NCBI GenBank assembly: GCA_003559735.1
Contig: PWKN01000259.1
Location: 1-56,212 of the forward strand
Direction of reading: 5' to 3'
DNA length: 56,212 bases
Source of the DNA: Bacteroidales bacterium
GTDB lineage: Bacteria > Bacteroidota > Bacteroidia > Bacteroidales > UBA7960
Below the pieces are notes generated by a model that did not search any database, was not told where the DNA came from, and saw only the letters and a program-made list of their open reading frames with translations. Of this stretch, positions 1-56,212 are shown piece by piece. How positions within the stretch are numbered: the first letter of the stretch is position 1; every line of letters begins with the position of its first letter. A program made the position numbers and the translations under genes.

Positions 1-68
1 CCTTTATCAAAAAGCAATGCCCGAAGACGGAAATTGGCCAGCCGTTCACTTTTCCTAAAGGTATCCAT
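1..68 (-). CDS. rnpA: ribonuclease P protein component, N-terminal fragment (runs off the window)
   Basis: The first 22 codons read MDTFRKSERLANFRLRALLF then DK. This matches the usual RnpA N-terminus (M-x-T-F-x-K-x-E-R-L followed by a leucine-rich stretch and LF). RnpA is the protein subunit of RNase P, which trims the 5' ends of tRNAs. The window edge cuts the gene. An in-frame ATG also exists at 95 (nine codons earlier), but the family start fits position 68. It lies 45 bases after the hemD stop; hemD-rnpA is a known Bacteroidota neighbourhood, which supports the call from only 22 residues. Confidence 0.7.
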   Translation of the reverse strand, partial: MDTFRKSERLANFRLRALLFDK

Positions 69-113
69 ACTGCCAGGTAAGATCGGTGGGCACATCAAAC
101 AACCTGCTGGTAA

Positions 114-860
114 CTATTTATTTTTCAGGGTTTCCAAATACTCCTGCATGGCCATTACCATTGAGGGAGCGGTTTTTGTGGGTGCGAGTATCTGTACTTT
201 CAGTCCGTCTTTTTCCGCTGCCTTTTGCGTTGCTTTACCAAATGCGGCAATGACCGTATCACCCTGCTGGTAATTCGGAAAATTCAGCCGCAGTGCCTGG
301 ATGCCAAACGGACTGAAAAACACAAGCATTTGATATTTGCTGATATCAACGTCAGAAATATCCTCAGGTACCGATCTGTATATCGGAGCAACAGAAAATG
401 ATATCCTGTTTTGTTTAAGAAGCTGGGGTATTTCCTTTTTGTGATTTTCAGCACATGGGAAAAGGAATTTTTCCGTTTTGTTCTTTTTTAAAACATCCAG
501 CAGATCGGAAAAATGGTTTTTTCCAAAAAAGATCTTCCTCTTTCTGAACTGCACATATTTTTGCAGGTACAGTGCGATGGCCTCCGACGTGCAAAAATAC
601 TTCATTTGTTCAGAAATCTGCACACGCAACTCTTCACATAAATTAAAAAAATGGTCTATGGCATTTTTTGATGTAAAGATAATCGCCGAATAATCCGGAA
701 TTTTAATACGGTGCCTGCGAAACTCCCTGGCACCGATACTCTCTATTTTAATGAATTTCCTGAAACAAATATCCAGGTTATGTTCATTAATCAGATCGGC
801 ATACGGTGATTTATCAGTTTCCGGCGGCGGTTGCGATATAAGGATGTGTCTGACTTTCAA
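114..860 (-). CDS. hemD: uroporphyrinogen-III synthase
   Basis: The 248-residue protein matches the divergent HemD family of Bacteroidota in length and two-domain layout. N-terminal cues are an ISQPPP start and the IIFTSKNAIDHFF segment near residue 60. C-terminal cues are LVFFSPFGIQAL near residue 183 and VIAAFGKATQKAAEKDGL near residue 205. HemD closes and inverts ring D of hydroxymethylbilane to form uroporphyrinogen III in tetrapyrrole synthesis. The start codon is TTG, chosen because a strong Shine-Dalgarno (AAAGGAG) lies about seven bases upstream. The neighbours DUF4271 (upstream) and rnpA (downstream) give the conserved Bacteroidota order. HemD sequences are poorly conserved, so synteny is a large part of the support. 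Confidence 0.88.
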   Translation of the reverse strand: MKVRHILISQPPPETDKSPYADLINEHNLDICFRKFIKIESIGAREFRRHRIKIPDYSAIIFTSKNAIDHFFNLCEELRVQISEQMKYFCTSEAIALYLQKYVQFRKRKIFFGKNHFSDLLDVLKKNKTEKFLFPCAENHKKEIPQLLKQNRISFSVAPIYRSVPEDISDVDISKYQMLVFFSPFGIQALRLNFPNYQQGDTVIAAFGKATQKAAEKDGLKVQILAPTKTAPSMVMAMQEYLETLKNK

Positions 861-892
861 GATCTGTCTCCTTTCACTTTGGTGATTAACTA

Positions 893-979
893 GTGTCTGT
901 CTCTACTATCCGATTTCTGCGTTATGCTTGTTTTGAACCCAAATATTATAGTTCAGACACCTGACTTTATGGACAGGCC
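893..979 (-). repeat. interspersed repeat with GTCTGTCC ends, copy A
   Basis: About 87 bp between hemD and the DUF4271 gene. On the minus strand it reads CTGTCCATAAAGTCAGGTGT, then CTGAACTATAAT, then AACAAGCATAACGCAGAAA, then GTAGAGACAGACAC. The same blocks recur at 5612-5682, 56091-56212 and in short form at 46067-46083 and 8747-8789. The two ends are roughly inverted (GAGTCTGTCC against GTGTCTGTCT). No coding potential is evident. It looks like a small non-autonomous mobile or palindromic element. Confidence 0.75.
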
Positions 980-996
980 CTAACTGTTATCTGAGA

Positions 997-1887
997 TCAC
1001 ATCAGATACAAAGACGCCGTTTTCCCTGCTATCAGCAAGGGTGCCAATTCGATGGCACAAAGGTACAAAAATAAGTAATAACGAGAAAAGCCAGATGCTT
1101 TCCAACCGAGTGCAGCGCCCCTCAAAATTTTCAGCACATTGATGCAGGCCAGCAATATCCATGCACCATACAGCAGGTGCACATCAGGATGAAAGACAAA
1201 CAAAAACACCAATGGCATCATTGCGAGTCCGGCAAACTGATTCATAACAAACAAGTTCCTGAAATAGACCTCTGTGGCTTCGTGTGTGTCAAAAACCCAG
1301 GAAAGGAGAGCCATTATCATTCTTTTTACCGGGTAATAAAGAAAAAGAATCAGGAAGATCAGTCCGTATGTCACCAGGGGGTGACTTTGTTGCCAGGGTT
1401 GCAGGTTGTCCAGAGACCCAAAGTATTCCAGGCTCAGGTAGATCAGCAGGGAAACAACGAGGAAAAAAAGAAGAATGATCAGATAACCGGTTTTTCTGTG
1501 AAAAGGGAATCCCTCTTTTTCGAGCAGGGAAAAGTGTCGTATTGAAACGACTGCCCCGGATAATCGTTTAATAACCCCATGCGATGTAAGTTTTACAATG
1601 CCCGGGATGCTGATGCATAAAACAAAGAGCGCAAACAACCAGTAGCTGACCCCCTTTTCTGCATTGACCGGGAGCGGATGATCGTGCACCTTTCTCAGCA
1701 TATGTGGGGTCTGATACAAAGATTGAGAGTTTGTTACATATGATCGTGATGCACACAGAGTGTCTGCCGGCATATATCGATCATAAACCTGTTGATCTTC
1801 AATGGCCTGACCATACGATTGGGCGTACCCTGCCGGGATGACAAGAATCAGCCAGGTTAAAATCATATGGGAAAAAAGGGAGACCAT
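997..1887 (-). CDS. DUF4271 domain-containing membrane protein
   Basis: The C-terminal two thirds carry about five hydrophobic helices and end with FSRYYLFLYLCAIELAPLLI, the hallmark of DUF4271, a family almost confined to Bacteroidota and usually next to hemD. The N-terminus (MVSLFSHMILTWLILVIPAG, ending YAQ) looks like a signal peptide, so the protein should sit in the inner membrane with an exported N-terminal segment. The frame stays open to 1950, but a good promoter ends at 1900, so the start is 1887 or 1866; 1887 has an A-rich leader. Function is unknown. Co-location with hemD suggests, without proof, an envelope or haem-related role. Confidence 0.85.
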   Translation of the reverse strand: MVSLFSHMILTWLILVIPAGYAQSYGQAIEDQQVYDRYMPADTLCASRSYVTNSQSLYQTPHMLRKVHDHPLPVNAEKGVSYWLFALFVLCISIPGIVKLTSHGVIKRLSGAVVSIRHFSLLEKEGFPFHRKTGYLIILLFFLVVSLLIYLSLEYFGSLDNLQPWQQSHPLVTYGLIFLILFLYYPVKRMIMALLSWVFDTHEATEVYFRNLFVMNQFAGLAMMPLVFLFVFHPDVHLLYGAWILLACINVLKILRGAALGWKASGFSRYYLFLYLCAIELAPLLIAGKTASLYLM

Positions 1888-1899
1888 GTATTTTTTTTG

Positions 1900-1930
1900 C
1901 AAAAATACTACCTGATTGTCAATTTGCAAA
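1900..1930 (-). promoter_or_regulatory. Bacteroidota sigma-type promoter for the DUF4271-hemD-rnpA unit
   Basis: On the minus strand TTTG (1930-1927) is followed after exactly 19 bases by TATTTTTG (1907-1900). This matches the Bacteroidota -33/-7 consensus TTTG-N19-TAnnTTTG. The predicted RNA start is near 1894, just before the ATG at 1887. Confidence 0.75.
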
Positions 1931-2030
1931 GTCAAGTGGACAAGTGGCAAACAATAAAATGAGATGTTATTTGTTTAACAGGTAGAGATGCAATTAACCT
2001 GAACGATAACAAAAAAATAACATATTTCTC

Positions 2031-2061
2031 TTTGAGGAGAGGCAAAAGATTCCTATTTTTG
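2031..2061 (+). promoter_or_regulatory. Bacteroidota sigma-type promoter for pta-ackA
   Basis: TTTG (2031-2034), a 19-base spacer and TATTTTTG (2054-2061) match the Bacteroidota consensus exactly. The predicted RNA start is near 2068, giving a leader of about 50 bases to the pta ATG at 2117. This argues against the upstream in-frame ATG at 2069. Confidence 0.8.
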
Positions 2062-2116
2062 TTGCCCGTTGAAATTCAATCAAATCCACAAATTTATAAC
2101 ATCAACCAAACCATAT

Positions 2117-3121
2117 ATGCAGTTACTTGAGTCAATTAAACAAAAAGCAAAATCTTTAAAAAAAACGATTGTATTACCTGAGGGGACGGAGGAGCGCACA
2201 TTAAAGGCCGCCAATATCATTATTGATGAAGGCATAGCACAGATCATACTGTTGGGAGACCGCGAGGTAATATTGCAGACAGCAAAAAAGAACGGGTTAA
2301 AAACGGTTGAAGGTGCCACTATTACAGACCCAAAACAATTCGGTGAAAAAGAGGTGTATGCAGACATGCTGTACCAGATACGCCGGCACAAGGGATTAAG
2401 CAGGGATGAAGCACTGAAGCTGGTTGAAAACCCATTGTACCTGGCCACATTACTGATCAAAAATGGCGTGGCCGACGGAGAGGTTGCCGGGGCGATGAAT
2501 GCCACGGGAGACGTTTTGCGGCCGGCATTTCAGATCATAAAGACATTACCGGGCATCAGTGTTGTGTCGGGTGCATTCATAATGATCATGAAAGAGCAGC
2601 ACTGGGGTGAAAACGGCATCATTGTATTTGCAGATTGTGCGGTTCATCCCGATCCAAATGCAAAAGAACTGGCAGAGATCGCTGTCATGACAGCCAGAAC
2701 CACCAAGGCAATCGTTGGAGCAGAACCCCGTGTGGCCATGCTTAGTTTTTCGACCAAAGGAAGCGCACGGCACCCAATGGTCGACAAAGTAGTTGAGGCA
2801 ACAAACATTGCAAAGGATATTGACCCTGGGTTACAGATAGACGGTGAGCTGCAGGCTGATGCAGCCATTGTTGACGCCATAGGAAAAAGCAAAGCACCCG
2901 GCAGCAGCATTGCAGGCAATGCCAATGTCTTGGTGTTCCCAAGTCTGGAGACCGGCAACATTTCCTATAAACTTGTTCAACGACTCGCAGGTGCAGAAGC
3001 TGTCGGTCCGGTGCTGCAAGGTATGGCGGCACCCATCAACGATCTGTCAAGGGGTTGTTCGGTCAGCGACATTGTAAACCTTGCAGCCATCACAGTGAAC
3101 CAGGCAGGCGGAACAATGTAA
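2117..3121 (+). CDS. pta: phosphate acetyltransferase
   Basis: The 334-residue protein is the short, single-domain Pta without the N-terminal regulatory part found in E. coli. It converts acetyl-CoA and phosphate to acetyl phosphate and CoA. Family cues are KTIVLPEGTEERTLKAANII at the N-terminus, AGAMNATGDVLRPAFQIIKT near residue 145, MLSFSTKGSARHP near residue 210, DGELQADAAI near residue 243, and NVLVFPSLETGNISYKLVQR near residue 270. The start at 2117 (MQLLESIKQKAKS) is the family start; an in-frame ATG at 2069 would add 16 unusual residues and sits at the predicted RNA start. ackA follows after 92 bases, so the pair makes acetate and ATP by substrate-level phosphorylation in the cytoplasm. 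Confidence 0.96.
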   Translation: MQLLESIKQKAKSLKKTIVLPEGTEERTLKAANIIIDEGIAQIILLGDREVILQTAKKNGLKTVEGATITDPKQFGEKEVYADMLYQIRRHKGLSRDEALKLVENPLYLATLLIKNGVADGEVAGAMNATGDVLRPAFQIIKTLPGISVVSGAFIMIMKEQHWGENGIIVFADCAVHPDPNAKELAEIAVMTARTTKAIVGAEPRVAMLSFSTKGSARHPMVDKVVEATNIAKDIDPGLQIDGELQADAAIVDAIGKSKAPGSSIAGNANVLVFPSLETGNISYKLVQRLAGAEAVGPVLQGMAAPINDLSRGCSVSDIVNLAAITVNQAGGTM

Positions 3122-3213
3122 TCCGTCCGGTGAACGTACCGGGAGAACGTCTTTGTTAATATAATAACAGGAAGCACAACAAAAAACATCGAAATCCACA
3201 TAAATAAAGACTT

Positions 3214-4440
3214 ATGAAAATTTTAGTTCTTAATTGCGGCAGCTCATCCATAAAATACCAGTTGGTTGATATGGCAAACAATGCCGAACTCCTTGCAAAA
3301 GGACTGGTTGACAGGGTTGGATTGAAGGACAGTGAATTCAAGCACCAGCCAAAAGGGAAAGAGCCATACATGTCGATCCAGGACGTGAAAAACCACGAAG
3401 TGGGCATAAACATGATATTAAAGGCGTTGCTCGACCCCAACCATGGCGTTGTTGAAAGTGTAAACGAGATCATAGCTGTCGGTCACAGGGTGGCGCATGG
3501 AGGTGAAAACTTCAGTGCCAGTGCACTGATTACCGATGAGGTGAAGAAAAACATTGAAGAGGTGATCGATCTGGCGCCGTTGCACAATCCGGCCAACCTG
3601 AAAGGGATCGTTTCGATGGAAAAGCTCGTTCCAACTGTTCCGCAGGTGGCTGTATTCGACACTTCATTCCATCAGACAATCCCGCCGCACGCCTATATGT
3701 ACGGACTCCCATATGAGTTGTATGAGGATTATAAGATCAGGCGTTACGGATTTCATGGTACAAGCCATAAATATGTTTTTGAAAAGGCGTGCGATGCCCT
3801 TTTTGTGCGAAAAGACCATGTTAAGGCAATCACCTGCCACCTGGGCAATGGGGCTTCCATTGCAGCGATTAAAAATGGAAAATCGGTAGATACTTCGATG
3901 GGGCTGACACCTGTTGAAGGTCTTATCATGGGTACACGGACCGGCGATCTCGACCTTGGCGCACTGCTTTACATCATGAACAAAAAAGGGCTGTCGGTCG
4001 AAGAAACAAACAACCTGATCAATAAGAAAAGCGGGATGCTGGGCGTGAGCGGCATCTCTTATGATATGCGTGATGTTGAAAATGCCGCCTGGCATGAAGG
4101 CCATAAGCGGGCACAGCTGGCGTTGGATATGTACAACTACAGGATCATAAAGTACATTGGTGCCTATGCAGCTGCCATGGGTGGCGTTGACCTTATCATA
4201 TTTACCGGTGGTGTTGGTGAAAACGGTCCCGAGACCAGGGAAGAGATCATGAAAAACCTCGAGTTCCTGGGGGTCTCATTTGATGCAGAAAAAAATACAG
4301 GCCTGCGTGGAAAACTGGAAATGATATCCAGGCAGGAATCAAAAGTGAAGGTAATGGTAGTGCCCACCAATGAAGAACTGGTCATCGCGCACGACACCCT
4401 GAAAATCATGACCCAGCACGACAACAATGAGGATCTCTGA
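3214..4440 (+). CDS. ackA: acetate kinase
   Basis: The 408-residue protein is full length for AckA. It transfers phosphate from acetyl phosphate to ADP. Visible signatures are the N-terminal VLNCGSSSIKYQL phosphate-binding motif, VGHRVAHGGE near residue 90, the catalytic FDTSFHQTIP region near residue 148 with RRYGFHGTSHKYV, HLGNGASI near residue 209, and FTGGVGENGPETRE near residue 330. It is the second gene of the pta-ackA operon and needs no promoter of its own. The last residues (DNNEDL) form a short tail. Confidence 0.97.
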   Translation: MKILVLNCGSSSIKYQLVDMANNAELLAKGLVDRVGLKDSEFKHQPKGKEPYMSIQDVKNHEVGINMILKALLDPNHGVVESVNEIIAVGHRVAHGGENFSASALITDEVKKNIEEVIDLAPLHNPANLKGIVSMEKLVPTVPQVAVFDTSFHQTIPPHAYMYGLPYELYEDYKIRRYGFHGTSHKYVFEKACDALFVRKDHVKAITCHLGNGASIAAIKNGKSVDTSMGLTPVEGLIMGTRTGDLDLGALLYIMNKKGLSVEETNNLINKKSGMLGVSGISYDMRDVENAAWHEGHKRAQLALDMYNYRIIKYIGAYAAAMGGVDLIIFTGGVGENGPETREEIMKNLEFLGVSFDAEKNTGLRGKLEMISRQESKVKVMVVPTNEELVIAHDTLKIMTQHDNNEDL

Positions 4441-4555
4441 TCAGGGTCAGCTGCGAATAGTCAGCACTTTTGAGCGCCGATCGGGTTAACTGTTATGATG
4501 ATGATGAATGAAATGACCAGTTGGCACTGAGGCCAGCCTCTTGCCAGCCGCCGAG

Positions 4556-5569
4556 TTATACCTGGGGATATTTTTTCAATAGTTCAACAGGTCTCATCAG
4601 CAGGTCAACATACTGTGCACGCTTATAGGCATAAGGATCTTTTACCGATGCTTTTGACAATTTGCCGCGGAAATCATCCAGGCTTTTGTATTTCTTCTCA
4701 TCCATCCAGTCAGACAACTCCTGAAGCATCTTTGTCAGATGAGGCACCTTGTGTTTGTATACCGCGCTGACAACCTGCACACAGTCGGCTCCGGCAAGGA
4801 TCATCCTGGCCATGTCACTGCCATTGAAAATACCGGTATTGCTGCAGATACTCCCTTTGACCTCTTTATGTAACAAACCTGCATAACGCAGTGGCAAACG
4901 GTAATCTGACGGCTGACTCAAATGGAAGGGAAAACGGTGTCCCTCTTCCGAAAGATCAATGTCGGGCTGAAACAGTCTGTTGAATAAAACAAACCCGTCA
5001 ACCCCCACCTCATCCATCTGGCGGATCAGTTGTAAAGGATTGGAGTAAAACGGACTCAATTTTACGCTTACCGGCAGGGATACTTTTTCTTTTATCTTTT
5101 TGAGGATCTGCAACTGATCTTTTTCAACATCACCAGATGTCAGGTCAAAGCTTACAGGCGTCGCATAGAAGTTTAGCTCAAGTGCATCAATGCCCGTTTT
5201 TTCCATCTCCACAGCATATTCGATCCATGTTTCCGGATTGATACAGTTTAAGCTACCGATTACCGGTATGTCAAGTACATCTTTCAGCCTGGCCAGCTTG
5301 TCCAGATGCTCCCCGGGTCCGGCATGCCTGATCTCCGGAAAAAGACTGATCATTTCAGCGTGCCGCTCAACGTACTCATTGAGTTCCTCTTCAAGCTGCA
5401 TGCTTTCCAGATTGATCTGTTCCTCAAACAAAGATTTAAATACTATGGCCGATGCTCCGGCATCTTCCATTTTACGGGCCACGTCAGTATCCAGACTAAG
5501 GTTGCAGGCGCCCACAACAAGCGGGTTTTTTAACGACAGCCCCATGTAGTTGGTTGATAAATTTGCCAT
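4556..5569 (-). CDS. dihydroorotate dehydrogenase-like flavoprotein
   Basis: The 337-residue TIM-barrel protein matches the dihydroorotate-dehydrogenase-like family PRK07565. The N-terminus reads LSTNYMGLSLKNPLVVGACN. FMN-binding features are VSVKLSPFYSN near residue 180 and CSNTGIFNGSDMARMILAGA near residue 255. Between them, LELNFYATP replaces the usual LEINxSCPN, so the base that abstracts a proton in true PyrD is not obvious and the substrate may not be dihydroorotate. The start at 5569 is set by AAGGAGA 8 bases upstream; the frame extends to 5656 but without a ribosome site. It stands alone, with a repeat just upstream of its start. Confidence 0.85.
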   Translation of the reverse strand: MANLSTNYMGLSLKNPLVVGACNLSLDTDVARKMEDAGASAIVFKSLFEEQINLESMQLEEELNEYVERHAEMISLFPEIRHAGPGEHLDKLARLKDVLDIPVIGSLNCINPETWIEYAVEMEKTGIDALELNFYATPVSFDLTSGDVEKDQLQILKKIKEKVSLPVSVKLSPFYSNPLQLIRQMDEVGVDGFVLFNRLFQPDIDLSEEGHRFPFHLSQPSDYRLPLRYAGLLHKEVKGSICSNTGIFNGSDMARMILAGADCVQVVSAVYKHKVPHLTKMLQELSDWMDEKKYKSLDDFRGKLSKASVKDPYAYKRAQYVDLLMRPVELLKKYPQV

Positions 5570-5611
5570 ATTGTTTCTCCTTATTGCTAATTTGTTATTA
5601 AATGATGATGT

Positions 5612-5682
5612 TTCAGAAACCGGATGGTAGAGACAGACACAATTTAGTCTTTCCATAAAGTCAGGTGTCTGAACTATTCATG
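5612..5682 (+). repeat. interspersed repeat with GTCTGTCC ends, permuted copy B
   Basis: Two blocks of the copy-A element occur here in swapped order: CAGAAACCGGATGGTAGAGA and CAGACAC first, then CCATAAAGTCAGGTGTCTGA and ACTATT. This is what a junction of two tandem units would look like after losing most of both. It lies in the 349-base gap 5570-5918 upstream of the flavoprotein gene. Besides this and the hairpin element at 5792, that gap holds only AT-rich sequence. Confidence 0.65.
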
Positions 5683-5791
5683 GTCCTACTAATATGAAGG
5701 TTTTATGTGTACAAATTGTTTGATGGTTTTGAAAAAATTTTTTTATTTTTATTTTGTTTTATATCTTTATCCTTCATTGTTCATTCTTCTG

Positions 5792-5865
5792 ACCTGTATT
5801 GTTTATTCGTTCAATCCAATTCAGATGCAGGGAGCCGAAAGCCGCCGACACAGGTTAATGAAGGG
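5792..5865 (+). repeat. hairpin repeat element, copy 1 (partial)
   Basis: ACCTGTATT at 5792 and TCAGATGCAGGGAGCCGAAA with GCCGCCGACA at 5821-5850 align with the elements at 20798-20902 and 32938-33043. The distal right arm (GACCTGA) is missing, so this copy is truncated. The conserved pairing CCTGTAT with ATGCAGG (one G-U) is kept. It lies in the presumed leader of the radical SAM gene at 5919. Confidence 0.6.
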
Positions 5866-5918
5866 TGTGGTATTTTTATAAACTGTAACTGACTGTTCAT
5901 TCAAACAAAATAATCGAT

Positions 5919-6983
5919 ATGTACAAGCACAACCGGCGTCATTTCCTTCGAACTGCAGCTGTCCTCCCGGCCATGACACTAGCCGGACAGCCACTCATTA
6001 AAGGAGTTTTTGCCAACATGGAACATCCAGAAAACCTTAATGCGATGAATAAGACAAGATCATCACACACGCCGGGTTATGTCCAAATGCACCACAGTGG
6101 TGAGTTAAAAGCACGGGGAGAGATCCTTTACGAGCGTATGCGGCACTGCGATCTTTGTCCGCGCGACTGTGAAACAGACCGGCTGAGTGGTTTGCGCGGT
6201 GACTGCAGTGCACATGCAGACCTGGAGATCTCAAGTGCCAGCGCGCATTTCGGAGAAGAATCAGAGCTTGTGGGCCGGTTCGGTTCGGGCACCATCTTCT
6301 TTACCAATTGTTCCATGCTGTGTGTTTTTTGCATCAACTATGAAGTAAGCCAACTTGGCCACGGAAGGCAATACAACATCCGTCAGCTGGCCGATATGAT
6401 GCTGTTGCTTCAGCGCCGTGGCTGCCATAACATCAACATTGTAACACCATCACATTATATTCCGCATATTTTACTTGCACTCGACAGGGCGGTTCCTGAC
6501 GGTCTCCGGATTCCCCTTGTATACAATACCAGTGGGTGGGAAAAAACTGAGGTACTGGAGTTCCTTGACGGAATAGTTGATGTTTACCTGGCAGATTTTA
6601 AATACGCTGATGCAGATGCGGCGGATAAATATTCGCCTGGTGCACGCTGTTATCCGGAGGTGGCACAAAAAGCAATGCTCGAAATGAACAGACAAGTCGG
6701 GGTGGCGCATCCTGATGAAGACAGCGGACTGATGTACCGTGGATTGATGATCAGGCACCTTGTGATGCCCGGGAATGTCATCAGAAGCGACAGGGTGATG
6801 CGCTGGATCGCAAATAATCTGCCCAAAGACACTTATGTCAACATCATGTCGCAATACACGCCCATGTTCAAGGCACATGATTATCCGGAAATTGCAAGAA
6901 GGATTACACGATCTGAATACAACAACGTAGTATCTGTTGCCCGGAGTGCCGGTTTAACAAACCTTCGCCTGCAAATGCGGTAA
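5919..6983 (+). CDS. radical SAM protein, PflA/PflX-like, with twin-arginine signal
   Basis: The 354-residue protein belongs with the COG1313-type 'PflX' radical SAM proteins. The SAM cluster motif C-x3-C-x2-C is C131, C135, C138 (CSMLCVFC). A preceding cysteine cluster (C77, C80, C84, C96; CDLCPRDC and RGDC) may hold a second Fe-S site. Later cues are NIVTPSHYIPHILLALD, YNTSGWEK and HLVMPGN. The odd part is residues 1-32: NRRHFLRTAAVLPAMTLAGQ looks like a Tat export signal (RRxFL). Radical SAM enzymes normally work in the cytoplasm, so either a folded cluster-loaded enzyme is exported or the motif is a relic. The substrate is unknown; no glycyl-radical enzyme lies nearby. Confidence 0.85.
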   Translation: MYKHNRRHFLRTAAVLPAMTLAGQPLIKGVFANMEHPENLNAMNKTRSSHTPGYVQMHHSGELKARGEILYERMRHCDLCPRDCETDRLSGLRGDCSAHADLEISSASAHFGEESELVGRFGSGTIFFTNCSMLCVFCINYEVSQLGHGRQYNIRQLADMMLLLQRRGCHNINIVTPSHYIPHILLALDRAVPDGLRIPLVYNTSGWEKTEVLEFLDGIVDVYLADFKYADADAADKYSPGARCYPEVAQKAMLEMNRQVGVAHPDEDSGLMYRGLMIRHLVMPGNVIRSDRVMRWIANNLPKDTYVNIMSQYTPMFKAHDYPEIARRITRSEYNNVVSVARSAGLTNLRLQMR

Positions 6984-7014
6984 ACCTGTTGGATGAATCA
7001 TTCACGGCACAAAA

Positions 7015-7051
7015 AAAACAGGAGGTGTTTTGGGTGCACACTTCCTGTTTT
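7015..7051. terminator. bidirectional terminator between convergent genes
   Basis: AAAACAGGAGGTGT and ACACTTCCTGTTTT pair over 14 positions with one G-T, separated by a 9-base loop. The A/T runs at both ends let it work in either direction. It lies between the radical SAM gene (plus) and the exported-protein gene (minus). Confidence 0.8.
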
Positions 7052-7146
7052 AATCTCCCCACAAACAAAAACAACATTAACCGCAAACAGGTATGCCTGA
7101 AGAAAAACAAAACATTGTTTGTTTCAGGACATCCTTATCATAATAT

Positions 7147-7812
7147 TTACCATGGCCCTGTACGCCTGAAAGGCGACGGATGATGAAATCCACCAAATGG
7201 GTGTTGCTGGAAATGCATGGGTGCATAGGGACTAATGCCCGATGACACACTTACTTCCGCACCAAAGCGGAAATTTTCAGAGACTTTGTAGTCAAAGCCC
7301 AGCATCATCCCCCTCGGGTTTTGTTGCAACGCCATCGGTTCCGGGTACATATGCTGCATATCAAATCCGGTACGCTCAACCCATGTTCCGCCCGTGATGC
7401 TCAGACGCGGGTTAACCTTGTACGCTCCGTAAGCATAAATTGTGGCAGAGAAGAGGCTCCCATCGCTGCCGGATATCATCTGTTCGCCCCCGGTCAGTTG
7501 CGATCCGTATGGAAACAACCCCTGCATGTTGTTCATTCTTGTTGACGTGAACACAGTGCCAACATACAATTGAAGATCATTACGGGGCGCCAGGCCCAAA
7601 CGCGGTGCCACACGGTGGGCAAAAAAGCTGCCAGCCGGGCCTGCTGTAGTGAAACTGCTGCCAACATCAACCGAAAAGAACGGAGCGGTGGCAGCAAAAA
7701 CAGTTTCCCTGTCCATCAAAGAATAGTCAGATGCCTCCTGTGCAGAAGCCGGGGAAAGGAACATCAAAAACAAAACAAGGACCAATCCGATAAATATATT
7801 TCTTGTTGTCAT
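7147..7812 (-). CDS. exported hypothetical protein, probably small outer-membrane beta-barrel
   Basis: I do not recognise a named family. The 221-residue product starts with a clear signal peptide (MTTRNIFIGLVLVLFLMFLS, then PASAQ). After this come alternating hydrophobic/polar segments typical of barrel strands (FSVDVGSSFTTAG, LQLYVGTVFTST, FSATIYAYGAYKVNPRLSIT, FGAEVSVSSGI). A Met/His/Pro-rich tail (PYAPMHFQQHPFGGFHHPSP) could bind metal, though this is only compositional. The start at 7812 places the signal peptide correctly; the frame opens at 7908. A consensus promoter at 7925-7955 would give a leader of about 105 bases. Confidence 0.7.
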   Translation of the reverse strand: MTTRNIFIGLVLVLFLMFLSPASAQEASDYSLMDRETVFAATAPFFSVDVGSSFTTAGPAGSFFAHRVAPRLGLAPRNDLQLYVGTVFTSTRMNNMQGLFPYGSQLTGGEQMISGSDGSLFSATIYAYGAYKVNPRLSITGGTWVERTGFDMQHMYPEPMALQQNPRGMMLGFDYKVSENFRFGAEVSVSSGISPYAPMHFQQHPFGGFHHPSPFRRTGPW

Positions 7813-7924
7813 GATATCATAAGTTGTTTTCCTGACCATGATCACATGGAACCCTGCCATGAGATCTTCCTGCACCTGTGTGTCCAAAAGGATCAAAGTC
7901 AGGCTCAATCCCTTTTTTACCCAA

Positions 7925-7955
7925 CAAATATACTGAAAAGTTAGGAAAAATCAAA
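7925..7955 (-). promoter_or_regulatory. Bacteroidota sigma-type promoter for the exported protein gene
   Basis: On the minus strand TTTG (7955-7952), a 19-base spacer and TATATTTG (7932-7925) match the consensus exactly. The promoter lies in the divergent region shared with the patatin gene at 7990. Confidence 0.75.
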
Positions 7956-7989
7956 TTATTTTGTCAATTTTGAACAACGATTTGCTATT

Positions 7990-8742
7990 ATGAAGAAAAA
8001 ATTCAAATACGGATTGGTATTGAGTGGTGGTGGCACACGCGGATTTGCGCACCTTGGGGCAATCAAGGCCCTTGAAGAACACGGGATCAAGCCTGACATC
8101 ATATCGGGTGTAAGCGCAGGGAGTATTGTCGGGGCTTTATATGCCGACGGACAAGATGCGGAATATGCGCTGAAAGCGTTGATCAGCAAAAACCTGCTGG
8201 GCTTTTTAAAGCTGATGATCCCAAAAAAAGGGTTGCTGAAGATGACAGGTTTCGAGCGGACACTGAAGAAAACCCTGAGAGCGAGGACATTTGAAGACCT
8301 GAACATTCCGTTACTCGTTCACGCCGTTAACATCAACACCGTCGAATACACACTTTTTGACAAGGGTGATCTGATACAGGCCATCAAAGCATCATCATCC
8401 ATCCCGGTTGTATTTCCGCCCGTGGAGATCGGCGGACACCAATACCTGGACGGGGGCATAGTAAACAATTTCCCTGTTGAGCCACTCAAGGACATATGTG
8501 AAACCATTATTGGCATCAATGTCAATCCGCTTGGCAAGGAATACAACATCAGCAGTCTGAAAACCATTGCCATTCGCTCGTTCCATCTTTCGATGCGTAA
8601 TCATGCAGAGAGCCGCAAAGATCTGTGCGACATATATATTGAACCCGAAGGGGTGCAGGAATACGGCATACTGGACTTGTCGAGTGCGCCTGAAGTTTTT
8701 GAGATGGGCTACAGGAAAACCTGCTCCATATTAGAATCATAA
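7990..8742 (+). CDS. patatin-like phospholipase / acyl hydrolase
   Basis: The 250-residue protein has all patatin signatures. These are the glycine-rich oxyanion loop SGGGTRGFAHLG (residues 12-23), the nucleophile elbow GVSAGS with Ser42, and the catalytic Asp in YLDGGIVNN near residue 155. It has no signal peptide, so it is a cytoplasmic or membrane-associated lipid acyl hydrolase of the short bacterial type (RssA/YchK-like). The closing motif (SAPEVFEMGY) also fits that type. It appears monocistronic: the divergent neighbour shares the upstream region and a hairpin repeat follows the stop. Confidence 0.93.
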   Translation: MKKKFKYGLVLSGGGTRGFAHLGAIKALEEHGIKPDIISGVSAGSIVGALYADGQDAEYALKALISKNLLGFLKLMIPKKGLLKMTGFERTLKKTLRARTFEDLNIPLLVHAVNINTVEYTLFDKGDLIQAIKASSSIPVVFPPVEIGGHQYLDGGIVNNFPVEPLKDICETIIGINVNPLGKEYNISSLKTIAIRSFHLSMRNHAESRKDLCDIYIEPEGVQEYGILDLSSAPEVFEMGYRKTCSILES

Positions 8743-8746
8743 ATTG

Positions 8747-8789
8747 GTGTCTGCCTGCATTGTTGGGTTTCTGCGTTACAGGCAGACTC
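8747..8789 (+). repeat. short inverted repeat related to the GTCTGTCC-ended family (copy E)
   Basis: GTGTCTGCCTG and CAGGCAGACTC are inverted with one mismatch and enclose TTTCTGCGTTA, a block also present in copy A. It begins 4 bases after the patatin stop and could fold as a 10-11 bp hairpin. It has no T-run, so terminator function is uncertain. Confidence 0.55.
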
Positions 8790-8896
8790 TGATCAGCCTG
8801 GTTTTGTGCGGCCGACCAACCCCACCGGATCAATGCTTCGTGGTGCTGTATACCCTCCGGTTGCCGTATCCGGGTGCAGCATAAGGCCAAAGTTGT

Positions 8897-8904
8897 TAAC
8901 TTTG
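8897..8904 (+). promoter_or_regulatory. probable -7 element of the cysS promoter
   Basis: TAACTTTG matches TAnnTTTG and lies 25 bases before the cysS ATG. No TTTG is present at the ideal 19-base spacing, so the -33 element is weak or absent. Confidence 0.45.
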
Positions 8905-8928
8905 CGTTTTTTCAGACACAATTGTTCT

Positions 8929-10407
8929 ATGGTACAGCATGAATTAACGATCTACAACACCCTTACCCGGCGCAAGGATGTATTTATCCCATTGAACCCT
9001 CCTTTTGCAGGTCTGTATGTCTGCGGTCCCACCGTGTATGGTGATGCACATCTCGGACATGCCCGGCCGGCGGTGACTTTCGATATGGTGTTCCGCTATT
9101 TGCGGCACCTGGGATATAAGGTGCGCTATGTGCGGAACATAACCGATGTGGGACATCTCGAAAGTGATGCAGACCACGGGGAGGACAAAATTGCCAGGAA
9201 GGCCCGCATTGAGCAACTGGAACCAATGGAGGTGGTTCAGTACTATTCGACCCGCTATCATGAGGACATGCACAAACTGAATGTATTGAGTCCGTCGATA
9301 GAGCCAAGGGCATCCGGCCATGTCATTGAGCAGATCGAAATGACCAGGACGATCATTGATGCAGGTTTTGCTTATGTTGTAAACGGCTCAGTTTATTTTG
9401 ATGTCAGCAAATACAATAAAGAATTCAATTACGGAAAGCTCAGCGGAAGGTCTGTTGAAGATATGATGGCCGGAAACAGGGAGCTGGACGGCCAGGAGGA
9501 GAAACGCCATCCGGCCGATTTTGCCTTATGGAAGAAAGCCTCACCCACCCATATTATGCGATGGCCCTCGCCCTGGGGTGAAGGCTTTCCAGGCTGGCAC
9601 ATCGAATGCTCTGCCATGAGCGCAAAATACCTTGGCAAGACGTTCGACATTCATGGTGGCGGCATGGACCTTCTGTTCCCGCATCACGAATGCGAAATAG
9701 CCCAGTCCAATGCAGCTTTTGGCAAAGAAGCAGTGCGTTGGTGGATGCACAACAATATGATCACCATCAACGGCCAGAAGATGGGAAAGTCACTGGGTAA
9801 TTTCATTACACTCCGCGAATTTTTTGATGGCCGGCACAAAGAACTCACCAGACCCTACAGTCCGGCAACGATCCGCTTTTTTATCCTTCAGGCCCACTAC
9901 AGAAGCACGCTCGACTTCAGCAATGAAGCCCTCGAAGCAGCTGAAAAGGGATTGAAACGTCTGCTCCAGGCAGTGAATACACTGGATGCGCTTGAGCCAT
10001 CGGGATCCTCTTCGGCAGACATCACCACACTGCCCGGTGATTTAAAGAAGGCCATGAACGACGACTTCAACAGTCCGGTTGCCATTGCCCATCTTTTTGA
10101 TGCCGTTAAGATCATCAACGCCGTAAAAGACGGGAAAGCCAGTCTGACAAGCACCGACATTACGTTGCTCAGACAATGTTTCCAGGAGTATGTCACGGAT
10201 ATATTCGGTTTATCTGATCAGGACGAACACGTTGACGACAGAAAAAAGACAGTGATAGACGGTCTGATGGGCATCATAATGGACCTGCGGCAACAAGCAC
10301 GCCGAAACAAAGACTGGACAACCGCCGACAAGCTGCGTGATGCATTGGAAAACCTCAGCATCAGTATCAAAGATACAAAGGATGGGGCAACGTGGACTTA
10401 CAGGTAA
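8929..10407 (+). CDS. cysS: cysteinyl-tRNA synthetase
   Basis: The 492-residue class I synthetase is full length and charges tRNA-Cys. Seen are [18 protein letters not shown] (zinc cysteine plus the HIGH-type motif HLGHA), [13 protein letters not shown] and FPHHECE (zinc ligands), and [10 protein letters not shown] (KMSKS motif). The helical C-terminal domain ends [21 protein letters not shown]. The start at 8929 gives the normal N-terminus; the frame is open back to 8806 but those residues are not conserved in character. Its last 10 bases overlap the end of the convergent outer-membrane efflux gene, leaving no room for a terminator between them. Confidence 0.96.
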
Positions 10408-11726
10408 TCGGAAATCCTGCCCGAAATGTGCAGCAGTGATATCTCTGCCCGCTTGGTCTGGTACTGAATGGTTACCAGCCGCTCTTCTGCCTCAAGAAGG
10501 GTTTTTTGCACCTCCCTCAATTCAAACCCTGAGAGATCGCCCAATCGATACCGTTCAAACGCAATATCGAGTGTTTCATAGGCAACCGACAGGTTTTGGG
10601 TTTCCATTTCGAGCAATCGCAAGTTGTTCAGGTAAACGTTGTATGTGGTGATCAGGTCGGCCATGAGGGCATTTTCAATGTCCTCAAAGCGAAGCCTGCT
10701 GATGTCTGAGGCAATCCTTGCATTGTTCACCCTTCGACGCTGGTTCAGTCCGTCAAACAAGGGGATACCCAGCGTAATGCCATAATTCATGCCGTAGGTC
10801 TGCTGGTCACTGAAGGTGCCTGATTGGAATGTATTGTGCGACAGGGAGTAGGCAGAGCTAAGCTGAACGTATGGATAGGCTTGTGATCGGGCAATCTTTT
10901 CATCATATTGTGATATGGTGTGCTCTTTGGAAGCCATCTCCAGGGATGCATTGTTGTTTTTCATCGACGCTTCGAGCGTTTCATAAATGAGAATGTCATT
11001 CAACGGAATGATGGTATCTGTTGTTTTTAAAGGAAAACGCAGATCCTCCATCGCCATCATCTCGTTCAGCCTGATCCTGGAGGCCCTGACCACCTCTTCC
11101 TGGCGGGTCATACGTGAGCTGTCGGCATTCAGGAAAACCTCTGCCTGCAGCAGCTGCAGCCTGGAACCAGACCCCAGCAGAAAACGTTCTTCATCGATCC
11201 TGACCCTTTCCCTTGAGAGTTCGACGGCAAACTGCAGGTTGCTGAGCAATCGTTTTTGTTGTACCAGGTTATAGTATTCAGCCGTAAGGTTAGCCACCAG
11301 GTTCTCTATCGCAATCCTGGCATTGAGGTTTCCCATTTCTTTCAGGGCGGCCAGTTTATCGTAGGTTGTCTGCACCCTGAATCCGTCAAATATCATCCAC
11401 CCCACCCCCAGGTTGGCATTTGTGACCGTGTTGTGCACATTGCGCAACGCCGTTTTTTGTCCGTCGAACCCTGTACGGTCAGTGTTGGTGTAAGTTCCCG
11501 AATGTTGCGAACGCAGGTCGACCGAAGGCAGGAATCCTGCGTTTCCCAAGGTATGGTTGTTCGCGGAGATCTGTTGCTGGTTCCTTGCCACCCTGACAGA
11601 ATAATTGTTTTCCAGTCCGATGGCGATCACATCCTGCAGACTTAATTGCTGTGGCTGTGCGTAAATTCCCGCACCAAACAAAATCATTATAAAAGAAAGG
11701 AGCAGCCTATGCATCTGTTTGTTCAT
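10398..11726 (-). CDS. TolC-family outer-membrane efflux protein
   Basis: The 442-residue protein has a signal peptide ([20 protein letters not shown], no lipobox). It then has the two-fold OEP repeat of long amphipathic helices, starting [20 protein letters not shown] near residue 28 and again near residue 250. [20 protein letters not shown] near residue 315 is a typical TolC-family turn into the second helical hairpin. It would form the outer-membrane exit duct of the pump encoded upstream; it is the last gene of the operon. Its start overlaps the pump gene stop by 20 bases. The substrate is unknown. Confidence 0.92.
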
Positions 11727-14700
11727 TATTTTTTGAGTTGCTTGATATGTATGAATAGACAGCAGGTACGATGAACAGAGTCAAAAACGTCGACAGGATC
11801 AGTCCGCCGATCACCGCCACACCCATCGCCATCCTTCCCTGTGCCCCTTCACCGAAGCCCAGGGTAAGTGGCATGACGCCGAGTATCGTCGAAAGGCTGG
11901 TCATCAGGATCGGACGAAAGCGTGCCGCTGCGGCATATTTTATCGCTTCCATTTTTGGCATGCCTGCCCGTTTACGCTGATTGGCAAATTCGACCATCAG
12001 GATGCCATTTTTTGATACCAGTCCGATGAGCATAATGATCCCAATCTGACTGAAAATATTCATCGTGATGCCCAGGTACCACATAAACAGCAGTGCCCCT
12101 GTAATGGCCAGGGGAACGGTCATCATCACAATGAGCGGATCCTTAAAGCTCTCGAATTGGGCAGACAGGACAAGGAATATCAGGATGATCGCAAGCATGA
12201 AGGCGAACACAAGGCTCGACGAGCTTTCCTGGTAATCCTTTGAATCGCCTGCCAGTGCCGTTCTGAACGTTTCATCAAGAACTTCGTCAGCAATTTTATC
12301 CATTTCGGCAATCCCTTCGCTGATCGTTCTTCCCGGAGCCAGGTTTGCCGACACAGTAGCTGAAACGAAGCGGTTATAACGATACAATTGGGGCGGGGCG
12401 GTATGTTCCCTTAATGTCACCAGATTGTCGAGCTGCACCATATCGCCGTTGTTGCTTCTCACATACAGCGATTTTAGGTCAATGGGGGCATTTCTGTTCT
12501 CCCTGCTCAATTCTCCCAGTACCTGGTATTGTTTGCCATGCATAAAAAAGTAACCAAACATTTGTCCGCTTAGGGCCAGCTGTAAGGTTTGTCCGATATT
12601 TTGCGTGGAGACACCCAGGGCGTTGGCCTTATCACGATCAATATGAATTTGCATTTCAGGCAGGTTAAAACGCAGGTTCACATCGGCCATTTGCAATACT
12701 GGGTTGTCACTGGCTCGTTCCATGAATTCTGGCAATGCATCCCTCAGCCGGTCAATGCTTTGTGCCTGGAGTACATATTGGACAGGCCTTCCTGACCGTC
12801 TCCCCCCAAATGTTGACTGCTGGTTAACAAATGCAATGGCCCGGGTTTTGTCCCGGAGGACAATCGATAACCTGTCGGCAATTTCCTGTTGTGATGCCTC
12901 TCGTTCATTTGGCTTTTTGAGCATAACACGCACATTGGACCATCCGCCAAACACCATTGAGGTGATCGCTTCCCGTTCCGGTACCATGTCGGCAGCCAGG
13001 TCAGCGATGTCATCAATATAATCTCGCATAAACTCATAAGTGGTCCCTTCAGGTGCACGGGCATTGATTGTCAGCATTGACCGGTCTTCAAGCGGGGCCA
13101 TCTCGCCGGGAATATGGCTGTACAACAATACAACCAATCCAACAGCGGCAATCAAAACCACGAATGTGAGCCAGCGACGATCCAGGAAGCGGTCAAGAGA
13201 TTGGGTATAGGTCTGGTTCAGTGAATGAAAAAATCCTTCTGTTTGCCGGTAGAACTTCCCTCTTTCCTTGCGCTGTTTCAGGATCTTGGTAGAGATCATC
13301 GGGGTAAAGCTAAGGGCGACAAAGGATGATATCAGTACCGCACCTGCTATCACAATGCTGAATTCCCTGAACAACCGTCCGGTCATCCCCTCAAGAAAAA
13401 CAATGGGGAAAAACACCGCCACCAGGGTAATGGTTGTGGCAATGATGGCAAAGAATATTTCACGCGACCCTGCCAATCCGGCTTCAACGGGACGCATACC
13501 CTGTTCAATCTTTACATATATATTTTCGACCATAACAATGGCATCATCAACCACCAGTCCGATTGCCAGGACGACTGCCAGGAGGGTAAGGACATTGATC
13601 GTAAATCCGGCAACGTACATGATAAAAAACGACCCGATCAGGGATACCGGGATCACCAGTACCGGGATGATGGTTGTACGCCAGTCGCGCAAAAACAGGA
13701 AGATGATGATCACTACCAGAGTAAAAGCGATAAAGATGGTGTTGCGCACCTCATTGATTGACGAGCGGATAAACTCTGTGTTGTCGAATCCGATATTGAT
13801 CGTCACGTCATCAGGCAGGTCTCTTTCGATCATTTCGAGCCGGCGGTATACCTCATCCACGATATCGATATGGTTTGACCCCGGCTGTGGGACGATGGCG
13901 TTACCGACCAGCGGAACACCGTCGCGGCGTACGATGCCGCGCAGGTCTTCAGGACCCAATTCAGCGCGGCCTATATCCCTGAACCGGACGATGCGGCCAT
14001 TGTCCTCTGCAATGATCATATTGTTGAATTCCTCAGGGGTCGACATCAATCCGAGTGTACGTATGGTCAGCTGAACCGTGTTGCCTTCAATTCTTCCCGA
14101 AGGGAATTCCACATTTTCCCTTTGCAGAGCATTCCTGACATCCAACGGTGTAAGTCCGTAACCAGCCATCTTTGCCGGATCAAGCCACAACCGCATGGCA
14201 TACCGTTTTTGTCACCATATATGGATGCCACTGACACCATCAATAGTCTGCAGTTGTTCACGAAGGGTCAGCTCAGCAATCTCCGACAGTTCCAGCAGGT
14301 TCCTGGTTTCACTCTCAACAGTTACGAACATGATGGGGCTGGCATCTGCATCGGCTTTGGATACGATGGGAGGATCAACATCACGGGGAAGCATTCGACG
14401 GGCCTGTGACACCTTATCGCGCACATCATTGGCAGCTGTTTCCATATCAACACTGAGTTCAAACTCCACGGTGATATGGCTGCTCCCCTGCCTGCTCGTG
14501 CTTGTCAGTGTACGTATGCCTGGCACCGCATTGATTGCCTGCTCCAGAGGCTCCGTAATTTGCGTTTCAATAACATCGGAGTTGGCTCCGGGGTAAGAGG
14601 TCCTCACTGAGATAATTGGCGGGTCGACGCTTGGAAACTCCCGGACACCAAGGAATGTCATCCCGATCATTCCAAACAACAGGATGACAATCGTGAATAC

Positions 14701-14745
14701 CGATGCCAGTACAGGTCTTTGAATACTTAATGAAGAAAGGCTCAT
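11707..14745 (-). pseudogene. RND efflux pump (HAE1/AcrB-like), frame interrupted by one TGA
   Basis: Two open stretches, 14745-14212 and 14196-11707, are in the same frame and together form a 1012-codon RND pump of normal length. Codon 178 is TGA. The local order is IHIW, stop, QKRYAMRLWLDP, where relatives usually have a glycine, so one base change (GGA to TGA) explains it. Family signs include the N-terminal SIQRPVLASVFTIVILLFGM, the VNVLTLLAVVLAIGLVVDDA-like helix 4 segment with DD, FSIVIAGAVLISSFVALSFT and a C-terminal FRPILMTSLSTILGVMPLTL. Everything after the stop looks intact, so inactivation is recent, or the TGA is read through, or it is a sequencing error. Confidence 0.85.
14212..14214 (-). 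other. in-frame TGA at codon 178 of the RND pump gene
   Basis: The minus-strand codons are CAT ATA TGG TGA CAA AAA CGG. Reading continues in the same frame without any insertion or deletion, which separates this from a frameshift. No selenocysteine context is expected in this family. Confidence 0.9.
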
Positions 14746-15866
14746 TGGTTATTTTGATGATAAGTTATGGGATCGGCTATTGCTAAGTCATTCAGGTTAT
14801 CAAGCACCACCGGCAAACCATGCCGTAGCTGCAATACCCCGGTGGTAAGCAGGGTATCGCCAAACGACAACCCGTCAAGGATCTGTACCCTGTCTTCTGT
14901 CCGGATACCGGTGGTAACATAAACCGCTTCAGCTTGTCCCGACCGGTAAATGAAGACCCTGTCGCCTTCCATTTCGGGAATAAGGGCCTCAGACGGGATG
15001 GCAATGGCATCAAGCGTTTCAGAAAGCTGCATGTTCACAGTAGCGAACCTTCCCGGTGTGATCTCTTCATTGACATTTTGGTATAGTGCACGCACGCGGA
15101 TGGTGCGCGTCCTTTCATCAACCATGGGATTTACAGCATACACCTCGGCTTCCAGAGGGTGAAGGAATCCGTCTATGCGAAAGGTAATGGGAAACCCGGG
15201 GGTGATATCGCCCGCATAACGCTCAGAAACAGAAAATTCGAGCTTAAGCGGATCGACCTTGATCAGGCGGGCAATGCGCGTACTCGGACTGGCAAAACTG
15301 CCTTCGCTTAAATACCGCAAACCAACAATGCCATCGAACGGGGCACGAACCTCGGTTTCGGCGATCCGTGCAAGCAACAGGGAAATATCGGCCTCAAGGG
15401 TTTCAAGCTCAGTAACTGCTTGATCATATGCTTCCTGGCTTATGGCATCCCTTTCAAGCAGACTTCGTTGCCGAAATTCACGCTCTACCGACAACCGTCG
15501 TTGTGCCTGCAACTTCTGCAACTGGGCCTGCAAATGGCGGTCGTTCATTTTGGCAAGCAAATCTCCCTGCCGAACATGTGCGCCCTCCTGAAAGTAGATA
15601 CCCACCACCTTGCCGCTCGTCTCAAAAGCCAGGTCAACCTCCTCATCAGGAAGTAATGTCCCGGTACTTCTCACTTCATCCCTGACAGGCCTCGGAGTGA
15701 TAATGTAGCCACTAACGCTTAACGGACGCCGCTGTTGCGGTATAAAATCTGTTTGTCCCCCGGATGATCCCCCCGGGAACAATGGCCTTACTTTTGGGTA
15801 AGCAATGATCCCGACCAATAATACCAGTATGGCCAGGTTGACAAAAAACCGGATGTTTTTATTCAT
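14742..15866 (-). CDS. RND efflux periplasmic adaptor (membrane fusion protein)
   Basis: The 374-residue protein has an N-terminal membrane anchor (residues 6-23). Next is a barrel-sandwich lipoyl-like half motif (GKVVGIYFQEGAHVRQGDLL near residue 88) and a short helical hairpin (residues 107-145). The second half motif is ETEVRAPFDGIVGLRYLSEG near residue 150, followed by the beta-barrel and membrane-proximal domains. It links the inner-membrane pump to the TolC-type duct. Its stop overlaps the pump start (ATGA). It is the first gene of the operon; its promoter was not clearly found. Confidence 0.93.
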   Translation of the reverse strand: MNKNIRFFVNLAILVLLVGIIAYPKVRPLFPGGSSGGQTDFIPQQRRPLSVSGYIITPRPVRDEVRSTGTLLPDEEVDLAFETSGKVVGIYFQEGAHVRQGDLLAKMNDRHLQAQLQKLQAQRRLSVEREFRQRSLLERDAISQEAYDQAVTELETLEADISLLLARIAETEVRAPFDGIVGLRYLSEGSFASPSTRIARLIKVDPLKLEFSVSERYAGDITPGFPITFRIDGFLHPLEAEVYAVNPMVDERTRTIRVRALYQNVNEEITPGRFATVNMQLSETLDAIAIPSEALIPEMEGDRVFIYRSGQAEAVYVTTGIRTEDRVQILDGLSFGDTLLTTGVLQLRHGLPVVLDNLNDLAIADPITYHQNNQ

Positions 15867-16133
15867 GGGATACAGTCAATAAGATAATAAGCAATATTAT
15901 TTGACACCTGCTGTTTTCTTTGGTTTAACCGATGCATAAAAAAAGATCACAAATCACGAGCAGCATACCGTTTTGCTGCAGGTATACTCTGTAAACAGTA
16001 TTTTAATAAAAATGTTTTGCGGGAAAAACGGGAGATCCTTCCATATGAAGAATTTTGCATAAATTTGGATATTCGCCGGTGTTTTTGTTTATTTGCAAAG
16101 TTTTATCCAGGTTTATTCCTGACGGGTTAAAAT

Positions 16134-16760
16134 GTGACAGACCCGGCTTTTTTGGTTATTTCAAACTCCACAGTGCACATAAAAGAAAAAATAAACATTC
16201 CCAACCTCTTATCCTTTTACAGGTTGCTTGCCTTTCCGGTAATACTGTTCCTGGCAGTTTCAGGGTATAAACAAGCGTTTGCCGTATTGATCGTGATCAA
16301 TCTGGTGACTGATGTTCTGGACGGAATGATCGCAAGGATGCTCGGACAACAGACTGAGTTTGGTGCCAGGATTGACTCTATTGCCGATATGGGAACTTAC
16401 TTCCTTGTTTTTGTCGGCATCTGGTTGTTTAAACGGGCCGATTTTGCCCCGCATATGCTTAGTTTGTCCATTTTTATTGGTTTGCTGGTTGCCGCACTCA
16501 CTTTGTCGCTTATAAAATTTGGCCGGTTCCCCAGTCTGCACCTGTATTCATGGAAAATTGGCGGTTACATTCAGGGTACTTTCTTTTTTATCCTCTTTGC
16601 CTTTGGTTTTTTTACCCCGTTTTATTACCTGATGATCGTTTGGGGCATTCTTGCTTTTCTCGAACACATTATCATCCAGCTGATCATTCCCGAAATGCGC
16701 ACCAATGCAAAAGGGTTATACTGGGTGTTGAAAGAACAGAAACACCGGGAAAACGGATAG
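16134..16760 (+). CDS. CDP-alcohol phosphatidyltransferase family protein
   Basis: The 208-residue membrane protein carries the full CDP-alcohol motif D-x2-D-G-x2-A-R-x8-G-x3-D-x3-D at D60, D63, G64, A67, R68, G77, D81 and D85. It transfers a phosphatidyl or similar group from a CDP-activated alcohol to an acceptor hydroxyl. The family includes PgsA and PssA; the acceptor cannot be told here. Five to six hydrophobic helices fit. The start is GTG at 16134 or GTG at 16173, the latter giving the usual short lead into INIPNLLSFYRLL. A -7-like TAAATTTG lies at 16060-16067. A CdsA-type gene follows after 6 bases, so the two should share a transcript and a pathway. Confidence 0.9.
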   Translation: MTDPAFLVISNSTVHIKEKINIPNLLSFYRLLAFPVILFLAVSGYKQAFAVLIVINLVTDVLDGMIARMLGQQTEFGARIDSIADMGTYFLVFVGIWLFKRADFAPHMLSLSIFIGLLVAALTLSLIKFGRFPSLHLYSWKIGGYIQGTFFFILFAFGFFTPFYYLMIVWGILAFLEHIIIQLIIPEMRTNAKGLYWVLKEQKHRENG

Positions 16761-16766
16761 AAAAAA

Positions 16767-17507
16767 ATGTACTGCTGCATGGAAGAAACGATCTATATTA
16801 TTATTGTCAGCTATTTCGCAGCAGGTGCTGTTGCATTTGGTCTGATCGGCAGGCGCAAAAGCAGCAATGAGCGAAAACAAATATGGGCAAAATACGGGAC
16901 CTATGTATTGATCGTACACGCATTGTTTGGCAGCATTTATTTCGGTCCGCATTATTTCTTTTACCTTGCACTACTCATCGTTACAGTTGGCTATTATGAA
17001 CTATTGAAAACAGGGTGGAACAACCCGGAACGGCCACACAGGTATTTTCTCCCGTTATCATTCATTGGTTACACATTGCTTGTAGTCCCGTTCTTGATTT
17101 TCAGCATGATGGACCATGGTGTCTTGTATTTTGTGTTTGTTGTGGTGACCGTTTTTGATGCTTTCAGCCAGATTAGCGGCCAGTTGCTGGGGGGAAAAAA
17201 GCTGATCCCATCCGTTAGTCCGCGCAAAACCATCACCGGTTCAGCCGGCGGGGCACTCATCGCATTGATAACTTCGGTATTCATAAGGGATTTGATCAGT
17301 GCCGGGTGGTTACCTGCCTTGTTTTTTTCTGTAATTATCATTATATTTGCATTGTTGGGGGATCTTCTGGCGTCATGGTTTAAGAGACAATATAAGGTGA
17401 AAGATTTTGGCAGCCTGCTACCGGGGCATGGCGGATTCCTTGACAGGTTTGACAGTCTGATTCCCGGAGGTGCTGCCGTATCTTTATTTAACAGCCTAAT
17501 AATATGA
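16767..17507 (+). CDS. phosphatidate cytidylyltransferase (CdsA family)
   Basis: The 246-residue protein has several membrane helices and ends with the CDS signature: [20 protein letters not shown] then GFLDRFDSL, carrying K-R, K-D, H-G-G and [14 protein letters not shown] near residue 150 is the second conserved motif. It makes CDP-diacylglycerol or a similar CDP-lipid from CTP and a phosphatidate. ATG at 16779 (MEETIYIII) is an alternative start. It sits between a CDP-alcohol transferase and a lipid-kinase-like gene, overlapping the latter by 4 bases. It may be a pathway-specific paralogue rather than the housekeeping CdsA, which cannot be checked here. Confidence 0.9.
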
Positions 17508-18175
17508 GTCAGGAGTTATTTTTTACCATTCTTTACACTATTGCATTTACGGTTATTCTTGCAACCGGTGAGATTTTGCACTCTATATTAAAGGTAAAAA
17601 CGGAATACACCAGGAAATTTGCACACAGTTCTGCATCCCTTTTGTCTTTAACATTCCCGTTGATATATGACTCGTGGGAATATGTGCTGGTGATGGGCGT
17701 CATATTCTTTTTCGTGTTGCTCTTCGCACAGCACCGTCACTTGCTCAAGTCAATCAACGACATTGCCAGAAAATCATATGGTGGCATCCTTTTGCCCGTC
17801 GCCATCGCAGGGGCATTTATTGTCTCTGTGTGGCTCGATGACACAAAGTTGTTCATCATTCCAATCCTGCTGCTGGGAGTAAGTGATTCCCTGGCCGGGA
17901 TCACGGGTGTGTTTTTCGGATCTAAGCTGCGAAAAATCATCATTTACAAGCTTCGTCTGAACAAGACCTACCTTGGAAGCACCGTGTTCTTTGTTACCTC
18001 ACTGGTTATTTGCACATACACATTATACTGGTTTGTAGGGAATTACAGTACCCCGACCATTGTGGCTGCCCTGTCTGTTGCTGCAGGAGCGGCTCTGGTG
18101 GAAGCATTCAGTATAAAAGGACTCGACAACTTCACTGTCCCCCTAACCGCCTTGCTGATCCTGCTGATGTTTTAA
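17504..18175 (+). CDS. diacylglycerol/polyprenol kinase family protein (SEC59/VTE5-like)
   Basis: The 223-residue protein has about seven hydrophobic segments and the motifs of the CTP-dependent dolichol/phytol/diacylglycerol kinase family. These are [13 protein letters not shown] near residue 34, [18 protein letters not shown] near residue 122 and [16 protein letters not shown] near residue 149, plus a closing [16 protein letters not shown]. Such enzymes phosphorylate a lipid alcohol using CTP. The product would be a natural substrate for the CdsA-type enzyme encoded just upstream (4-base overlap). No kinase activity can be proved from sequence. Confidence 0.85.
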
Positions 18176-18385
18176 CCTGCCCTTTACAGGTTAACCGGAC
18201 CCCTTCTTCCAGACAGCGAACAACGGGTTACCCGCATAACCCGCATCAGCGGCAATCCTTTACCATTCATTCTTATCTTCCAGGCTAACCATCCCTGTAA
18301 CTTTTCAGTTGGTCATTGCGTCATACCACCAAAAGAAAGAGCAGAGGGGTTTATTTGATTATTAAATAAAGGAAACACAAAAAGC

Positions 18386-19129
18386 ATGAAAAAAAGAAAA
18401 AAGATCACCTGGCCTGTTGCCCTCCTTATTGTCCTGACAACGGGCATGGCAATTCAGGGTTGCACCTACAGCGGTGCCGGGGTCATAAAGGGCGATGGCA
18501 ACATTTTCAGTGCCTCCCATCAGCTTGACCACTTCAAGGTCATTAACATTGCAGGCATGTATGATGTGAAACTTTCACAAGGCGATGATGCTGTGGTGGT
18601 TCTGGAAACAGATTCGAACATCCAGGAAATAACCGACATAAGGGTGCGCGACAATACCTTATACATCAGCAGTTCAGAAGAGGGTGTAATACGTCCAACC
18701 CACCTGAAAATGCACATTACTTTCCCGGAGCTGGAAAAGGTTGTGATCGGTGGTGCCTGCAAACTTACTTCAGATGTTGGTATTGTTACCGAAAAACTGG
18801 TCATTGATGTAAGCGGAGCAGCCTCCATCATCCTGAAACTTGCTGTGGATGAACTGATTACCAACATTGCAGGCGCAGCCAGCATTGTATATGAAGGAGA
18901 AGCCCTTACCCATCGTGCCGATCTTTCAGGAGCAAGCAGCCTGCGTGCAGAAAAACTTGTCACACAAACAACCAATGTCAGCCTAAGCGGGGCAGGCTCT
19001 GCGCATGTGTTTGCCAGCGGCCGGCTTGATGCCATCCTGAGCGGACTCGGATCGATCAGGTACTACGGTGACCCACAGGAACTCATTACCGGGAAAAGCG
19101 GGCTTGGAACCATTCGCAAAGCAGATTAG
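18386..19129 (+). CDS. GIN-domain (DUF2807) lipoprotein
   Basis: The 247-residue protein starts with a lipoprotein signal ending at MAIQGC (Cys near residue 26), so it is lipid-anchored. The rest is one putative auto-transporter adhesin head GIN domain (DUF2807), a right-handed beta-solenoid. It is marked by repeated V/I-x-[SA]-GA-[AGS]-[SG]-[IAL] rungs such as VIDVSGAASIILKL, TNIAGAASIVYEG, ADLSGASSLRAEK, VSLSGAGSAHVFA and AILSGLGSIRYYG. A second GIN protein follows 44 bases later on the same strand, so they are likely co-transcribed and paralogous. Its role is unknown; a surface or periplasmic scaffold or sensor function is a guess. Confidence 0.88.
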   Translation: MKKRKKITWPVALLIVLTTGMAIQGCTYSGAGVIKGDGNIFSASHQLDHFKVINIAGMYDVKLSQGDDAVVVLETDSNIQEITDIRVRDNTLYISSSEEGVIRPTHLKMHITFPELEKVVIGGACKLTSDVGIVTEKLVIDVSGAASIILKLAVDELITNIAGAASIVYEGEALTHRADLSGASSLRAEKLVTQTTNVSLSGAGSAHVFASGRLDAILSGLGSIRYYGDPQELITGKSGLGTIRKAD

Positions 19130-19173
19130 AAAGAGTTTACACATCTATTAATAACCATTCAATATTTACTCCC

Positions 19174-20640
19174 ATGAAAACAAAACAATCCATTTTTGCC
19201 ATTTTATCAGCAATACTGTTAATGATTCCCGTTTCGGTATCGGCCCGGGACATGATTGAACACCGACCTGTGGAACCTTTTGACGGGGTAGAAGCAAGTG
19301 GCATATTCCGTGTGTTTCTGACACAGTCCGATACATTTTCGCTGACGGTCAAAGCCCCTGAAGAGCACATGCCTTATATTGAAACCACCGTATCAGATGG
19401 TGTTTTATCCATTGATTATTCGCGCCGTGCACGGAATCTTCGCGGACTGGAGGTACATGTCGGGGCACCCGCTTTTACGATGTTGAATGCCGGAGGGGCT
19501 ACATCATTTGAAAGCACAAACACACTCACCGCCACCGCCCTGAATGTAAAGGTTTCCGGGGCTTCTTCAATGAACCTGTCGGTTATTTGCGACCAGCTCA
19601 CAAGCAGGGTGAGCGGGGCCAGCAATATGAGGCTTAGCGGAGAGGCAGTTTTTCATGAGCTGATCGCCAGCGGGGTATCGGGTGTCAGGGCTTACGACCT
19701 GGAAACCAATGTAACCGAGGCAACCAGTTCGGGCACCTCCAGCATACGCATAACCGTATACGAATCCCTTACTGCCAATGCCAGCGGCACATCAGACATT
19801 ATCGTCAGGGGCAATCCGCCTGCTTCAACTGTCAGCACCTCAGGCACCGCCAGCGTAAGAGGAGTAAGAACAACACCTCCGCGAGAGGAGCGGGTGCCTG
19901 AAAAAGAAAACGACACCCTGGTGATCACTGTAGGTCAAAGGGAAGTGGTTGTAATAGATGGTCGTAAACCACAGATCATAACCAGGCGGACAAAAGCCCT
20001 CTGGCGCGACGAATGGACCGGTTTTTATATTGGTGTGAACGGATACATGACCCCCGAAAGAAGTCTTACCCTGCCTGTCAGCGACCAATATATGGATCTC
20101 GAATACAACAACTCCATCCAGGTGAACCTGAACCTCTGGCAGCAAAATCTGCCCATCGCCAGGGGAGCAAATTCTGGTTTGGGCCTGATTACAGGCATTG
20201 GTGTAAGCTGGAACAATTATCGTTTTTCTGACAATATCAGGTTGGTTCATGAACCAGACCATCTTGACTACTATACGGATACCATCCATTCTTTCAGAAA
20301 AAACAAACTTACCGTATCGCACCTGAATGTGCCGTTGATGCTTGAATTCCAGACAAGACAACGCAATGGCATGTCACCTTTCCATATGTCGGTGGGCGTG
20401 AATGCCGGTCTGCGTTTGCGAAGCCACACAAAACAGGTTTACAGGTTCGATGGAAGCCGTCAGAAAGACAAAGACTATAAAGACTTCCACCTGTCGCCGT
20501 TTCGCTACGAAGCCATCGCCAGACTGGGTTGGGGAAGGATCAACCTGTTTGCCACTTATGCCCTCAACGATATGTTTCGCGATGACAAAGGTCCTGAGCT
20601 TACACCATTCAGTGTTGGCATAAGGGTGCTGAATTTTTGA
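19174..20640 (+). CDS. GIN-domain (DUF2807) protein fused to a C-terminal beta-barrel
   Basis: The 488-residue protein has a signal peptide (ending SVSARD) without lipobox. A GIN beta-solenoid occupies about residues 30-235, with rungs KVSGASSMNLS, RVSGASNMRLS, IASGVSGVRAY, EATSSGTSSIRIT and NASGTSDIIVRG. A charged linker (TTPPREERVPEKENDT) follows. From about residue 285 to the end come amphipathic strands ending in PFSVGIRVLNF with a terminal Phe, typical of an outer-membrane barrel. The order passenger-linker-barrel resembles an outer-membrane anchored solenoid. It is the second gene of the GIN pair. Confidence 0.85.
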   Translation: MKTKQSIFAILSAILLMIPVSVSARDMIEHRPVEPFDGVEASGIFRVFLTQSDTFSLTVKAPEEHMPYIETTVSDGVLSIDYSRRARNLRGLEVHVGAPAFTMLNAGGATSFESTNTLTATALNVKVSGASSMNLSVICDQLTSRVSGASNMRLSGEAVFHELIASGVSGVRAYDLETNVTEATSSGTSSIRITVYESLTANASGTSDIIVRGNPPASTVSTSGTASVRGVRTTPPREERVPEKENDTLVITVGQREVVVIDGRKPQIITRRTKALWRDEWTGFYIGVNGYMTPERSLTLPVSDQYMDLEYNNSIQVNLNLWQQNLPIARGANSGLGLITGIGVSWNNYRFSDNIRLVHEPDHLDYYTDTIHSFRKNKLTVSHLNVPLMLEFQTRQRNGMSPFHMSVGVNAGLRLRSHTKQVYRFDGSRQKDKDYKDFHLSPFRYEAIARLGWGRINLFATYALNDMFRDDKGPELTPFSVGIRVLNF

Positions 20641-20775
20641 CCACCAGGCATACATTCCCATACGGATCACACCCCCCGTTTCCCGGAACAGCATAATTCA
20701 TGCCACCGGGAACCGGGTTTTTTGTAAATCCCCTTCTTAATGCTGATTACGGAATACACCATAAAAAAAAACAAT

Positions 20776-20783
20776 TATTTTTG
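20776..20783 (+). promoter_or_regulatory. probable -7 element of the yebC promoter
   Basis: TATTTTTG matches TAnnTTTG. An RNA start near 20790 would place the whole hairpin repeat (20798-20902) in the yebC leader. No TTTG is seen at the ideal spacing. Confidence 0.45.
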
Positions 20784-20797
20784 CAAGAGCAAACAAC

Positions 20798-20902
20798 CTG
20801 TATGGTTCATTCTTATGCTTCAGGTCAGATACAGGGTGTCGAAAACCGCCGGTACAGCGTATCCTGTTTCGGGGTTTTCGAAACAAAGCAGATGACCTGA
20901 AG
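20798..20902 (+). repeat. hairpin repeat element, copy 2 (most complete)
   Basis: CTTCAGGTCA (20818-20827) pairs perfectly with TGACCTGAAG (20893-20902). Inside, TCGAAAACC (20839-20847) pairs perfectly with GGTTTTCGA (20873-20881), and at the tip GGTAC faces GTATCC. To the left, CCTGTAT (20798-20804) can also pair with ATACAGG (20829-20835), which would compete with or knot the main stem. It lies within the 299-base gap 20641-20939, otherwise without features. Confidence 0.75.
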
Positions 20903-20939
20903 GATATATACCTGTAAAAAGCAAAATAACCAGAAGCCA

Positions 20940-21695
20940 ATGTCGGGACACAGCAAATGGTCAACCATAAAACGCAAGAAGGGCGCTGCAGACGCCAGGC
21001 GTTCAAAAATATTTTCGCGCATCATTAAAGAAATCAGTGTTGCGGTAAAGGAAGGCGGCAATGACCCAGACGGCAATCCGCGTCTGCGACTGGCCATCGC
21101 CAACGCCAAAGGGGTAAACATGCCAAAAGACAACATCCAGCGGGCCATTTCAAAGGCTGGTGATAAAAACGCAGCCGACTTCCAGGAAGTGACTTACGAA
21201 GGATATGCAAACTATGGCGTAGCGATATATATCGAATGCCTGACCGACAATATTCAACGAACCGTTGCCAGTGTGCGGTCATACCTGAACAAATATGAAG
21301 GCAAACTGGAAACAAAAGGTGCCCTGGCTTTTCTGTTCGACAGAAAAGGGGTGTTTACCATCCCTGAAAAAGCTTTACGGGAAAAGGAAATGGAAGAAGA
21401 TGATTTTATGATGGAAGTCATTGATGCTGGTGCAGAGGAAGCAGAGAACGAAGATGGGTTTTACACCATCTATACTGCCATGGAAGATTTTGGCAACATG
21501 GTGAAAAAACTGGAGGAAATGGATATTGAAGCGGAGAATGCCGAATTGCAGCGGATCCCGAAAACCACGGTTAAGCTCGAAAGAGAACAAGCCCAAAAGG
21601 TATTGAAACTTGTCGACACCCTTGAAGAAGATGAAGATGTGCAGAATGTATTTCACAACATGGAGCTTACCGAAGAACTCATGGCCGAAATGTAA
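20940..21695 (+). CDS. YebC/PmpR family regulator (TACO1-like)
   Basis: The 251-residue protein is a full-length YebC family member. It starts MSGHSKWSTIKRKKGAADAR, then has SKIFSRIIKEISVAVKEGGN, NPRLRLAIANAKGVNMPKDN and the acidic C-terminal half ending LVDTLEEDEDVQNVFHNMEL. Members act as DNA-binding regulators or as translation factors relieving ribosome stalling; recent work on YebC and TACO1 favours translation at proline-rich stretches. It stands alone, with a hairpin repeat in its presumed leader. Confidence 0.95.
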   Translation: MSGHSKWSTIKRKKGAADARRSKIFSRIIKEISVAVKEGGNDPDGNPRLRLAIANAKGVNMPKDNIQRAISKAGDKNAADFQEVTYEGYANYGVAIYIECLTDNIQRTVASVRSYLNKYEGKLETKGALAFLFDRKGVFTIPEKALREKEMEEDDFMMEVIDAGAEEAENEDGFYTIYTAMEDFGNMVKKLEEMDIEAENAELQRIPKTTVKLEREQAQKVLKLVDTLEEDEDVQNVFHNMELTEELMAEM

Positions 21696-21751
21696 CTCTT
21701 TGCCTGCCAATGATCTTTTCCTGACAAAAAACCCGTTTGCCTTAAAAAAGT

Positions 21752-21759
21752 TATCTTTG
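21752..21759 (+). promoter_or_regulatory. probable -7 element for the lipoprotein gene at 21797
   Basis: TATCTTTG matches TAnnTTTG and lies 38 bases before the ATG. No TTTG at the 19-base spacing was found, so the call rests on the -7 element alone. Confidence 0.45.
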
Positions 21760-21796
21760 CATATTGACCACAACGACAAACTCAAATTCTGAACCC

Positions 21797-22396
21797 ATGA
21801 AGACACAAACAGTCATAACTGCTGCCATCTTTCTGTTTTTTCTTTCTGCTTGCGGACCACGCCAGCAGCCAGTTGAAGATGCACCCGAACCGGTGGCTGC
21901 CGGGGCCTTCATTTCCGAAACACACCAGGCTTTTTTTAACAACCTGAGTCGTTTATGCGGACAATCTTTTGAGGGGGAACAGATCTACAGAAGCCACCAC
22001 GCATCAGGGTGGGAAGCGTACGACATGGTCATGCATGTCAGTTTGTGTGAAGAAGACCGCATTCATATCCCTTTTCATGTAGGGGAAGACACATCCCGCA
22101 CCTGGATGTTCCTATCAGACCAGGGCATGCTGCGCTTACGCCACGATCATCGATACCCTGACGGCACACCTGAAGAGGAGAGCCTCTATGGAGGGTATGC
22201 TGATGAAAGCGGCACGGCTTTTGTGCAGCATTTTCCAGCCGACGAATACACCGCCGGAGTCATTGACGGGGGTGGTGGTAATGTGTGGACGATCCGTATC
22301 GATGAAGAGTTCACCACCTTTACCTACCGGCTCGAACGTGATGGCGAAAAGCGTATGCGGGTTGATTTTGACCTTACCCGGCCGCTTAACAGGTAA
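21797..22396 (+). CDS. hypothetical lipoprotein
   Basis: The 199-residue product has a lipoprotein signal (MKTQTVITAAIFLFFLSACG, Cys at residue 19) and a Gln/Pro/Glu-rich stretch after it. The mature part has no motif I can name. It is rich in charged and aromatic residues and predicted beta structure, with HVSLCEEDRIHIPFHVGEDT and TWMFLSDQGMLRLRHDHRYP as characteristic segments, and ends FTYRLERDGEKRMRVDFDLT. The start at 21797 is required for the signal peptide. The next gene starts 39 bases later, so co-transcription is likely. Confidence 0.75.
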   Translation: MKTQTVITAAIFLFFLSACGPRQQPVEDAPEPVAAGAFISETHQAFFNNLSRLCGQSFEGEQIYRSHHASGWEAYDMVMHVSLCEEDRIHIPFHVGEDTSRTWMFLSDQGMLRLRHDHRYPDGTPEEESLYGGYADESGTAFVQHFPADEYTAGVIDGGGGNVWTIRIDEEFTTFTYRLERDGEKRMRVDFDLTRPLNR

Positions 22397-22435
22397 CCAA
22401 ATTTTTAACCAGACATTGAAGATCAATACCAGGAA

Positions 22436-23347
22436 GTGAAAAACAATACCCAAACCATAAAACAGGCAGATAATGCCGATAAGAGGATGTCGGGCAGTTT
22501 TCAGTTAACAAACGAAGAAAACATCCATCCCGAAACAGCCACGCTATACTATAAAACCTATTTCAACCGCGATGATGCTCCCTGGGTAACGCTCATACAT
22601 GGTGTTGGTGGAAGTTCCATCGTCTGGTTCAAGCAGATAAGGGAGTTCTCAAGGCATTTTAATGTATTGGTTGTTGACCTCAGAGGCCATGGCCGGTCGC
22701 GCGACTTGTTCGCGGCATATATGGGCAGGGAGTATACTTTTGAAGACATCAGCATGGATGTCCTGAAGGTCCTGGACCTGCTAAACATCAAAAAAAGCCA
22801 TTTTATCGGGGTCTCTTTAGGCACCATCCTGATCCGCGTAATTGCCGAGATTGATCCGGAAAGGGTTCAATCGATGACGCTTGCCGGAGCGATCACCCGT
22901 TTGAATATCCGTTCCCGTTTCCTGGTAATGGTTGCAAAGGTATTCAAACCTGTTATCCCGTTCATGTGGCTATACCGGTTGTTTGCACGCATACTGATGC
23001 CTAACAGGAGGCACAGGGAAAGCAGGTACCTGTTCATTAAAGAGGCGCAAAAGATTTACCGCCGGGAGATCAACCGTTGGTTTAAGCTGCTGAAAGATGT
23101 AAATCCGCTTCTTCAGTTCCACATTGAACAAAATCCTGAAATACCCACACTGTATCTCATGGGCGACGAGGACCACCTGTTCCTTCGTCCGGTGCAAACC
23201 CTGGTACAGGACAACAAGATGGCCGCGCTGGTAACCATAAATAACTCCGGACACGTATGTAATGTTGATCAGCCGGCCGAGTTCAACAAGCATGCCATTC
23301 ATTTTGTAAAAGAAGAACATCAATCGATGGCCGGCCGTTTGGGGTGA
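22436..23347 (+). CDS. alpha/beta-fold hydrolase
   Basis: The 303-residue protein has the alpha/beta hydrolase core. Oxyanion-hole HGVGGSS is near residue 54, VVDLRGHGRS near residue 79, the nucleophile elbow GVSLG near residue 125, the acid in YLMGDEDHLF near residue 243 and the catalytic His in NSGHVCNVD near residue 275. A basic helical lid follows the elbow (VFKPVIPFMWLYRLFARILM) and could touch membranes. No signal peptide is present. The start is GTG at 22436 with AGGA just upstream; ATG at 22487, preceded by AAGAGG, is an alternative. The substrate is unknown. Confidence 0.88.
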   Translation: MKNNTQTIKQADNADKRMSGSFQLTNEENIHPETATLYYKTYFNRDDAPWVTLIHGVGGSSIVWFKQIREFSRHFNVLVVDLRGHGRSRDLFAAYMGREYTFEDISMDVLKVLDLLNIKKSHFIGVSLGTILIRVIAEIDPERVQSMTLAGAITRLNIRSRFLVMVAKVFKPVIPFMWLYRLFARILMPNRRHRESRYLFIKEAQKIYRREINRWFKLLKDVNPLLQFHIEQNPEIPTLYLMGDEDHLFLRPVQTLVQDNKMAALVTINNSGHVCNVDQPAEFNKHAIHFVKEEHQSMAGRLG

Positions 23348-23377
23348 CAATAGTCGTTTCCCAATGAAAACAGTGCG

Positions 23378-23860
23378 ATGATGAAGAGCACACCATACAT
23401 CCGTATCACAAAAATGTTCCAGTTTGAGGCAGCCCATGCACTGTGGGGTTACGACGGACCGTGCCGGAATATCCATGGCCACAGCTATACCCTTTACGTA
23501 ACGGTTGCCGGCCGGCCAAGCGATGATCCCGCAAACCCCAAACATGGCATGATCATTGATTTTTCAGTGTTGAAAGACATTGTACACCGCCATATTATCG
23601 GAGTTTTCGACCATGCACTGCTCGTGAATGATGCCACACCACACGTTCAAATGGCTGGCGACAATGCCATGTTTGGTAAAGTGCTGCCCCTCCCCTATCA
23701 GCCTACCTGTGAAAACATGGTGCACGATTTTGCCACCAGGCTTGAAAATGCCTTGCCCGATGATGTTGATCTTTTTTCGCTTCGTTTGCACGAGACATCA
23801 ACGGCTTACGCCGAATGGCATGCCCAAGACCAGAACGGCAAGAAGGAAAGCACCGGATAA
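23378..23860 (+). CDS. queD: 6-carboxytetrahydropterin synthase
   Basis: The 160-residue protein is a QueD/PTPS-fold enzyme. Zinc-binding and catalytic motifs are FEAAHAL near residue 17, CRNIHGHSY near residue 29 (the C-x3-HGH motif typical of QueD) and LHETSTAYAEW near residue 137. PTCENMVHDFA is the usual substrate-pocket segment. It converts 7,8-dihydroneopterin triphosphate to 6-carboxytetrahydropterin, the second step of queuosine precursor synthesis. No other queuosine gene is near. It follows the hydrolase gene by 30 bases and could share its transcript. Confidence 0.92.
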   Translation: MMKSTPYIRITKMFQFEAAHALWGYDGPCRNIHGHSYTLYVTVAGRPSDDPANPKHGMIIDFSVLKDIVHRHIIGVFDHALLVNDATPHVQMAGDNAMFGKVLPLPYQPTCENMVHDFATRLENALPDDVDLFSLRLHETSTAYAEWHAQDQNGKKESTG

Positions 23861-23868
23861 GATAATGA

Positions 23869-23910
23869 TCGGATTATCCTTTATCAATAACATTGTGTAA
23901 GATAATCCGA
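23869..23910. terminator. perfect 10-bp inverted repeat after queD, possible terminator
   Basis: TCGGATTATC and GATAATCCGA are perfect complements separated by 22 bases. The stem is AT-rich and has no T-run, so it is weak as an intrinsic terminator. It might instead be a protein-binding site upstream of gldE. Confidence 0.45.
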
Positions 23911-23976
23911 TATGCAACACTACGCATTCATTAAATTTGTATTACTTTTGTAAAAACTTAAGAACCACAGGCAACC

Positions 23977-25305
23977 TTGGAAGATTCATCTGAACCTTAT
24001 TCGTGCCTTGCAGCACATTTGATTGCACTACTCCATCATTTTCCCTTCGAAGCCATAGCAGGAACCGCTGCCATGCTTTTGTTGTTGTTTTTCAGCGCCA
24101 TGGTTTCGGGCTCTGAAATCGCGTTCTTCTCACTGACACACAGCCACATTGAAACATTCAGGAAACGGCAGACTGCGGCCGACAGAAAACTCCTGTCGTT
24201 GATTGAACGTCCGAATCAACTGCTGGCTACCATACTCATAGCAAACAACGTAACCAACATAGCCATCATAATCCTCTCAACAACAGTATTCCGATCTGTT
24301 TTTGATGTTGCCCTGCCTCCCATACTTGCATTCATCCTGCAGGTGATCTTTGTCACTTTTTTGATCCTGTTGTTTGCTGAGGTGCTGCCAAAAGTGTATG
24401 CATCAAGGCATCCTGAACGGTTTTCCCTCTTGATGGCAACACCGTTGCTGGTTTTAAGAAAGTTTTTTCAGCCCGTCAGTACACTGTTGGTTAAAACCAC
24501 TACCATCATTGACAAACGGATGGAAAAAAAACGTCCGAACCTGAGCATGAATGAATTGTCGCATGCGCTGGAGATCACCACAGACAATTCAGCCACTGAA
24601 GAGGACAAAAAGTTGTTGCGGGGCATTGTACAATTTGGCAACACATATGTCCGCGAAATCATGAAGTCGCGTATCGACGCGGTTGCGGTTGAATACAACA
24701 CCGATTTTAAAACCCTGGTCAGCATCATACAGGATGCAGGATACAGCAGGATACCGGTTTACATTGAAAACTTTGACAATGTGGAGGGCATTCTGTACAT
24801 TAAGGATCTATTGCCACACCTGGAAGAAGGGGATGACTTTCAGTGGCAAAAACTGCTGAGAAGCGCATTCTTTGTCCCGGAAAGCAAGCGGATCAACGAT
24901 CTGCTTAAAGAATTTCAGGAAAAAAAGATCCATATGGCCATCGTTGTTGACGAATATGGGGGGTCGTCCGGACTGGTAACCCTGGAGGATATCCTGGAAG
25001 AGATCGTTGGAGAGATCAACGACGAATTTGATATGGAAGAAGCCATTTACAGCAAGCTTGATGCAAACAACTATGTATTTGAAGGAAAAACACTGTTAAA
25101 GGACTTCTGTAAAATAACGGGTGTTGACGACGATGTATTTTATGAAGTAAAAGGTGAGTCAGACACACTGGCGGGATTGATACTTGAAATAAAACAGGAG
25201 ATCCCATACCGGGGTGAAAAAATAAATTACGGTCAATTTGAGTTTGAAATAGAGGGTGTTGACAAACGCCGAATCAAAAGGATCAAAGTAAAACGAAAAG
25301 AATGA
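23977..25305 (+). CDS. gldE: gliding motility-associated protein GldE (CNNM/CorC family)
   Basis: The 442-residue protein has an N-terminal DUF21/CNNM domain with four hydrophobic segments (SAMVSGSEIAFFSLT near residue 43). A CBS pair follows, with VREIMKSRIDAVAV near residue 223 and MAIVVDEYGGSSGLVTLEDI near residue 322. A C-terminal CorC_HlyC domain ends KINYGQFEFEIEGVDKRRIK. This matches GldE, and the next gene is gldD with a 4-base overlap, the usual Bacteroidota pair. GldE supports gliding or the type IX secretion machinery; its biochemical role is unclear. The start is TTG at 23977; no upstream ATG fits. Two -7-like boxes lie at 23932-23950. Confidence 0.9.
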   Translation: MEDSSEPYSCLAAHLIALLHHFPFEAIAGTAAMLLLLFFSAMVSGSEIAFFSLTHSHIETFRKRQTAADRKLLSLIERPNQLLATILIANNVTNIAIIILSTTVFRSVFDVALPPILAFILQVIFVTFLILLFAEVLPKVYASRHPERFSLLMATPLLVLRKFFQPVSTLLVKTTTIIDKRMEKKRPNLSMNELSHALEITTDNSATEEDKKLLRGIVQFGNTYVREIMKSRIDAVAVEYNTDFKTLVSIIQDAGYSRIPVYIENFDNVEGILYIKDLLPHLEEGDDFQWQKLLRSAFFVPESKRINDLLKEFQEKKIHMAIVVDEYGGSSGLVTLEDILEEIVGEINDEFDMEEAIYSKLDANNYVFEGKTLLKDFCKITGVDDDVFYEVKGESDTLAGLILEIKQEIPYRGEKINYGQFEFEIEGVDKRRIKRIKVKRKE

Positions 25306-25880
25306 CCCAAAGATTTCTGCTTCTGTTTGCTCTATTGTATTTGTCCGTTGCCTGCGAGCGATCCGGAACACCCGTACCCGTAGCCTATTTTCGCATAGCA
25401 CTTCCCGAAAAGGAATATCAGTTATTTGACCAGGATTATCCTTATCGCTTTAAGTATCCGGTTTATACGTCATTTGAACCTGATACCAGGGAGACAGCAG
25501 AGGCATACTGGGCAGACATTGTTTTCGGGGATTTTAGCGGACGCCTGCATTTAAGTTATAAGGCGGTGGACAATGAGGATCAGCTGTACGGCTATTTTGA
25601 AGATGCACGCACATTTGTTCACAGGCACATCCCCAAAGCCACTGCGATCAGGGATGAGCCCATTGTTATTCCCGAAAACCGGGTATATGGCATGCTGTTT
25701 CACATCAGGGGAAAAGAGGCTGCTTCACCGCTGCAGTTTTACGCCACAGACAGTGTCAGCCATTTTTTGCGCGGTGCCCTGTACTTTAACGTAAGGCCAA
25801 ACAATGATTCGCTGGCTCCAGTGATTGATTTCATCGAAGAGGATATCCGCCACCTGTTTGTAACGTTGAACTGGAGATGA
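25302..25880 (+). CDS. gldD: gliding motility lipoprotein GldD
   Basis: The 192-residue protein has a lipoprotein signal (MTQRFLLLFALLYLSVACER, Cys at 18). It then has the GldD core: AYFRIALPEKEYQLFDQDYP, then YRFKYPVYTSFEPD, and later VYGMLFHIRGKEAASPLQFY, SVSHFLRGALYFNVRPNNDS and ending HLFVTLNWR. GldD is an essential lipoprotein for gliding motility in Flavobacterium johnsoniae. Translational coupling to gldE (ATGA overlap) supports the assignment. Whether this organism glides is unknown; the pair also occurs in non-gliding Bacteroidota. Confidence 0.93.
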   Translation: MTQRFLLLFALLYLSVACERSGTPVPVAYFRIALPEKEYQLFDQDYPYRFKYPVYTSFEPDTRETAEAYWADIVFGDFSGRLHLSYKAVDNEDQLYGYFEDARTFVHRHIPKATAIRDEPIVIPENRVYGMLFHIRGKEAASPLQFYATDSVSHFLRGALYFNVRPNNDSLAPVIDFIEEDIRHLFVTLNWR

Positions 25881-25883
25881 CAG

Positions 25884-25924
25884 ATGCTGTTTCCCTGACC
25901 CAAACAAACGGAGGGGATCAGCAT
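25884..25924. terminator. hairpin between convergent gldD and pyk
   Basis: ATGCTG with TCCC faces GGGA with CAGCAT, and a short TTTTA run follows on the plus strand. It is an imperfect stem in the only space between two converging genes, so a terminator role is likely but the structure is modest. Confidence 0.5.
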
Positions 25925-25925
25925 T

Positions 25926-27350
25926 TTATGTGCCTGTTTGCTCCGACAGCATATTGTTCACGGTACTGATCTCCACAAATGACGGTCCGGCTTGTTTTCC
26001 AAAGTTACCTGCAAGCACCGCGACCAGGTCCTGCTCTTCGATCTCTTTCCGTTGCATAAGGCTTAACAACGTGTTTTTTATAAAATCTTTCTTTGACAGT
26101 TCCACATCCATATAGTCGGCCAGTACCCCATAGCTTAATGCGAGCTCACGCATAACCCTGGCATCATAACACTGAGCATATATGGGTGTTCTTCCACGAA
26201 AGGCAGCAAGATAGCGGGCAGTTTTCCCGGTATCGGTATCGGTAATGATGGCTTTGGTCTTCAGCTGTTGTATGGATCTGACCGCTGTTTTTGACAGGAA
26301 TTCAGAGATCTGGTTGTCATGGGGCATCACACTGCTGTCAATGGAAAAGCTGATGCTTTTTTCTGCTTCAATGATGGTTTTGGTCATCATTTGTACCGAC
26401 TCGAGCGGATATTTTCCAAACGCAGTTTCACCGCTCAGCATCACTGCATCGGTACCTGAAAAGACGGCTGTGGCAATATCACTCACTTCCGCCCTTGTGG
26501 GCCTCGGATTTTTAATCATGCTGTGCAGCATTTGTGTCGCCACGATCACAGCCTTCTTCCGGCGGATGCATTGCCTTATCATATTGGCCTGCAAGCCTGG
26601 TATCTGCTCGGCAGGGACCTCGATGGCCAGGTCTACCCTGGCGATCATAATACCATATACATGATCAAGAATTTCATCAATATGATCAATTCCCTGCTGG
26701 TTTTCTATCTTGGCGATGATCCTGACCGGACTGTTGTGCCGGTCAAGAATTTCCTGGATGGCCAGCACATCTTCCTTGTTTCTGACAAATGAATGGGCTA
26801 TGAAATCAATATTGTTCCTGATGGCAAAATCAATGTACTCCTTATCTTTGTCATTGAGTGCAGGAAGAGAAATATTGGTGCCAGGCGTGTTTACACTTTT
26901 ATGTGCTTTGATTGCACCCCCGTTCTCCACACGGCATACCAGGTAGGCAGGATGCTTTTCGACAATTGTCAGGGCAATGTCTCCATCGTCGATCATGATT
27001 GTTTTCCCTTCACGCATTTCACCTGCGAATCCCTCATAATTCACATATATGCAGTGGTCATCAGAAGGTTTGCTTGTATGTCCGGCCATTCGTATCAATT
27101 GTCCCTGCTCCACAACTACATTGGAATCCGACTCATTGGTGCGGATCTCGGGACCCTTGGTATCGACCATGAAAGGGATCTTATTTGATACTTTTCTGAC
27201 CTCTTCAATGATCTTACTTGTTTGTTCGGGCTTTTGATGGGCGGTATTTATTCTAACCACATCCATTCCTGCCCGGAACATGTTGCGGATGAATCCTTCA
27301 TCATATTTAAGATCAGAAATGGTCGCCACTATTTTGGTCAGTTTTATCAT
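25926..27350 (-). CDS. pyk: pyruvate kinase
   Basis: The 474-residue protein has the pyruvate kinase fold. TKIVATISDLKYDEGFIRNM opens domain A, VVRINTAHQKPEQ replaces the usual VxRxNFSHG, and FMVDTKGPEIRT near residue 60 is canonical. The catalytic Lys motif VRIIAKIENQQGI is near residue 208, and NPRPTRAEVSDIATAVFSGT near residue 280 is strongly conserved. The loop normally MVARGDLGVE reads MIARVDLAIE, losing two glycines next to the substrate site. It catalyses phosphoenolpyruvate plus ADP to pyruvate plus ATP. The variant loop raises the possibility of altered kinetics or of a paralogue. It is read alone on the minus strand. Confidence 0.93.
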   Translation of the reverse strand: MIKLTKIVATISDLKYDEGFIRNMFRAGMDVVRINTAHQKPEQTSKIIEEVRKVSNKIPFMVDTKGPEIRTNESDSNVVVEQGQLIRMAGHTSKPSDDHCIYVNYEGFAGEMREGKTIMIDDGDIALTIVEKHPAYLVCRVENGGAIKAHKSVNTPGTNISLPALNDKDKEYIDFAIRNNIDFIAHSFVRNKEDVLAIQEILDRHNSPVRIIAKIENQQGIDHIDEILDHVYGIMIARVDLAIEVPAEQIPGLQANMIRQCIRRKKAVIVATQMLHSMIKNPRPTRAEVSDIATAVFSGTDAVMLSGETAFGKYPLESVQMMTKTIIEAEKSISFSIDSSVMPHDNQISEFLSKTAVRSIQQLKTKAIITDTDTGKTARYLAAFRGRTPIYAQCYDARVMRELALSYGVLADYMDVELSKKDFIKNTLLSLMQRKEIEEQDLVAVLAGNFGKQAGPSFVEISTVNNMLSEQTGT

Positions 27351-27494
27351 ACGTGCTATGGATTTTTATGTTTAGCTGCTGTTCACTTCATGGGCAATGG
27401 ACACTGTACCGCAGTCATTCGCCATCGATATCAGTCAGTTTATGATATAAAATTTGTTGCCGGATTCTATGTGATCTTTCTTATGCATCAGGAC

Positions 27495-28739
27495 TTACTC
27501 ATATCTGAGTGACTCTATCGGATCGAGCCTTGATGCTTTTGCTGCCGGGTAATACCCTGCAATGACACCTACACCAAAGCATAGTGCTATGCCAGAGATA
27601 ACCCACAGCCAGGGTATTATGAATGGACTCCCAACCAGCATGGAGATGCCGTTTCCGGCGAGAATGCCAAATACGATACCCGTTATTCCGCCCAGCTGAC
27701 AAATAACCACTGCTTCAGAAAGAAATTGTTGTTTGATGACAGCCCTTGTAGCACCAAGTGCTTTCCTGATCCCTATTTCCTGGGTGCGTTCCGTGACCGA
27801 CACCAGCATAATGTTCATCAGTCCGATGGCAGCTCCCGCCAGGGTAATCAGTCCGATAACCGTAGCGGCAAGGGTTACGAACCGGATGTTCTCGATCAGT
27901 GCCTGCGCAATATTGTCACTCTTTGCAATGTCGAAGGTGGTCGGATCACCTATTCTGACCCCCCTGATTATCCTGAACAGTCCGGTAGCTTCTGAGATGG
28001 CATCATCCAGTGTCTCCATCTCAAAGGTACTCACATTGATGGTGTAGTTCATATTGGGCCTGGAAAAATTCTGCCTTGCAGTCATATACGGAACGACACA
28101 GTTCAGGTCTTCAGAAAACCCAAAACCGGTGCCCTGCCGTTCGAGGACTCCGATCACCAGGTATCTTGAGCCGGCAATGCTTACAATGGATCCAAGCGGA
28201 TCGGTTTCACCGGGAAACAACCGGTTGGCAACATCGTGTCCGAGGAGTACCACATCAGCCCCATATTGAAGCTCTGTCTGGGAAAAATTCCTGCCGGCAG
28301 CGAGTTCGGCACCCGATGTGGTCAGGTAATTCTCGTCACTGCCAATAACCCGGACATTCGGGTTGGTTTCCTGCAGCCGGTACCGTGCTGTGGCCGAACC
28401 GGTTCCGAAGACCTGCAGGGAGACATAGGCTGGAAAGTCGAATTGCTGTTTGAATGCAACAGCCTCATCGTAAGAAATACGTTCAAAAACCCTCGATGGT
28501 CCGCTTCCCGGCTGTACAAACATTTCGCGGTTACGGATGGAGAAACTGTTGGCACCAAGACGAGCAAAATTGTCTGTGATGGACAACCTGATCGCATCAA
28601 TGGCTGTCAGGATACCCACCAGCGCCATAATCCCGAATGCGATAATCAGCACGGTAAGCGAAGCCCGGAGCAGATGACTCTTGATCGACTCCAAGGCTTG
28701 CCTGATGTTTTCAAGCAATATGGTCGTAATGGTTCGCAT
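27495..28739 (-). CDS. MacB-like ABC transporter permease (FtsX family)
   Basis: The 414-residue protein has the MacB_PCD-FtsX layout. An N-terminal transmembrane helix (SHLLRASLTVLIIAFGIMAL) is followed by a periplasmic domain of about 220 residues. Three further helices lie near residues 280-400, including TEIGIRKALGA-type sequence (RTQEIGIRKALGATRAVIKQ) and the closing PAAKASRLDPIESLRYE. These proteins act as mechanotransmission permeases for lipoprotein release or export. No ATPase gene is adjacent, so the partner must lie elsewhere. It follows upp after 23 bases, suggesting shared transcription with the genes upstream. Confidence 0.9.
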   Translation of the reverse strand: MRTITTILLENIRQALESIKSHLLRASLTVLIIAFGIMALVGILTAIDAIRLSITDNFARLGANSFSIRNREMFVQPGSGPSRVFERISYDEAVAFKQQFDFPAYVSLQVFGTGSATARYRLQETNPNVRVIGSDENYLTTSGAELAAGRNFSQTELQYGADVVLLGHDVANRLFPGETDPLGSIVSIAGSRYLVIGVLERQGTGFGFSEDLNCVVPYMTARQNFSRPNMNYTINVSTFEMETLDDAISEATGLFRIIRGVRIGDPTTFDIAKSDNIAQALIENIRFVTLAATVIGLITLAGAAIGLMNIMLVSVTERTQEIGIRKALGATRAVIKQQFLSEAVVICQLGGITGIVFGILAGNGISMLVGSPFIIPWLWVISGIALCFGVGVIAGYYPAAKASRLDPIESLRYE

Positions 28740-28762
28740 GGTTATATAATGATCAATATGAA

Positions 28763-29413
28763 CTATAATTTACTTCCAAAAGCAAGGTCTCCCGCATCCC
28801 CGAGTCCGGGAACAATATAAGCTTTTGCTGTCAGCTCATCATCAACGGCACCCAGCCAAAGGGTATAATCTTCTGTTGGCATGTTCTTCCTTACATAGTC
28901 CACTCCCTGGTTGCTTGCCAGGATCGACACAATATGGATATGCAATGGTATGCCCCTTGACAGAAGCGCTTTAACGCTCAACACCATTGATGCCCCTGTG
29001 GCCAGCATTGGATCGCTGATAATGAGAACTTTGTCTTGTAACGACGGACAAGAAACATATTCCACTTTAATATCGAACCGTCCGTCTTTCCGGTGTTTCC
29101 TGTATGCTGAAACAAAGCCATTCTGTGCCTTGTCAAATGCATTCAGCAAACCCATGTGAAGTGGGAGCCCAGCCCTGAGTATGGTGGCGATTACAGGTTG
29201 CTCAGCCAACACATCACCTGTTGCCACTCCAAGACTGGTGATAATGTCTTTTTTTTCCCACCGGAGAACTTTACTGATCTCATAAGCAAATATTTCACCA
29301 ACTCTTTCCATGTTACGGCGAAACCGTAAGCTGTCAGACTGGATTTTTTCATCACGCATCTCAGCGATATACTGGCTCATTAACGATCCGGTGCCTCCAA
29401 GGATTTTATTCAT
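28763..29413 (-). CDS. upp: uracil phosphoribosyltransferase
   Basis: The 216-residue enzyme salvages uracil with PRPP to make UMP. The PRPP loop is near residue 128 (LIISDPMLATGASMVLSVKA), the AEQPVIATILRAGLPLHMGL segment near residue 74 is the family's second motif, and the C-terminal uracil site ends YIVPGLGDAGDLAFGSK. An AAGGAG ribosome site precedes the ATG by 8 bases. It lies between a FemAB-like acyltransferase gene and a permease gene with short gaps. Confidence 0.94.
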   Translation of the reverse strand: MNKILGGTGSLMSQYIAEMRDEKIQSDSLRFRRNMERVGEIFAYEISKVLRWEKKDIITSLGVATGDVLAEQPVIATILRAGLPLHMGLLNAFDKAQNGFVSAYRKHRKDGRFDIKVEYVSCPSLQDKVLIISDPMLATGASMVLSVKALLSRGIPLHIHIVSILASNQGVDYVRKNMPTEDYTLWLGAVDDELTAKAYIVPGLGDAGDLAFGSKL

Positions 29414-29445
29414 CTCTCTGCTCCTTAATTATTTACTTTAAAAAA

Positions 29446-30399
29446 TCACACATATTTCCTGAAAAACAGGTACGTTTGAACAAATGGCTTCATAAATAAC
29501 GGAAAATGGTTGAATTTAATGCGTAAAAATACACATTCTTCTGAACCAAACCCACGATAAAATCGCGCAAGGTTTGGGTCGGACGATCCTTCAAAGTCGA
29601 GTATATGCTCCCTGCCTGCATGCTCGCTGATATAATCATTGACCACCAGGCTCATGGCACTGGTTTTCCTGGCGGCTTCCATGGCACCAGAAAACAGCCA
29701 TACCGATTTTTTGTGGCTGGTAAAAAAAACGATGCCTGCACAGAATTCATTGTTACGGGTATATGCACATCTGATCGTTGCCATCCCCTTATGGATGCCG
29801 GCATATATCAGGCGTTTTAACACCTTGTAGTCACGTTCGGAAAATGGAATTTTACGCCTGCCACGATTATTCCTGAATGCGTCGATCACTTCTTCCGGTC
29901 TTCCACACTGTGTAACATACACCCCATTGTCGCGGGCTTTTTTTATATTGCGCCGCATATTATTTGAGTACTTGCCCTTTAATTTTTCGTAGGGGGCGAT
30001 CAGATCCAATTCGCAGGTCACACCGGCACCATTAATAAAAGGATGGTCATCCGGTAACGAATTGAAGGTATTCATATTAAACTCACCGAAACGAAACTGA
30101 CGCGGTATGGCTTCAAGAAAACGGGTACACTGTGTTTTTGTAAGGTGATGGGTACTGAAAACACCCAGCTGCTGGATAAAAAAAGGTTGATAAATATATT
30201 TAACCCCGGCTTTTCTCCGGTACGGAAGGGGCATCACTGCCTGGTAGTCATTTTCTACAAGAGCATCCCATCTGTCTGCACATATGTCAAGATACCATGA
30301 ATATCCGTAAAATATTCCGTTAACGGCATTGCCGATGCACGCATCCCATTTACCAAAATCTATCTCATCATGTTTCAGGTACCGGATCATGGTTTTCAC
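29446..30399 (-). CDS. FemAB/GNAT-like acyltransferase
   Basis: The 317-residue protein has the two-lobed FemAB-like GNAT fold common in Bacteroidota. The N-terminal lobe begins around IFYGYSWYLDICADRWDALV, and NNMRRNIKKARDNGVYV near residue 152 marks the linker. The C-terminal lobe includes CAGIVFFTSHKKSVWLFSGA near residue 222 and DFEGSSDPNLARFYRGFGS near residue 275. Such proteins add amino acids or acyl groups to cell-wall or surface glycolipid substrates. A polysaccharide-deacetylase gene lies directly upstream, which supports an envelope role. The second ATG (three codons on) is an equal start. The acyl donor and substrate are unknown. Confidence 0.82.
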   Translation of the reverse strand: MKTMIRYLKHDEIDFGKWDACIGNAVNGIFYGYSWYLDICADRWDALVENDYQAVMPLPYRRKAGVKYIYQPFFIQQLGVFSTHHLTKTQCTRFLEAIPRQFRFGEFNMNTFNSLPDDHPFINGAGVTCELDLIAPYEKLKGKYSNNMRRNIKKARDNGVYVTQCGRPEEVIDAFRNNRGRRKIPFSERDYKVLKRLIYAGIHKGMATIRCAYTRNNEFCAGIVFFTSHKKSVWLFSGAMEAARKTSAMSLVVNDYISEHAGREHILDFEGSSDPNLARFYRGFGSEECVFLRIKFNHFPLFMKPFVQTYLFFRKYV

Positions 30400-30501
30400 A
30401 AATTATTTTGCAGGTGTCCAACCGTCGCAAAACATTCATCTGCATCACCGCAGGATGGGGAATTGTTTTGCTTCTGGCACCTGCAATTAATTCCCGATGC
30501 T

Positions 30502-31830
30502 TCATTTTTTATCCAATGCCTTGCCGGCGGCCATCCAGTATATTTTTTCATACAGATCCTTCCACCCCTTCCAGTCGCCGCAATCGCACAGCGAGTCGTT
30601 GTGCCAGAGCGTAACAAAGCTTCCGTTAACTTTTTCCACCTCTTTCATCAATCGCTTTACCACTGTGAGCGCTTCACCAGGTGAGAGTTTCAGATAGTCG
30701 TGCAATGTTCCGTCCATTACCGTAAAAGGAACGATTGTAAGAGGGGTTTCCTTTTCAGTTTCAATGTCATAGAAAGGATACGGTGAACATATCCCTGCCC
30801 TGAAACCGGGTTGTGTGGCATATCCCATTGTGAAATCATGGGTGACATTATTTTTCAGGAGGTTCTGGTATGTTCCGGGCATGGTCAGTTTAAGGTAATG
30901 CTGCCGGCTGTACTGGATATCATGATTCACTATGTTTGACAACCTTTTCAGTTCCGTTTGCACTAATGTTTCGTCATCATTTGACGCATAGCTTGGATGG
31001 ATCCCCACATGACCGTAATCACCCATTTTCTTTACCAATGAGATGAAGTTTCCGGAAAAAAACGCTACATTCCTGTCGTATGGACCGTAGTTGCCACAAA
31101 GGAAAAAGAAAAAAGCCCTGATGCCGCTGTTTTTATAAAGTTGCAATTGGTCTTCATAGGTATCGTAGGGATCTTTTTCAGTCCCGGTCAAAACCCTTAT
31201 GCGCTGTTTCAGTGAATGAAAGTCGAGTTTACCGGTTGATCGCAGTATTCCCAGAAAACTTCTTAATATTGATCTCCCTTTATACGCAAAAGCTACATCG
31301 ACATCATAGGTTGGAACAAACTGGAAAGAAGGCGATGCAAATGGATAGGCGGGATACATTTTTTGCAGTTTTTTCCTTATCAACATGGCATAATGGTTCA
31401 CTACAGGAACACCCAGAAAATTGTTTCTGAATGCATAGGACTGTTCGGCTTCAAACCGGCCGAAACGATCCCTGGTGTGTGGCAGGTACTCCTCATAACG
31501 GCTAACCAGGTAAAAAGCTGCAGAGAATGGATCAAAAGGGAGGTTGTAATATTTGCCTGTCATTGGGAACAAAAGTGGCAAACGGTATTTGAAGATCATT
31601 TCAGGCAAAAAGAAATGCACCCCCCGTTCCAGCAAAAACCCGTGTGCAGGAATGTGCAAACCCTCCCTCATTTTCGATTGTTTGCTGTAATTGATCTTCG
31701 GACCCTCATAGTTTGCATAGGTCTTCGCATCATTGGTAAGCCTCCATTCGGCTCCCATCAGGGTACCCAGGAGCAACCCCGCAGCATATGCTATCCGGTT
31801 TGATGTTTTCGGACTGTAAACAAGTATCAT
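30502..31830 (-). CDS. polysaccharide deacetylase family protein (DUF7033-type N-domain)
   Basis: The 442-residue protein matches the Bacteroidota polysaccharide-deacetylase-like family. An N-terminal region of about 170 residues includes LPFDPFSAAFYLVSRYEEYL, typical of DUF7033. The NodB-like part begins with FQFVPTYDVDVAFAYKGR (metal Asp in YDVD) near residue 185. It continues with MGDYGHVGIHPSYAS (H-x3-H type) near residue 290 and GYATQPGFRAGICSPYPFYD near residue 355, and ends SFVTLWHNDSLCD. It would remove acyl groups from a surface glycan. No signal peptide is seen, so it may act on intracellular precursors. It heads the short minus-strand run toward upp. Confidence 0.87.
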   Translation of the reverse strand: MILVYSPKTSNRIAYAAGLLLGTLMGAEWRLTNDAKTYANYEGPKINYSKQSKMREGLHIPAHGFLLERGVHFFLPEMIFKYRLPLLFPMTGKYYNLPFDPFSAAFYLVSRYEEYLPHTRDRFGRFEAEQSYAFRNNFLGVPVVNHYAMLIRKKLQKMYPAYPFASPSFQFVPTYDVDVAFAYKGRSILRSFLGILRSTGKLDFHSLKQRIRVLTGTEKDPYDTYEDQLQLYKNSGIRAFFFFLCGNYGPYDRNVAFFSGNFISLVKKMGDYGHVGIHPSYASNDDETLVQTELKRLSNIVNHDIQYSRQHYLKLTMPGTYQNLLKNNVTHDFTMGYATQPGFRAGICSPYPFYDIETEKETPLTIVPFTVMDGTLHDYLKLSPGEALTVVKRLMKEVEKVNGSFVTLWHNDSLCDCGDWKGWKDLYEKIYWMAAGKALDKK

Positions 31831-31942
31831 CGTACCAATGAATTCAACTGTTCATTCTTTTATGGTCCGGCAACCATTGATCCTGCCTTATTCATAAAAA
31901 AGTCATTTTTCCAGGGGGTAAAGGTACGGTAAATTTTGTTTT

Positions 31943-32166
31943 TCCCGAAGGGATTACCAACCCGGAAGCTTCCAGTTGCTGGCGCAAGCTGGAAGTTCCT
32001 CCCCCAGGAACTGGAAGCTCCCGAAGGGACGGAACTGGAAGCTCCCGAGGGGACTTCCAGCTTCCGGAGAAGAAGCAACCGGAAGCTTCCAACCCGGAAG
32101 CTTCCAACCCGGAAGCTTCCAGTTGCTGACGCAAGCTGGAAGTTCCTCCCGAAGGGATTACCAACC
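31943..32166. repeat. GGAAGCTTCC palindrome-rich repeat array
   Basis: About 224 bp bounded by a direct 20-bp repeat, TCCCGAAGGGATTACCAACC, at 31943-31962 and 32147-32166. Inside, a 43-bp hairpin unit occurs twice (31961-32003 and 32108-32150) with one base difference; each folds with a GGAAGCTTCCAG arm and a TGGC or TGAC loop. GGAAGCTTCC occurs at 31964, 32081, 32096 and 32111, the last three in 15-bp tandem register. Between are GGAACTGGAAGCTCCCGA variants. Reading frames over it are low-complexity and unlikely genes. It fills most of the 362-base gap 31831-32192. Confidence 0.9.
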
Positions 32167-32192
32167 AAATAACCGCGTTAGAGGGATGATGC

Positions 32193-32912
32193 TCAGATCA
32201 TGTTTTCATCTGCAAAACTAAAATAGTTGTTGTCAGCAATGATGATATGATCCAGCAAAGGCAGATCAAGACACGCACCTGCCTCCCTGCATTTTTTTGT
32301 AAGGTATTTATCCTGCTTACTTGGGTTCACATTACCGCTTAAATGGTTGTGGCACAAAATAATAGAAGTGGCACCGTTGTCGAGTGCCCTCCGGAAGATG
32401 ATTTTTGGTTCGGCCACCGTTTTTTCAACGCTGCCATGACTGATGCATACGGCTTTATGCATTCTTTTGCCGCTTTTCAGCATAATGACCCAGCATTCTT
32501 CATGGTTCAGGTCGGCAACAATTGGATGCATTATTTCAAAGGCATCGCGGCTGCAGCGTACGCTTTGTTTTTTCAGACTATCCGACAAACTCTGACGGCG
32601 TCCCAATTCCATTACTGCGATGATGTTGATTGCTTTTGCCACACCGATGGCTTTGAACTTCACCAAATCAGGAACATCCATTCTTGATAGTTCGGCCAGG
32701 TTGTTTGACACGCTGTGCATAATATTCCGTGCAACCTCCAGTGCCGACATGTCTGATGTCCCTGACCCGATAATAATGGAAAGGAGTTCTGCATCGGAAA
32801 GTGCTTTTCTTGACTTTCTCAGCAGTTTTTCCCGTGGCCTGTCGTCTTCAGCCCAGCTTTTTATGCCGCGCAACGGCAATGCCTGACAAGATGCGGTTTT
32901 ACCGTGTTTCAT
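32193..32912 (-). CDS. radC: RadC family JAB-domain protein
   Basis: The 239-residue protein has the two-part RadC layout. The helix-hairpin-helix-like N-terminal half has DRPREKLLRKSRKALSDAEL and IIGSGTSDMSALEVARNI. The C-terminal JAB/MPN+ half has HGSVEKTVAEPKIIFRRALD and the metal motif CHNHLSGNVNPSKQD (H-x-H with a later Asp). Most relatives have HNHPSG; here Pro is Leu. RadC was once linked to DNA repair, but its role is unclear. A hairpin repeat lies just upstream and the GGAAGCTTCC array just downstream, so it is framed by repeats. Confidence 0.92.
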   Translation of the reverse strand: MKHGKTASCQALPLRGIKSWAEDDRPREKLLRKSRKALSDAELLSIIIGSGTSDMSALEVARNIMHSVSNNLAELSRMDVPDLVKFKAIGVAKAINIIAVMELGRRQSLSDSLKKQSVRCSRDAFEIMHPIVADLNHEECWVIMLKSGKRMHKAVCISHGSVEKTVAEPKIIFRRALDNGATSIILCHNHLSGNVNPSKQDKYLTKKCREAGACLDLPLLDHIIIADNNYFSFADENMI

Positions 32913-32937
32913 TTGTGTTTTTTTGGTCGCCCTGGTA

Positions 32938-33043
32938 ACCTGTATTATTCATGCATATCGCTCAGGTCAGATGCAAGGCGTCGAAAACTGCCGACATATT
33001 CTTCTATTAGAAGGCTTTCGCAACAAAGCAGACGGCCTGATCG
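32938..33043. repeat. hairpin repeat element, copy 3
   Basis: ACCTGTATTATTCATGCATA and the following TCAGGTCAGATG, CGTCGAAAAC and GCCGACA blocks match copy 2. TCAGGTC pairs with GGCCTGA (one G-T), CGAAAA faces TTTCG, and the tip CTTCTATTAGAAG is a perfect small hairpin that differs from copy 2. So the arms are kept while the tip changes. It lies between radC and the tRNA terminator, in the presumed radC leader but inverted relative to that gene. Confidence 0.7.
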
Positions 33044-33102
33044 TTTGCTTGCACGATCAGCCTGTTGATATTTTTGACCAAAATACAAATTTATACACCA
33101 TA

Positions 33103-33134
33103 AAAAAAGACCTTTCTTGCGAAAGGTCTTTTTT
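33103..33134 (-). terminator. strong terminator of the tRNA-Glu/rpsT/tRNA-Glu unit
   Basis: AAAAAAGACCTTTC, loop TTGC, GAAAGGTCTTTTTT: a perfect 14-bp stem with a T-run on the minus strand, two bases after the tRNA 3' end. It is nearly symmetric, so it may also act on plus-strand transcripts. Confidence 0.9.
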
Positions 33135-33135
33135 G

Positions 33136-33207
33136 TAGCCCGTAGGGGAATCGAACCCCTGTTACCAGGATGAAAACCTGGCGTCCTAACCCCTAGACGA
33201 ACGGGCC
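33136..33207 (-). tRNA. tRNA-Glu (UUC), copy 1
   Basis: The 72-base minus-strand sequence folds as a cloverleaf. GGCCCGT pairs with ACGGGCT, the anticodon stem CCAGG/CCTGG holds the loop TTTTCAT with anticodon TTC, and the T arm is CAGGGGTTCGATTCCCCTA-like with GGTTCGATTCC. No CCA is encoded. It is base-for-base identical to the copy at 33577-33648 and sits downstream of rpsT. Confidence 0.96.
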
Positions 33208-33282
33208 ATTTTTTTACTCTGCGAAAATAGGTATTTTTATAAAAACAGCAAAAGAAACAAAAGCCATTTTTAACGTACCATT

Positions 33283-33537
33283 CTATTGCAGGTTGTTAAC
33301 GTAGCTGGTAAGCTTTGCTTTCAGATTGGATGCCTTGTTTTTATGGATAACAGATTTTTTTGCCAGGCGGTCTATCAGCGATATGACTTTTGGCAATTTT
33401 TCTTCTGCCTCCGGTTTACTGGTCAGTTTGCGCAACCCCTTTATTGCGGTGCGGGTGGTTTTTGCATAGTAACGATTCCGAAGCCGCTTGGCGTTATCGG
33501 AACGGATTCTTTTCTTCGCTGAAGGATGATTTGCCAT
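33283..33537 (-). CDS. rpsT: 30S ribosomal protein S20
   Basis: The 84-residue, very basic protein has the S20 start MANHPSAKKRIRSDNAKRLR and the end VIHKNKASNLKAKLTSYVNN. S20 binds 16S rRNA early in 30S assembly. The gene lies between two identical tRNA-Glu genes on the same strand, 39 bases after the first and 75 before the second, so all three are likely cut from one transcript. Confidence 0.97.
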   Translation of the reverse strand: MANHPSAKKRIRSDNAKRLRNRYYAKTTRTAIKGLRKLTSKPEAEEKLPKVISLIDRLAKKSVIHKNKASNLKAKLTSYVNNLQ

Positions 33538-33576
33538 AATTCCGTATTGAGTATTTAAAAATATTTACTGTTCTGG

Positions 33577-33648
33577 TAGCCCGTAGGGGAATCGAACCCC
33601 TGTTACCAGGATGAAAACCTGGCGTCCTAACCCCTAGACGAACGGGCC
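33577..33648 (-). tRNA. tRNA-Glu (UUC), copy 2
   Basis: Identical 72-base cloverleaf to 33136-33207, anticodon TTC, no encoded CCA. It is the promoter-proximal gene of the tRNA-rpsT-tRNA unit, about 20 bases from the predicted RNA start. Confidence 0.96.
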
Positions 33649-33674
33649 GCAATGATTATATCAAAAAAGGAGTG

Positions 33675-33705
33675 CAAATGTAAAACATTTTGGAAAAACC
33701 ACAAA
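33675..33705 (-). promoter_or_regulatory. Bacteroidota sigma-type promoter of the tRNA-Glu/rpsT unit
   Basis: On the minus strand TTTG (33705-33702), 19 bases and TACATTTG (33682-33675) match the consensus exactly. The 314-base gap 33649-33962 holds this promoter, the plus-strand promoter at 33864-33883 and otherwise only AT-rich sequence. Confidence 0.82.
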
Positions 33706-33863
33706 ACCATTTGTTGACTTTTGTGTTATATTCCTGCCCGGTTAGCCATGCTTTTAAATATTTTTAAGTTATTTATTTAATCTATATATACTTGAATACC
33801 AATGGCTTTTAAAAAAAACCTGCATAAAAGCTCATATTTTGACTGTTTTTTGTTACTTTTTTA

Positions 33864-33883
33864 TATATTTGCCAGTATATTTG
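33864..33883 (+). promoter_or_regulatory. tandem -7 elements upstream of the TPR/OmpA-like lipoprotein gene
   Basis: TATATTTG occurs twice, at 33864-33871 and 33876-33883, both matching TAnnTTTG. TTTG boxes lie upstream at slightly non-ideal spacing. The leader to the ATG would be 75-90 bases. Confidence 0.5.
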
Positions 33884-33962
33884 CGCCCTTGGCGTGCACT
33901 GAACAGAAGTGAAAACCATTTTTTAACAACCTTGTAAAATTAACCAATACAAAGCTAGTATT

Positions 33963-35684
33963 ATGAAACACATTAACTTTAGACTCGTAGCTGTAATGAT
34001 CATTGCAGCAGGATTATTTGCCAGCTGTGGATTAAACAGGATGGTACGCAATTACGATGAGGGGATTCGCTACACTCCCGAAACCAACCCATTAGAAAAT
34101 CATGGCGGCCAGGTTGAAGCAAACACAGAAGGCGCTGTCGACCAGGGATACTTTCATCGCAATGCGGTCATGGAGATCACTCCTGTATTGAAGCATGCTG
34201 ATGGTGAAAAAGAACTTGAGACCGTTACATTGCGGGGCAGCAACACTACCACAACGGGTACAATGATCCAGCGTGACCGGCGGACCACCTTTCCGCTGGA
34301 CAATGTGGTGGTTTATCAGCCCGAAATGCTTGCCTCTGAGCTTTACATGAGGGCAAAGATCTACCGTGAAGGCCGGGAAGATAATGCCACGGTGCTCCCT
34401 GAGAGGAAAGTCGCCGATGGTGTTATTATCACTTCACAGAGAACCAAAAATGACCACAAACCTTCCCTCGCTCCCCACGAATATGAGGAAGAGGTGATCA
34501 TCTCAAAAACAGCAAACATTTATTTTGCTTACATGCGTCACAACCTGAACTGGCGCCTTGCGCTCAACCAGGATGAAGAGGCCCGCAAAGCCATTGAAAA
34601 CGTCACTGAATTCATCCAGAGGGGATGGGAGCTCAAGGCAGTAGATGTCAATGCATGGGCATCACCCGAGGGGGAAGTGGCCTTTAACATGGAGTTGTCA
34701 GAAAACCGTGCCAGCACAGGTGAAAGGTATGTTAACAACCTGTTCAGGGACAAGGATGTTGAAATGCCCGAACTGAGGGTAAATGCCAAGGGTGAGGATT
34801 TTGACGGGTTTATGGTAAAACTCGAAGCCTCTGACCTGCCTGACAAACAAGCTATTGCTAATGTGATCAACACACAGGTTGCTCCGGCAGAACGGGAAAG
34901 AAGGATCAAGGACATGACCATTATTTATGCAGAAGTTGAAAAGATTCTTGAACCGCTGCGTCGTGCAGAAATTACCGTACATGCCTATGAGCCCAAGCTG
35001 ACACATGAAGAGATTGCCACGCTGGCTGTCAGCGATCCCGGTGAGCTTGATGAGAAAGAACTGCTGTTTGCTGCAACCCTTACTGATGACAAGCAGGTAC
35101 AGCTTACCATTTATCGTTCAGCCCAGGATCTTTTCCCAGGCAGTTACAAAGGGTATAATAATGCTGCAGCCATATTGCTCGAACTGGGTGAAGCGGAGAA
35201 AGCAGCTGAATACCTGGAAAGGGCGAATCAGCTTGCACCAGGAAACGGCCATGTTCAGAACAACCTCGGTGTAGTGGCCGCATGGGAACAGGACGATGAA
35301 AATGCCGTGTCATTGTTCCAGTCAGCCCGCGCACAAGGTGTTGACGTGAGCTACAACACAGGCGTTATGCAAATAAGAGGAGGTGACTACCAGGGTGCCC
35401 TTGGCAATTTCGCCGGGTACACATGCATGTATAATATCGCCCTTGCACAGCTGATGGCCGGTAACGAGTCTGCAGCCGTTAACACGCTGAACTGCTCGCC
35501 CGAATGTGGCCAGGTAGCATATCTCAAAGCAGTCATTGCCGCCAGGAATAATGACCCAACAGCACTTTACAGCAATCTGCGCCGTGCCGTCGAAATCAAT
35601 CCGGCAATAAAAGAGATAGCACGTGAAGACAGGGAGTTTATTCAGTTCTTCGGACAAAGTGAATTCCAGGACATCGTTATGTAA
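33963..35684 (+). CDS. lipoprotein with OmpA-like segment and TPR repeats
   Basis: The 573-residue protein has a lipoprotein signal ending LFASCG (Cys near residue 21). A beta-rich region near residues 65-190 includes VTLRGSNTTTTGTMI. An OmpA-C-like stretch follows near residues 215-250 (VDVNAWASPEGEVAFNMELS then ENRAS), which in OmpA-type domains touches peptidoglycan. C-terminal TPR units start near residue 400 (YNNAAAILLELGEAEKAAEY and NNLGVVAAWEQDDENAVSLF). This suggests a periplasmic outer-membrane lipoprotein bridging to peptidoglycan, perhaps abundant, given its strong terminator and promoter boxes. I do not assign a specific name. Confidence 0.82.
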   Translation: MKHINFRLVAVMIIAAGLFASCGLNRMVRNYDEGIRYTPETNPLENHGGQVEANTEGAVDQGYFHRNAVMEITPVLKHADGEKELETVTLRGSNTTTTGTMIQRDRRTTFPLDNVVVYQPEMLASELYMRAKIYREGREDNATVLPERKVADGVIITSQRTKNDHKPSLAPHEYEEEVIISKTANIYFAYMRHNLNWRLALNQDEEARKAIENVTEFIQRGWELKAVDVNAWASPEGEVAFNMELSENRASTGERYVNNLFRDKDVEMPELRVNAKGEDFDGFMVKLEASDLPDKQAIANVINTQVAPAERERRIKDMTIIYAEVEKILEPLRRAEITVHAYEPKLTHEEIATLAVSDPGELDEKELLFAATLTDDKQVQLTIYRSAQDLFPGSYKGYNNAAAILLELGEAEKAAEYLERANQLAPGNGHVQNNLGVVAAWEQDDENAVSLFQSARAQGVDVSYNTGVMQIRGGDYQGALGNFAGYTCMYNIALAQLMAGNESAAVNTLNCSPECGQVAYLKAVIAARNNDPTALYSNLRRAVEINPAIKEIAREDREFIQFFGQSEFQDIVM

Positions 35685-35706
35685 TCGGTAAATAACTGAA
35701 ATAGCT

Positions 35707-35738
35707 AAAAAAGGCGCATGTTGCATGCGCCTTTTTTT
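35707..35738. terminator. bidirectional intrinsic terminator
   Basis: AAAAAAGGCGCATG, loop TTG, CATGCGCCTTTTTTT: a perfect GC-rich stem with T-runs in both directions, between the convergent lipoprotein and deoxynucleoside kinase genes. Confidence 0.93.
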
Positions 35739-35766
35739 ATTCAGCAATACTGCACTGTCAGCCGCT

Positions 35767-36405
35767 TTATGCACCCAGCGTTATGCTGGTCAGGCCCCTT
35801 GGATAATCCTTCTCAATGCAATCAAACACCATCTCCAGGTGATCAGGATAGGCGATGAAGTCAATCGCATTCATATCCAGCAATAAAATCCGCAAATGTT
35901 GCTGCTGTTTTAAATAATTAAGGTAGCTATCCTGGATCTTTTCCAGGTAACCGTCAGAAATGCTTTTTTCATACTCCCGGCCCCTGTTGCGAATATTGGC
36001 CTGCAGTCTGCCGGTGTGTACATACAAGTGAACCAGCAGGTCTGGTCTGGGCAGTTTGGCGTTCATGATGTTGAATAAAGTCATAAACAATTGATATTCA
36101 TCATTCTTTAGGGTCTTCCTTGCAAATATCAAGGATTTATTCAGGAAATAATCCGATACGGTAAAATCATAAAACAAGTCCTGGTGAAGCAGCTCACGTT
36201 TAAGTTGCTGGTACCTGTCCGCCAAAAAAGACAATTCCAACGGGAAGGCATACTTTTCCTGGTCATGATAGAATTTTGCCAGGAACGGATTATCTTCAAA
36301 CTCCTCGAGAATAAGTTTCCCGTTATATCTTTTTGAGATCCGGGTTGCGAGGGATGTCTTACCGACTCCTATGTTTCCCTCAACCGCAATGTAATTGTAC
36401 CGCAT
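35767..36405 (-). CDS. deoxynucleoside kinase
   Basis: The 212-residue protein is of the dNK/dGK family. It has the P-loop EGNIGVGKTSLA (residues 9-20), LEEFEDNPFLAKFYHD near residue 33 with the catalytic acid, a DR-like DRYQQLKREL near residue 63, and RNRGREYEKSISDGYLEKIQ near residue 137 (lid arginines). It phosphorylates deoxynucleosides for dNTP salvage; deoxyadenosine or deoxyguanosine are likely substrates by family. It lies 12 bases after folK and is probably co-transcribed with it. Confidence 0.9.
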   Translation of the reverse strand: MRYNYIAVEGNIGVGKTSLATRISKRYNGKLILEEFEDNPFLAKFYHDQEKYAFPLELSFLADRYQQLKRELLHQDLFYDFTVSDYFLNKSLIFARKTLKNDEYQLFMTLFNIMNAKLPRPDLLVHLYVHTGRLQANIRNRGREYEKSISDGYLEKIQDSYLNYLKQQQHLRILLLDMNAIDFIAYPDHLEMVFDCIEKDYPRGLTSITLGA

Positions 36406-36417
36406 ACCAGCATTGTA

Positions 36418-36930
36418 TTAAGACATAAATGGTTGAATTCTCCGATCTGTCTTGTTAACCCCCAGCGTATCTTTTGTTTCTTTCAGCAATTGTTGTATGG
36501 ACTTCCCAAATTGCGGATGGATGAGCTCCGGGGCAATTTCGGACAAAGGCAGCAAGGCAAATTTTCGCAAATGAGTTCTTGGGTGAGGGATTATCAATCC
36601 GGACAACGAATATGTTTCCTGGTTGTAAAAGAGTATGTCGATATCTATTGTCCTTGACCCGGCAACCCCCTGTTCCCTTTTTCGCCCCAGCACTTGCTCG
36701 ACCCTGAGCAGAAGATCCATCAGCGCTTTGGGTGCCAGGTGTGTTTTTGCTGCTACGGCCATGTTATAAAAGCAACTGGTGGATTCACTCATTCCCCAGG
36801 GCTCCGTATTGTAAAGAGAACTCACCGAAACAATGCATATGCCTGACTCTTCAAGCATGCTCATGGCGGCAGAAAAAGTTGAAGGAACATCCCCGATATT
36901 CCCGCCAAACAGTAAATAAGCTGTATGCAT
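36418..36930 (-). CDS. folK: 2-amino-4-hydroxy-6-hydroxymethyldihydropteridine diphosphokinase
   Basis: The 170-residue HPPK transfers pyrophosphate from ATP to 6-hydroxymethyl-dihydropterin in folate synthesis. Motifs are AYLLFGGNIGD at the start, SSLYNTEPWGM near residue 37, FYNMAVAA near residue 54, VLGRKREQGVAGSRTIDIDI near residue 79 and LIIPHPRTHLRKFALLPLSE near residue 112. The start at 36930 is the family start; an open frame to 36984 adds 18 unrelated residues. It is divergent from sppA and followed by the deoxynucleoside kinase gene. Confidence 0.95.
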   Translation of the reverse strand: MHTAYLLFGGNIGDVPSTFSAAMSMLEESGICIVSVSSLYNTEPWGMSESTSCFYNMAVAAKTHLAPKALMDLLLRVEQVLGRKREQGVAGSRTIDIDILFYNQETYSLSGLIIPHPRTHLRKFALLPLSEIAPELIHPQFGKSIQQLLKETKDTLGVNKTDRRIQPFMS

Positions 36931-37067
36931 CTGTCCGGTTAATATAATTCTCAACAAAAATGAACAAAAAAAACGGGTTGACAAAAAATAATCATTTTCT
37001 TAAGGTCATACCACGTTTTTTTTTTAACTTTAATCCGTTTTTTATTACTCACCTTAACCTTATAACC

Positions 37068-38840
37068 ATGAAACAATTTTTCAAATTCATGTTTGCATCA
37101 ATGCTGGGTTTTTTCATTACCCTGATCATCGTATTTTTCCTGATGGTGGGTATTATTGCATCGATTGCAACCATTGCATCAAAAGAGACTGTGGTGGTCA
37201 AAGAAAATTCGGTGTTGCATCTTAAGCTTACCACAGAGATCGTGGATCGCGGCGGAGGCAGTCCGTTTGAAACCTTCGATTTCATGACTTTCAGTCCGTC
37301 GAGGGCCATTGGCCTGAATGACCTTTTAAAAAGCCTGGAGAAAGCGGCAGAAGATGACAACATAGCAGGGATATTTCTTGATCTTAGTATTATTCCGGCC
37401 GGATGGAGCACCATTGATGAGATCCGTAAGGGGATAAAGGATTTTAAAGAGTCGGGTAAGTTTGTGATCACCTATGGGGAGACGCTTATTCAAAATGCTT
37501 ACTATTTGGGGAGTGTTGCTGACGAGCTCTACCTGCATCCTGAGGGGACGATCGATTTCAGGGGGATTAATTCAGAGCTCGCTTTCCTTAAAAACATGCT
37601 CGACCGGTTGGGTATTGATCCCCAGGTCGTGACACATGGAGAATACAAAAGCGCCGGCGAACCCTTAATGCGCGAAGACCTGAGCGATGAAAACCGTGAG
37701 CAGATCCGTTCCTATATCAGTTCAATATGGAATAATGTTTTGGCTGACATTGCCACATCGAGGGGGGTCACGATAAACCATCTCAACGAGGTGGCAAATA
37801 ACCTGAATGCCCGGAACACGGATCTGGCCATGGAGTGGAAGATGATAGACGGCACCGCCCACCGGGATGAAGTGTACGATATACTCAAAGAGCGCCTGGG
37901 GTTGGATGAGGATGACGACATCTCTTTTGTCACACTCGGTGCATACGGACGTGCGCCCTTACCAAAGAGCATGATACAACCAAGAAGCAAAAACAAGGTT
38001 GCCGTCGTATACGGCAGCGGGAACATCATTTCAGGCCCCGGCAGTGAGCGCACCATTGGTTCTGAACGCATTGCAGGCGCCCTCAGGCAGGCAAGAAAGG
38101 ACGATGATGTGAAAGCAATTGTATTCAGGATCAATTCGCCGGGGGGAAGTGCGCTCGCATCAGATATTATATTGCGTGAGGTCATCCTGGCTGCACAGGA
38201 AAAACCGGTTGTTGCGTCGATGGGCGATGTGGCTGCATCAGGTGGATACTATATAGCCTGCGCTGCTGACTACATTGTTGCAAGTCCCAATACGATAACA
38301 GGATCCATAGGCGTCATCGGCATGATGCCCAATATGCAGGAATTTTTTAATGAAAAGCTGGGCATTACCTTCGATAACGTAAAAACCAATGATATGGCTG
38401 ATTTTCCATCGGTCAGCAGGCCCATGACCCCTGCAGAACGCCGTTTGATTAAAGAAAGCATTGGAGAGGTGTACGATACGTTTACAGCGCATGTAGCTGA
38501 AGGCCGCAACATACCTGTATCTGTTGTTGACGAGCTGGGTCGCGGAAGGGTATGGAGTGGTTCGGAAGCCAGGCAGAACGGATTGATTGATGACTTCGGG
38601 GGCTTACAGTTGGCAGTTGACAAGGCGATCGAACTGGCAGAGCTGGAGGATTACAGGATTGTGGAATACCCCATCAGAAAAGAGCTGATAGAGCAGATCA
38701 TGGAAGGATTTGGCGGTGTACAGGAGCGGATCCTGCAGCGTAAACTCGGACATTCATATCGCTATTACAGGCAGATAAACGATGCACGCGATATGACCGG
38801 CATCCTTATGCGCATGCCCTACGATATATATATGGAATAA
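37068..38840 (+). CDS. sppA: signal peptide peptidase SppA, 67K type
   Basis: The 590-residue protein is the long SppA with two tandem protease-like domains. It has a membrane anchor at residues 11-38. The catalytic Lys is in THGEYKSAGEP (K194) and the catalytic Ser in MGDVAASGGYYIACAADYIV (S391), as in E. coli SppA where Lys and Ser come from different halves. It degrades cleaved signal peptides in the inner membrane. The start at 37068 opens a clean anchor; the frame is open to 36960 but those codons are AT-rich leader. TAACTTTA at 37025-37032 is close to a -7 element. Confidence 0.94.
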   Translation: MKQFFKFMFASMLGFFITLIIVFFLMVGIIASIATIASKETVVVKENSVLHLKLTTEIVDRGGGSPFETFDFMTFSPSRAIGLNDLLKSLEKAAEDDNIAGIFLDLSIIPAGWSTIDEIRKGIKDFKESGKFVITYGETLIQNAYYLGSVADELYLHPEGTIDFRGINSELAFLKNMLDRLGIDPQVVTHGEYKSAGEPLMREDLSDENREQIRSYISSIWNNVLADIATSRGVTINHLNEVANNLNARNTDLAMEWKMIDGTAHRDEVYDILKERLGLDEDDDISFVTLGAYGRAPLPKSMIQPRSKNKVAVVYGSGNIISGPGSERTIGSERIAGALRQARKDDDVKAIVFRINSPGGSALASDIILREVILAAQEKPVVASMGDVAASGGYYIACAADYIVASPNTITGSIGVIGMMPNMQEFFNEKLGITFDNVKTNDMADFPSVSRPMTPAERRLIKESIGEVYDTFTAHVAEGRNIPVSVVDELGRGRVWSGSEARQNGLIDDFGGLQLAVDKAIELAELEDYRIVEYPIRKELIEQIMEGFGGVQERILQRKLGHSYRYYRQINDARDMTGILMRMPYDIYME

Positions 38841-38858
38841 AAATGGCCGGGGATATTG

Positions 38859-38893
38859 CAGAGTCCTGGTTTATAAGAAAAACCAGGACTCTG
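38859..38893. terminator. perfect 14-bp hairpin between convergent genes
   Basis: CAGAGTCCTGGTTT, loop ATAAGAA, AAACCAGGACTCTG is a perfect stem between sppA and the alkaline phosphatase gene. There is no long T-run after it, yet its place and strength fit a bidirectional terminator. Confidence 0.75.
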
Positions 38894-38903
38894 TAAATAT
38901 CAA

Positions 38904-40358
38904 CTATTCACCAAGGCGATACACATCAATATCGGGTTTTCCCCACATCAGGAATATTGCGTTGGCAACATCTGTGTTTTGCAGGTAGGGTCCGATTACG
39001 GGGTCCTTTTCACCGGCAAACAAAGTGAACAACTCCCTGCCTGGCCCCTTTGCATAAAACGGTACAAGCATATTGGTATGTCCTCCTGATTGCCATTGCA
39101 CTTCAGGCAACTGACCCTGTCCCCTGTTGACCACCGGGTCGTTCACTGTTTCAGGGTGATCCGGACCGGTAAGAAAGCCAGTCTCATGGTCGCTGGTTAC
39201 AATGATCAGGGTCTCTTCCCAGCTGCTGTTCTCTTCCACCCATTCTATGGCGGCCCTGACCGAATTGTTAAAGTCGATCTGCTCTTCAATCAGTCGCACC
39301 AGGTTGTTACCATGTCCGGCCCAGTCTATTGCCCCCCCCTCTACCATTACAAAAAATCCATCCTTATTCTGACCCAGGACATTGAGCGAAGCCCTTGTCA
39401 TTTCTTCGAGCGTCGGCACATTTTCATTCAGGGGCAATGAAAAGGGTTTTTCCTGTTCATCACTGCCAGATCGTCCCTGGTTCAAAGTACTATGCACCCG
39501 GGGAACCCCGAAAACACGTTTTGGAGCAGGGCCTGTTGCCAGGGCCGCAAAATCAGCTCGCTCCTCAATGAATGTCCACGGATCACGTTCACCATCCCCA
39601 TCCACATCCTGGGCATAGTATTGTTGCTGTCCGACAGCAAACACGGTACGTCCCTCATTGACTGTCAGCTGATCCCACGATTCCTTGCCACCCACCCAAT
39701 TGTATGACAATTCCTCCATAATGCCATCATTGTTATAATATGGATGTCCCGGCGCCATGATCACGTCAAGTTGTGTGCTGAACAACATATACCTTGCTAT
39801 CTCTGCAAGGTTGCCCCGTGTATGGTTGTGGGCAGCAAATCCTGCCGGTGTGGCATGGCTGAAAGGGACACTGCTTACCACACCAATGGATTTTCCAAGG
39901 TTTTTTGCTGCCTGACTGATGTGTGTGAGCGTATCTCCGCACAGATCAATGCCAATCGATCCATTCATCACTTTTCTGCCGGTCGACAAAGCAGTGGCGG
40001 CTGCACCACTGTCGGTAGCATCTCTGAAAAGATAATCTGCATCGACCCATGCTTTGCCAGGCGCATATGCATTCATATAAATGGTATCATCACCGTGCAT
40101 TCTTGCCGCCATATAAGTAGCCAATCCCAAATGCAGCCAGTCATCCTGCTCATAGGGCTGCACCCCGGCCTCACCATATTCGAAATAGTTTGCGGCCAAA
40201 ACCTGGTTATATCCCATACCATCGCCCACAAAATAGATTATGTTTTTTGCGTAAGGAACATCCGCCTCCTGCCTGGAACTAACGTCCTGGCATGAAACCA
40301 TTCCAAAAACAAAGATAAAGATCAGTGCCAGTAACAATGTGTTTCTTTTTTGAGTCAT
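38904..40358 (-). CDS. alkaline phosphatase, lipoprotein form
   Basis: The 484-residue protein belongs to the PhoA-like alkaline phosphatase family. VGDGMG near residue 45 carries the metal Asp. DATDSGAAATALSTG has the nucleophile Ser117. HATPAGFAAHNHTRG lies near residue 168, MVEGGAIDWAGHGNN near residue 350 and TSDHETGF near residue 397, and the last metal His is in SGGHTNM near residue 430. The signal ends GMVSCQ (Cys23), so it is probably anchored at the outer membrane. DVDGDGERDPW near residue 253 resembles a calcium loop within an insertion. It releases phosphate from organic esters. The promoter at 40556 leaves a leader of about 190 bases with tandem repeats. Confidence 0.93.
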   Translation of the reverse strand: MTQKRNTLLLALIFIFVFGMVSCQDVSSRQEADVPYAKNIIYFVGDGMGYNQVLAANYFEYGEAGVQPYEQDDWLHLGLATYMAARMHGDDTIYMNAYAPGKAWVDADYLFRDATDSGAAATALSTGRKVMNGSIGIDLCGDTLTHISQAAKNLGKSIGVVSSVPFSHATPAGFAAHNHTRGNLAEIARYMLFSTQLDVIMAPGHPYYNNDGIMEELSYNWVGGKESWDQLTVNEGRTVFAVGQQQYYAQDVDGDGERDPWTFIEERADFAALATGPAPKRVFGVPRVHSTLNQGRSGSDEQEKPFSLPLNENVPTLEEMTRASLNVLGQNKDGFFVMVEGGAIDWAGHGNNLVRLIEEQIDFNNSVRAAIEWVEENSSWEETLIIVTSDHETGFLTGPDHPETVNDPVVNRGQGQLPEVQWQSGGHTNMLVPFYAKGPGRELFTLFAGEKDPVIGPYLQNTDVANAIFLMWGKPDIDVYRLGE

Positions 40359-40410
40359 CTCATTTGGTTTTTTTATTTAACAAATTGGTTCAACAACGAT
40401 TAAAACTGAT

Positions 40411-40470
40411 GATCCGGTCAGCCCCAATGATCAGGTCAACCTCAATGATCCGGTCAGCCCCAGTGTCAGG
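40411..40470 (-). repeat. 18-bp tandem repeat in the alkaline phosphatase leader
   Basis: Three full units, GATCCGGTCAGCCCCAAT, GATCAGGTCAACCTCAAT and GATCCGGTCAGCCCCAGT, plus a partial GTCAGG. On the minus strand the core is GGGGCTGACCGGATC. It lies about 50 bases upstream of the alkaline phosphatase ATG, in the 259-base gap 40359-40617. Confidence 0.85.
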
Positions 40471-40555
40471 AAAACCCTAAAAGAAAAAACACCATTTCCG
40501 GACTATTGTTCAGGTGTTTTCCATCGGAACACCAGCCTTCTCCGGACTGCCGGAA

Positions 40556-40563
40556 CAAATATA
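40556..40563 (-). promoter_or_regulatory. probable -7 element for the alkaline phosphatase gene
   Basis: Minus-strand TATATTTG matches TAnnTTTG; a near-match TTTC lies at the -33 spacing. The predicted RNA start near 40549 puts the 18-bp repeats in the leader. Confidence 0.5.
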
Positions 40564-40617
40564 CATGAATTTTTATCATGCGAAATTTCACACAGACGCA
40601 TAAAAATCCAGGAATGA

Positions 40618-41682
40618 TCATACGGCAACGAACCGAACAGCTGATGCTTTGAAACTCAGCCAGACTTCCTTGCCGGGATTTAGCTTCATCTTATTAAATG
40701 AATGGCTGCTCACTGAAACCACCAGATCAATTCCGGTGGCCACCACAAGTTCCATTCCAGCCCCAGAGAGATAGGCTTCTGTTACAACCCCTTTCAGGTT
40801 ATTAACCGCTGATGTCTGGCCAGGGGTTTCTGACAGGATAATATCTTCCTGGGGGATCATCACATATCCATCAAGGCATTCCGGTTGTCTGCCAACATAA
40901 TAAATTGTGATGCGATCGCTGACCTCAGCGGCCTGCAATCCCGGATCATCAGTTTTTTGTTTTATTTTGCAGGGAATCAGGTTTTTAATGCCACTGAAAC
41001 GAGCGACAAACTCTGTTTTCGGATGCTTAAAAACCTTATCAGGTGTGTCATATTGCACAAGGCGACCGTTCTCCATAACGGCAACCTTATTGGCAAGGGT
41101 AGCTATTTCCATATAATCGTGTGTAACATGGATCAGTGTTTTGCCGCTTTTGTGAATGTTCCTGAGGACGGTTCGCAGTTCCGATTTCCGTTTTATGTCC
41201 AGATTCGACAATGGCTCATCCAGCAGCAGAATATCAGGATCGGCAGCCAGTGTCCGGGCAAGGGCAACCCGTTGGGCTTCACCACCCGATAGTGTTCCCG
41301 GATATCTGTTTAGCAAATGACTGACATCAGACTGGTTGGCAAAATGCCTCACGAGGGCTACCGTTTCCTTTGCCGTTAACCCTTTATGGCGCAAGGGATA
41401 CGCTATATTCTTCCGTACAGTCATGTGCGGAAACAATGCAAGATCCTGGTATACCAGTCCTATGCCTCGTGTCTGAATCTTTTTATTGGTAATATCTGTC
41501 CCCCGAAAGCGAATTCTTCCACTGTCAGGTTTTACCAGTCCGGCAAGCAATTCGAGCATGATCGTCTTACCTGCCCCCGACATGCCAAGGAGAGCGACAT
41601 AGTCGTATTCATTCACTTCCAGGTTGACATTCTCAACCACAAATGATGGAAATTGTACGCATATGTTTTCCAATTGTAACAT
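40618..41682 (-). CDS. molybdate/tungstate-type ABC transporter ATP-binding protein
   Basis: The 354-residue ATPase has Walker A GMSGAGKT near residue 33, the signature LSGGEAQRVALARTL near residue 130, Walker B ILLLDEPLSNLD near residue 150 and a switch His in HVTHD near residue 184. A C-terminal TOBE domain (LKGVVTEAYLSGAGMELVVA onward) is the usual oxyanion-binding regulatory domain of ModC/WtpC/CysA. The substrate is assigned as molybdate or tungstate because the divergent operon makes molybdenum cofactor; sulfate is the alternative. The permease gene is 66 bases upstream. No substrate-binding protein gene is present. Confidence 0.85.
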   Translation of the reverse strand: MLQLENICVQFPSFVVENVNLEVNEYDYVALLGMSGAGKTIMLELLAGLVKPDSGRIRFRGTDITNKKIQTRGIGLVYQDLALFPHMTVRKNIAYPLRHKGLTAKETVALVRHFANQSDVSHLLNRYPGTLSGGEAQRVALARTLAADPDILLLDEPLSNLDIKRKSELRTVLRNIHKSGKTLIHVTHDYMEIATLANKVAVMENGRLVQYDTPDKVFKHPKTEFVARFSGIKNLIPCKIKQKTDDPGLQAAEVSDRITIYYVGRQPECLDGYVMIPQEDIILSETPGQTSAVNNLKGVVTEAYLSGAGMELVVATGIDLVVSVSSHSFNKMKLNPGKEVWLSFKASAVRFVAV

Positions 41683-41748
41683 AAACAGTATGTTGATGGA
41701 ACCCTAACCTTACCTTATTTCTGGCAACCAGACCCGGTTAAACCAGAT

Positions 41749-42534
41749 TCAGCTTTTTTCCTGTGGTTTTCTCCCGAGCAATCGCATGCCCACAAATACC
41801 ACAAGGCACACTGTTACATACACTGCGGCAACGGGTCTGGCGTTCGACAATCCAAATGATGCAAACCGCTCCCATATCAGAACCGGTGTAACCATGGGGT
41901 GATAGGCAATGATTACCACCGCACCAAACTCACTGAGTCCGCGGGCCCACATCATCGTCAGACCGGTAAGTATCTGCCGTTTGGCCAGGGGCAGGGATAT
42001 GGTAAAGAACACCCGCCAGGGAGATGCACCGAGGGTCAATGCAGCATTTTCAAGCCTTTCCGGAACCGATGTAAATCCATCCCTGGCTGCATTGATCAAA
42101 AAGGGAATGCTCACATAAGCCATGGCAATAACAATACCCGCTACTCCTCCGACAAAATGGATGCCAGCGGCTTCTCCTGCCTGTCCCAGCCATGAGCTTC
42201 GGCTCACAACCCCAAGAATGGCTATCCCGGCAGCAGAATGTGGAATAACCACAGGCAGATCAACCAACCCATTAACAAACTCCCTCCCCGGGAACCTTTT
42301 CCGTGCCAGCAAATAGGCCAGAGGTACTGCACCAACAGAAAAAATCAACACCCCTGCCAGGGAACACAGCAATGTGAGGCGAATACTGTTACGCACCTCA
42401 GCATCTGCCACACTGTCAGCATATTGTCCGGCAGAAGTCTGCAAAAACATACCAGCCAGCGGGGCAACAATGAACAATAATACCAACCCACTGAGAAAAA
42501 GAAATACAAGGCTAATTTTCCAGTTTTGCAGCAT
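41749..42534 (-). CDS. molybdate/tungstate-type ABC transporter permease
   Basis: The 261-residue protein is an oxyanion-type permease (ModB/WtpB/CysU-like) with six hydrophobic helices. The EAA loop is ENAALTLGASPWRVFFTISL near residue 168, followed by LAKRQILTGLTMMWARGLSE and FGAVVIIAYHP, the usual ModB-type ending of that helix. It forms the channel for the ATPase encoded downstream. It is the first gene of this unit, divergent from the cofactor operon. TAACTTTG lies upstream on the minus strand near 42650 and may be its -7 element. Confidence 0.87.
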   Translation of the reverse strand: MLQNWKISLVFLFLSGLVLLFIVAPLAGMFLQTSAGQYADSVADAEVRNSIRLTLLCSLAGVLIFSVGAVPLAYLLARKRFPGREFVNGLVDLPVVIPHSAAGIAILGVVSRSSWLGQAGEAAGIHFVGGVAGIVIAMAYVSIPFLINAARDGFTSVPERLENAALTLGASPWRVFFTISLPLAKRQILTGLTMMWARGLSEFGAVVIIAYHPMVTPVLIWERFASFGLSNARPVAAVYVTVCLVVFVGMRLLGRKPQEKS

Positions 42535-42785
42535 ACTGGGCTTGGTTTATGTTTAGGGCCAACCAACCGGAATAATTGTCCGTTGTTATGCTTGTCAGTT
42601 TTTATGTTTTCAGATGCTGATTGTAACCTGCATCGATCCCGCAAAGTTATTACTTTTGTTTTTACGATGGCAGAAAACCCGCATCCCCTGGTTGCGGTTT
42701 TCCGTCCGCTGAAACTTTTGAAAGACAAGTCCCTGTAGAGACATTGTTGCTTCTCCTGTTTTCTTACATGCACGATCTTCCATGG

Positions 42786-42793
42786 TATTTTTG
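42786..42793 (+). promoter_or_regulatory. -7 element of the molybdenum cofactor operon
   Basis: TATTTTTG followed by TACCTTCGC is a typical Bacteroidota core promoter. The RNA start near 42800 gives a leader of about 25 bases. No -33 TTTG at the ideal spacing is seen. I saw no convincing Moco riboswitch in 42535-42819. Confidence 0.6.
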
Positions 42794-42822
42794 TACCTTC
42801 GCGACAAAAGAATCGCTATTTG

Positions 42823-43512
42823 ATGATGGATATACCTGTCCGCTACATACGTAATGAAAGTATGCTCTCCCGCGAGGAGAACATTCGTCTGCGGTCATTC
42901 AGGGTGGCTGTGGCAGGTTGTGGCGGACTTGGGGGTTATATAATTGAAATGCTTGCCCGTTTGGGGATAGGCCATCTTACACTCATCGACGGCGACGTTT
43001 TTGAGGAATCGAACCTGAACCGGCAGCTTTTGTCTCTTCCGCAAAACATCGGACAGTCAAAGGCGGTGGCAGCAGCAAAGCGGGTGAACGCCATCAACCC
43101 TGGTGTTGTTGCTGAACCTGTGACCCGGTTTTTGACTGAGACAAACGCTGCATCTTTGTTATCAGGGCATGACGTGATATGTGATGCGCTCGACAATATC
43201 TCTGCACGTTTTGTTGTTGAAAAAGCTGCCGCACAGCTGAATACACCGATGGTGTTTGGTGCCATTGCTGGCTGGCGTGCCCATATCGGCACCATTATGC
43301 CTGGTGCACAGCTATTGAAGAAGATCTTTCCTGAAGGTGTTGACAAAGGGGCAGAAACACAGCAGGGCAATCCGTCATTTACACCGGCGCTTGCCGCTTC
43401 GCTGCAAGTAGCCGAGACACTGAAGGTTCTTTTGAATAAGGAGGGGACATTAACGAATAAGTTGTTGATGATAAATACCCTTCATCACGATTACCAGGTG
43501 ATTGATTTTTAG
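42823..43512 (+). CDS. HesA/MoeB/ThiF family adenylyltransferase
   Basis: The 229-residue E1-like protein has the nucleotide site VAVAGCGGLGGYIIEMLARL near residue 29 and LIDGDVFEESNLNRQLLS near residue 55 with the Arg finger. VICDALDNISARFVVEKAA near residue 116 carries the catalytic-region Asp. It would adenylate the C-terminal glycine of a small ubiquitin-like sulfur carrier (MoaD or ThiS). The zinc-binding C-x2-C pairs of MoeB are absent; the only cysteines are in the glycine loop and ICDAL. It is the first gene of the cofactor operon. No carrier-protein gene is seen in the window, so its partner is elsewhere. Confidence 0.85.
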   Translation: MMDIPVRYIRNESMLSREENIRLRSFRVAVAGCGGLGGYIIEMLARLGIGHLTLIDGDVFEESNLNRQLLSLPQNIGQSKAVAAAKRVNAINPGVVAEPVTRFLTETNAASLLSGHDVICDALDNISARFVVEKAAAQLNTPMVFGAIAGWRAHIGTIMPGAQLLKKIFPEGVDKGAETQQGNPSFTPALAASLQVAETLKVLLNKEGTLTNKLLMINTLHHDYQVIDF

Positions 43513-43537
43513 TGATCATGCATTGAACATACGCAAT

Positions 43538-44713
43538 ATGCTGGCTTTTGACAAGGCATTGGAAATTATCCTGGATGATGTAAAAAGGACAGGCACCGAG
43601 CTCATCCCTTATGAGGAGTCGTTATCGAGGGTGCTGGCTGAAGATATAACCATAGATTCAGACATGCCTCCGTTTGATAAGGCAGCGATGGACGGTTATG
43701 CCTGCCGCAAAAGTGACCTGGGCACAGAGCTTGAGGTACTTGGGATGATCGCTGCAGGGGACGTCCCCCGCCTGAAGGTTGGACCAGGACAATGTGTTAA
43801 GATCATGACCGGGGCCATGGTACCCGAAGGTGCTGATACGGTCATCATGTCAGAGTTTACCAAAGCAACTGTTCCCGGTTTTATTCGTTTTACAGGTGAA
43901 AAAACCGCCTCAAATATTGCATACAGGGCGGAGGAACTCAGGGCGGGCGACAGGGTGCTCAGCAAGGGGGTACGGATCTTTCCACAACATATTGCCATAC
44001 TTTCGGCTGCCGGACATACGCGTGTGCTGGTAGCCAAACGGGTTCGCGCTGGCATTATATCTACCGGCGATGAGCTTGTGGAACCATCCTTCCGGCCGGA
44101 ACCCGGGAAGATCAGAAACAGTAACGGCCATCAACTTGCTGCCCAGGTGACCGCCTGCGGCTGCACCCCCAATTACATGGGCATTGTGGCTGACGACAAA
44201 GGAGCAACAGACCATGTGATAAAAAAGGGGCTTGCAGAAAATGATGTCGTCATTTTGTCGGGCGGCGTATCGGCGGGAGACTTTGATTTTGTTCCGGAGG
44301 TTTTGCAACACAACGGTGTGAACATCATGTTTCAGAAGGTAGCGGTCAAGCCCGGAAGACCCACAGTATACGGGCGGAAAGAAAAGGTGCATGTTTTTGG
44401 GCTTCCCGGTAACCCGGTATCGTCATTTATCAATTTTGAAACATTTGTGAAGCCTTTGTTGTTTGCAATGATGGGGAGTCACTTGCAGCCACTTGAAATA
44501 AAAATGCCCATGGCTGTTGATTTCAACCGGAAGAAAGCCGACAGACAGGAGTATGTTCCTGTGCACATAAGCATATCGGGTGAAATAACACCTGTACGGT
44601 ACCGTGGTTCTGCCCACATCCACGCTATATGTGAGGCAAACGGTTTGATGCGGATCCCCATAGGAGTGTTCAAGATAAAAAGAGGGGCCAAGACATATGT
44701 TAGACCGCTTTAA
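43538..44713 (+). CDS. moeA: molybdopterin molybdotransferase
   Basis: The 391-residue MoeA inserts molybdate (or tungstate) into adenylylated molybdopterin. Motifs are SDMPPFDKAAMDGYA near residue 47, AGDVPRLKVGPGQCVKIMTG near residue 77, MVPEGADTVIMSE near residue 98, GIISTGDELVEP near residue 173, GKIRNSNGHQL near residue 191, ILSGGVSAGDFDFV near residue 244 and VFGLPGNPVSSFINFE near residue 287. The start is ATG 43538; an upstream TTG at 43502 overlaps the previous gene. moaA begins inside its last 17 bases. Confidence 0.96.
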   Translation: MLAFDKALEIILDDVKRTGTELIPYEESLSRVLAEDITIDSDMPPFDKAAMDGYACRKSDLGTELEVLGMIAAGDVPRLKVGPGQCVKIMTGAMVPEGADTVIMSEFTKATVPGFIRFTGEKTASNIAYRAEELRAGDRVLSKGVRIFPQHIAILSAAGHTRVLVAKRVRAGIISTGDELVEPSFRPEPGKIRNSNGHQLAAQVTACGCTPNYMGIVADDKGATDHVIKKGLAENDVVILSGGVSAGDFDFVPEVLQHNGVNIMFQKVAVKPGRPTVYGRKEKVHVFGLPGNPVSSFINFETFVKPLLFAMMGSHLQPLEIKMPMAVDFNRKKADRQEYVPVHISISGEITPVRYRGSAHIHAICEANGLMRIPIGVFKIKRGAKTYVRPL

Positions 44714-45497
44714 CAGGAAGATCAATTACTTGCGCATTTCGGTCACTGACCGATGCAATTTGCGATGCAGGTACTGCATGCCCGCGAAAGGCATCCGGCT
44801 GTTGCATCACAACGACATTTTAAGGTTTGAGGAAATTCAACAGGTGGCTATGGTAGCGGTGACACTGGGCATTGACAAGATCCGGCTCACAGGAGGTGAG
44901 CCCCTGTTGCGCAAAGACATAGTGGAGCTGACATCAATGATCGCTGCAGTACCCGGATTGTCAGACCTGTCAATGACCACCAATGCACTATTGCTGGAAA
45001 ATTTCGCAGTGCCTCTTTTCAGGGCCGGGTTGCAGCGTGTGAATGTCAGCCTCGACACCATCAGTCCACAAACATTTAAAAAACTAACCCGGGGAGGCGA
45101 CATTCAACAGGTATTTAATGGCATAGAAGCCGCCCGCCGCGCAGGTCTGCATCCCATAAAGATAAACTGTGTGGTAGACAACCAGTCAGGTGGATCCGAT
45201 GCCACGGAAGTAGCCGGTTACTGTCGCGATAACGGACTACAGGTTCGTTTTATTCAGAAGATGGATCTTCGGGAAGGACACTTCGGAAAAGTCACAGGCG
45301 GCACCGGAGGAGACTGCAAACAATGCAACCGTTTGCGGCTGACAAGTGATGGCAGGATCAAACCATGCCTTTTCAGCAACCTGTCATTTGACACCCGTAA
45401 GCTGGGTATCCAGAAAGCCATGGAGATGGCGCTGGACTCAAAGCCAGAAAAGGGGACTGTAAACATGGACAACCTGTTCCATAACATTGGTGGCTGA
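44697..45497 (+). CDS. moaA: compact MoaA-like radical SAM GTP 3',8-cyclase
   Basis: The 266-residue protein has the MoaA start (NYLRISVTDRCNLRCRYCMP, cluster Cys C-x3-C-x2-C near residues 19-26) and TGGEPLLRKDI near residue 65. The C-terminal second-cluster motif is CKQCNRLRLTSDGRIKPCLF near residue 208. Usual MoaA is about 320-330 residues; here the segment between the barrel and the second cluster is short (FIQKMDLREGHFGKVTGGTG). The C-terminal GG ending is kept (FHNIGG). With both clusters intact, activity is likely. The enzyme starts cofactor synthesis by converting GTP to 3',8-cyclo-GTP. It overlaps moeA by 17 bases. Confidence 0.92.
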   Translation: MLDRFNRKINYLRISVTDRCNLRCRYCMPAKGIRLLHHNDILRFEEIQQVAMVAVTLGIDKIRLTGGEPLLRKDIVELTSMIAAVPGLSDLSMTTNALLLENFAVPLFRAGLQRVNVSLDTISPQTFKKLTRGGDIQQVFNGIEAARRAGLHPIKINCVVDNQSGGSDATEVAGYCRDNGLQVRFIQKMDLREGHFGKVTGGTGGDCKQCNRLRLTSDGRIKPCLFSNLSFDTRKLGIQKAMEMALDSKPEKGTVNMDNLFHNIGG

Positions 45498-45585
45498 AAG
45501 AACATACGCTCTGCAGGGAGGCAATTAATCCATTATTCCTGAAAGAGCATAACAATGATCATACAGATTGATACAATGTAAAAAC

Positions 45586-46044
45586 ATGACAAAATTTTCC
45601 CACATTGACAAGTCAGGCAGGGCCAGAATGGTAGATGTCGGCGACAAGCCACCCCGGTTGAGGCAAGCGGTTGCCAGTGGAATGATCTATCTTCAGCCGG
45701 AGACCATTGAACTGATCAGGGAAAACCAGATAAAAAAGGGGGATGTTTTAACCGTTGCAGAGGTAGCAGGCGTGCAGGCGGCAAAAAGCACACCCACCCT
45801 TATTCCATTATGTCATCCGTTGAACATCACCAGGGTGGTTGTCGCAACGAAATTGCTGCCACACGATGCACGGCCAGGCGTTGAGGTAACTGCCACTGTC
45901 AGGTGCCAGGGACCTACCGGTGTGGAAATGGAAGCGCTCACCGCAGTGAGTGTGGCATTGCTTACTATATATGATATGTGTAAGTCGGCCGGTCAGCAGA
46001 TGGAGATCGGGAAAATCCGTTTACTTGAAAAAACCAAAGAATAG
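45586..46044 (+). CDS. moaC: cyclic pyranopterin monophosphate synthase
   Basis: The 152-residue MoaC converts the MoaA product to cyclic pyranopterin monophosphate. Motifs are FSHIDKSGRARMVDVGDKPP at the start, KSTPTLIPLCHPLNI near residue 70, EVTATVRCQGPTGVEMEALT near residue 103, and the active-site DMCKS near residue 130. The start is ATG 45586 in an A-rich context. It lies 88 bases after moaA; no promoter is seen, so it is probably in the same transcript. Confidence 0.95.
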   Translation: MTKFSHIDKSGRARMVDVGDKPPRLRQAVASGMIYLQPETIELIRENQIKKGDVLTVAEVAGVQAAKSTPTLIPLCHPLNITRVVVATKLLPHDARPGVEVTATVRCQGPTGVEMEALTAVSVALLTIYDMCKSAGQQMEIGKIRLLEKTKE

Positions 46045-46066
46045 CTTTGATCATCCAATACTTAAA

Positions 46067-46083
46067 TAGAGTCTGTCCATATA
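46067..46083 (+). repeat. fragment of the GTCTGTCC-ended repeat (copy D)
   Basis: ATAGAGTCTGTCCATAT matches the left end of copy C and then diverges. It sits 7 bases before the next gene's ATG, inside the cofactor operon. It may be a remnant or a chance short match. Confidence 0.4.
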
Positions 46084-46089
46084 ATCGCG

Positions 46090-47019
46090 ATGAAGCTCAG
46101 CATACGATCAGTAAACATATCAAAGGAAAAAGGCACAGTAAAAGTGCCGGTTAAAGAGATCACCCTCGATCACCAGGGTGTGGTGGGCGATGCCCACTCG
46201 GGCGACTGGCACCGGCAGGTGAGTTTGCTTGGCAAAGAAAGCATTGACCGGTTTATCAAAGCAACCAGCCGGCATGTCACTTATGGAGCATTCGCTGAAA
46301 ACCTGACGACAGAAGGCATAGCGCTTGCAAAAACATCGCCGTTGGACCGGTTTTCAGGTGAAGAGACAGAACTGGAGGTTACCCAGATCGGGAAATCGTG
46401 CCATGGCAGCGGATGTGCGATCTTTCATGAAACAGGACAATGTGTAATGCCAAAAGAGGGCATTTTTGCCCGTGTTATCAGGCAGGGCACCCTCAGACCC
46501 GGCGATATTTTAACATACAAGCCCAGGATATTTCGTTTCCATGTGGTAACACTGAGCGACAGGGCCAGCAGTGGTGTGTACAGCGACCGCAGTGGTCCGC
46601 GTATCATCGAACTGCTGCATGACTTTTTCAGGAACAAACCAAGACAGACAGAGGTACGTCACACGGTCATTCCTGACGATTCATCTGCTTTGCGCATACT
46701 CATCGGCAAACTGGTCAATGATTCGGTGGATGTGATCATCACAACAGGTGGTACAGGTATTGGACCCAGGGACATTACAGTTGAAACAGTCAGACCGTTA
46801 TTAGACAAAGAGATTCCGGGTATAATGGAAATGATAAGGATCAAATATGGTCAGGCAAATCCCAATGCATTGTTAAGCAGAGGTGTAGCAGGGATGATCA
46901 GTGAAAGCCTGATATATACGCTCCCGGGAAGTGTAAAAGCGGTACAGGAATACATGGCAGAAACGGTAAAGACCATGGAACATCTGATTTACATGCGCCA
47001 TGGGCTGAATATCCATTAA
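46090..47019 (+). CDS. MOSC domain fused to MogA/MoaB domain
   Basis: The 309-residue protein has an N-terminal MOSC domain (about 1-145), with HQGVVGDAHSGDWHRQVSLL near residue 28 and the conserved Cys in TGQCVMPKEGIFARVI near residue 117. A MogA/MoaB-type molybdopterin-binding domain follows (about 150-309), with VVTLSDRASSGVYSDRSGPR near residue 154 and TTGGTGIGPRDITVETVRPL near residue 220. PGSVKAVQEYM near residue 281 is the closing motif. The Mog part would adenylylate molybdopterin before MoeA acts; MOSC domains bind Mo/W-cofactor or sulfur. The fusion joins two cofactor-handling steps in one chain and ends the operon. Confidence 0.93.
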   Translation: MKLSIRSVNISKEKGTVKVPVKEITLDHQGVVGDAHSGDWHRQVSLLGKESIDRFIKATSRHVTYGAFAENLTTEGIALAKTSPLDRFSGEETELEVTQIGKSCHGSGCAIFHETGQCVMPKEGIFARVIRQGTLRPGDILTYKPRIFRFHVVTLSDRASSGVYSDRSGPRIIELLHDFFRNKPRQTEVRHTVIPDDSSALRILIGKLVNDSVDVIITTGGTGIGPRDITVETVRPLLDKEIPGIMEMIRIKYGQANPNALLSRGVAGMISESLIYTLPGSVKAVQEYMAETVKTMEHLIYMRHGLNIH

Positions 47020-47023
47020 AAAA

Positions 47024-47056
47024 CTGCCGTTGCAATGGAGGTCATTACAACGGCAG
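47024..47056. terminator. terminator between convergent MOSC-Mog and SPOR-protein genes
   Basis: CTGCCGTTGCAATG and CATTACAACGGCAG pair with one mismatch around a short loop. On the minus strand the stem is followed by TTTTTTAATG, a good T-run for the gene at 47085. Confidence 0.85.
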
Positions 47057-47084
47057 AAAAAAACCATGTTGCTTTGGTTATTCT

Positions 47085-48377
47085 TTACCTGGGGCGCAAC
47101 GAACCATTTTCATATTTTACCACAAAGGCATCCCTTACTCCACGGTTCCATATTCTTTGCATATGCAGGATGGCATCTTCCAGATTGTGGAAACGTCCTG
47201 ATACGAACTTGTACCACCCATCAATATAAAGTCTCTCCATGTCGGTGTTGACGCCGAGATACTCCTGTGCAGCGGCAACAGAAACATTCTCTTTGCTTGC
47301 CATCACCTGAACGGAATAGAATACATCAGGCCTTGGCACTTCAGGATCTTCAGGTCTTACAGGTATTTCAGGCCTTTCTGTTTCCAGGCGTATGATCTGC
47401 TCGGTAATGTCTTCCAGTGCCCCGAAGATCTGCGTGGTACGCCGGCCAAGATCAGTTTGCTGCTCGGCAAGGGCATCAATTTCTCTCCGGATGGCATCAA
47501 GATCCGCATCAACATCTACATCAACAACTTCTGGTTCGCGCAGCTCCAGTTCTTCCTGTTTTTCTTTCACCGTGGTCACATCACGCTCAGCCCTTTCCAC
47601 CCTTTCGCTCAACCTGTCGAGCCTGTCAATGTCACCAGGGTACATTGTCCTTGCCGGCGAAGCCCAGTCTTTAGAGTTGGTATTGCGTCCGAGCCGGAAA
47701 GTCAGTCCGACACTGGTATAGTTATACATATCCGCACGGCTGCCCGGAACCACCCTTGCATCAAGCCTGTCTGAACTGGTATAGCGGAACCCCGTTTCGA
47801 TGCCAAGGTCAATCCGGTCAGACAGTTTCACATTCACGCCCATTCCAAACGGGACAGCCAGCTCAATTTCGGGCGATGTTTTATCAAGGACCCAGTTTGG
47901 ATCAAATTCGTAACCATACATGGGTTGTTGCAAAACACCCCCATCCCATAACCGAGACCGATAAGCAACAACGCCTGCACCCACAAAAGCATACAGGTTT
48001 ACATACTGGTTTAAACGGCTATGTGGCACAAGCAAAGTGTTGATGCTGGTCCGTGCCCGAAATGTCCCTTCCATCAGCTCAGACTGGAACTCCAGGTTGT
48101 CAGGCGGATAAATACCCATCAGGTCGCCATAAAAAAAGCTCCCCTGCAGTGTCAGCACAGGCGACATATGGTAGTTGAGCATCAAACCTCCTCCAAATGT
48201 CACTTCGTCAGAGGATGGCAAAAGACCATGTTTCTTTACATCAGTAAAACCTGTCAGGGTTCCGCCATGAAACCCGAACGAAAACTTGTTGTACGATTCT
48301 GCGGCTTCAACCGGAAGGTGACCTGCCTGCAAAATAATGGCCAATATAAATACGGAAATACATTTCAGTGTTTTCAC
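47085..48377 (-). CDS. outer-membrane barrel, coiled-coil and SPOR domain protein
   Basis: The 430-residue protein has a signal peptide (MKTLKCISVFILAIILQAGH, ending VEAAES). A barrel-like part at about residues 28-230 has FSFGFHGGTLTGF, TFGGGLMLNYHMSPVLTLQG and YNYTSVGLTFRLG. A heptad-rich coiled coil lies at about 250-345 (DIDRLDRLSERVERAERDVT, with an acidic VVDVDVDADLD patch). A C-terminal SPOR domain follows (YSVQVMASKENVSVAAAQEY, YKFVSGRFHNLEDA). SPOR domains bind denuded peptidoglycan. The layout implies an outer-membrane protein tethering the wall through a periplasmic stalk. I know no name for this exact order. Confidence 0.85.
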   Translation of the reverse strand: MKTLKCISVFILAIILQAGHLPVEAAESYNKFSFGFHGGTLTGFTDVKKHGLLPSSDEVTFGGGLMLNYHMSPVLTLQGSFFYGDLMGIYPPDNLEFQSELMEGTFRARTSINTLLVPHSRLNQYVNLYAFVGAGVVAYRSRLWDGGVLQQPMYGYEFDPNWVLDKTSPEIELAVPFGMGVNVKLSDRIDLGIETGFRYTSSDRLDARVVPGSRADMYNYTSVGLTFRLGRNTNSKDWASPARTMYPGDIDRLDRLSERVERAERDVTTVKEKQEELELREPEVVDVDVDADLDAIRREIDALAEQQTDLGRRTTQIFGALEDITEQIIRLETERPEIPVRPEDPEVPRPDVFYSVQVMASKENVSVAAAQEYLGVNTDMERLYIDGWYKFVSGRFHNLEDAILHMQRIWNRGVRDAFVVKYENGSLRPR

Positions 48378-48465
48378 GACAATCTTCTTTTTGGGTAATA
48401 CATTTGATTTTACTGAATTATACTAAAAAAACCACAAAAGGTTACATTTTGGTATAAGTATTCGT

Positions 48466-48524
48466 GCAATATGTTGGATATTTTTATTTTCATCTGCATT
48501 TATTGCTGATTTACAACATATTGC
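48466..48524. repeat. perfect 11-bp inverted repeat
   Basis: GCAATATGTTG (48466-48476) and CAACATATTGC (48514-48524) are perfect complements with 37 bases between. They lie between fhs and the SPOR-protein gene, both minus strand. It could end the fhs transcript or bind a dimeric regulator; there is no T-run. Confidence 0.6.
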
Positions 48525-48622
48525 AGATTCGTACAAAGGATGCCACAACAGGAAGGAATGGCTCCCTGCACGCATTTTCAGTCACTACCCTCGTTGGGAA
48601 GTCCGGGTATTTTGAATAAAAA

Positions 48623-50293
48623 TCAGAACAGTCCGGATATATTCCCTTCGTTGTCGATGTCAATTTTTTCTGCTGATGGCACCGACGGCAGACCCGGCAT
48701 CCGCATGATGGTGCCGGCGATCGGGATAATGAAGCCAGCCCCGGCGGCAACTTCAAACTCCCTGATCTTAACAGCAAAGTCTTTTGGTCTTCCCAGCTTG
48801 TATTGATCATCAGAGAGCGATTTCTGTGTTTTTGCCACACAAACCGGGAGTTTGTCCAGTCCGATGCTTTCAAACTGTCCTATCTGGCTTTTAGCCTTTA
48901 CTGTATACTCTACATGATCGGCTCCATAAAGTTTTGTTGCAATGGTATGCAGTTTCTTCTCAATACTCCACTGAAAGTCATACAATGGCTCAAAACAGGT
49001 GGTGCAGCTTTCTGCCGCATCACGGACCATTTCGGCCAGTTCAATGGCCCCTTCTCCCCCTTTTTCCCATCCTTCGTATACCGCTGCACGTACACCCAGC
49101 TCACTGCATCGTTGCTTCACAAGGTTGATCTCTTCTTCCGTGTCGGTATAGAATTTATTGATGGCCACCACTGGTTTAAGATTGAAATGCCTGATGTTTT
49201 CAATATGTTTTTCAAGGTTTTCCATTCCGCCAGAAACCGCTTCGGGGTTTGGCTCCTTCAATGCAGCCTGTTTTACCCCACCATGGTATTTCAGTGCCCT
49301 GATGGTGGCGACGATCACAGAGGCGTTGGGAGACAGGTTGCCATACTGGGATTTAATGTTCAGAAATTTTTCCGCACCCAGTTCAGAGGCAAAACCGGCC
49401 TCTGTTACCACATAGTCGGAAAGTGTAAGACCCATCTTTGTTCCGATCAATGTATTGGTCCCCTGGGCTATATTTGCAAACGGTCCGCCATGTACAATGG
49501 CCGGGTTGCCTTCGAGGGTTTGCACCAGGTTAGGCATGATGGCATATTTCATCAGGGCAGCCATGGCACCCTGCGCTTTCAACTCCTTTGCATATACGGG
49601 CTGGTCATCGAAAGTAAACCCGAAAAGGATATTTCCAAATTTTTCTTTCAGATCATCCAGGTCTTTTGCCAGGCAAAGTGCCGCCATCACTTCAGAAGCG
49701 GCAGTAATATCGAAACCTGTCTCACGCGGAATCCCCTGCTTCGGACCTCCCAGTCCGAGTACGATATTCCGCAAAGCCCTTTCATTCATGTCGATCACGC
49801 GCTTCCATATGATCTTTCTCGGATCAAGGTTGAGTGAATTCTTTTTGCTTTGCAGATGGTTGTCGATCAAGGCCGACAACAGGTTATGCGTTTTCTCAAC
49901 AGCGGCAAGGTCGCCTGTAAAATGCAGGTTGATATCCTCCATTGGAACCACCTGTGCATATCCTCCACCAGCGGCCCCTCCCTTGATGCCAAAAACAGGT
50001 CCCAGTGAAGGCTCGCGTATCACAACGGTGGTCTTGACCCCCAAACGATTAAGACCTTCCGACAGTCCAATAGACGTGGTGGTTTTACCCTCTCCCGCAG
50101 GTGTGGGTGTCATGGCCGTAACGAGTACCAGCTTCTTTTTCTGTACCTCTTTTTCATTGATAAGGTGCAGGGGAATTTTGGCCATATATTTGCCAATTTG
50201 ATAGAGATCGGATTCATCGATCCCCATCTTTGCTGCAATCTCTGTAATGGGACGCATGGTGGCTTCCCTGGCAATGTCAAGATCGGTTTTCAT
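48623..50293 (-). CDS. fhs: formate--tetrahydrofolate ligase
   Basis: The 556-residue enzyme is full length and joins formate to tetrahydrofolate using ATP. Seen are the P-loop region VTAMTPTPAGEGKTTTSIGL near residue 60, REPSLGPVFGIKGGAAGGGY near residue 94, INLHFTGDLAAV near residue 125, NIAQGTNTLIGTKMGL near residue 278, VVTEAGFASELGAEKFLNIK near residue 297, and a closing GTIMRMPGLPSVPSAEKID. It supplies 10-formyl-THF for purines and links to formate metabolism. It stands alone on the minus strand. Confidence 0.97.
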   Translation of the reverse strand: MKTDLDIAREATMRPITEIAAKMGIDESDLYQIGKYMAKIPLHLINEKEVQKKKLVLVTAMTPTPAGEGKTTTSIGLSEGLNRLGVKTTVVIREPSLGPVFGIKGGAAGGGYAQVVPMEDINLHFTGDLAAVEKTHNLLSALIDNHLQSKKNSLNLDPRKIIWKRVIDMNERALRNIVLGLGGPKQGIPRETGFDITAASEVMAALCLAKDLDDLKEKFGNILFGFTFDDQPVYAKELKAQGAMAALMKYAIMPNLVQTLEGNPAIVHGGPFANIAQGTNTLIGTKMGLTLSDYVVTEAGFASELGAEKFLNIKSQYGNLSPNASVIVATIRALKYHGGVKQAALKEPNPEAVSGGMENLEKHIENIRHFNLKPVVAINKFYTDTEEEINLVKQRCSELGVRAAVYEGWEKGGEGAIELAEMVRDAAESCTTCFEPLYDFQWSIEKKLHTIATKLYGADHVEYTVKAKSQIGQFESIGLDKLPVCVAKTQKSLSDDQYKLGRPKDFAVKIREFEVAAGAGFIIPIAGTIMRMPGLPSVPSAEKIDIDNEGNISGLF

Positions 50294-50429
50294 TTTCGGT
50301 GATTTTTATTTACAGATACATAAAATAAAGAGAAAACGCTTGTACTATACAGGCAATATTATTGTCCGCATGAATCTAACCAGCATACAAGTTTATTTGT
50401 TCAGCAGAACTGGTTTAAAAAAAGCCATA

Positions 50430-51161
50430 TCAAAGATAAATGTCGAGACCTACCCTGAAAAACGGATTGTCAAAATAGACCTGGCTGTTTTCGTTTAAAT
50501 TATATAAGAACAACAGGTTCAGGCGAACACGATCTGACAGGGGCAACCCATAGCCTGCCCCGACAAAATAGTTGTCTTCCGTTATGGTTCTGCGGTCTGC
50601 AGGGTCGTAATCAGGGTTTAACGGGGGCAGCCGCGACTGCAGCCTGATCCTTTCATATTCGGTATGAACGAACAGTTGTGAATATAACCGGAAGCGGACA
50701 AAAGCACCGCCTCCATAAACATGGGATGCGTAAGACTCGCCAAACCATCTGTCGTTGGTATACTGGTAATTGCCGCTTATTCCAGCCGACAGGCGGTTTG
50801 TGATCAGATAGCCCGCATGGAGATTGACACTTACTGCAGTGAACGTGCCAAGTTGCAAACCAAGAAAACCCCCTACAAACAAACGTTCCCTGTGGGTCAT
50901 GTTACGCACATCCCTGTCTTCAGCCCGAACATCTGACGGTGCAAGAATGAGCACCAACACAGCTGGTATGATGACAAGCATTTTTAAAATATCACCAGCC
51001 GCAATCTCGCCTTTTGGGCGCTTCCCAGCCTGCTTCGTATTCTCGCTTTTTGGGCGCTTCCCCGCCTGGACCGCAATCTCGCTTTTTGATCGTTTATCAG
51101 TCCCGGCCAACTGCATATGGATTGCTCCCATGCCGTCGCGTTGAATAAATATTTTGTTCAT
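50430..51161 (-). CDS. outer-membrane beta-barrel protein with repeat-bearing N-terminus
   Basis: From ATG 51161 the product is 243 residues. Residues 1-55 are basic and contain three 12-residue repeats (TDKRSKSEIAVQ, AGKRPKSENTKQ, AGKRPKGEIAAG). Then MLVIIPAVLVLILAPSDVRA forms a signal-like helix, followed by barrel-like strands (FLGLQLGTFTAVSVNLHAGY, RLSAGISGNYQYT, VGAGYGLPLSDRVRLNLLFL) and an aromatic C-terminus. Translation from ATG 50981 would give a normal signal peptide and drop the repeats. The frame is open back to 51245. The repeats could be a leader or a recent in-frame expansion. It is a hypothetical protein with no named family. Confidence 0.65.
   Translation of the reverse strand: MNKIFIQRDGMGAIHMQLAGTDKRSKSEIAVQAGKRPKSENTKQAGKRPKGEIAAGDILKMLVIIPAVLVLILAPSDVRAEDRDVRNMTHRERLFVGGFLGLQLGTFTAVSVNLHAGYLITNRLSAGISGNYQYTNDRWFGESYASHVYGGGAFVRFRLYSQLFVHTEYERIRLQSRLPPLNPDYDPADRRTITEDNYFVGAGYGLPLSDRVRLNLLFLYNLNENSQVYFDNPFFRVGLDIYL
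50994..51101 (-). repeat. 36-bp tandem repeat, three units, in the 5' part of the barrel gene
   Basis: Plus-strand units share CTCGC, TTTTT and GGGCGCTTCCC blocks (e.g. CTCGCTTTTTGGGCGCTTCC). Units two and three are closest; the first differs more. The period is a multiple of three, so the frame is kept and it encodes the 12-residue repeats. Confidence 0.8.
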
Positions 51162-51254
51162 GTTCTTGTTTTTTAATGATGTGGATTCATATGTTGGGAT
51201 TTTATGATCTTCAGCAACACAAAACAACCCTATGCGCTCCTGCAACTTTTGGGA

Positions 51255-52568
51255 TCACCTTCCGACAGCCTCTCCCAGTGCCTTTGCCTTGAGCAGGCAC
51301 TCACTGTATTCCCGTTCCGGTTCTGAGCCAATGGTTATGGCGCTGCCAGCCATGTATGAAAGATACTTCTTTTTTTTGTTATACAAAATACTTCTGATAA
51401 CCACATTAAAATCAAAGTCTTTTTCCGGATTGATGTATCCGATGGCACCGGAATACAGTCCACGGCAGGAGTCTTCATATTTGTCGATCAGCTGCATGGC
51501 CCGGATCTTGGGTGCGCCCGTCATGGATCCCATCGGAAAAGCATTCCGAATGGCGTCAATATAATGGCACCCCGGATCCAAACGGGCGGTTACAGTAGAT
51601 ACCATCTGGTGCACCTGCCTGAAAGAGTAGACCCCATATAGCTCTTCAACCCTTACACTGTCTTTCCGGGCCGTACGCGACAGGTCATTCCGCACCAGGT
51701 CAACGATCATCACATTCTCACTACGTTCTTTCGGATCGTGTCTCAGGAACTCTTTCAGACGGTCATCTTCAACCGGATCATCTCCCCTCCGGCAGGTACC
51801 CTTAATGGGTTGCGATATTATTTTATTCCCTTGTTTCCTCAAAAAGCGCTCCGGACTGGCACACATAAGGGTGGTGTTGCTGAACGAATAAAAACCAGAG
51901 AAAGGTGCCGCCGATGTCCTGTTCAGGTGCTGATACACACTGACCGGGTCGATCAGTGCATGATCCGAAAAAAATTCAATACAGTAATTCATTTCATAGA
52001 TATCACCTCTTTGGATATGGTTCTTTATGGCCTCTACCCGGTTCAGATAGTGCGATTTGCTTACCCTTTGCCGGATGGCAGGGGGACTCCCCGCAGGCAG
52101 GCCGTTTAAATAATCAGTCCCTGTTATCATATCAAAAACCGATGCCGGGTCTGAAAAGATACCATGTCCCGGCAGTGTGCCAATCTGTAACCCATTGCGC
52201 ACAGGCATCACAAGCACTACAGGGCGAAAGAAATGGCACAACGGCAATCCTATATGATCCGGATTTTTTGATTGCAGTTTCTCAACCTGGTTCTTCAGCT
52301 CATAGGAAAAAAAACCAAACAACCAGTCCTGGCAGGCATCTGAAAACTCCTTTAAGTCATCAAAAACACCGGAGTTGCGACCCACCAGTTCTTCGTGTGC
52401 ACCGGCTGCCATGACCCAGGGCAGTACACCGTACTGATCACCCTTGTGGCTGTTTGAGTTCAGCAACACAGCCGTGTCAAAGCAATGTACAGACCACCTC
52501 AACAACTGTTCAATGATATCATCATTGGCTGTTTTTACGGGGAAAAACCGGAAGTTCCTTGTATCCAT
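51255..52568 (-). CDS. pabB: aminodeoxychorismate synthase component I
   Basis: The 437-residue chorismate-binding enzyme makes aminodeoxychorismate for p-aminobenzoate and folate. Motifs are GDIYEMNYCIEFFSD near residue 198 and FSGFYSFSNTTLMCASPERF near residue 233. PIKGTCRRGDDPVEDDRLKE near residue 264 has the PIKGT Lys typical of PabB/TrpE-type ADC synthases. ERSENVMIVDLVRNDLSRTA near residue 290, FPMGSMTGAPKIRAMQLID near residue 345 and YMAGSAITIGSEPEREYSEC near residue 402 follow. The N-terminal 90 residues are the usual Anth_synt_I_N domain. It ends the operon with the AAC(3)-like protein, 10 bases after it. The amidotransferase subunit PabA is not in the window. Confidence 0.94.
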   Translation of the reverse strand: MDTRNFRFFPVKTANDDIIEQLLRWSVHCFDTAVLLNSNSHKGDQYGVLPWVMAAGAHEELVGRNSGVFDDLKEFSDACQDWLFGFFSYELKNQVEKLQSKNPDHIGLPLCHFFRPVVLVMPVRNGLQIGTLPGHGIFSDPASVFDMITGTDYLNGLPAGSPPAIRQRVSKSHYLNRVEAIKNHIQRGDIYEMNYCIEFFSDHALIDPVSVYQHLNRTSAAPFSGFYSFSNTTLMCASPERFLRKQGNKIISQPIKGTCRRGDDPVEDDRLKEFLRHDPKERSENVMIVDLVRNDLSRTARKDSVRVEELYGVYSFRQVHQMVSTVTARLDPGCHYIDAIRNAFPMGSMTGAPKIRAMQLIDKYEDSCRGLYSGAIGYINPEKDFDFNVVIRSILYNKKKKYLSYMAGSAITIGSEPEREYSECLLKAKALGEAVGR

Positions 52569-52578
52569 TGCAAAACAA

Positions 52579-53457
52579 TTACCATTTGATCAGATAGCAG
52601 GGATCGTTTTTGACTTTACCGGTAACAAAATGGTAAAGCTGCTGCATGCTGAAACAATAAACAGTCACGCCACCTATGTTGTATTCATTGACCAGGGTGG
52701 TTTTCTTCAGGTCGTTCATCAGCCTGTGCCTGTTCCACCAAATGTAGCCTTTCACGCTGTACCCCCTTTTGTTAGAGTGTATTGGATAATTTACCGGCAC
52801 CTCATTGTTTCCCATCCTGACAATATACCTGTCATTATAAAAATGGAGGTAGGGCACTTTTTGTTCATATTCGACAAAATGCATCAGGCTGCAGGTCACA
52901 TATTCCATGCCAATGTTCATGCAATAAAAGTCCTCTTCGACCATCTTCCGAAAGATCCCATTACCGGCAAACGAGAATGTTTCCGGACTCCAGCTGACAT
53001 TACCCATGGCTGCGACGGAGTAACAGGGATCTTGGTTTCTGAATGCAGCATCCTTTACAAACAATTGTGCAAACATGCCATAGGCAGGTTTTTCGTGCAC
53101 GGGATCAAAAAGTTTTTTCTTTCTGACACCTGGTGTAAATGCCTGGCAGGCAATGACCGAAAAATTGTCTTCCAGCAGTTTTTTCAGGTATTGATAGCTG
53201 TTTTTTTCTGTAAATGCCTTTACAGCCGACATGGCCACGTGCACAAACACCTTCTCAGAAGGGATGTTGCCGGTGATTCTTTCAAAATTTGCAGCATTGG
53301 CCGGTTGAAAGGGATACCGCTTCCTGAACCAGCGATGACGGCTGATCTGTCTTTTAAGGTAGAAATACGCAATGGTAGTGTACACACTGCATTTTGTGTT
53401 CAGGAAACTGCCTGCCAATAATGTTTTTTTCCTCAACCAGGTATAAGCTTCTTTCAT
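52579..53457 (-). CDS. AAC(3)-like acyltransferase with altered active site
   Basis: The 292-residue protein resembles the aminoglycoside 3-N-acetyltransferase family (PF02522). Seen are VFVHVAMSAVKAF (residues 70-82), a TFTP-like QAFTPG, FDPVHEKPAYGMFAQLF (117-133) and DPCYSVAAMG (143-152). Typical members have two His in the last motif (H-P-x-H-S); here they are Asp143 and Tyr146, so the usual catalytic His is gone. VTCSLMHFVEYEQKVPYLHF keeps the second His region. The neighbours, a flippase gene 6 bases upstream and pabB 10 bases downstream, suggest glycan work rather than drug resistance. Function is uncertain. Confidence 0.7.
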   Translation of the reverse strand: MKEAYTWLRKKTLLAGSFLNTKCSVYTTIAYFYLKRQISRHRWFRKRYPFQPANAANFERITGNIPSEKVFVHVAMSAVKAFTEKNSYQYLKKLLEDNFSVIACQAFTPGVRKKKLFDPVHEKPAYGMFAQLFVKDAAFRNQDPCYSVAAMGNVSWSPETFSFAGNGIFRKMVEEDFYCMNIGMEYVTCSLMHFVEYEQKVPYLHFYNDRYIVRMGNNEVPVNYPIHSNKRGYSVKGYIWWNRHRLMNDLKKTTLVNEYNIGGVTVYCFSMQQLYHFVTGKVKNDPCYLIKW

Positions 53458-53463
53458 GGATGA

Positions 53464-54975
53464 TCATTTTCCGCGGTTACGTTCCGGTCTGCCCCATCTC
53501 TTAAACACCATTGCTGTTTGTTTTGTTGTCCACCGGCTCAGCTCGGGCGATATGTTTAACAGCCATATGGGGATGATGAACAAGGTGGCAGCGGCAGCCG
53601 ATCGCAGCACGATATCAGCCAGAACCCACTGCATCAATCCGATTTGTGATGACACCAACATGATTGTCGCCATGATCAACGGCACCCAAACCTGTTTGGC
53701 AATAAACGGCTGAATATGGTAATGGTGATGTATAAAAGAGATCCGCAGCACGTTAAACACCACTAGGCTCAGCATGCTGGCAAAGGCAGCGCCTTCGATC
53801 CCCCACAGAGGGATGCACAGCAGGTTTGTAAAGAATGCGAAGCCCGCCATGGATATGGTAAAAAGCAGGTCATAGCGGTATTTCCTCGAAGTCATCAATA
53901 TGGTGGCATTCAATCCGGCGCTCATATCAAACAACTTACCAAACCCAAGCAGCAAAAACACATACCGTCCGGCAGTATATTCTGGTCGCATAAAAAGAAA
54001 GATGGCATCCAGATTTACCCATAAGAGCATGAACAGGCCAGCACCTACCACCATGTTTGCGGCTGTTGCTTTTTTATAAGTATCGTGCATTTGTCCGTAT
54101 GACCTTGTTTTCCAGAACTGCGCGATCAATGGTCCAGCTACTTTTACCATTGACCGGTAAGGGATCAGTATTACAGAGGTCATGAACACCATGGTGGTAT
54201 AGATCCCTGCGGCACCCAGGTCAATCATCCCCGCCACCATTAAAGAATCGACGCTGATGAGCAGGAACCCGCCCAGGTTATTTAACAGCAGGTATAGTCC
54301 GTATACCACCATTATTCTCGATAGACGTCTCAAAAGTGGCGTCCATTGCGGTTTAATCTGCAGCAACCCTTTCAATCCCGAGTAAATGATAAGAAAGAAG
54401 GCAGGTATGCAATAGGCAGCAACATATACCGCAACAAAGCCCGGAAAGCTGATTGCTTTCAGAGCATAGAGACTGATCGACAGGGTTACCAGCAGGCGCA
54501 GGATCACCTCATGGGCAAAGGTTGGTACCACATTCCTGTATACGCATCGCAGGTAGGATTCAAAAATATTAAAGAACAATGTTGCCAGTCCCATAGGGAG
54601 CAGGTATGCTGCATATTCTATCAGCAGCGGACTGCTATCCTGGTACAGTATGGTAAAAGGGTGGCGCAACAACAAAAAAAGCAGGGTGGCGATTGTGAAT
54701 CCACTGACTACCAGGGCAATTACTGCAAACAAAAACCCATGGTGGCCGTTATTCTTGTCATCAAAGAACGGGAAAAACCGGGTGATGATGTTGCGTGCGC
54801 CAAGTGCTGCCACCTGTGCATATATCAGTGAGATGGTAACCATGATGTTGGCAAGACCGACCTGATCTGTATCCAGGAAGTTGGTGAACAAGAATATTTT
54901 GTTCAGGTAGCCGATTATGGCTCCCGCATAAGATATTACGGTAACACGGAAGCTGTCGCGTTGAACGATACCCAT
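53464..54975 (-). CDS. oligosaccharide flippase family membrane protein
   Basis: The 503-residue protein has about 12-14 hydrophobic segments and the layout of Wzx/MATE-like polysaccharide exporters (MOP superfamily). The N-terminal segment includes FLDTDQVGLANIMVTISLIY and GARNIITRFFPFFDDKNNG, as in Bacteroidota flippases. Short charged loops separate the helices, and the tail is basic (WGRPERNRGK). It would flip undecaprenyl-linked glycans across the inner membrane. It is downstream of an amidohydrolase gene and directly upstream of the AAC(3)-like gene, forming a probable operon that ends with pabB. No glycosyltransferase is in the window. Confidence 0.9.
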   Translation of the reverse strand: MGIVQRDSFRVTVISYAGAIIGYLNKIFLFTNFLDTDQVGLANIMVTISLIYAQVAALGARNIITRFFPFFDDKNNGHHGFLFAVIALVVSGFTIATLLFLLLRHPFTILYQDSSPLLIEYAAYLLPMGLATLFFNIFESYLRCVYRNVVPTFAHEVILRLLVTLSISLYALKAISFPGFVAVYVAAYCIPAFFLIIYSGLKGLLQIKPQWTPLLRRLSRIMVVYGLYLLLNNLGGFLLISVDSLMVAGMIDLGAAGIYTTMVFMTSVILIPYRSMVKVAGPLIAQFWKTRSYGQMHDTYKKATAANMVVGAGLFMLLWVNLDAIFLFMRPEYTAGRYVFLLLGFGKLFDMSAGLNATILMTSRKYRYDLLFTISMAGFAFFTNLLCIPLWGIEGAAFASMLSLVVFNVLRISFIHHHYHIQPFIAKQVWVPLIMATIMLVSSQIGLMQWVLADIVLRSAAAATLFIIPIWLLNISPELSRWTTKQTAMVFKRWGRPERNRGK

Positions 54976-55042
54976 GTCGCAGAAAGATTAAACACCGTTC
55001 ACATACAGATGCGTTTTTTTTTAATGAATGCCGGTGGTTGAT

Positions 55043-55996
55043 TCAACCGGTTACCAGCCTGTCGGCGTTATCAAAAAAAATATTATTCAATTTGTCATCA
55101 GGCAGTTGAAACGACCTGACCAGTCCTTCAAAATCAAAGCCGGTATTGTCGGTACCAAACAGGATCTTGCAATGGTGTTTTTCCAGGAAAAGCTTTGTTT
55201 TTTCACGATCACGGCTCAGTGCGTTAAACCCGCTTCTGCCTGAAATGTCGCAATAAAAATTAGGGTACGAGGTGAGCAGCCTGTCAATGATCCCAAAGCG
55301 GTCAATATCTCCTTTGTCGTGGAATAAAATTTCGGGTGGATTGTCAGAGATATTGTTCCAGAAATGCGGCCCATGTCCGATGAAATCCACACCAGGGAAC
55401 TGCCGCAGGCGTTTTTCCAGGTTGGCAAAATCATAGAGATATCCCGGGAAATAGGTCAGGTGATCCTCAATATGGTCTTTCAGTATGGATGTTTTTTCTG
55501 AAAACTTTGTCAGATAATGCTTCGTTATTCCATTGAGTGCACCATTCATCAGTTTATCAAGCACCTGCTGTATCACATCTGGTTTATCGGGCACATAATG
55601 CATGCGTGGTTCTTCCATATGGAAAAGCAGCGGCAGGTCATATTTATCGATTACCCGGAGATAGTTGCCAATGATCCTTTCTTCCCACTTGTGTGTTACT
55701 TTAAGTTCTCCACAACCCCTGAGTCCCTTTTCCCTGTGCTTTTTTATTGTTCCTTCAAGGTTTTTTGTTTTCGGGTCGGGGGCATAAAAGGGGACAATAC
55801 GGTCGGGATACTGATCGTGTACCCTGAAGACTTCTTCTGGTGACAGGTTTTGATACAGGTTACTGATGGGTGCATCCAGCTCTTCCCAGGTCAGCAACCA
55901 GCATTTATCAACATCGTGCCTGTCCATATAGTCGATCAGCTGATCAGCATCAACGCCAGCCAGGTTTACATGTAAGTGTGCATCAATTTTCTGCAT
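55043..55996 (-). CDS. amidohydrolase family (COG2159-like) metal-dependent hydrolase
   Basis: The 317-residue TIM-barrel protein has the metal motif DAHLHVN at residues 5-11 (H-x-H). LPLLFHMEEPRMHYV near residue 121 carries a further His, VDFIGHGPHFWNN near residue 209 another, and the closing LFGTDNTGFDF near residue 285 has the metal Asp. These are features of amidohydrolase 2/ACMSD-like decarboxylases and hydrolases. No signal peptide is present. The substrate is not clear from sequence. It is the first gene of the run toward the flippase, 67 bases apart; a copy of the GTCTGTCC-ended repeat lies upstream. Confidence 0.85.
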   Translation of the reverse strand: MQKIDAHLHVNLAGVDADQLIDYMDRHDVDKCWLLTWEELDAPISNLYQNLSPEEVFRVHDQYPDRIVPFYAPDPKTKNLEGTIKKHREKGLRGCGELKVTHKWEERIIGNYLRVIDKYDLPLLFHMEEPRMHYVPDKPDVIQQVLDKLMNGALNGITKHYLTKFSEKTSILKDHIEDHLTYFPGYLYDFANLEKRLRQFPGVDFIGHGPHFWNNISDNPPEILFHDKGDIDRFGIIDRLLTSYPNFYCDISGRSGFNALSRDREKTKLFLEKHHCKILFGTDNTGFDFEGLVRSFQLPDDKLNNIFFDNADRLVTG

Positions 55997-56090
55997 ATGG
56001 TAGCGATCAACAGTATGCCTTTTCAGCCATCACCATGACACTGCAGTGGTAACAGCAGAACACAGTGCCTTTTGGGTCATTGTGTTTAGA

Positions 56091-56212
56091 GTCTGTCCAT
56101 AAAGTCAGGTGTCTGAACTATAATGTTCGGGTTCAAGGCTTGCGCAGTTTTGAAAACCAAGGAGTTTACTCTTGTAAATGACTGTTTTCAAAACAAGCAT
56201 AACGCAGAAACC
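56091..56212 (+). repeat. interspersed repeat with GTCTGTCC ends, longest copy C (runs off the window)
   Basis: GAGTCTGTCCATAAAGTCAG, GTGTCTGAACTATAAT and GGGTTCAA match copy A. An extra 52 bases not in copy A then follow, including GCAGTTTTGAAAAC and GTTTTCAAAACAAGC, which form an inverted repeat. AACAAGCATAACGCAGAAA then rejoins copy A. So copy A looks like a deletion derivative of copy C, with the cut at TTCAA. Confidence 0.78.

Follow-up and report, generated by a model that had tools for sequence, protein, structure and literature searches.

A dispersed hairpin element of Bacteroidota is very probably a MITE whose pairing is compensated between lineages

The stretch of DNA considered here (the window) comprises 56,212 nucleotides of a Bacteroidales contig, PWKN01000259.1, and carries a similar hairpin at three separate sites. 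The question raised by these sites is whether the hairpin serves the genes that lie beside it or the element of which it is a part. The initial annotation placed all three copies in presumed leaders and left the choice between a mobile palindromic element and a structured RNA. The relevant features of the window are as follows.

5793..5854, + strand: copy 1, from sequence and a covariance-model match (22.7 bits, E=0.0024; outside the model seed)
20775..20783, + strand: conserved promoter-like (-7 like) motif of yebC, TTATTTTTG, from comparison of orthologous leaders
20797..20925, + strand: copy 2, with left terminal repeat CCTGTATGGTTCATT, complete hairpin and AAAAAGCAAA tail
20814..20906, + strand: hairpin of copy 2, arms 20814-20847 and 20873-20906, from repeat search and fold
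20940..21695, + strand: yebC/TACO1 gene (Pfam PF01709/PF20772), whose leader holds copy 2
31882..31896, + strand: possible remnant, CCTGCCTTATTCATA, with one mismatch to the terminal repeat and no hairpin
32939..33043, + strand: copy 3, with left terminal repeat CCTGTATTATTCATG, complete hairpin and a private apical stem

Hairpin copies in the window

The three hairpin copies are present as first described and belong to a larger dispersed family. In copy 2, the proposed outer stem of 10 bp (CTTCAGGTCA/TGACCTGAAG) and inner stem of 9 bp (TCGAAAACC/GGTTTTCGA) were confirmed and lie inside longer imperfect arms, which are separated by a 25-nt interval that holds a small apical hairpin; the structure is stable, with a predicted fold of -47 kcal/mol. 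In copy 3, a check of the sequence showed that the outer stem is retained, one of its pairs being G-T, and that the tip (CTTCT-ATT-AGAAG) is private to this copy. The match of copy 3 to copy 2 in a genome-wide search (E=1.7e-12) is not due to chance. Copy 1, at 62 bp, derives from the left half and consists of the left terminal repeat and the 5' arms only, the 3' arms of the hairpin having been lost; its 3' end reads CACAGG/TTAA. A covariance model whose seed contained copies 2 and 3 and left out copy 1 scores the window copies at 101.9, 98.3, and 22.7 bits. Copies 2 and 3 retain the left end only. The right half and right terminal repeat of copy 2 were looked for and not found, and since the recognizable part of the element there is limited to roughly its first 130 bp, this copy is old or truncated. 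All three are old, truncated members of the family.

The placement of the copies in leaders is correct for copy 2 and loosely so for copy 1. Copy 3 occupies the radC leader (gene at 32193-32912, minus strand) in antisense orientation, as the annotation had itself pointed out, and lies downstream of a tRNA-Glu gene that shares the radC strand. Two tRNA-Glu(TTC) genes are found in its neighborhood (33136-33207 and 33577-33648, minus strand), about 440 bp apart.

The leader of yebC can be compared directly with its orthologs. In relatives, the start codon follows about 15-25 nt after a motif such as TTATTTTTG, which we take to be a promoter motif of the Bacteroidota type; in the window, the spacing from this motif to the ATG (20940) is interrupted by copy 2. 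Because the start codon of the relatives stands so close behind the motif, copy 2 is an insertion into a presumably transcribed leader. A yebC match was obtained in 17 same-genus genomes, and in every one of them the leader lacks the element. The element has landed between promoter and gene in one more case, at L018:1498-1536, where a left-end fragment follows a promoter-like TATTTTTGCATCC and closely precedes a tRNA gene.

Family size and transposon architecture

The source genome comprises 295 contigs (3.66 Mb), and at E<=1 a search with copy 2 as the query returned at least 21 matches in it, of which about 14 are strong; the proposed family therefore stands. The terminal motif CCTGYATTATTCAYR, with at most one mismatch, occurs at 39 sites versus one for a reversed-pattern control. 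A consensus query recovered additional copies from the source genome, as well as copies from eight same-genus relatives and from one genome of another genus in the family, and no copy from 31 of the 40 relatives. The public named relatives are metagenome-assembled genomes of Bacteroidales/Bacteroidia (GEM2.Bin73, CSSed16 bins). A distant search added 13 homologous places, with ~75% identity to the family, on the plasmids of Persicobacter sp. JZB09 (Cytophagales). Hundreds of copies reside on the Persicobacter plasmids, and 197 hairpin matches were counted in 1.2 Mb of one plasmid. Phage and viral collections yielded no family member, with 37 viral loci giving just a 16-bit match at chance level. 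Copies in the source genome are mostly intergenic, and the genes that flank them are mutually unrelated. No strand bias relative to downstream genes was found, with about seven copies sense and about seven antisense to their neighbors in the source genome (an approximate, ORF-based count) and 101 and 96 matches on the two strands of the 1.2 Mb of Persicobacter plasmid.

Intact relatives are 214-216 bp in length and have terminal inverted repeats (CCTGCATTATTCA / CCCGGATTATTCA). Homology among the genus copies runs to 214 bp, with CCTGCATTATTCAYR inverted at both ends, and the Persicobacter form is 216 bp, with ends CCCGGATTATTCATG / CCCGAATTATTCACC and terminal motif CCCGRATTATTCAYS. Most intact genus copies repeat 4 bp in their flanks: CTAA/CTAA (four times), TTAA/TTAA, ATAG/ATAG, TTAG/TTAG (twice), and CTAT/CTAT. 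In Persicobacter, 35 of 65 terminal-repeat pairs spaced at 150-260 bp have an exact 4-bp duplication, which is TTAA in 31 of the 35, and a 5-bp duplication was seen in just one. The target in the Bacteroidales copies (YTAR) is looser than the TTAA-dominated target in Persicobacter. Shorter derivatives of 111-127 bp carry target duplications of their own, and no transposase remnant was seen inside the element, intact or derivative. Within the source genome, no copy was seen to have both ends intact together with a clear target duplication, and among the copies tested the right half is clearly retained in one (L002). As for internal organization, the 214-bp form carries a separate 17-bp inverted repeat in its right half, and three 111-bp derivatives in one related genome, G011 (L061, L064, and L065), each consist of two inverted copies of the right end flanked by their own 4-bp target duplication.

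About 20 contigs of G011 terminate inside the element, 55 nt from one or the other of its ends. Assembly contigs break where many near-identical copies exist, and these breaks are as expected of many near-identical, recently moved copies. The terminal inverted repeats, combined with exact 4-bp target duplications, point to a non-autonomous transposon of the MITE type. The suggestion of a mobile palindromic element is borne out by these two features, by the near-identical copies in a related genome and by the empty orthologous site.

Pairing between lineages and in inserted copies

Thirty-six copies from three lineages align almost without gaps and share one hairpin, which has, in order, an outer stem, a tandem GA mismatch, three conserved pairs, a conserved internal loop (AAGGCG/CAACGAA), an inner stem, and a small apical stem. 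Paired cells account for 88.3% of this alignment, versus 79.2% when shuffled and 34-48% when the partners are slid, and the covariation score is 0.376 versus 0.233. The shuffle control for pairs changed on both sides was not exceeded (148/500), which can be attributed to changes shared by descent. Because copies from the same genome share their changes in this way, the consensus sequences of the lineages were compared instead. Between the genus and Persicobacter, eight double changes keep pairing and one does not, and four single changes keep pairing with none broken, a comparison that draws on three lineage consensuses and so on few independent lineages. Slid partners retain zero to two double changes. 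Between the source genome and its genus, three double changes keep pairing and two single changes break it at the outer end; a separate count of helix 1 also covers the outer pairs. The covariation test proposed as a check is therefore positive between lineages, with eight of nine double changes compensated. G-U pairs of the consensus occur on just one strand, the one presented here.

A second, alternative pairing between CCTGTAT and ATACAGG had also been put forward. It is perfect in copy 2, but it shows no covariation in the family and its left segment is the terminal repeat; 73.5% of its cells are paired versus 74.5% in shuffled alignments, and double changes are fewer than expected by chance. 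The family therefore does not support it. Rfam yields only two tRNAs in the window at the gathering level, and all matches to the element are below threshold. One Persicobacter copy scored 20.2 bits against RAGATH-10, for which the gathering score is 41.2 bits, and 12 others gave no match to it.

One further hairpin deserves mention. In a genome of the same class (G198; L210:1501-1608), a long hairpin with the AAGGCG/CAACGAA loop gives a weak, 39-bit match to the model; it is single-copy and its ends differ. It abuts a truncated ORF, which resembles four-helix-bundle/IVS-type proteins.

Were every insertion to function as an RNA, one would predict that GC pairs decay to GU in preference to AC. 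In 104 Persicobacter copies, GC changed to GU 83 times and to AC 92 times (p=0.55), and AU pairs gave GU 53 times and AC 58 times (p=0.70). Inserted copies decay neutrally, without constraint on pairing. Compensation between lineages, taken with this symmetric loss of pairs in the copies, suggests that selection for pairing is placed on the moving lineage and not on single insertions.

Search for a transposase

No transposase was found between CCYGVATTATTCAYS-type ends in any genome or plasmid stretch examined, which included draft genomes and the Persicobacter plasmids; the absence of a parent is compatible with MITE identity. Transposases of the IS1380 type (PF13701) had no match in eight genomes, and matches to IS4/IS5 (PF01609) and DDE_5 (PF13546) are associated with other terminal repeats. 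A 507-aa IS5_1 transposase at locus L119 (CP012862.1 184400-186700) was considered as an autonomous partner and rejected because it has its own ends (TAGGGTCTGCTGAAA) and is a separate insertion sequence inside a MITE copy. This insertion lies near the apical loop of the MITE, and more copies of it are found elsewhere on the plasmids. Elements that appeared to be long forms of 2.2 kb proved to be MITE copies holding a group II intron, and the remaining long terminal-repeat pairs on Persicobacter plasmid 1 contain introns, unrelated insertion sequences, or host genes.

The group II intron (RT/maturase, TIGR04416) occupies one constant position in the left arm (ATTATTCATGCTT^T) in several MITE copies of Persicobacter sp. 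JZB09 (L116, L117, L118, L121, and plasmid CP012852.1, W04). The 3' exons of the intron-bearing copies differ, that of one W04 copy included. Given the constant position and the differing exons, the intron seems to home repeatedly into the MITE.

Discussion

The hairpin element is very probably a MITE, with ends that are recognized in trans by a transposase and a structure that is apparently kept for the element's own sake; membership of the window copies in this family is well supported. From the terminal repeats and the fixed length of the target duplication, we infer mobilization of the DDE type. A cut-and-paste transposase acting in trans would bind the element ends (5'-CCTGYATTATTCAYR, in asymmetric left and right versions) and insert the element with duplication of its 4-bp target (YTAR/TTAA). 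The long hairpin adjoins the left end of the 214-216 bp interior and drifts in sequence while keeping its pairing between active lineages. As its G-U pairs are confined to one strand, the form in which it is read during the life cycle of the element is probably RNA or that one DNA strand. After landing in either orientation, mostly between genes, a copy is freed from constraint and decays; a copy in a transcribed leader, such as that of yebC in the window, would give an mRNA that carries the hairpin.

Several other explanations of the structure can be weighed against this one. A host RNA, riboswitch-like or an attenuator, that regulates yebC or other downstream genes from their leaders would account for the sense orientation of copy 2, the stability of its fold, and the compensated pairing. 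Such an RNA is, however, largely refuted by the 17 same-genus yebC leaders that do without the element, and the even division of copies between sense and antisense and between plasmid strands, the unrelated neighboring genes, the symmetric loss of pairs, and the lack of an Rfam family at the gathering level make it very improbable. Thus, of the structured-RNA reading, the part that stands is pairing conserved between lineages, apparently on behalf of the element, and the part that falls is an RNA that serves the host. REP/RAYT-type palindromes moved by a Y1 (HUH) single-strand transposase are likewise short, intergenic and present in many copies, but single-strand transposition of the HUH type makes no target duplication, and with terminal inverted repeats and 4-bp duplications both in evidence, we regard this origin as extremely improbable. 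It is also conceivable, if quite unlikely, that the stems are kept paired with no selection at all, by quasi-palindrome repair; long inverted repeats do undergo correction by template switching. This process would erase internal loops and G-U pairs, and the persistence of both makes it the less likely.

The roles considered here for the hairpin are candidates. Our first, tentative choice is that insertions within or close to transcription units become tolerable because of it, or that it limits transcription into the element. A rather doubtful variant of the MITE explanation, concerning the role of the hairpin only, is that it was once the 5' leader of the mRNA for a parental transposase and was inherited by the short derivative, in which it would keep read-through transcripts from being translated, as happens in several insertion sequences. 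The position of the hairpin at one end, adjoining the terminal repeat, its strand-specific G-U pairs, and the confinement of conservation to active lineages all agree with this origin, but no parental element was found, and the length of 214-216 bp shared by two orders points to an old age of the short form itself. It is unlikely that the element is a DDE mini-transposon with a functional non-coding RNA of its own, a folded core with the conserved AAGGCG/CAACGAA loop that transposition needs or is controlled by, for example, through contact with the transposase or with an RNA-binding protein of the host. If true, this reading would explain why structure is kept across two orders of Bacteroidota despite sequence change.

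Among known systems, ERIC, RUP, and BOX are dispersed intergenic hairpin repeats that are thought to be moved in trans. They resemble the present element in these respects; to our knowledge, they have no recognized sequence relation to it, and they are set apart by their different hosts. The Correia element, a MITE of Neisseria described at 204 bp, is mostly intergenic and has terminal inverted repeats; one Correia element is positioned directly behind a promoter, and its terminal repeats are the sites at which RNase III cuts the mRNA (PMC10969869). Size class, intergenic location, and terminal inverted repeats are shared, and copy 2 in the yebC leader is in a matching arrangement that would bring the hairpin into the mRNA. 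The present element differs in its terminal repeats, its 4-bp YTAR/TTAA target, its asymmetric hairpin near one end, and its compensation between lineages. BrickBuilt and other MITEs of Porphyromonas gingivalis, also of the Bacteroidota, are intergenic and hairpin-forming, some with empty sites and 4-bp duplications; BrickBuilt has ends that match the IS5-family elements ISPg1/ISPg9 (GAGACCTTTGCA) and holds 23-nt tandem repeats (PMC4596501), and the present element has neither. MITECca01 of Cardinium, a high-copy MITE of ~240 bp in a Bacteroidota genome, is comparable in size and copy number, but its IS982-family parent was identified in the same genome (PMC9769881), whereas none was found here. 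The ends of piggyBac elements typically begin with CCC, and IS1380 transposases have been described as distant prokaryotic relatives (PMC10140906). The CCC ends and TTAA duplication of the Persicobacter copies (31 of 35) recall this group, a resemblance of the ends only, as an IS1380-type transposase was found in none of the eight genomes.

A literature search, largely of papers available without subscription, found no description of the family, which is apparently undescribed and common to two orders of Bacteroidota. It adds a high-copy MITE family to a phylum with few described MITEs. With hundreds of copies available, selection on the moving element, in which pairing is compensated, can be measured apart from the fate of inserted copies, in which pairing is lost neutrally, and the split between the two is clean. 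Repeated leader hairpins in these genomes should accordingly not be annotated as regulatory RNAs.
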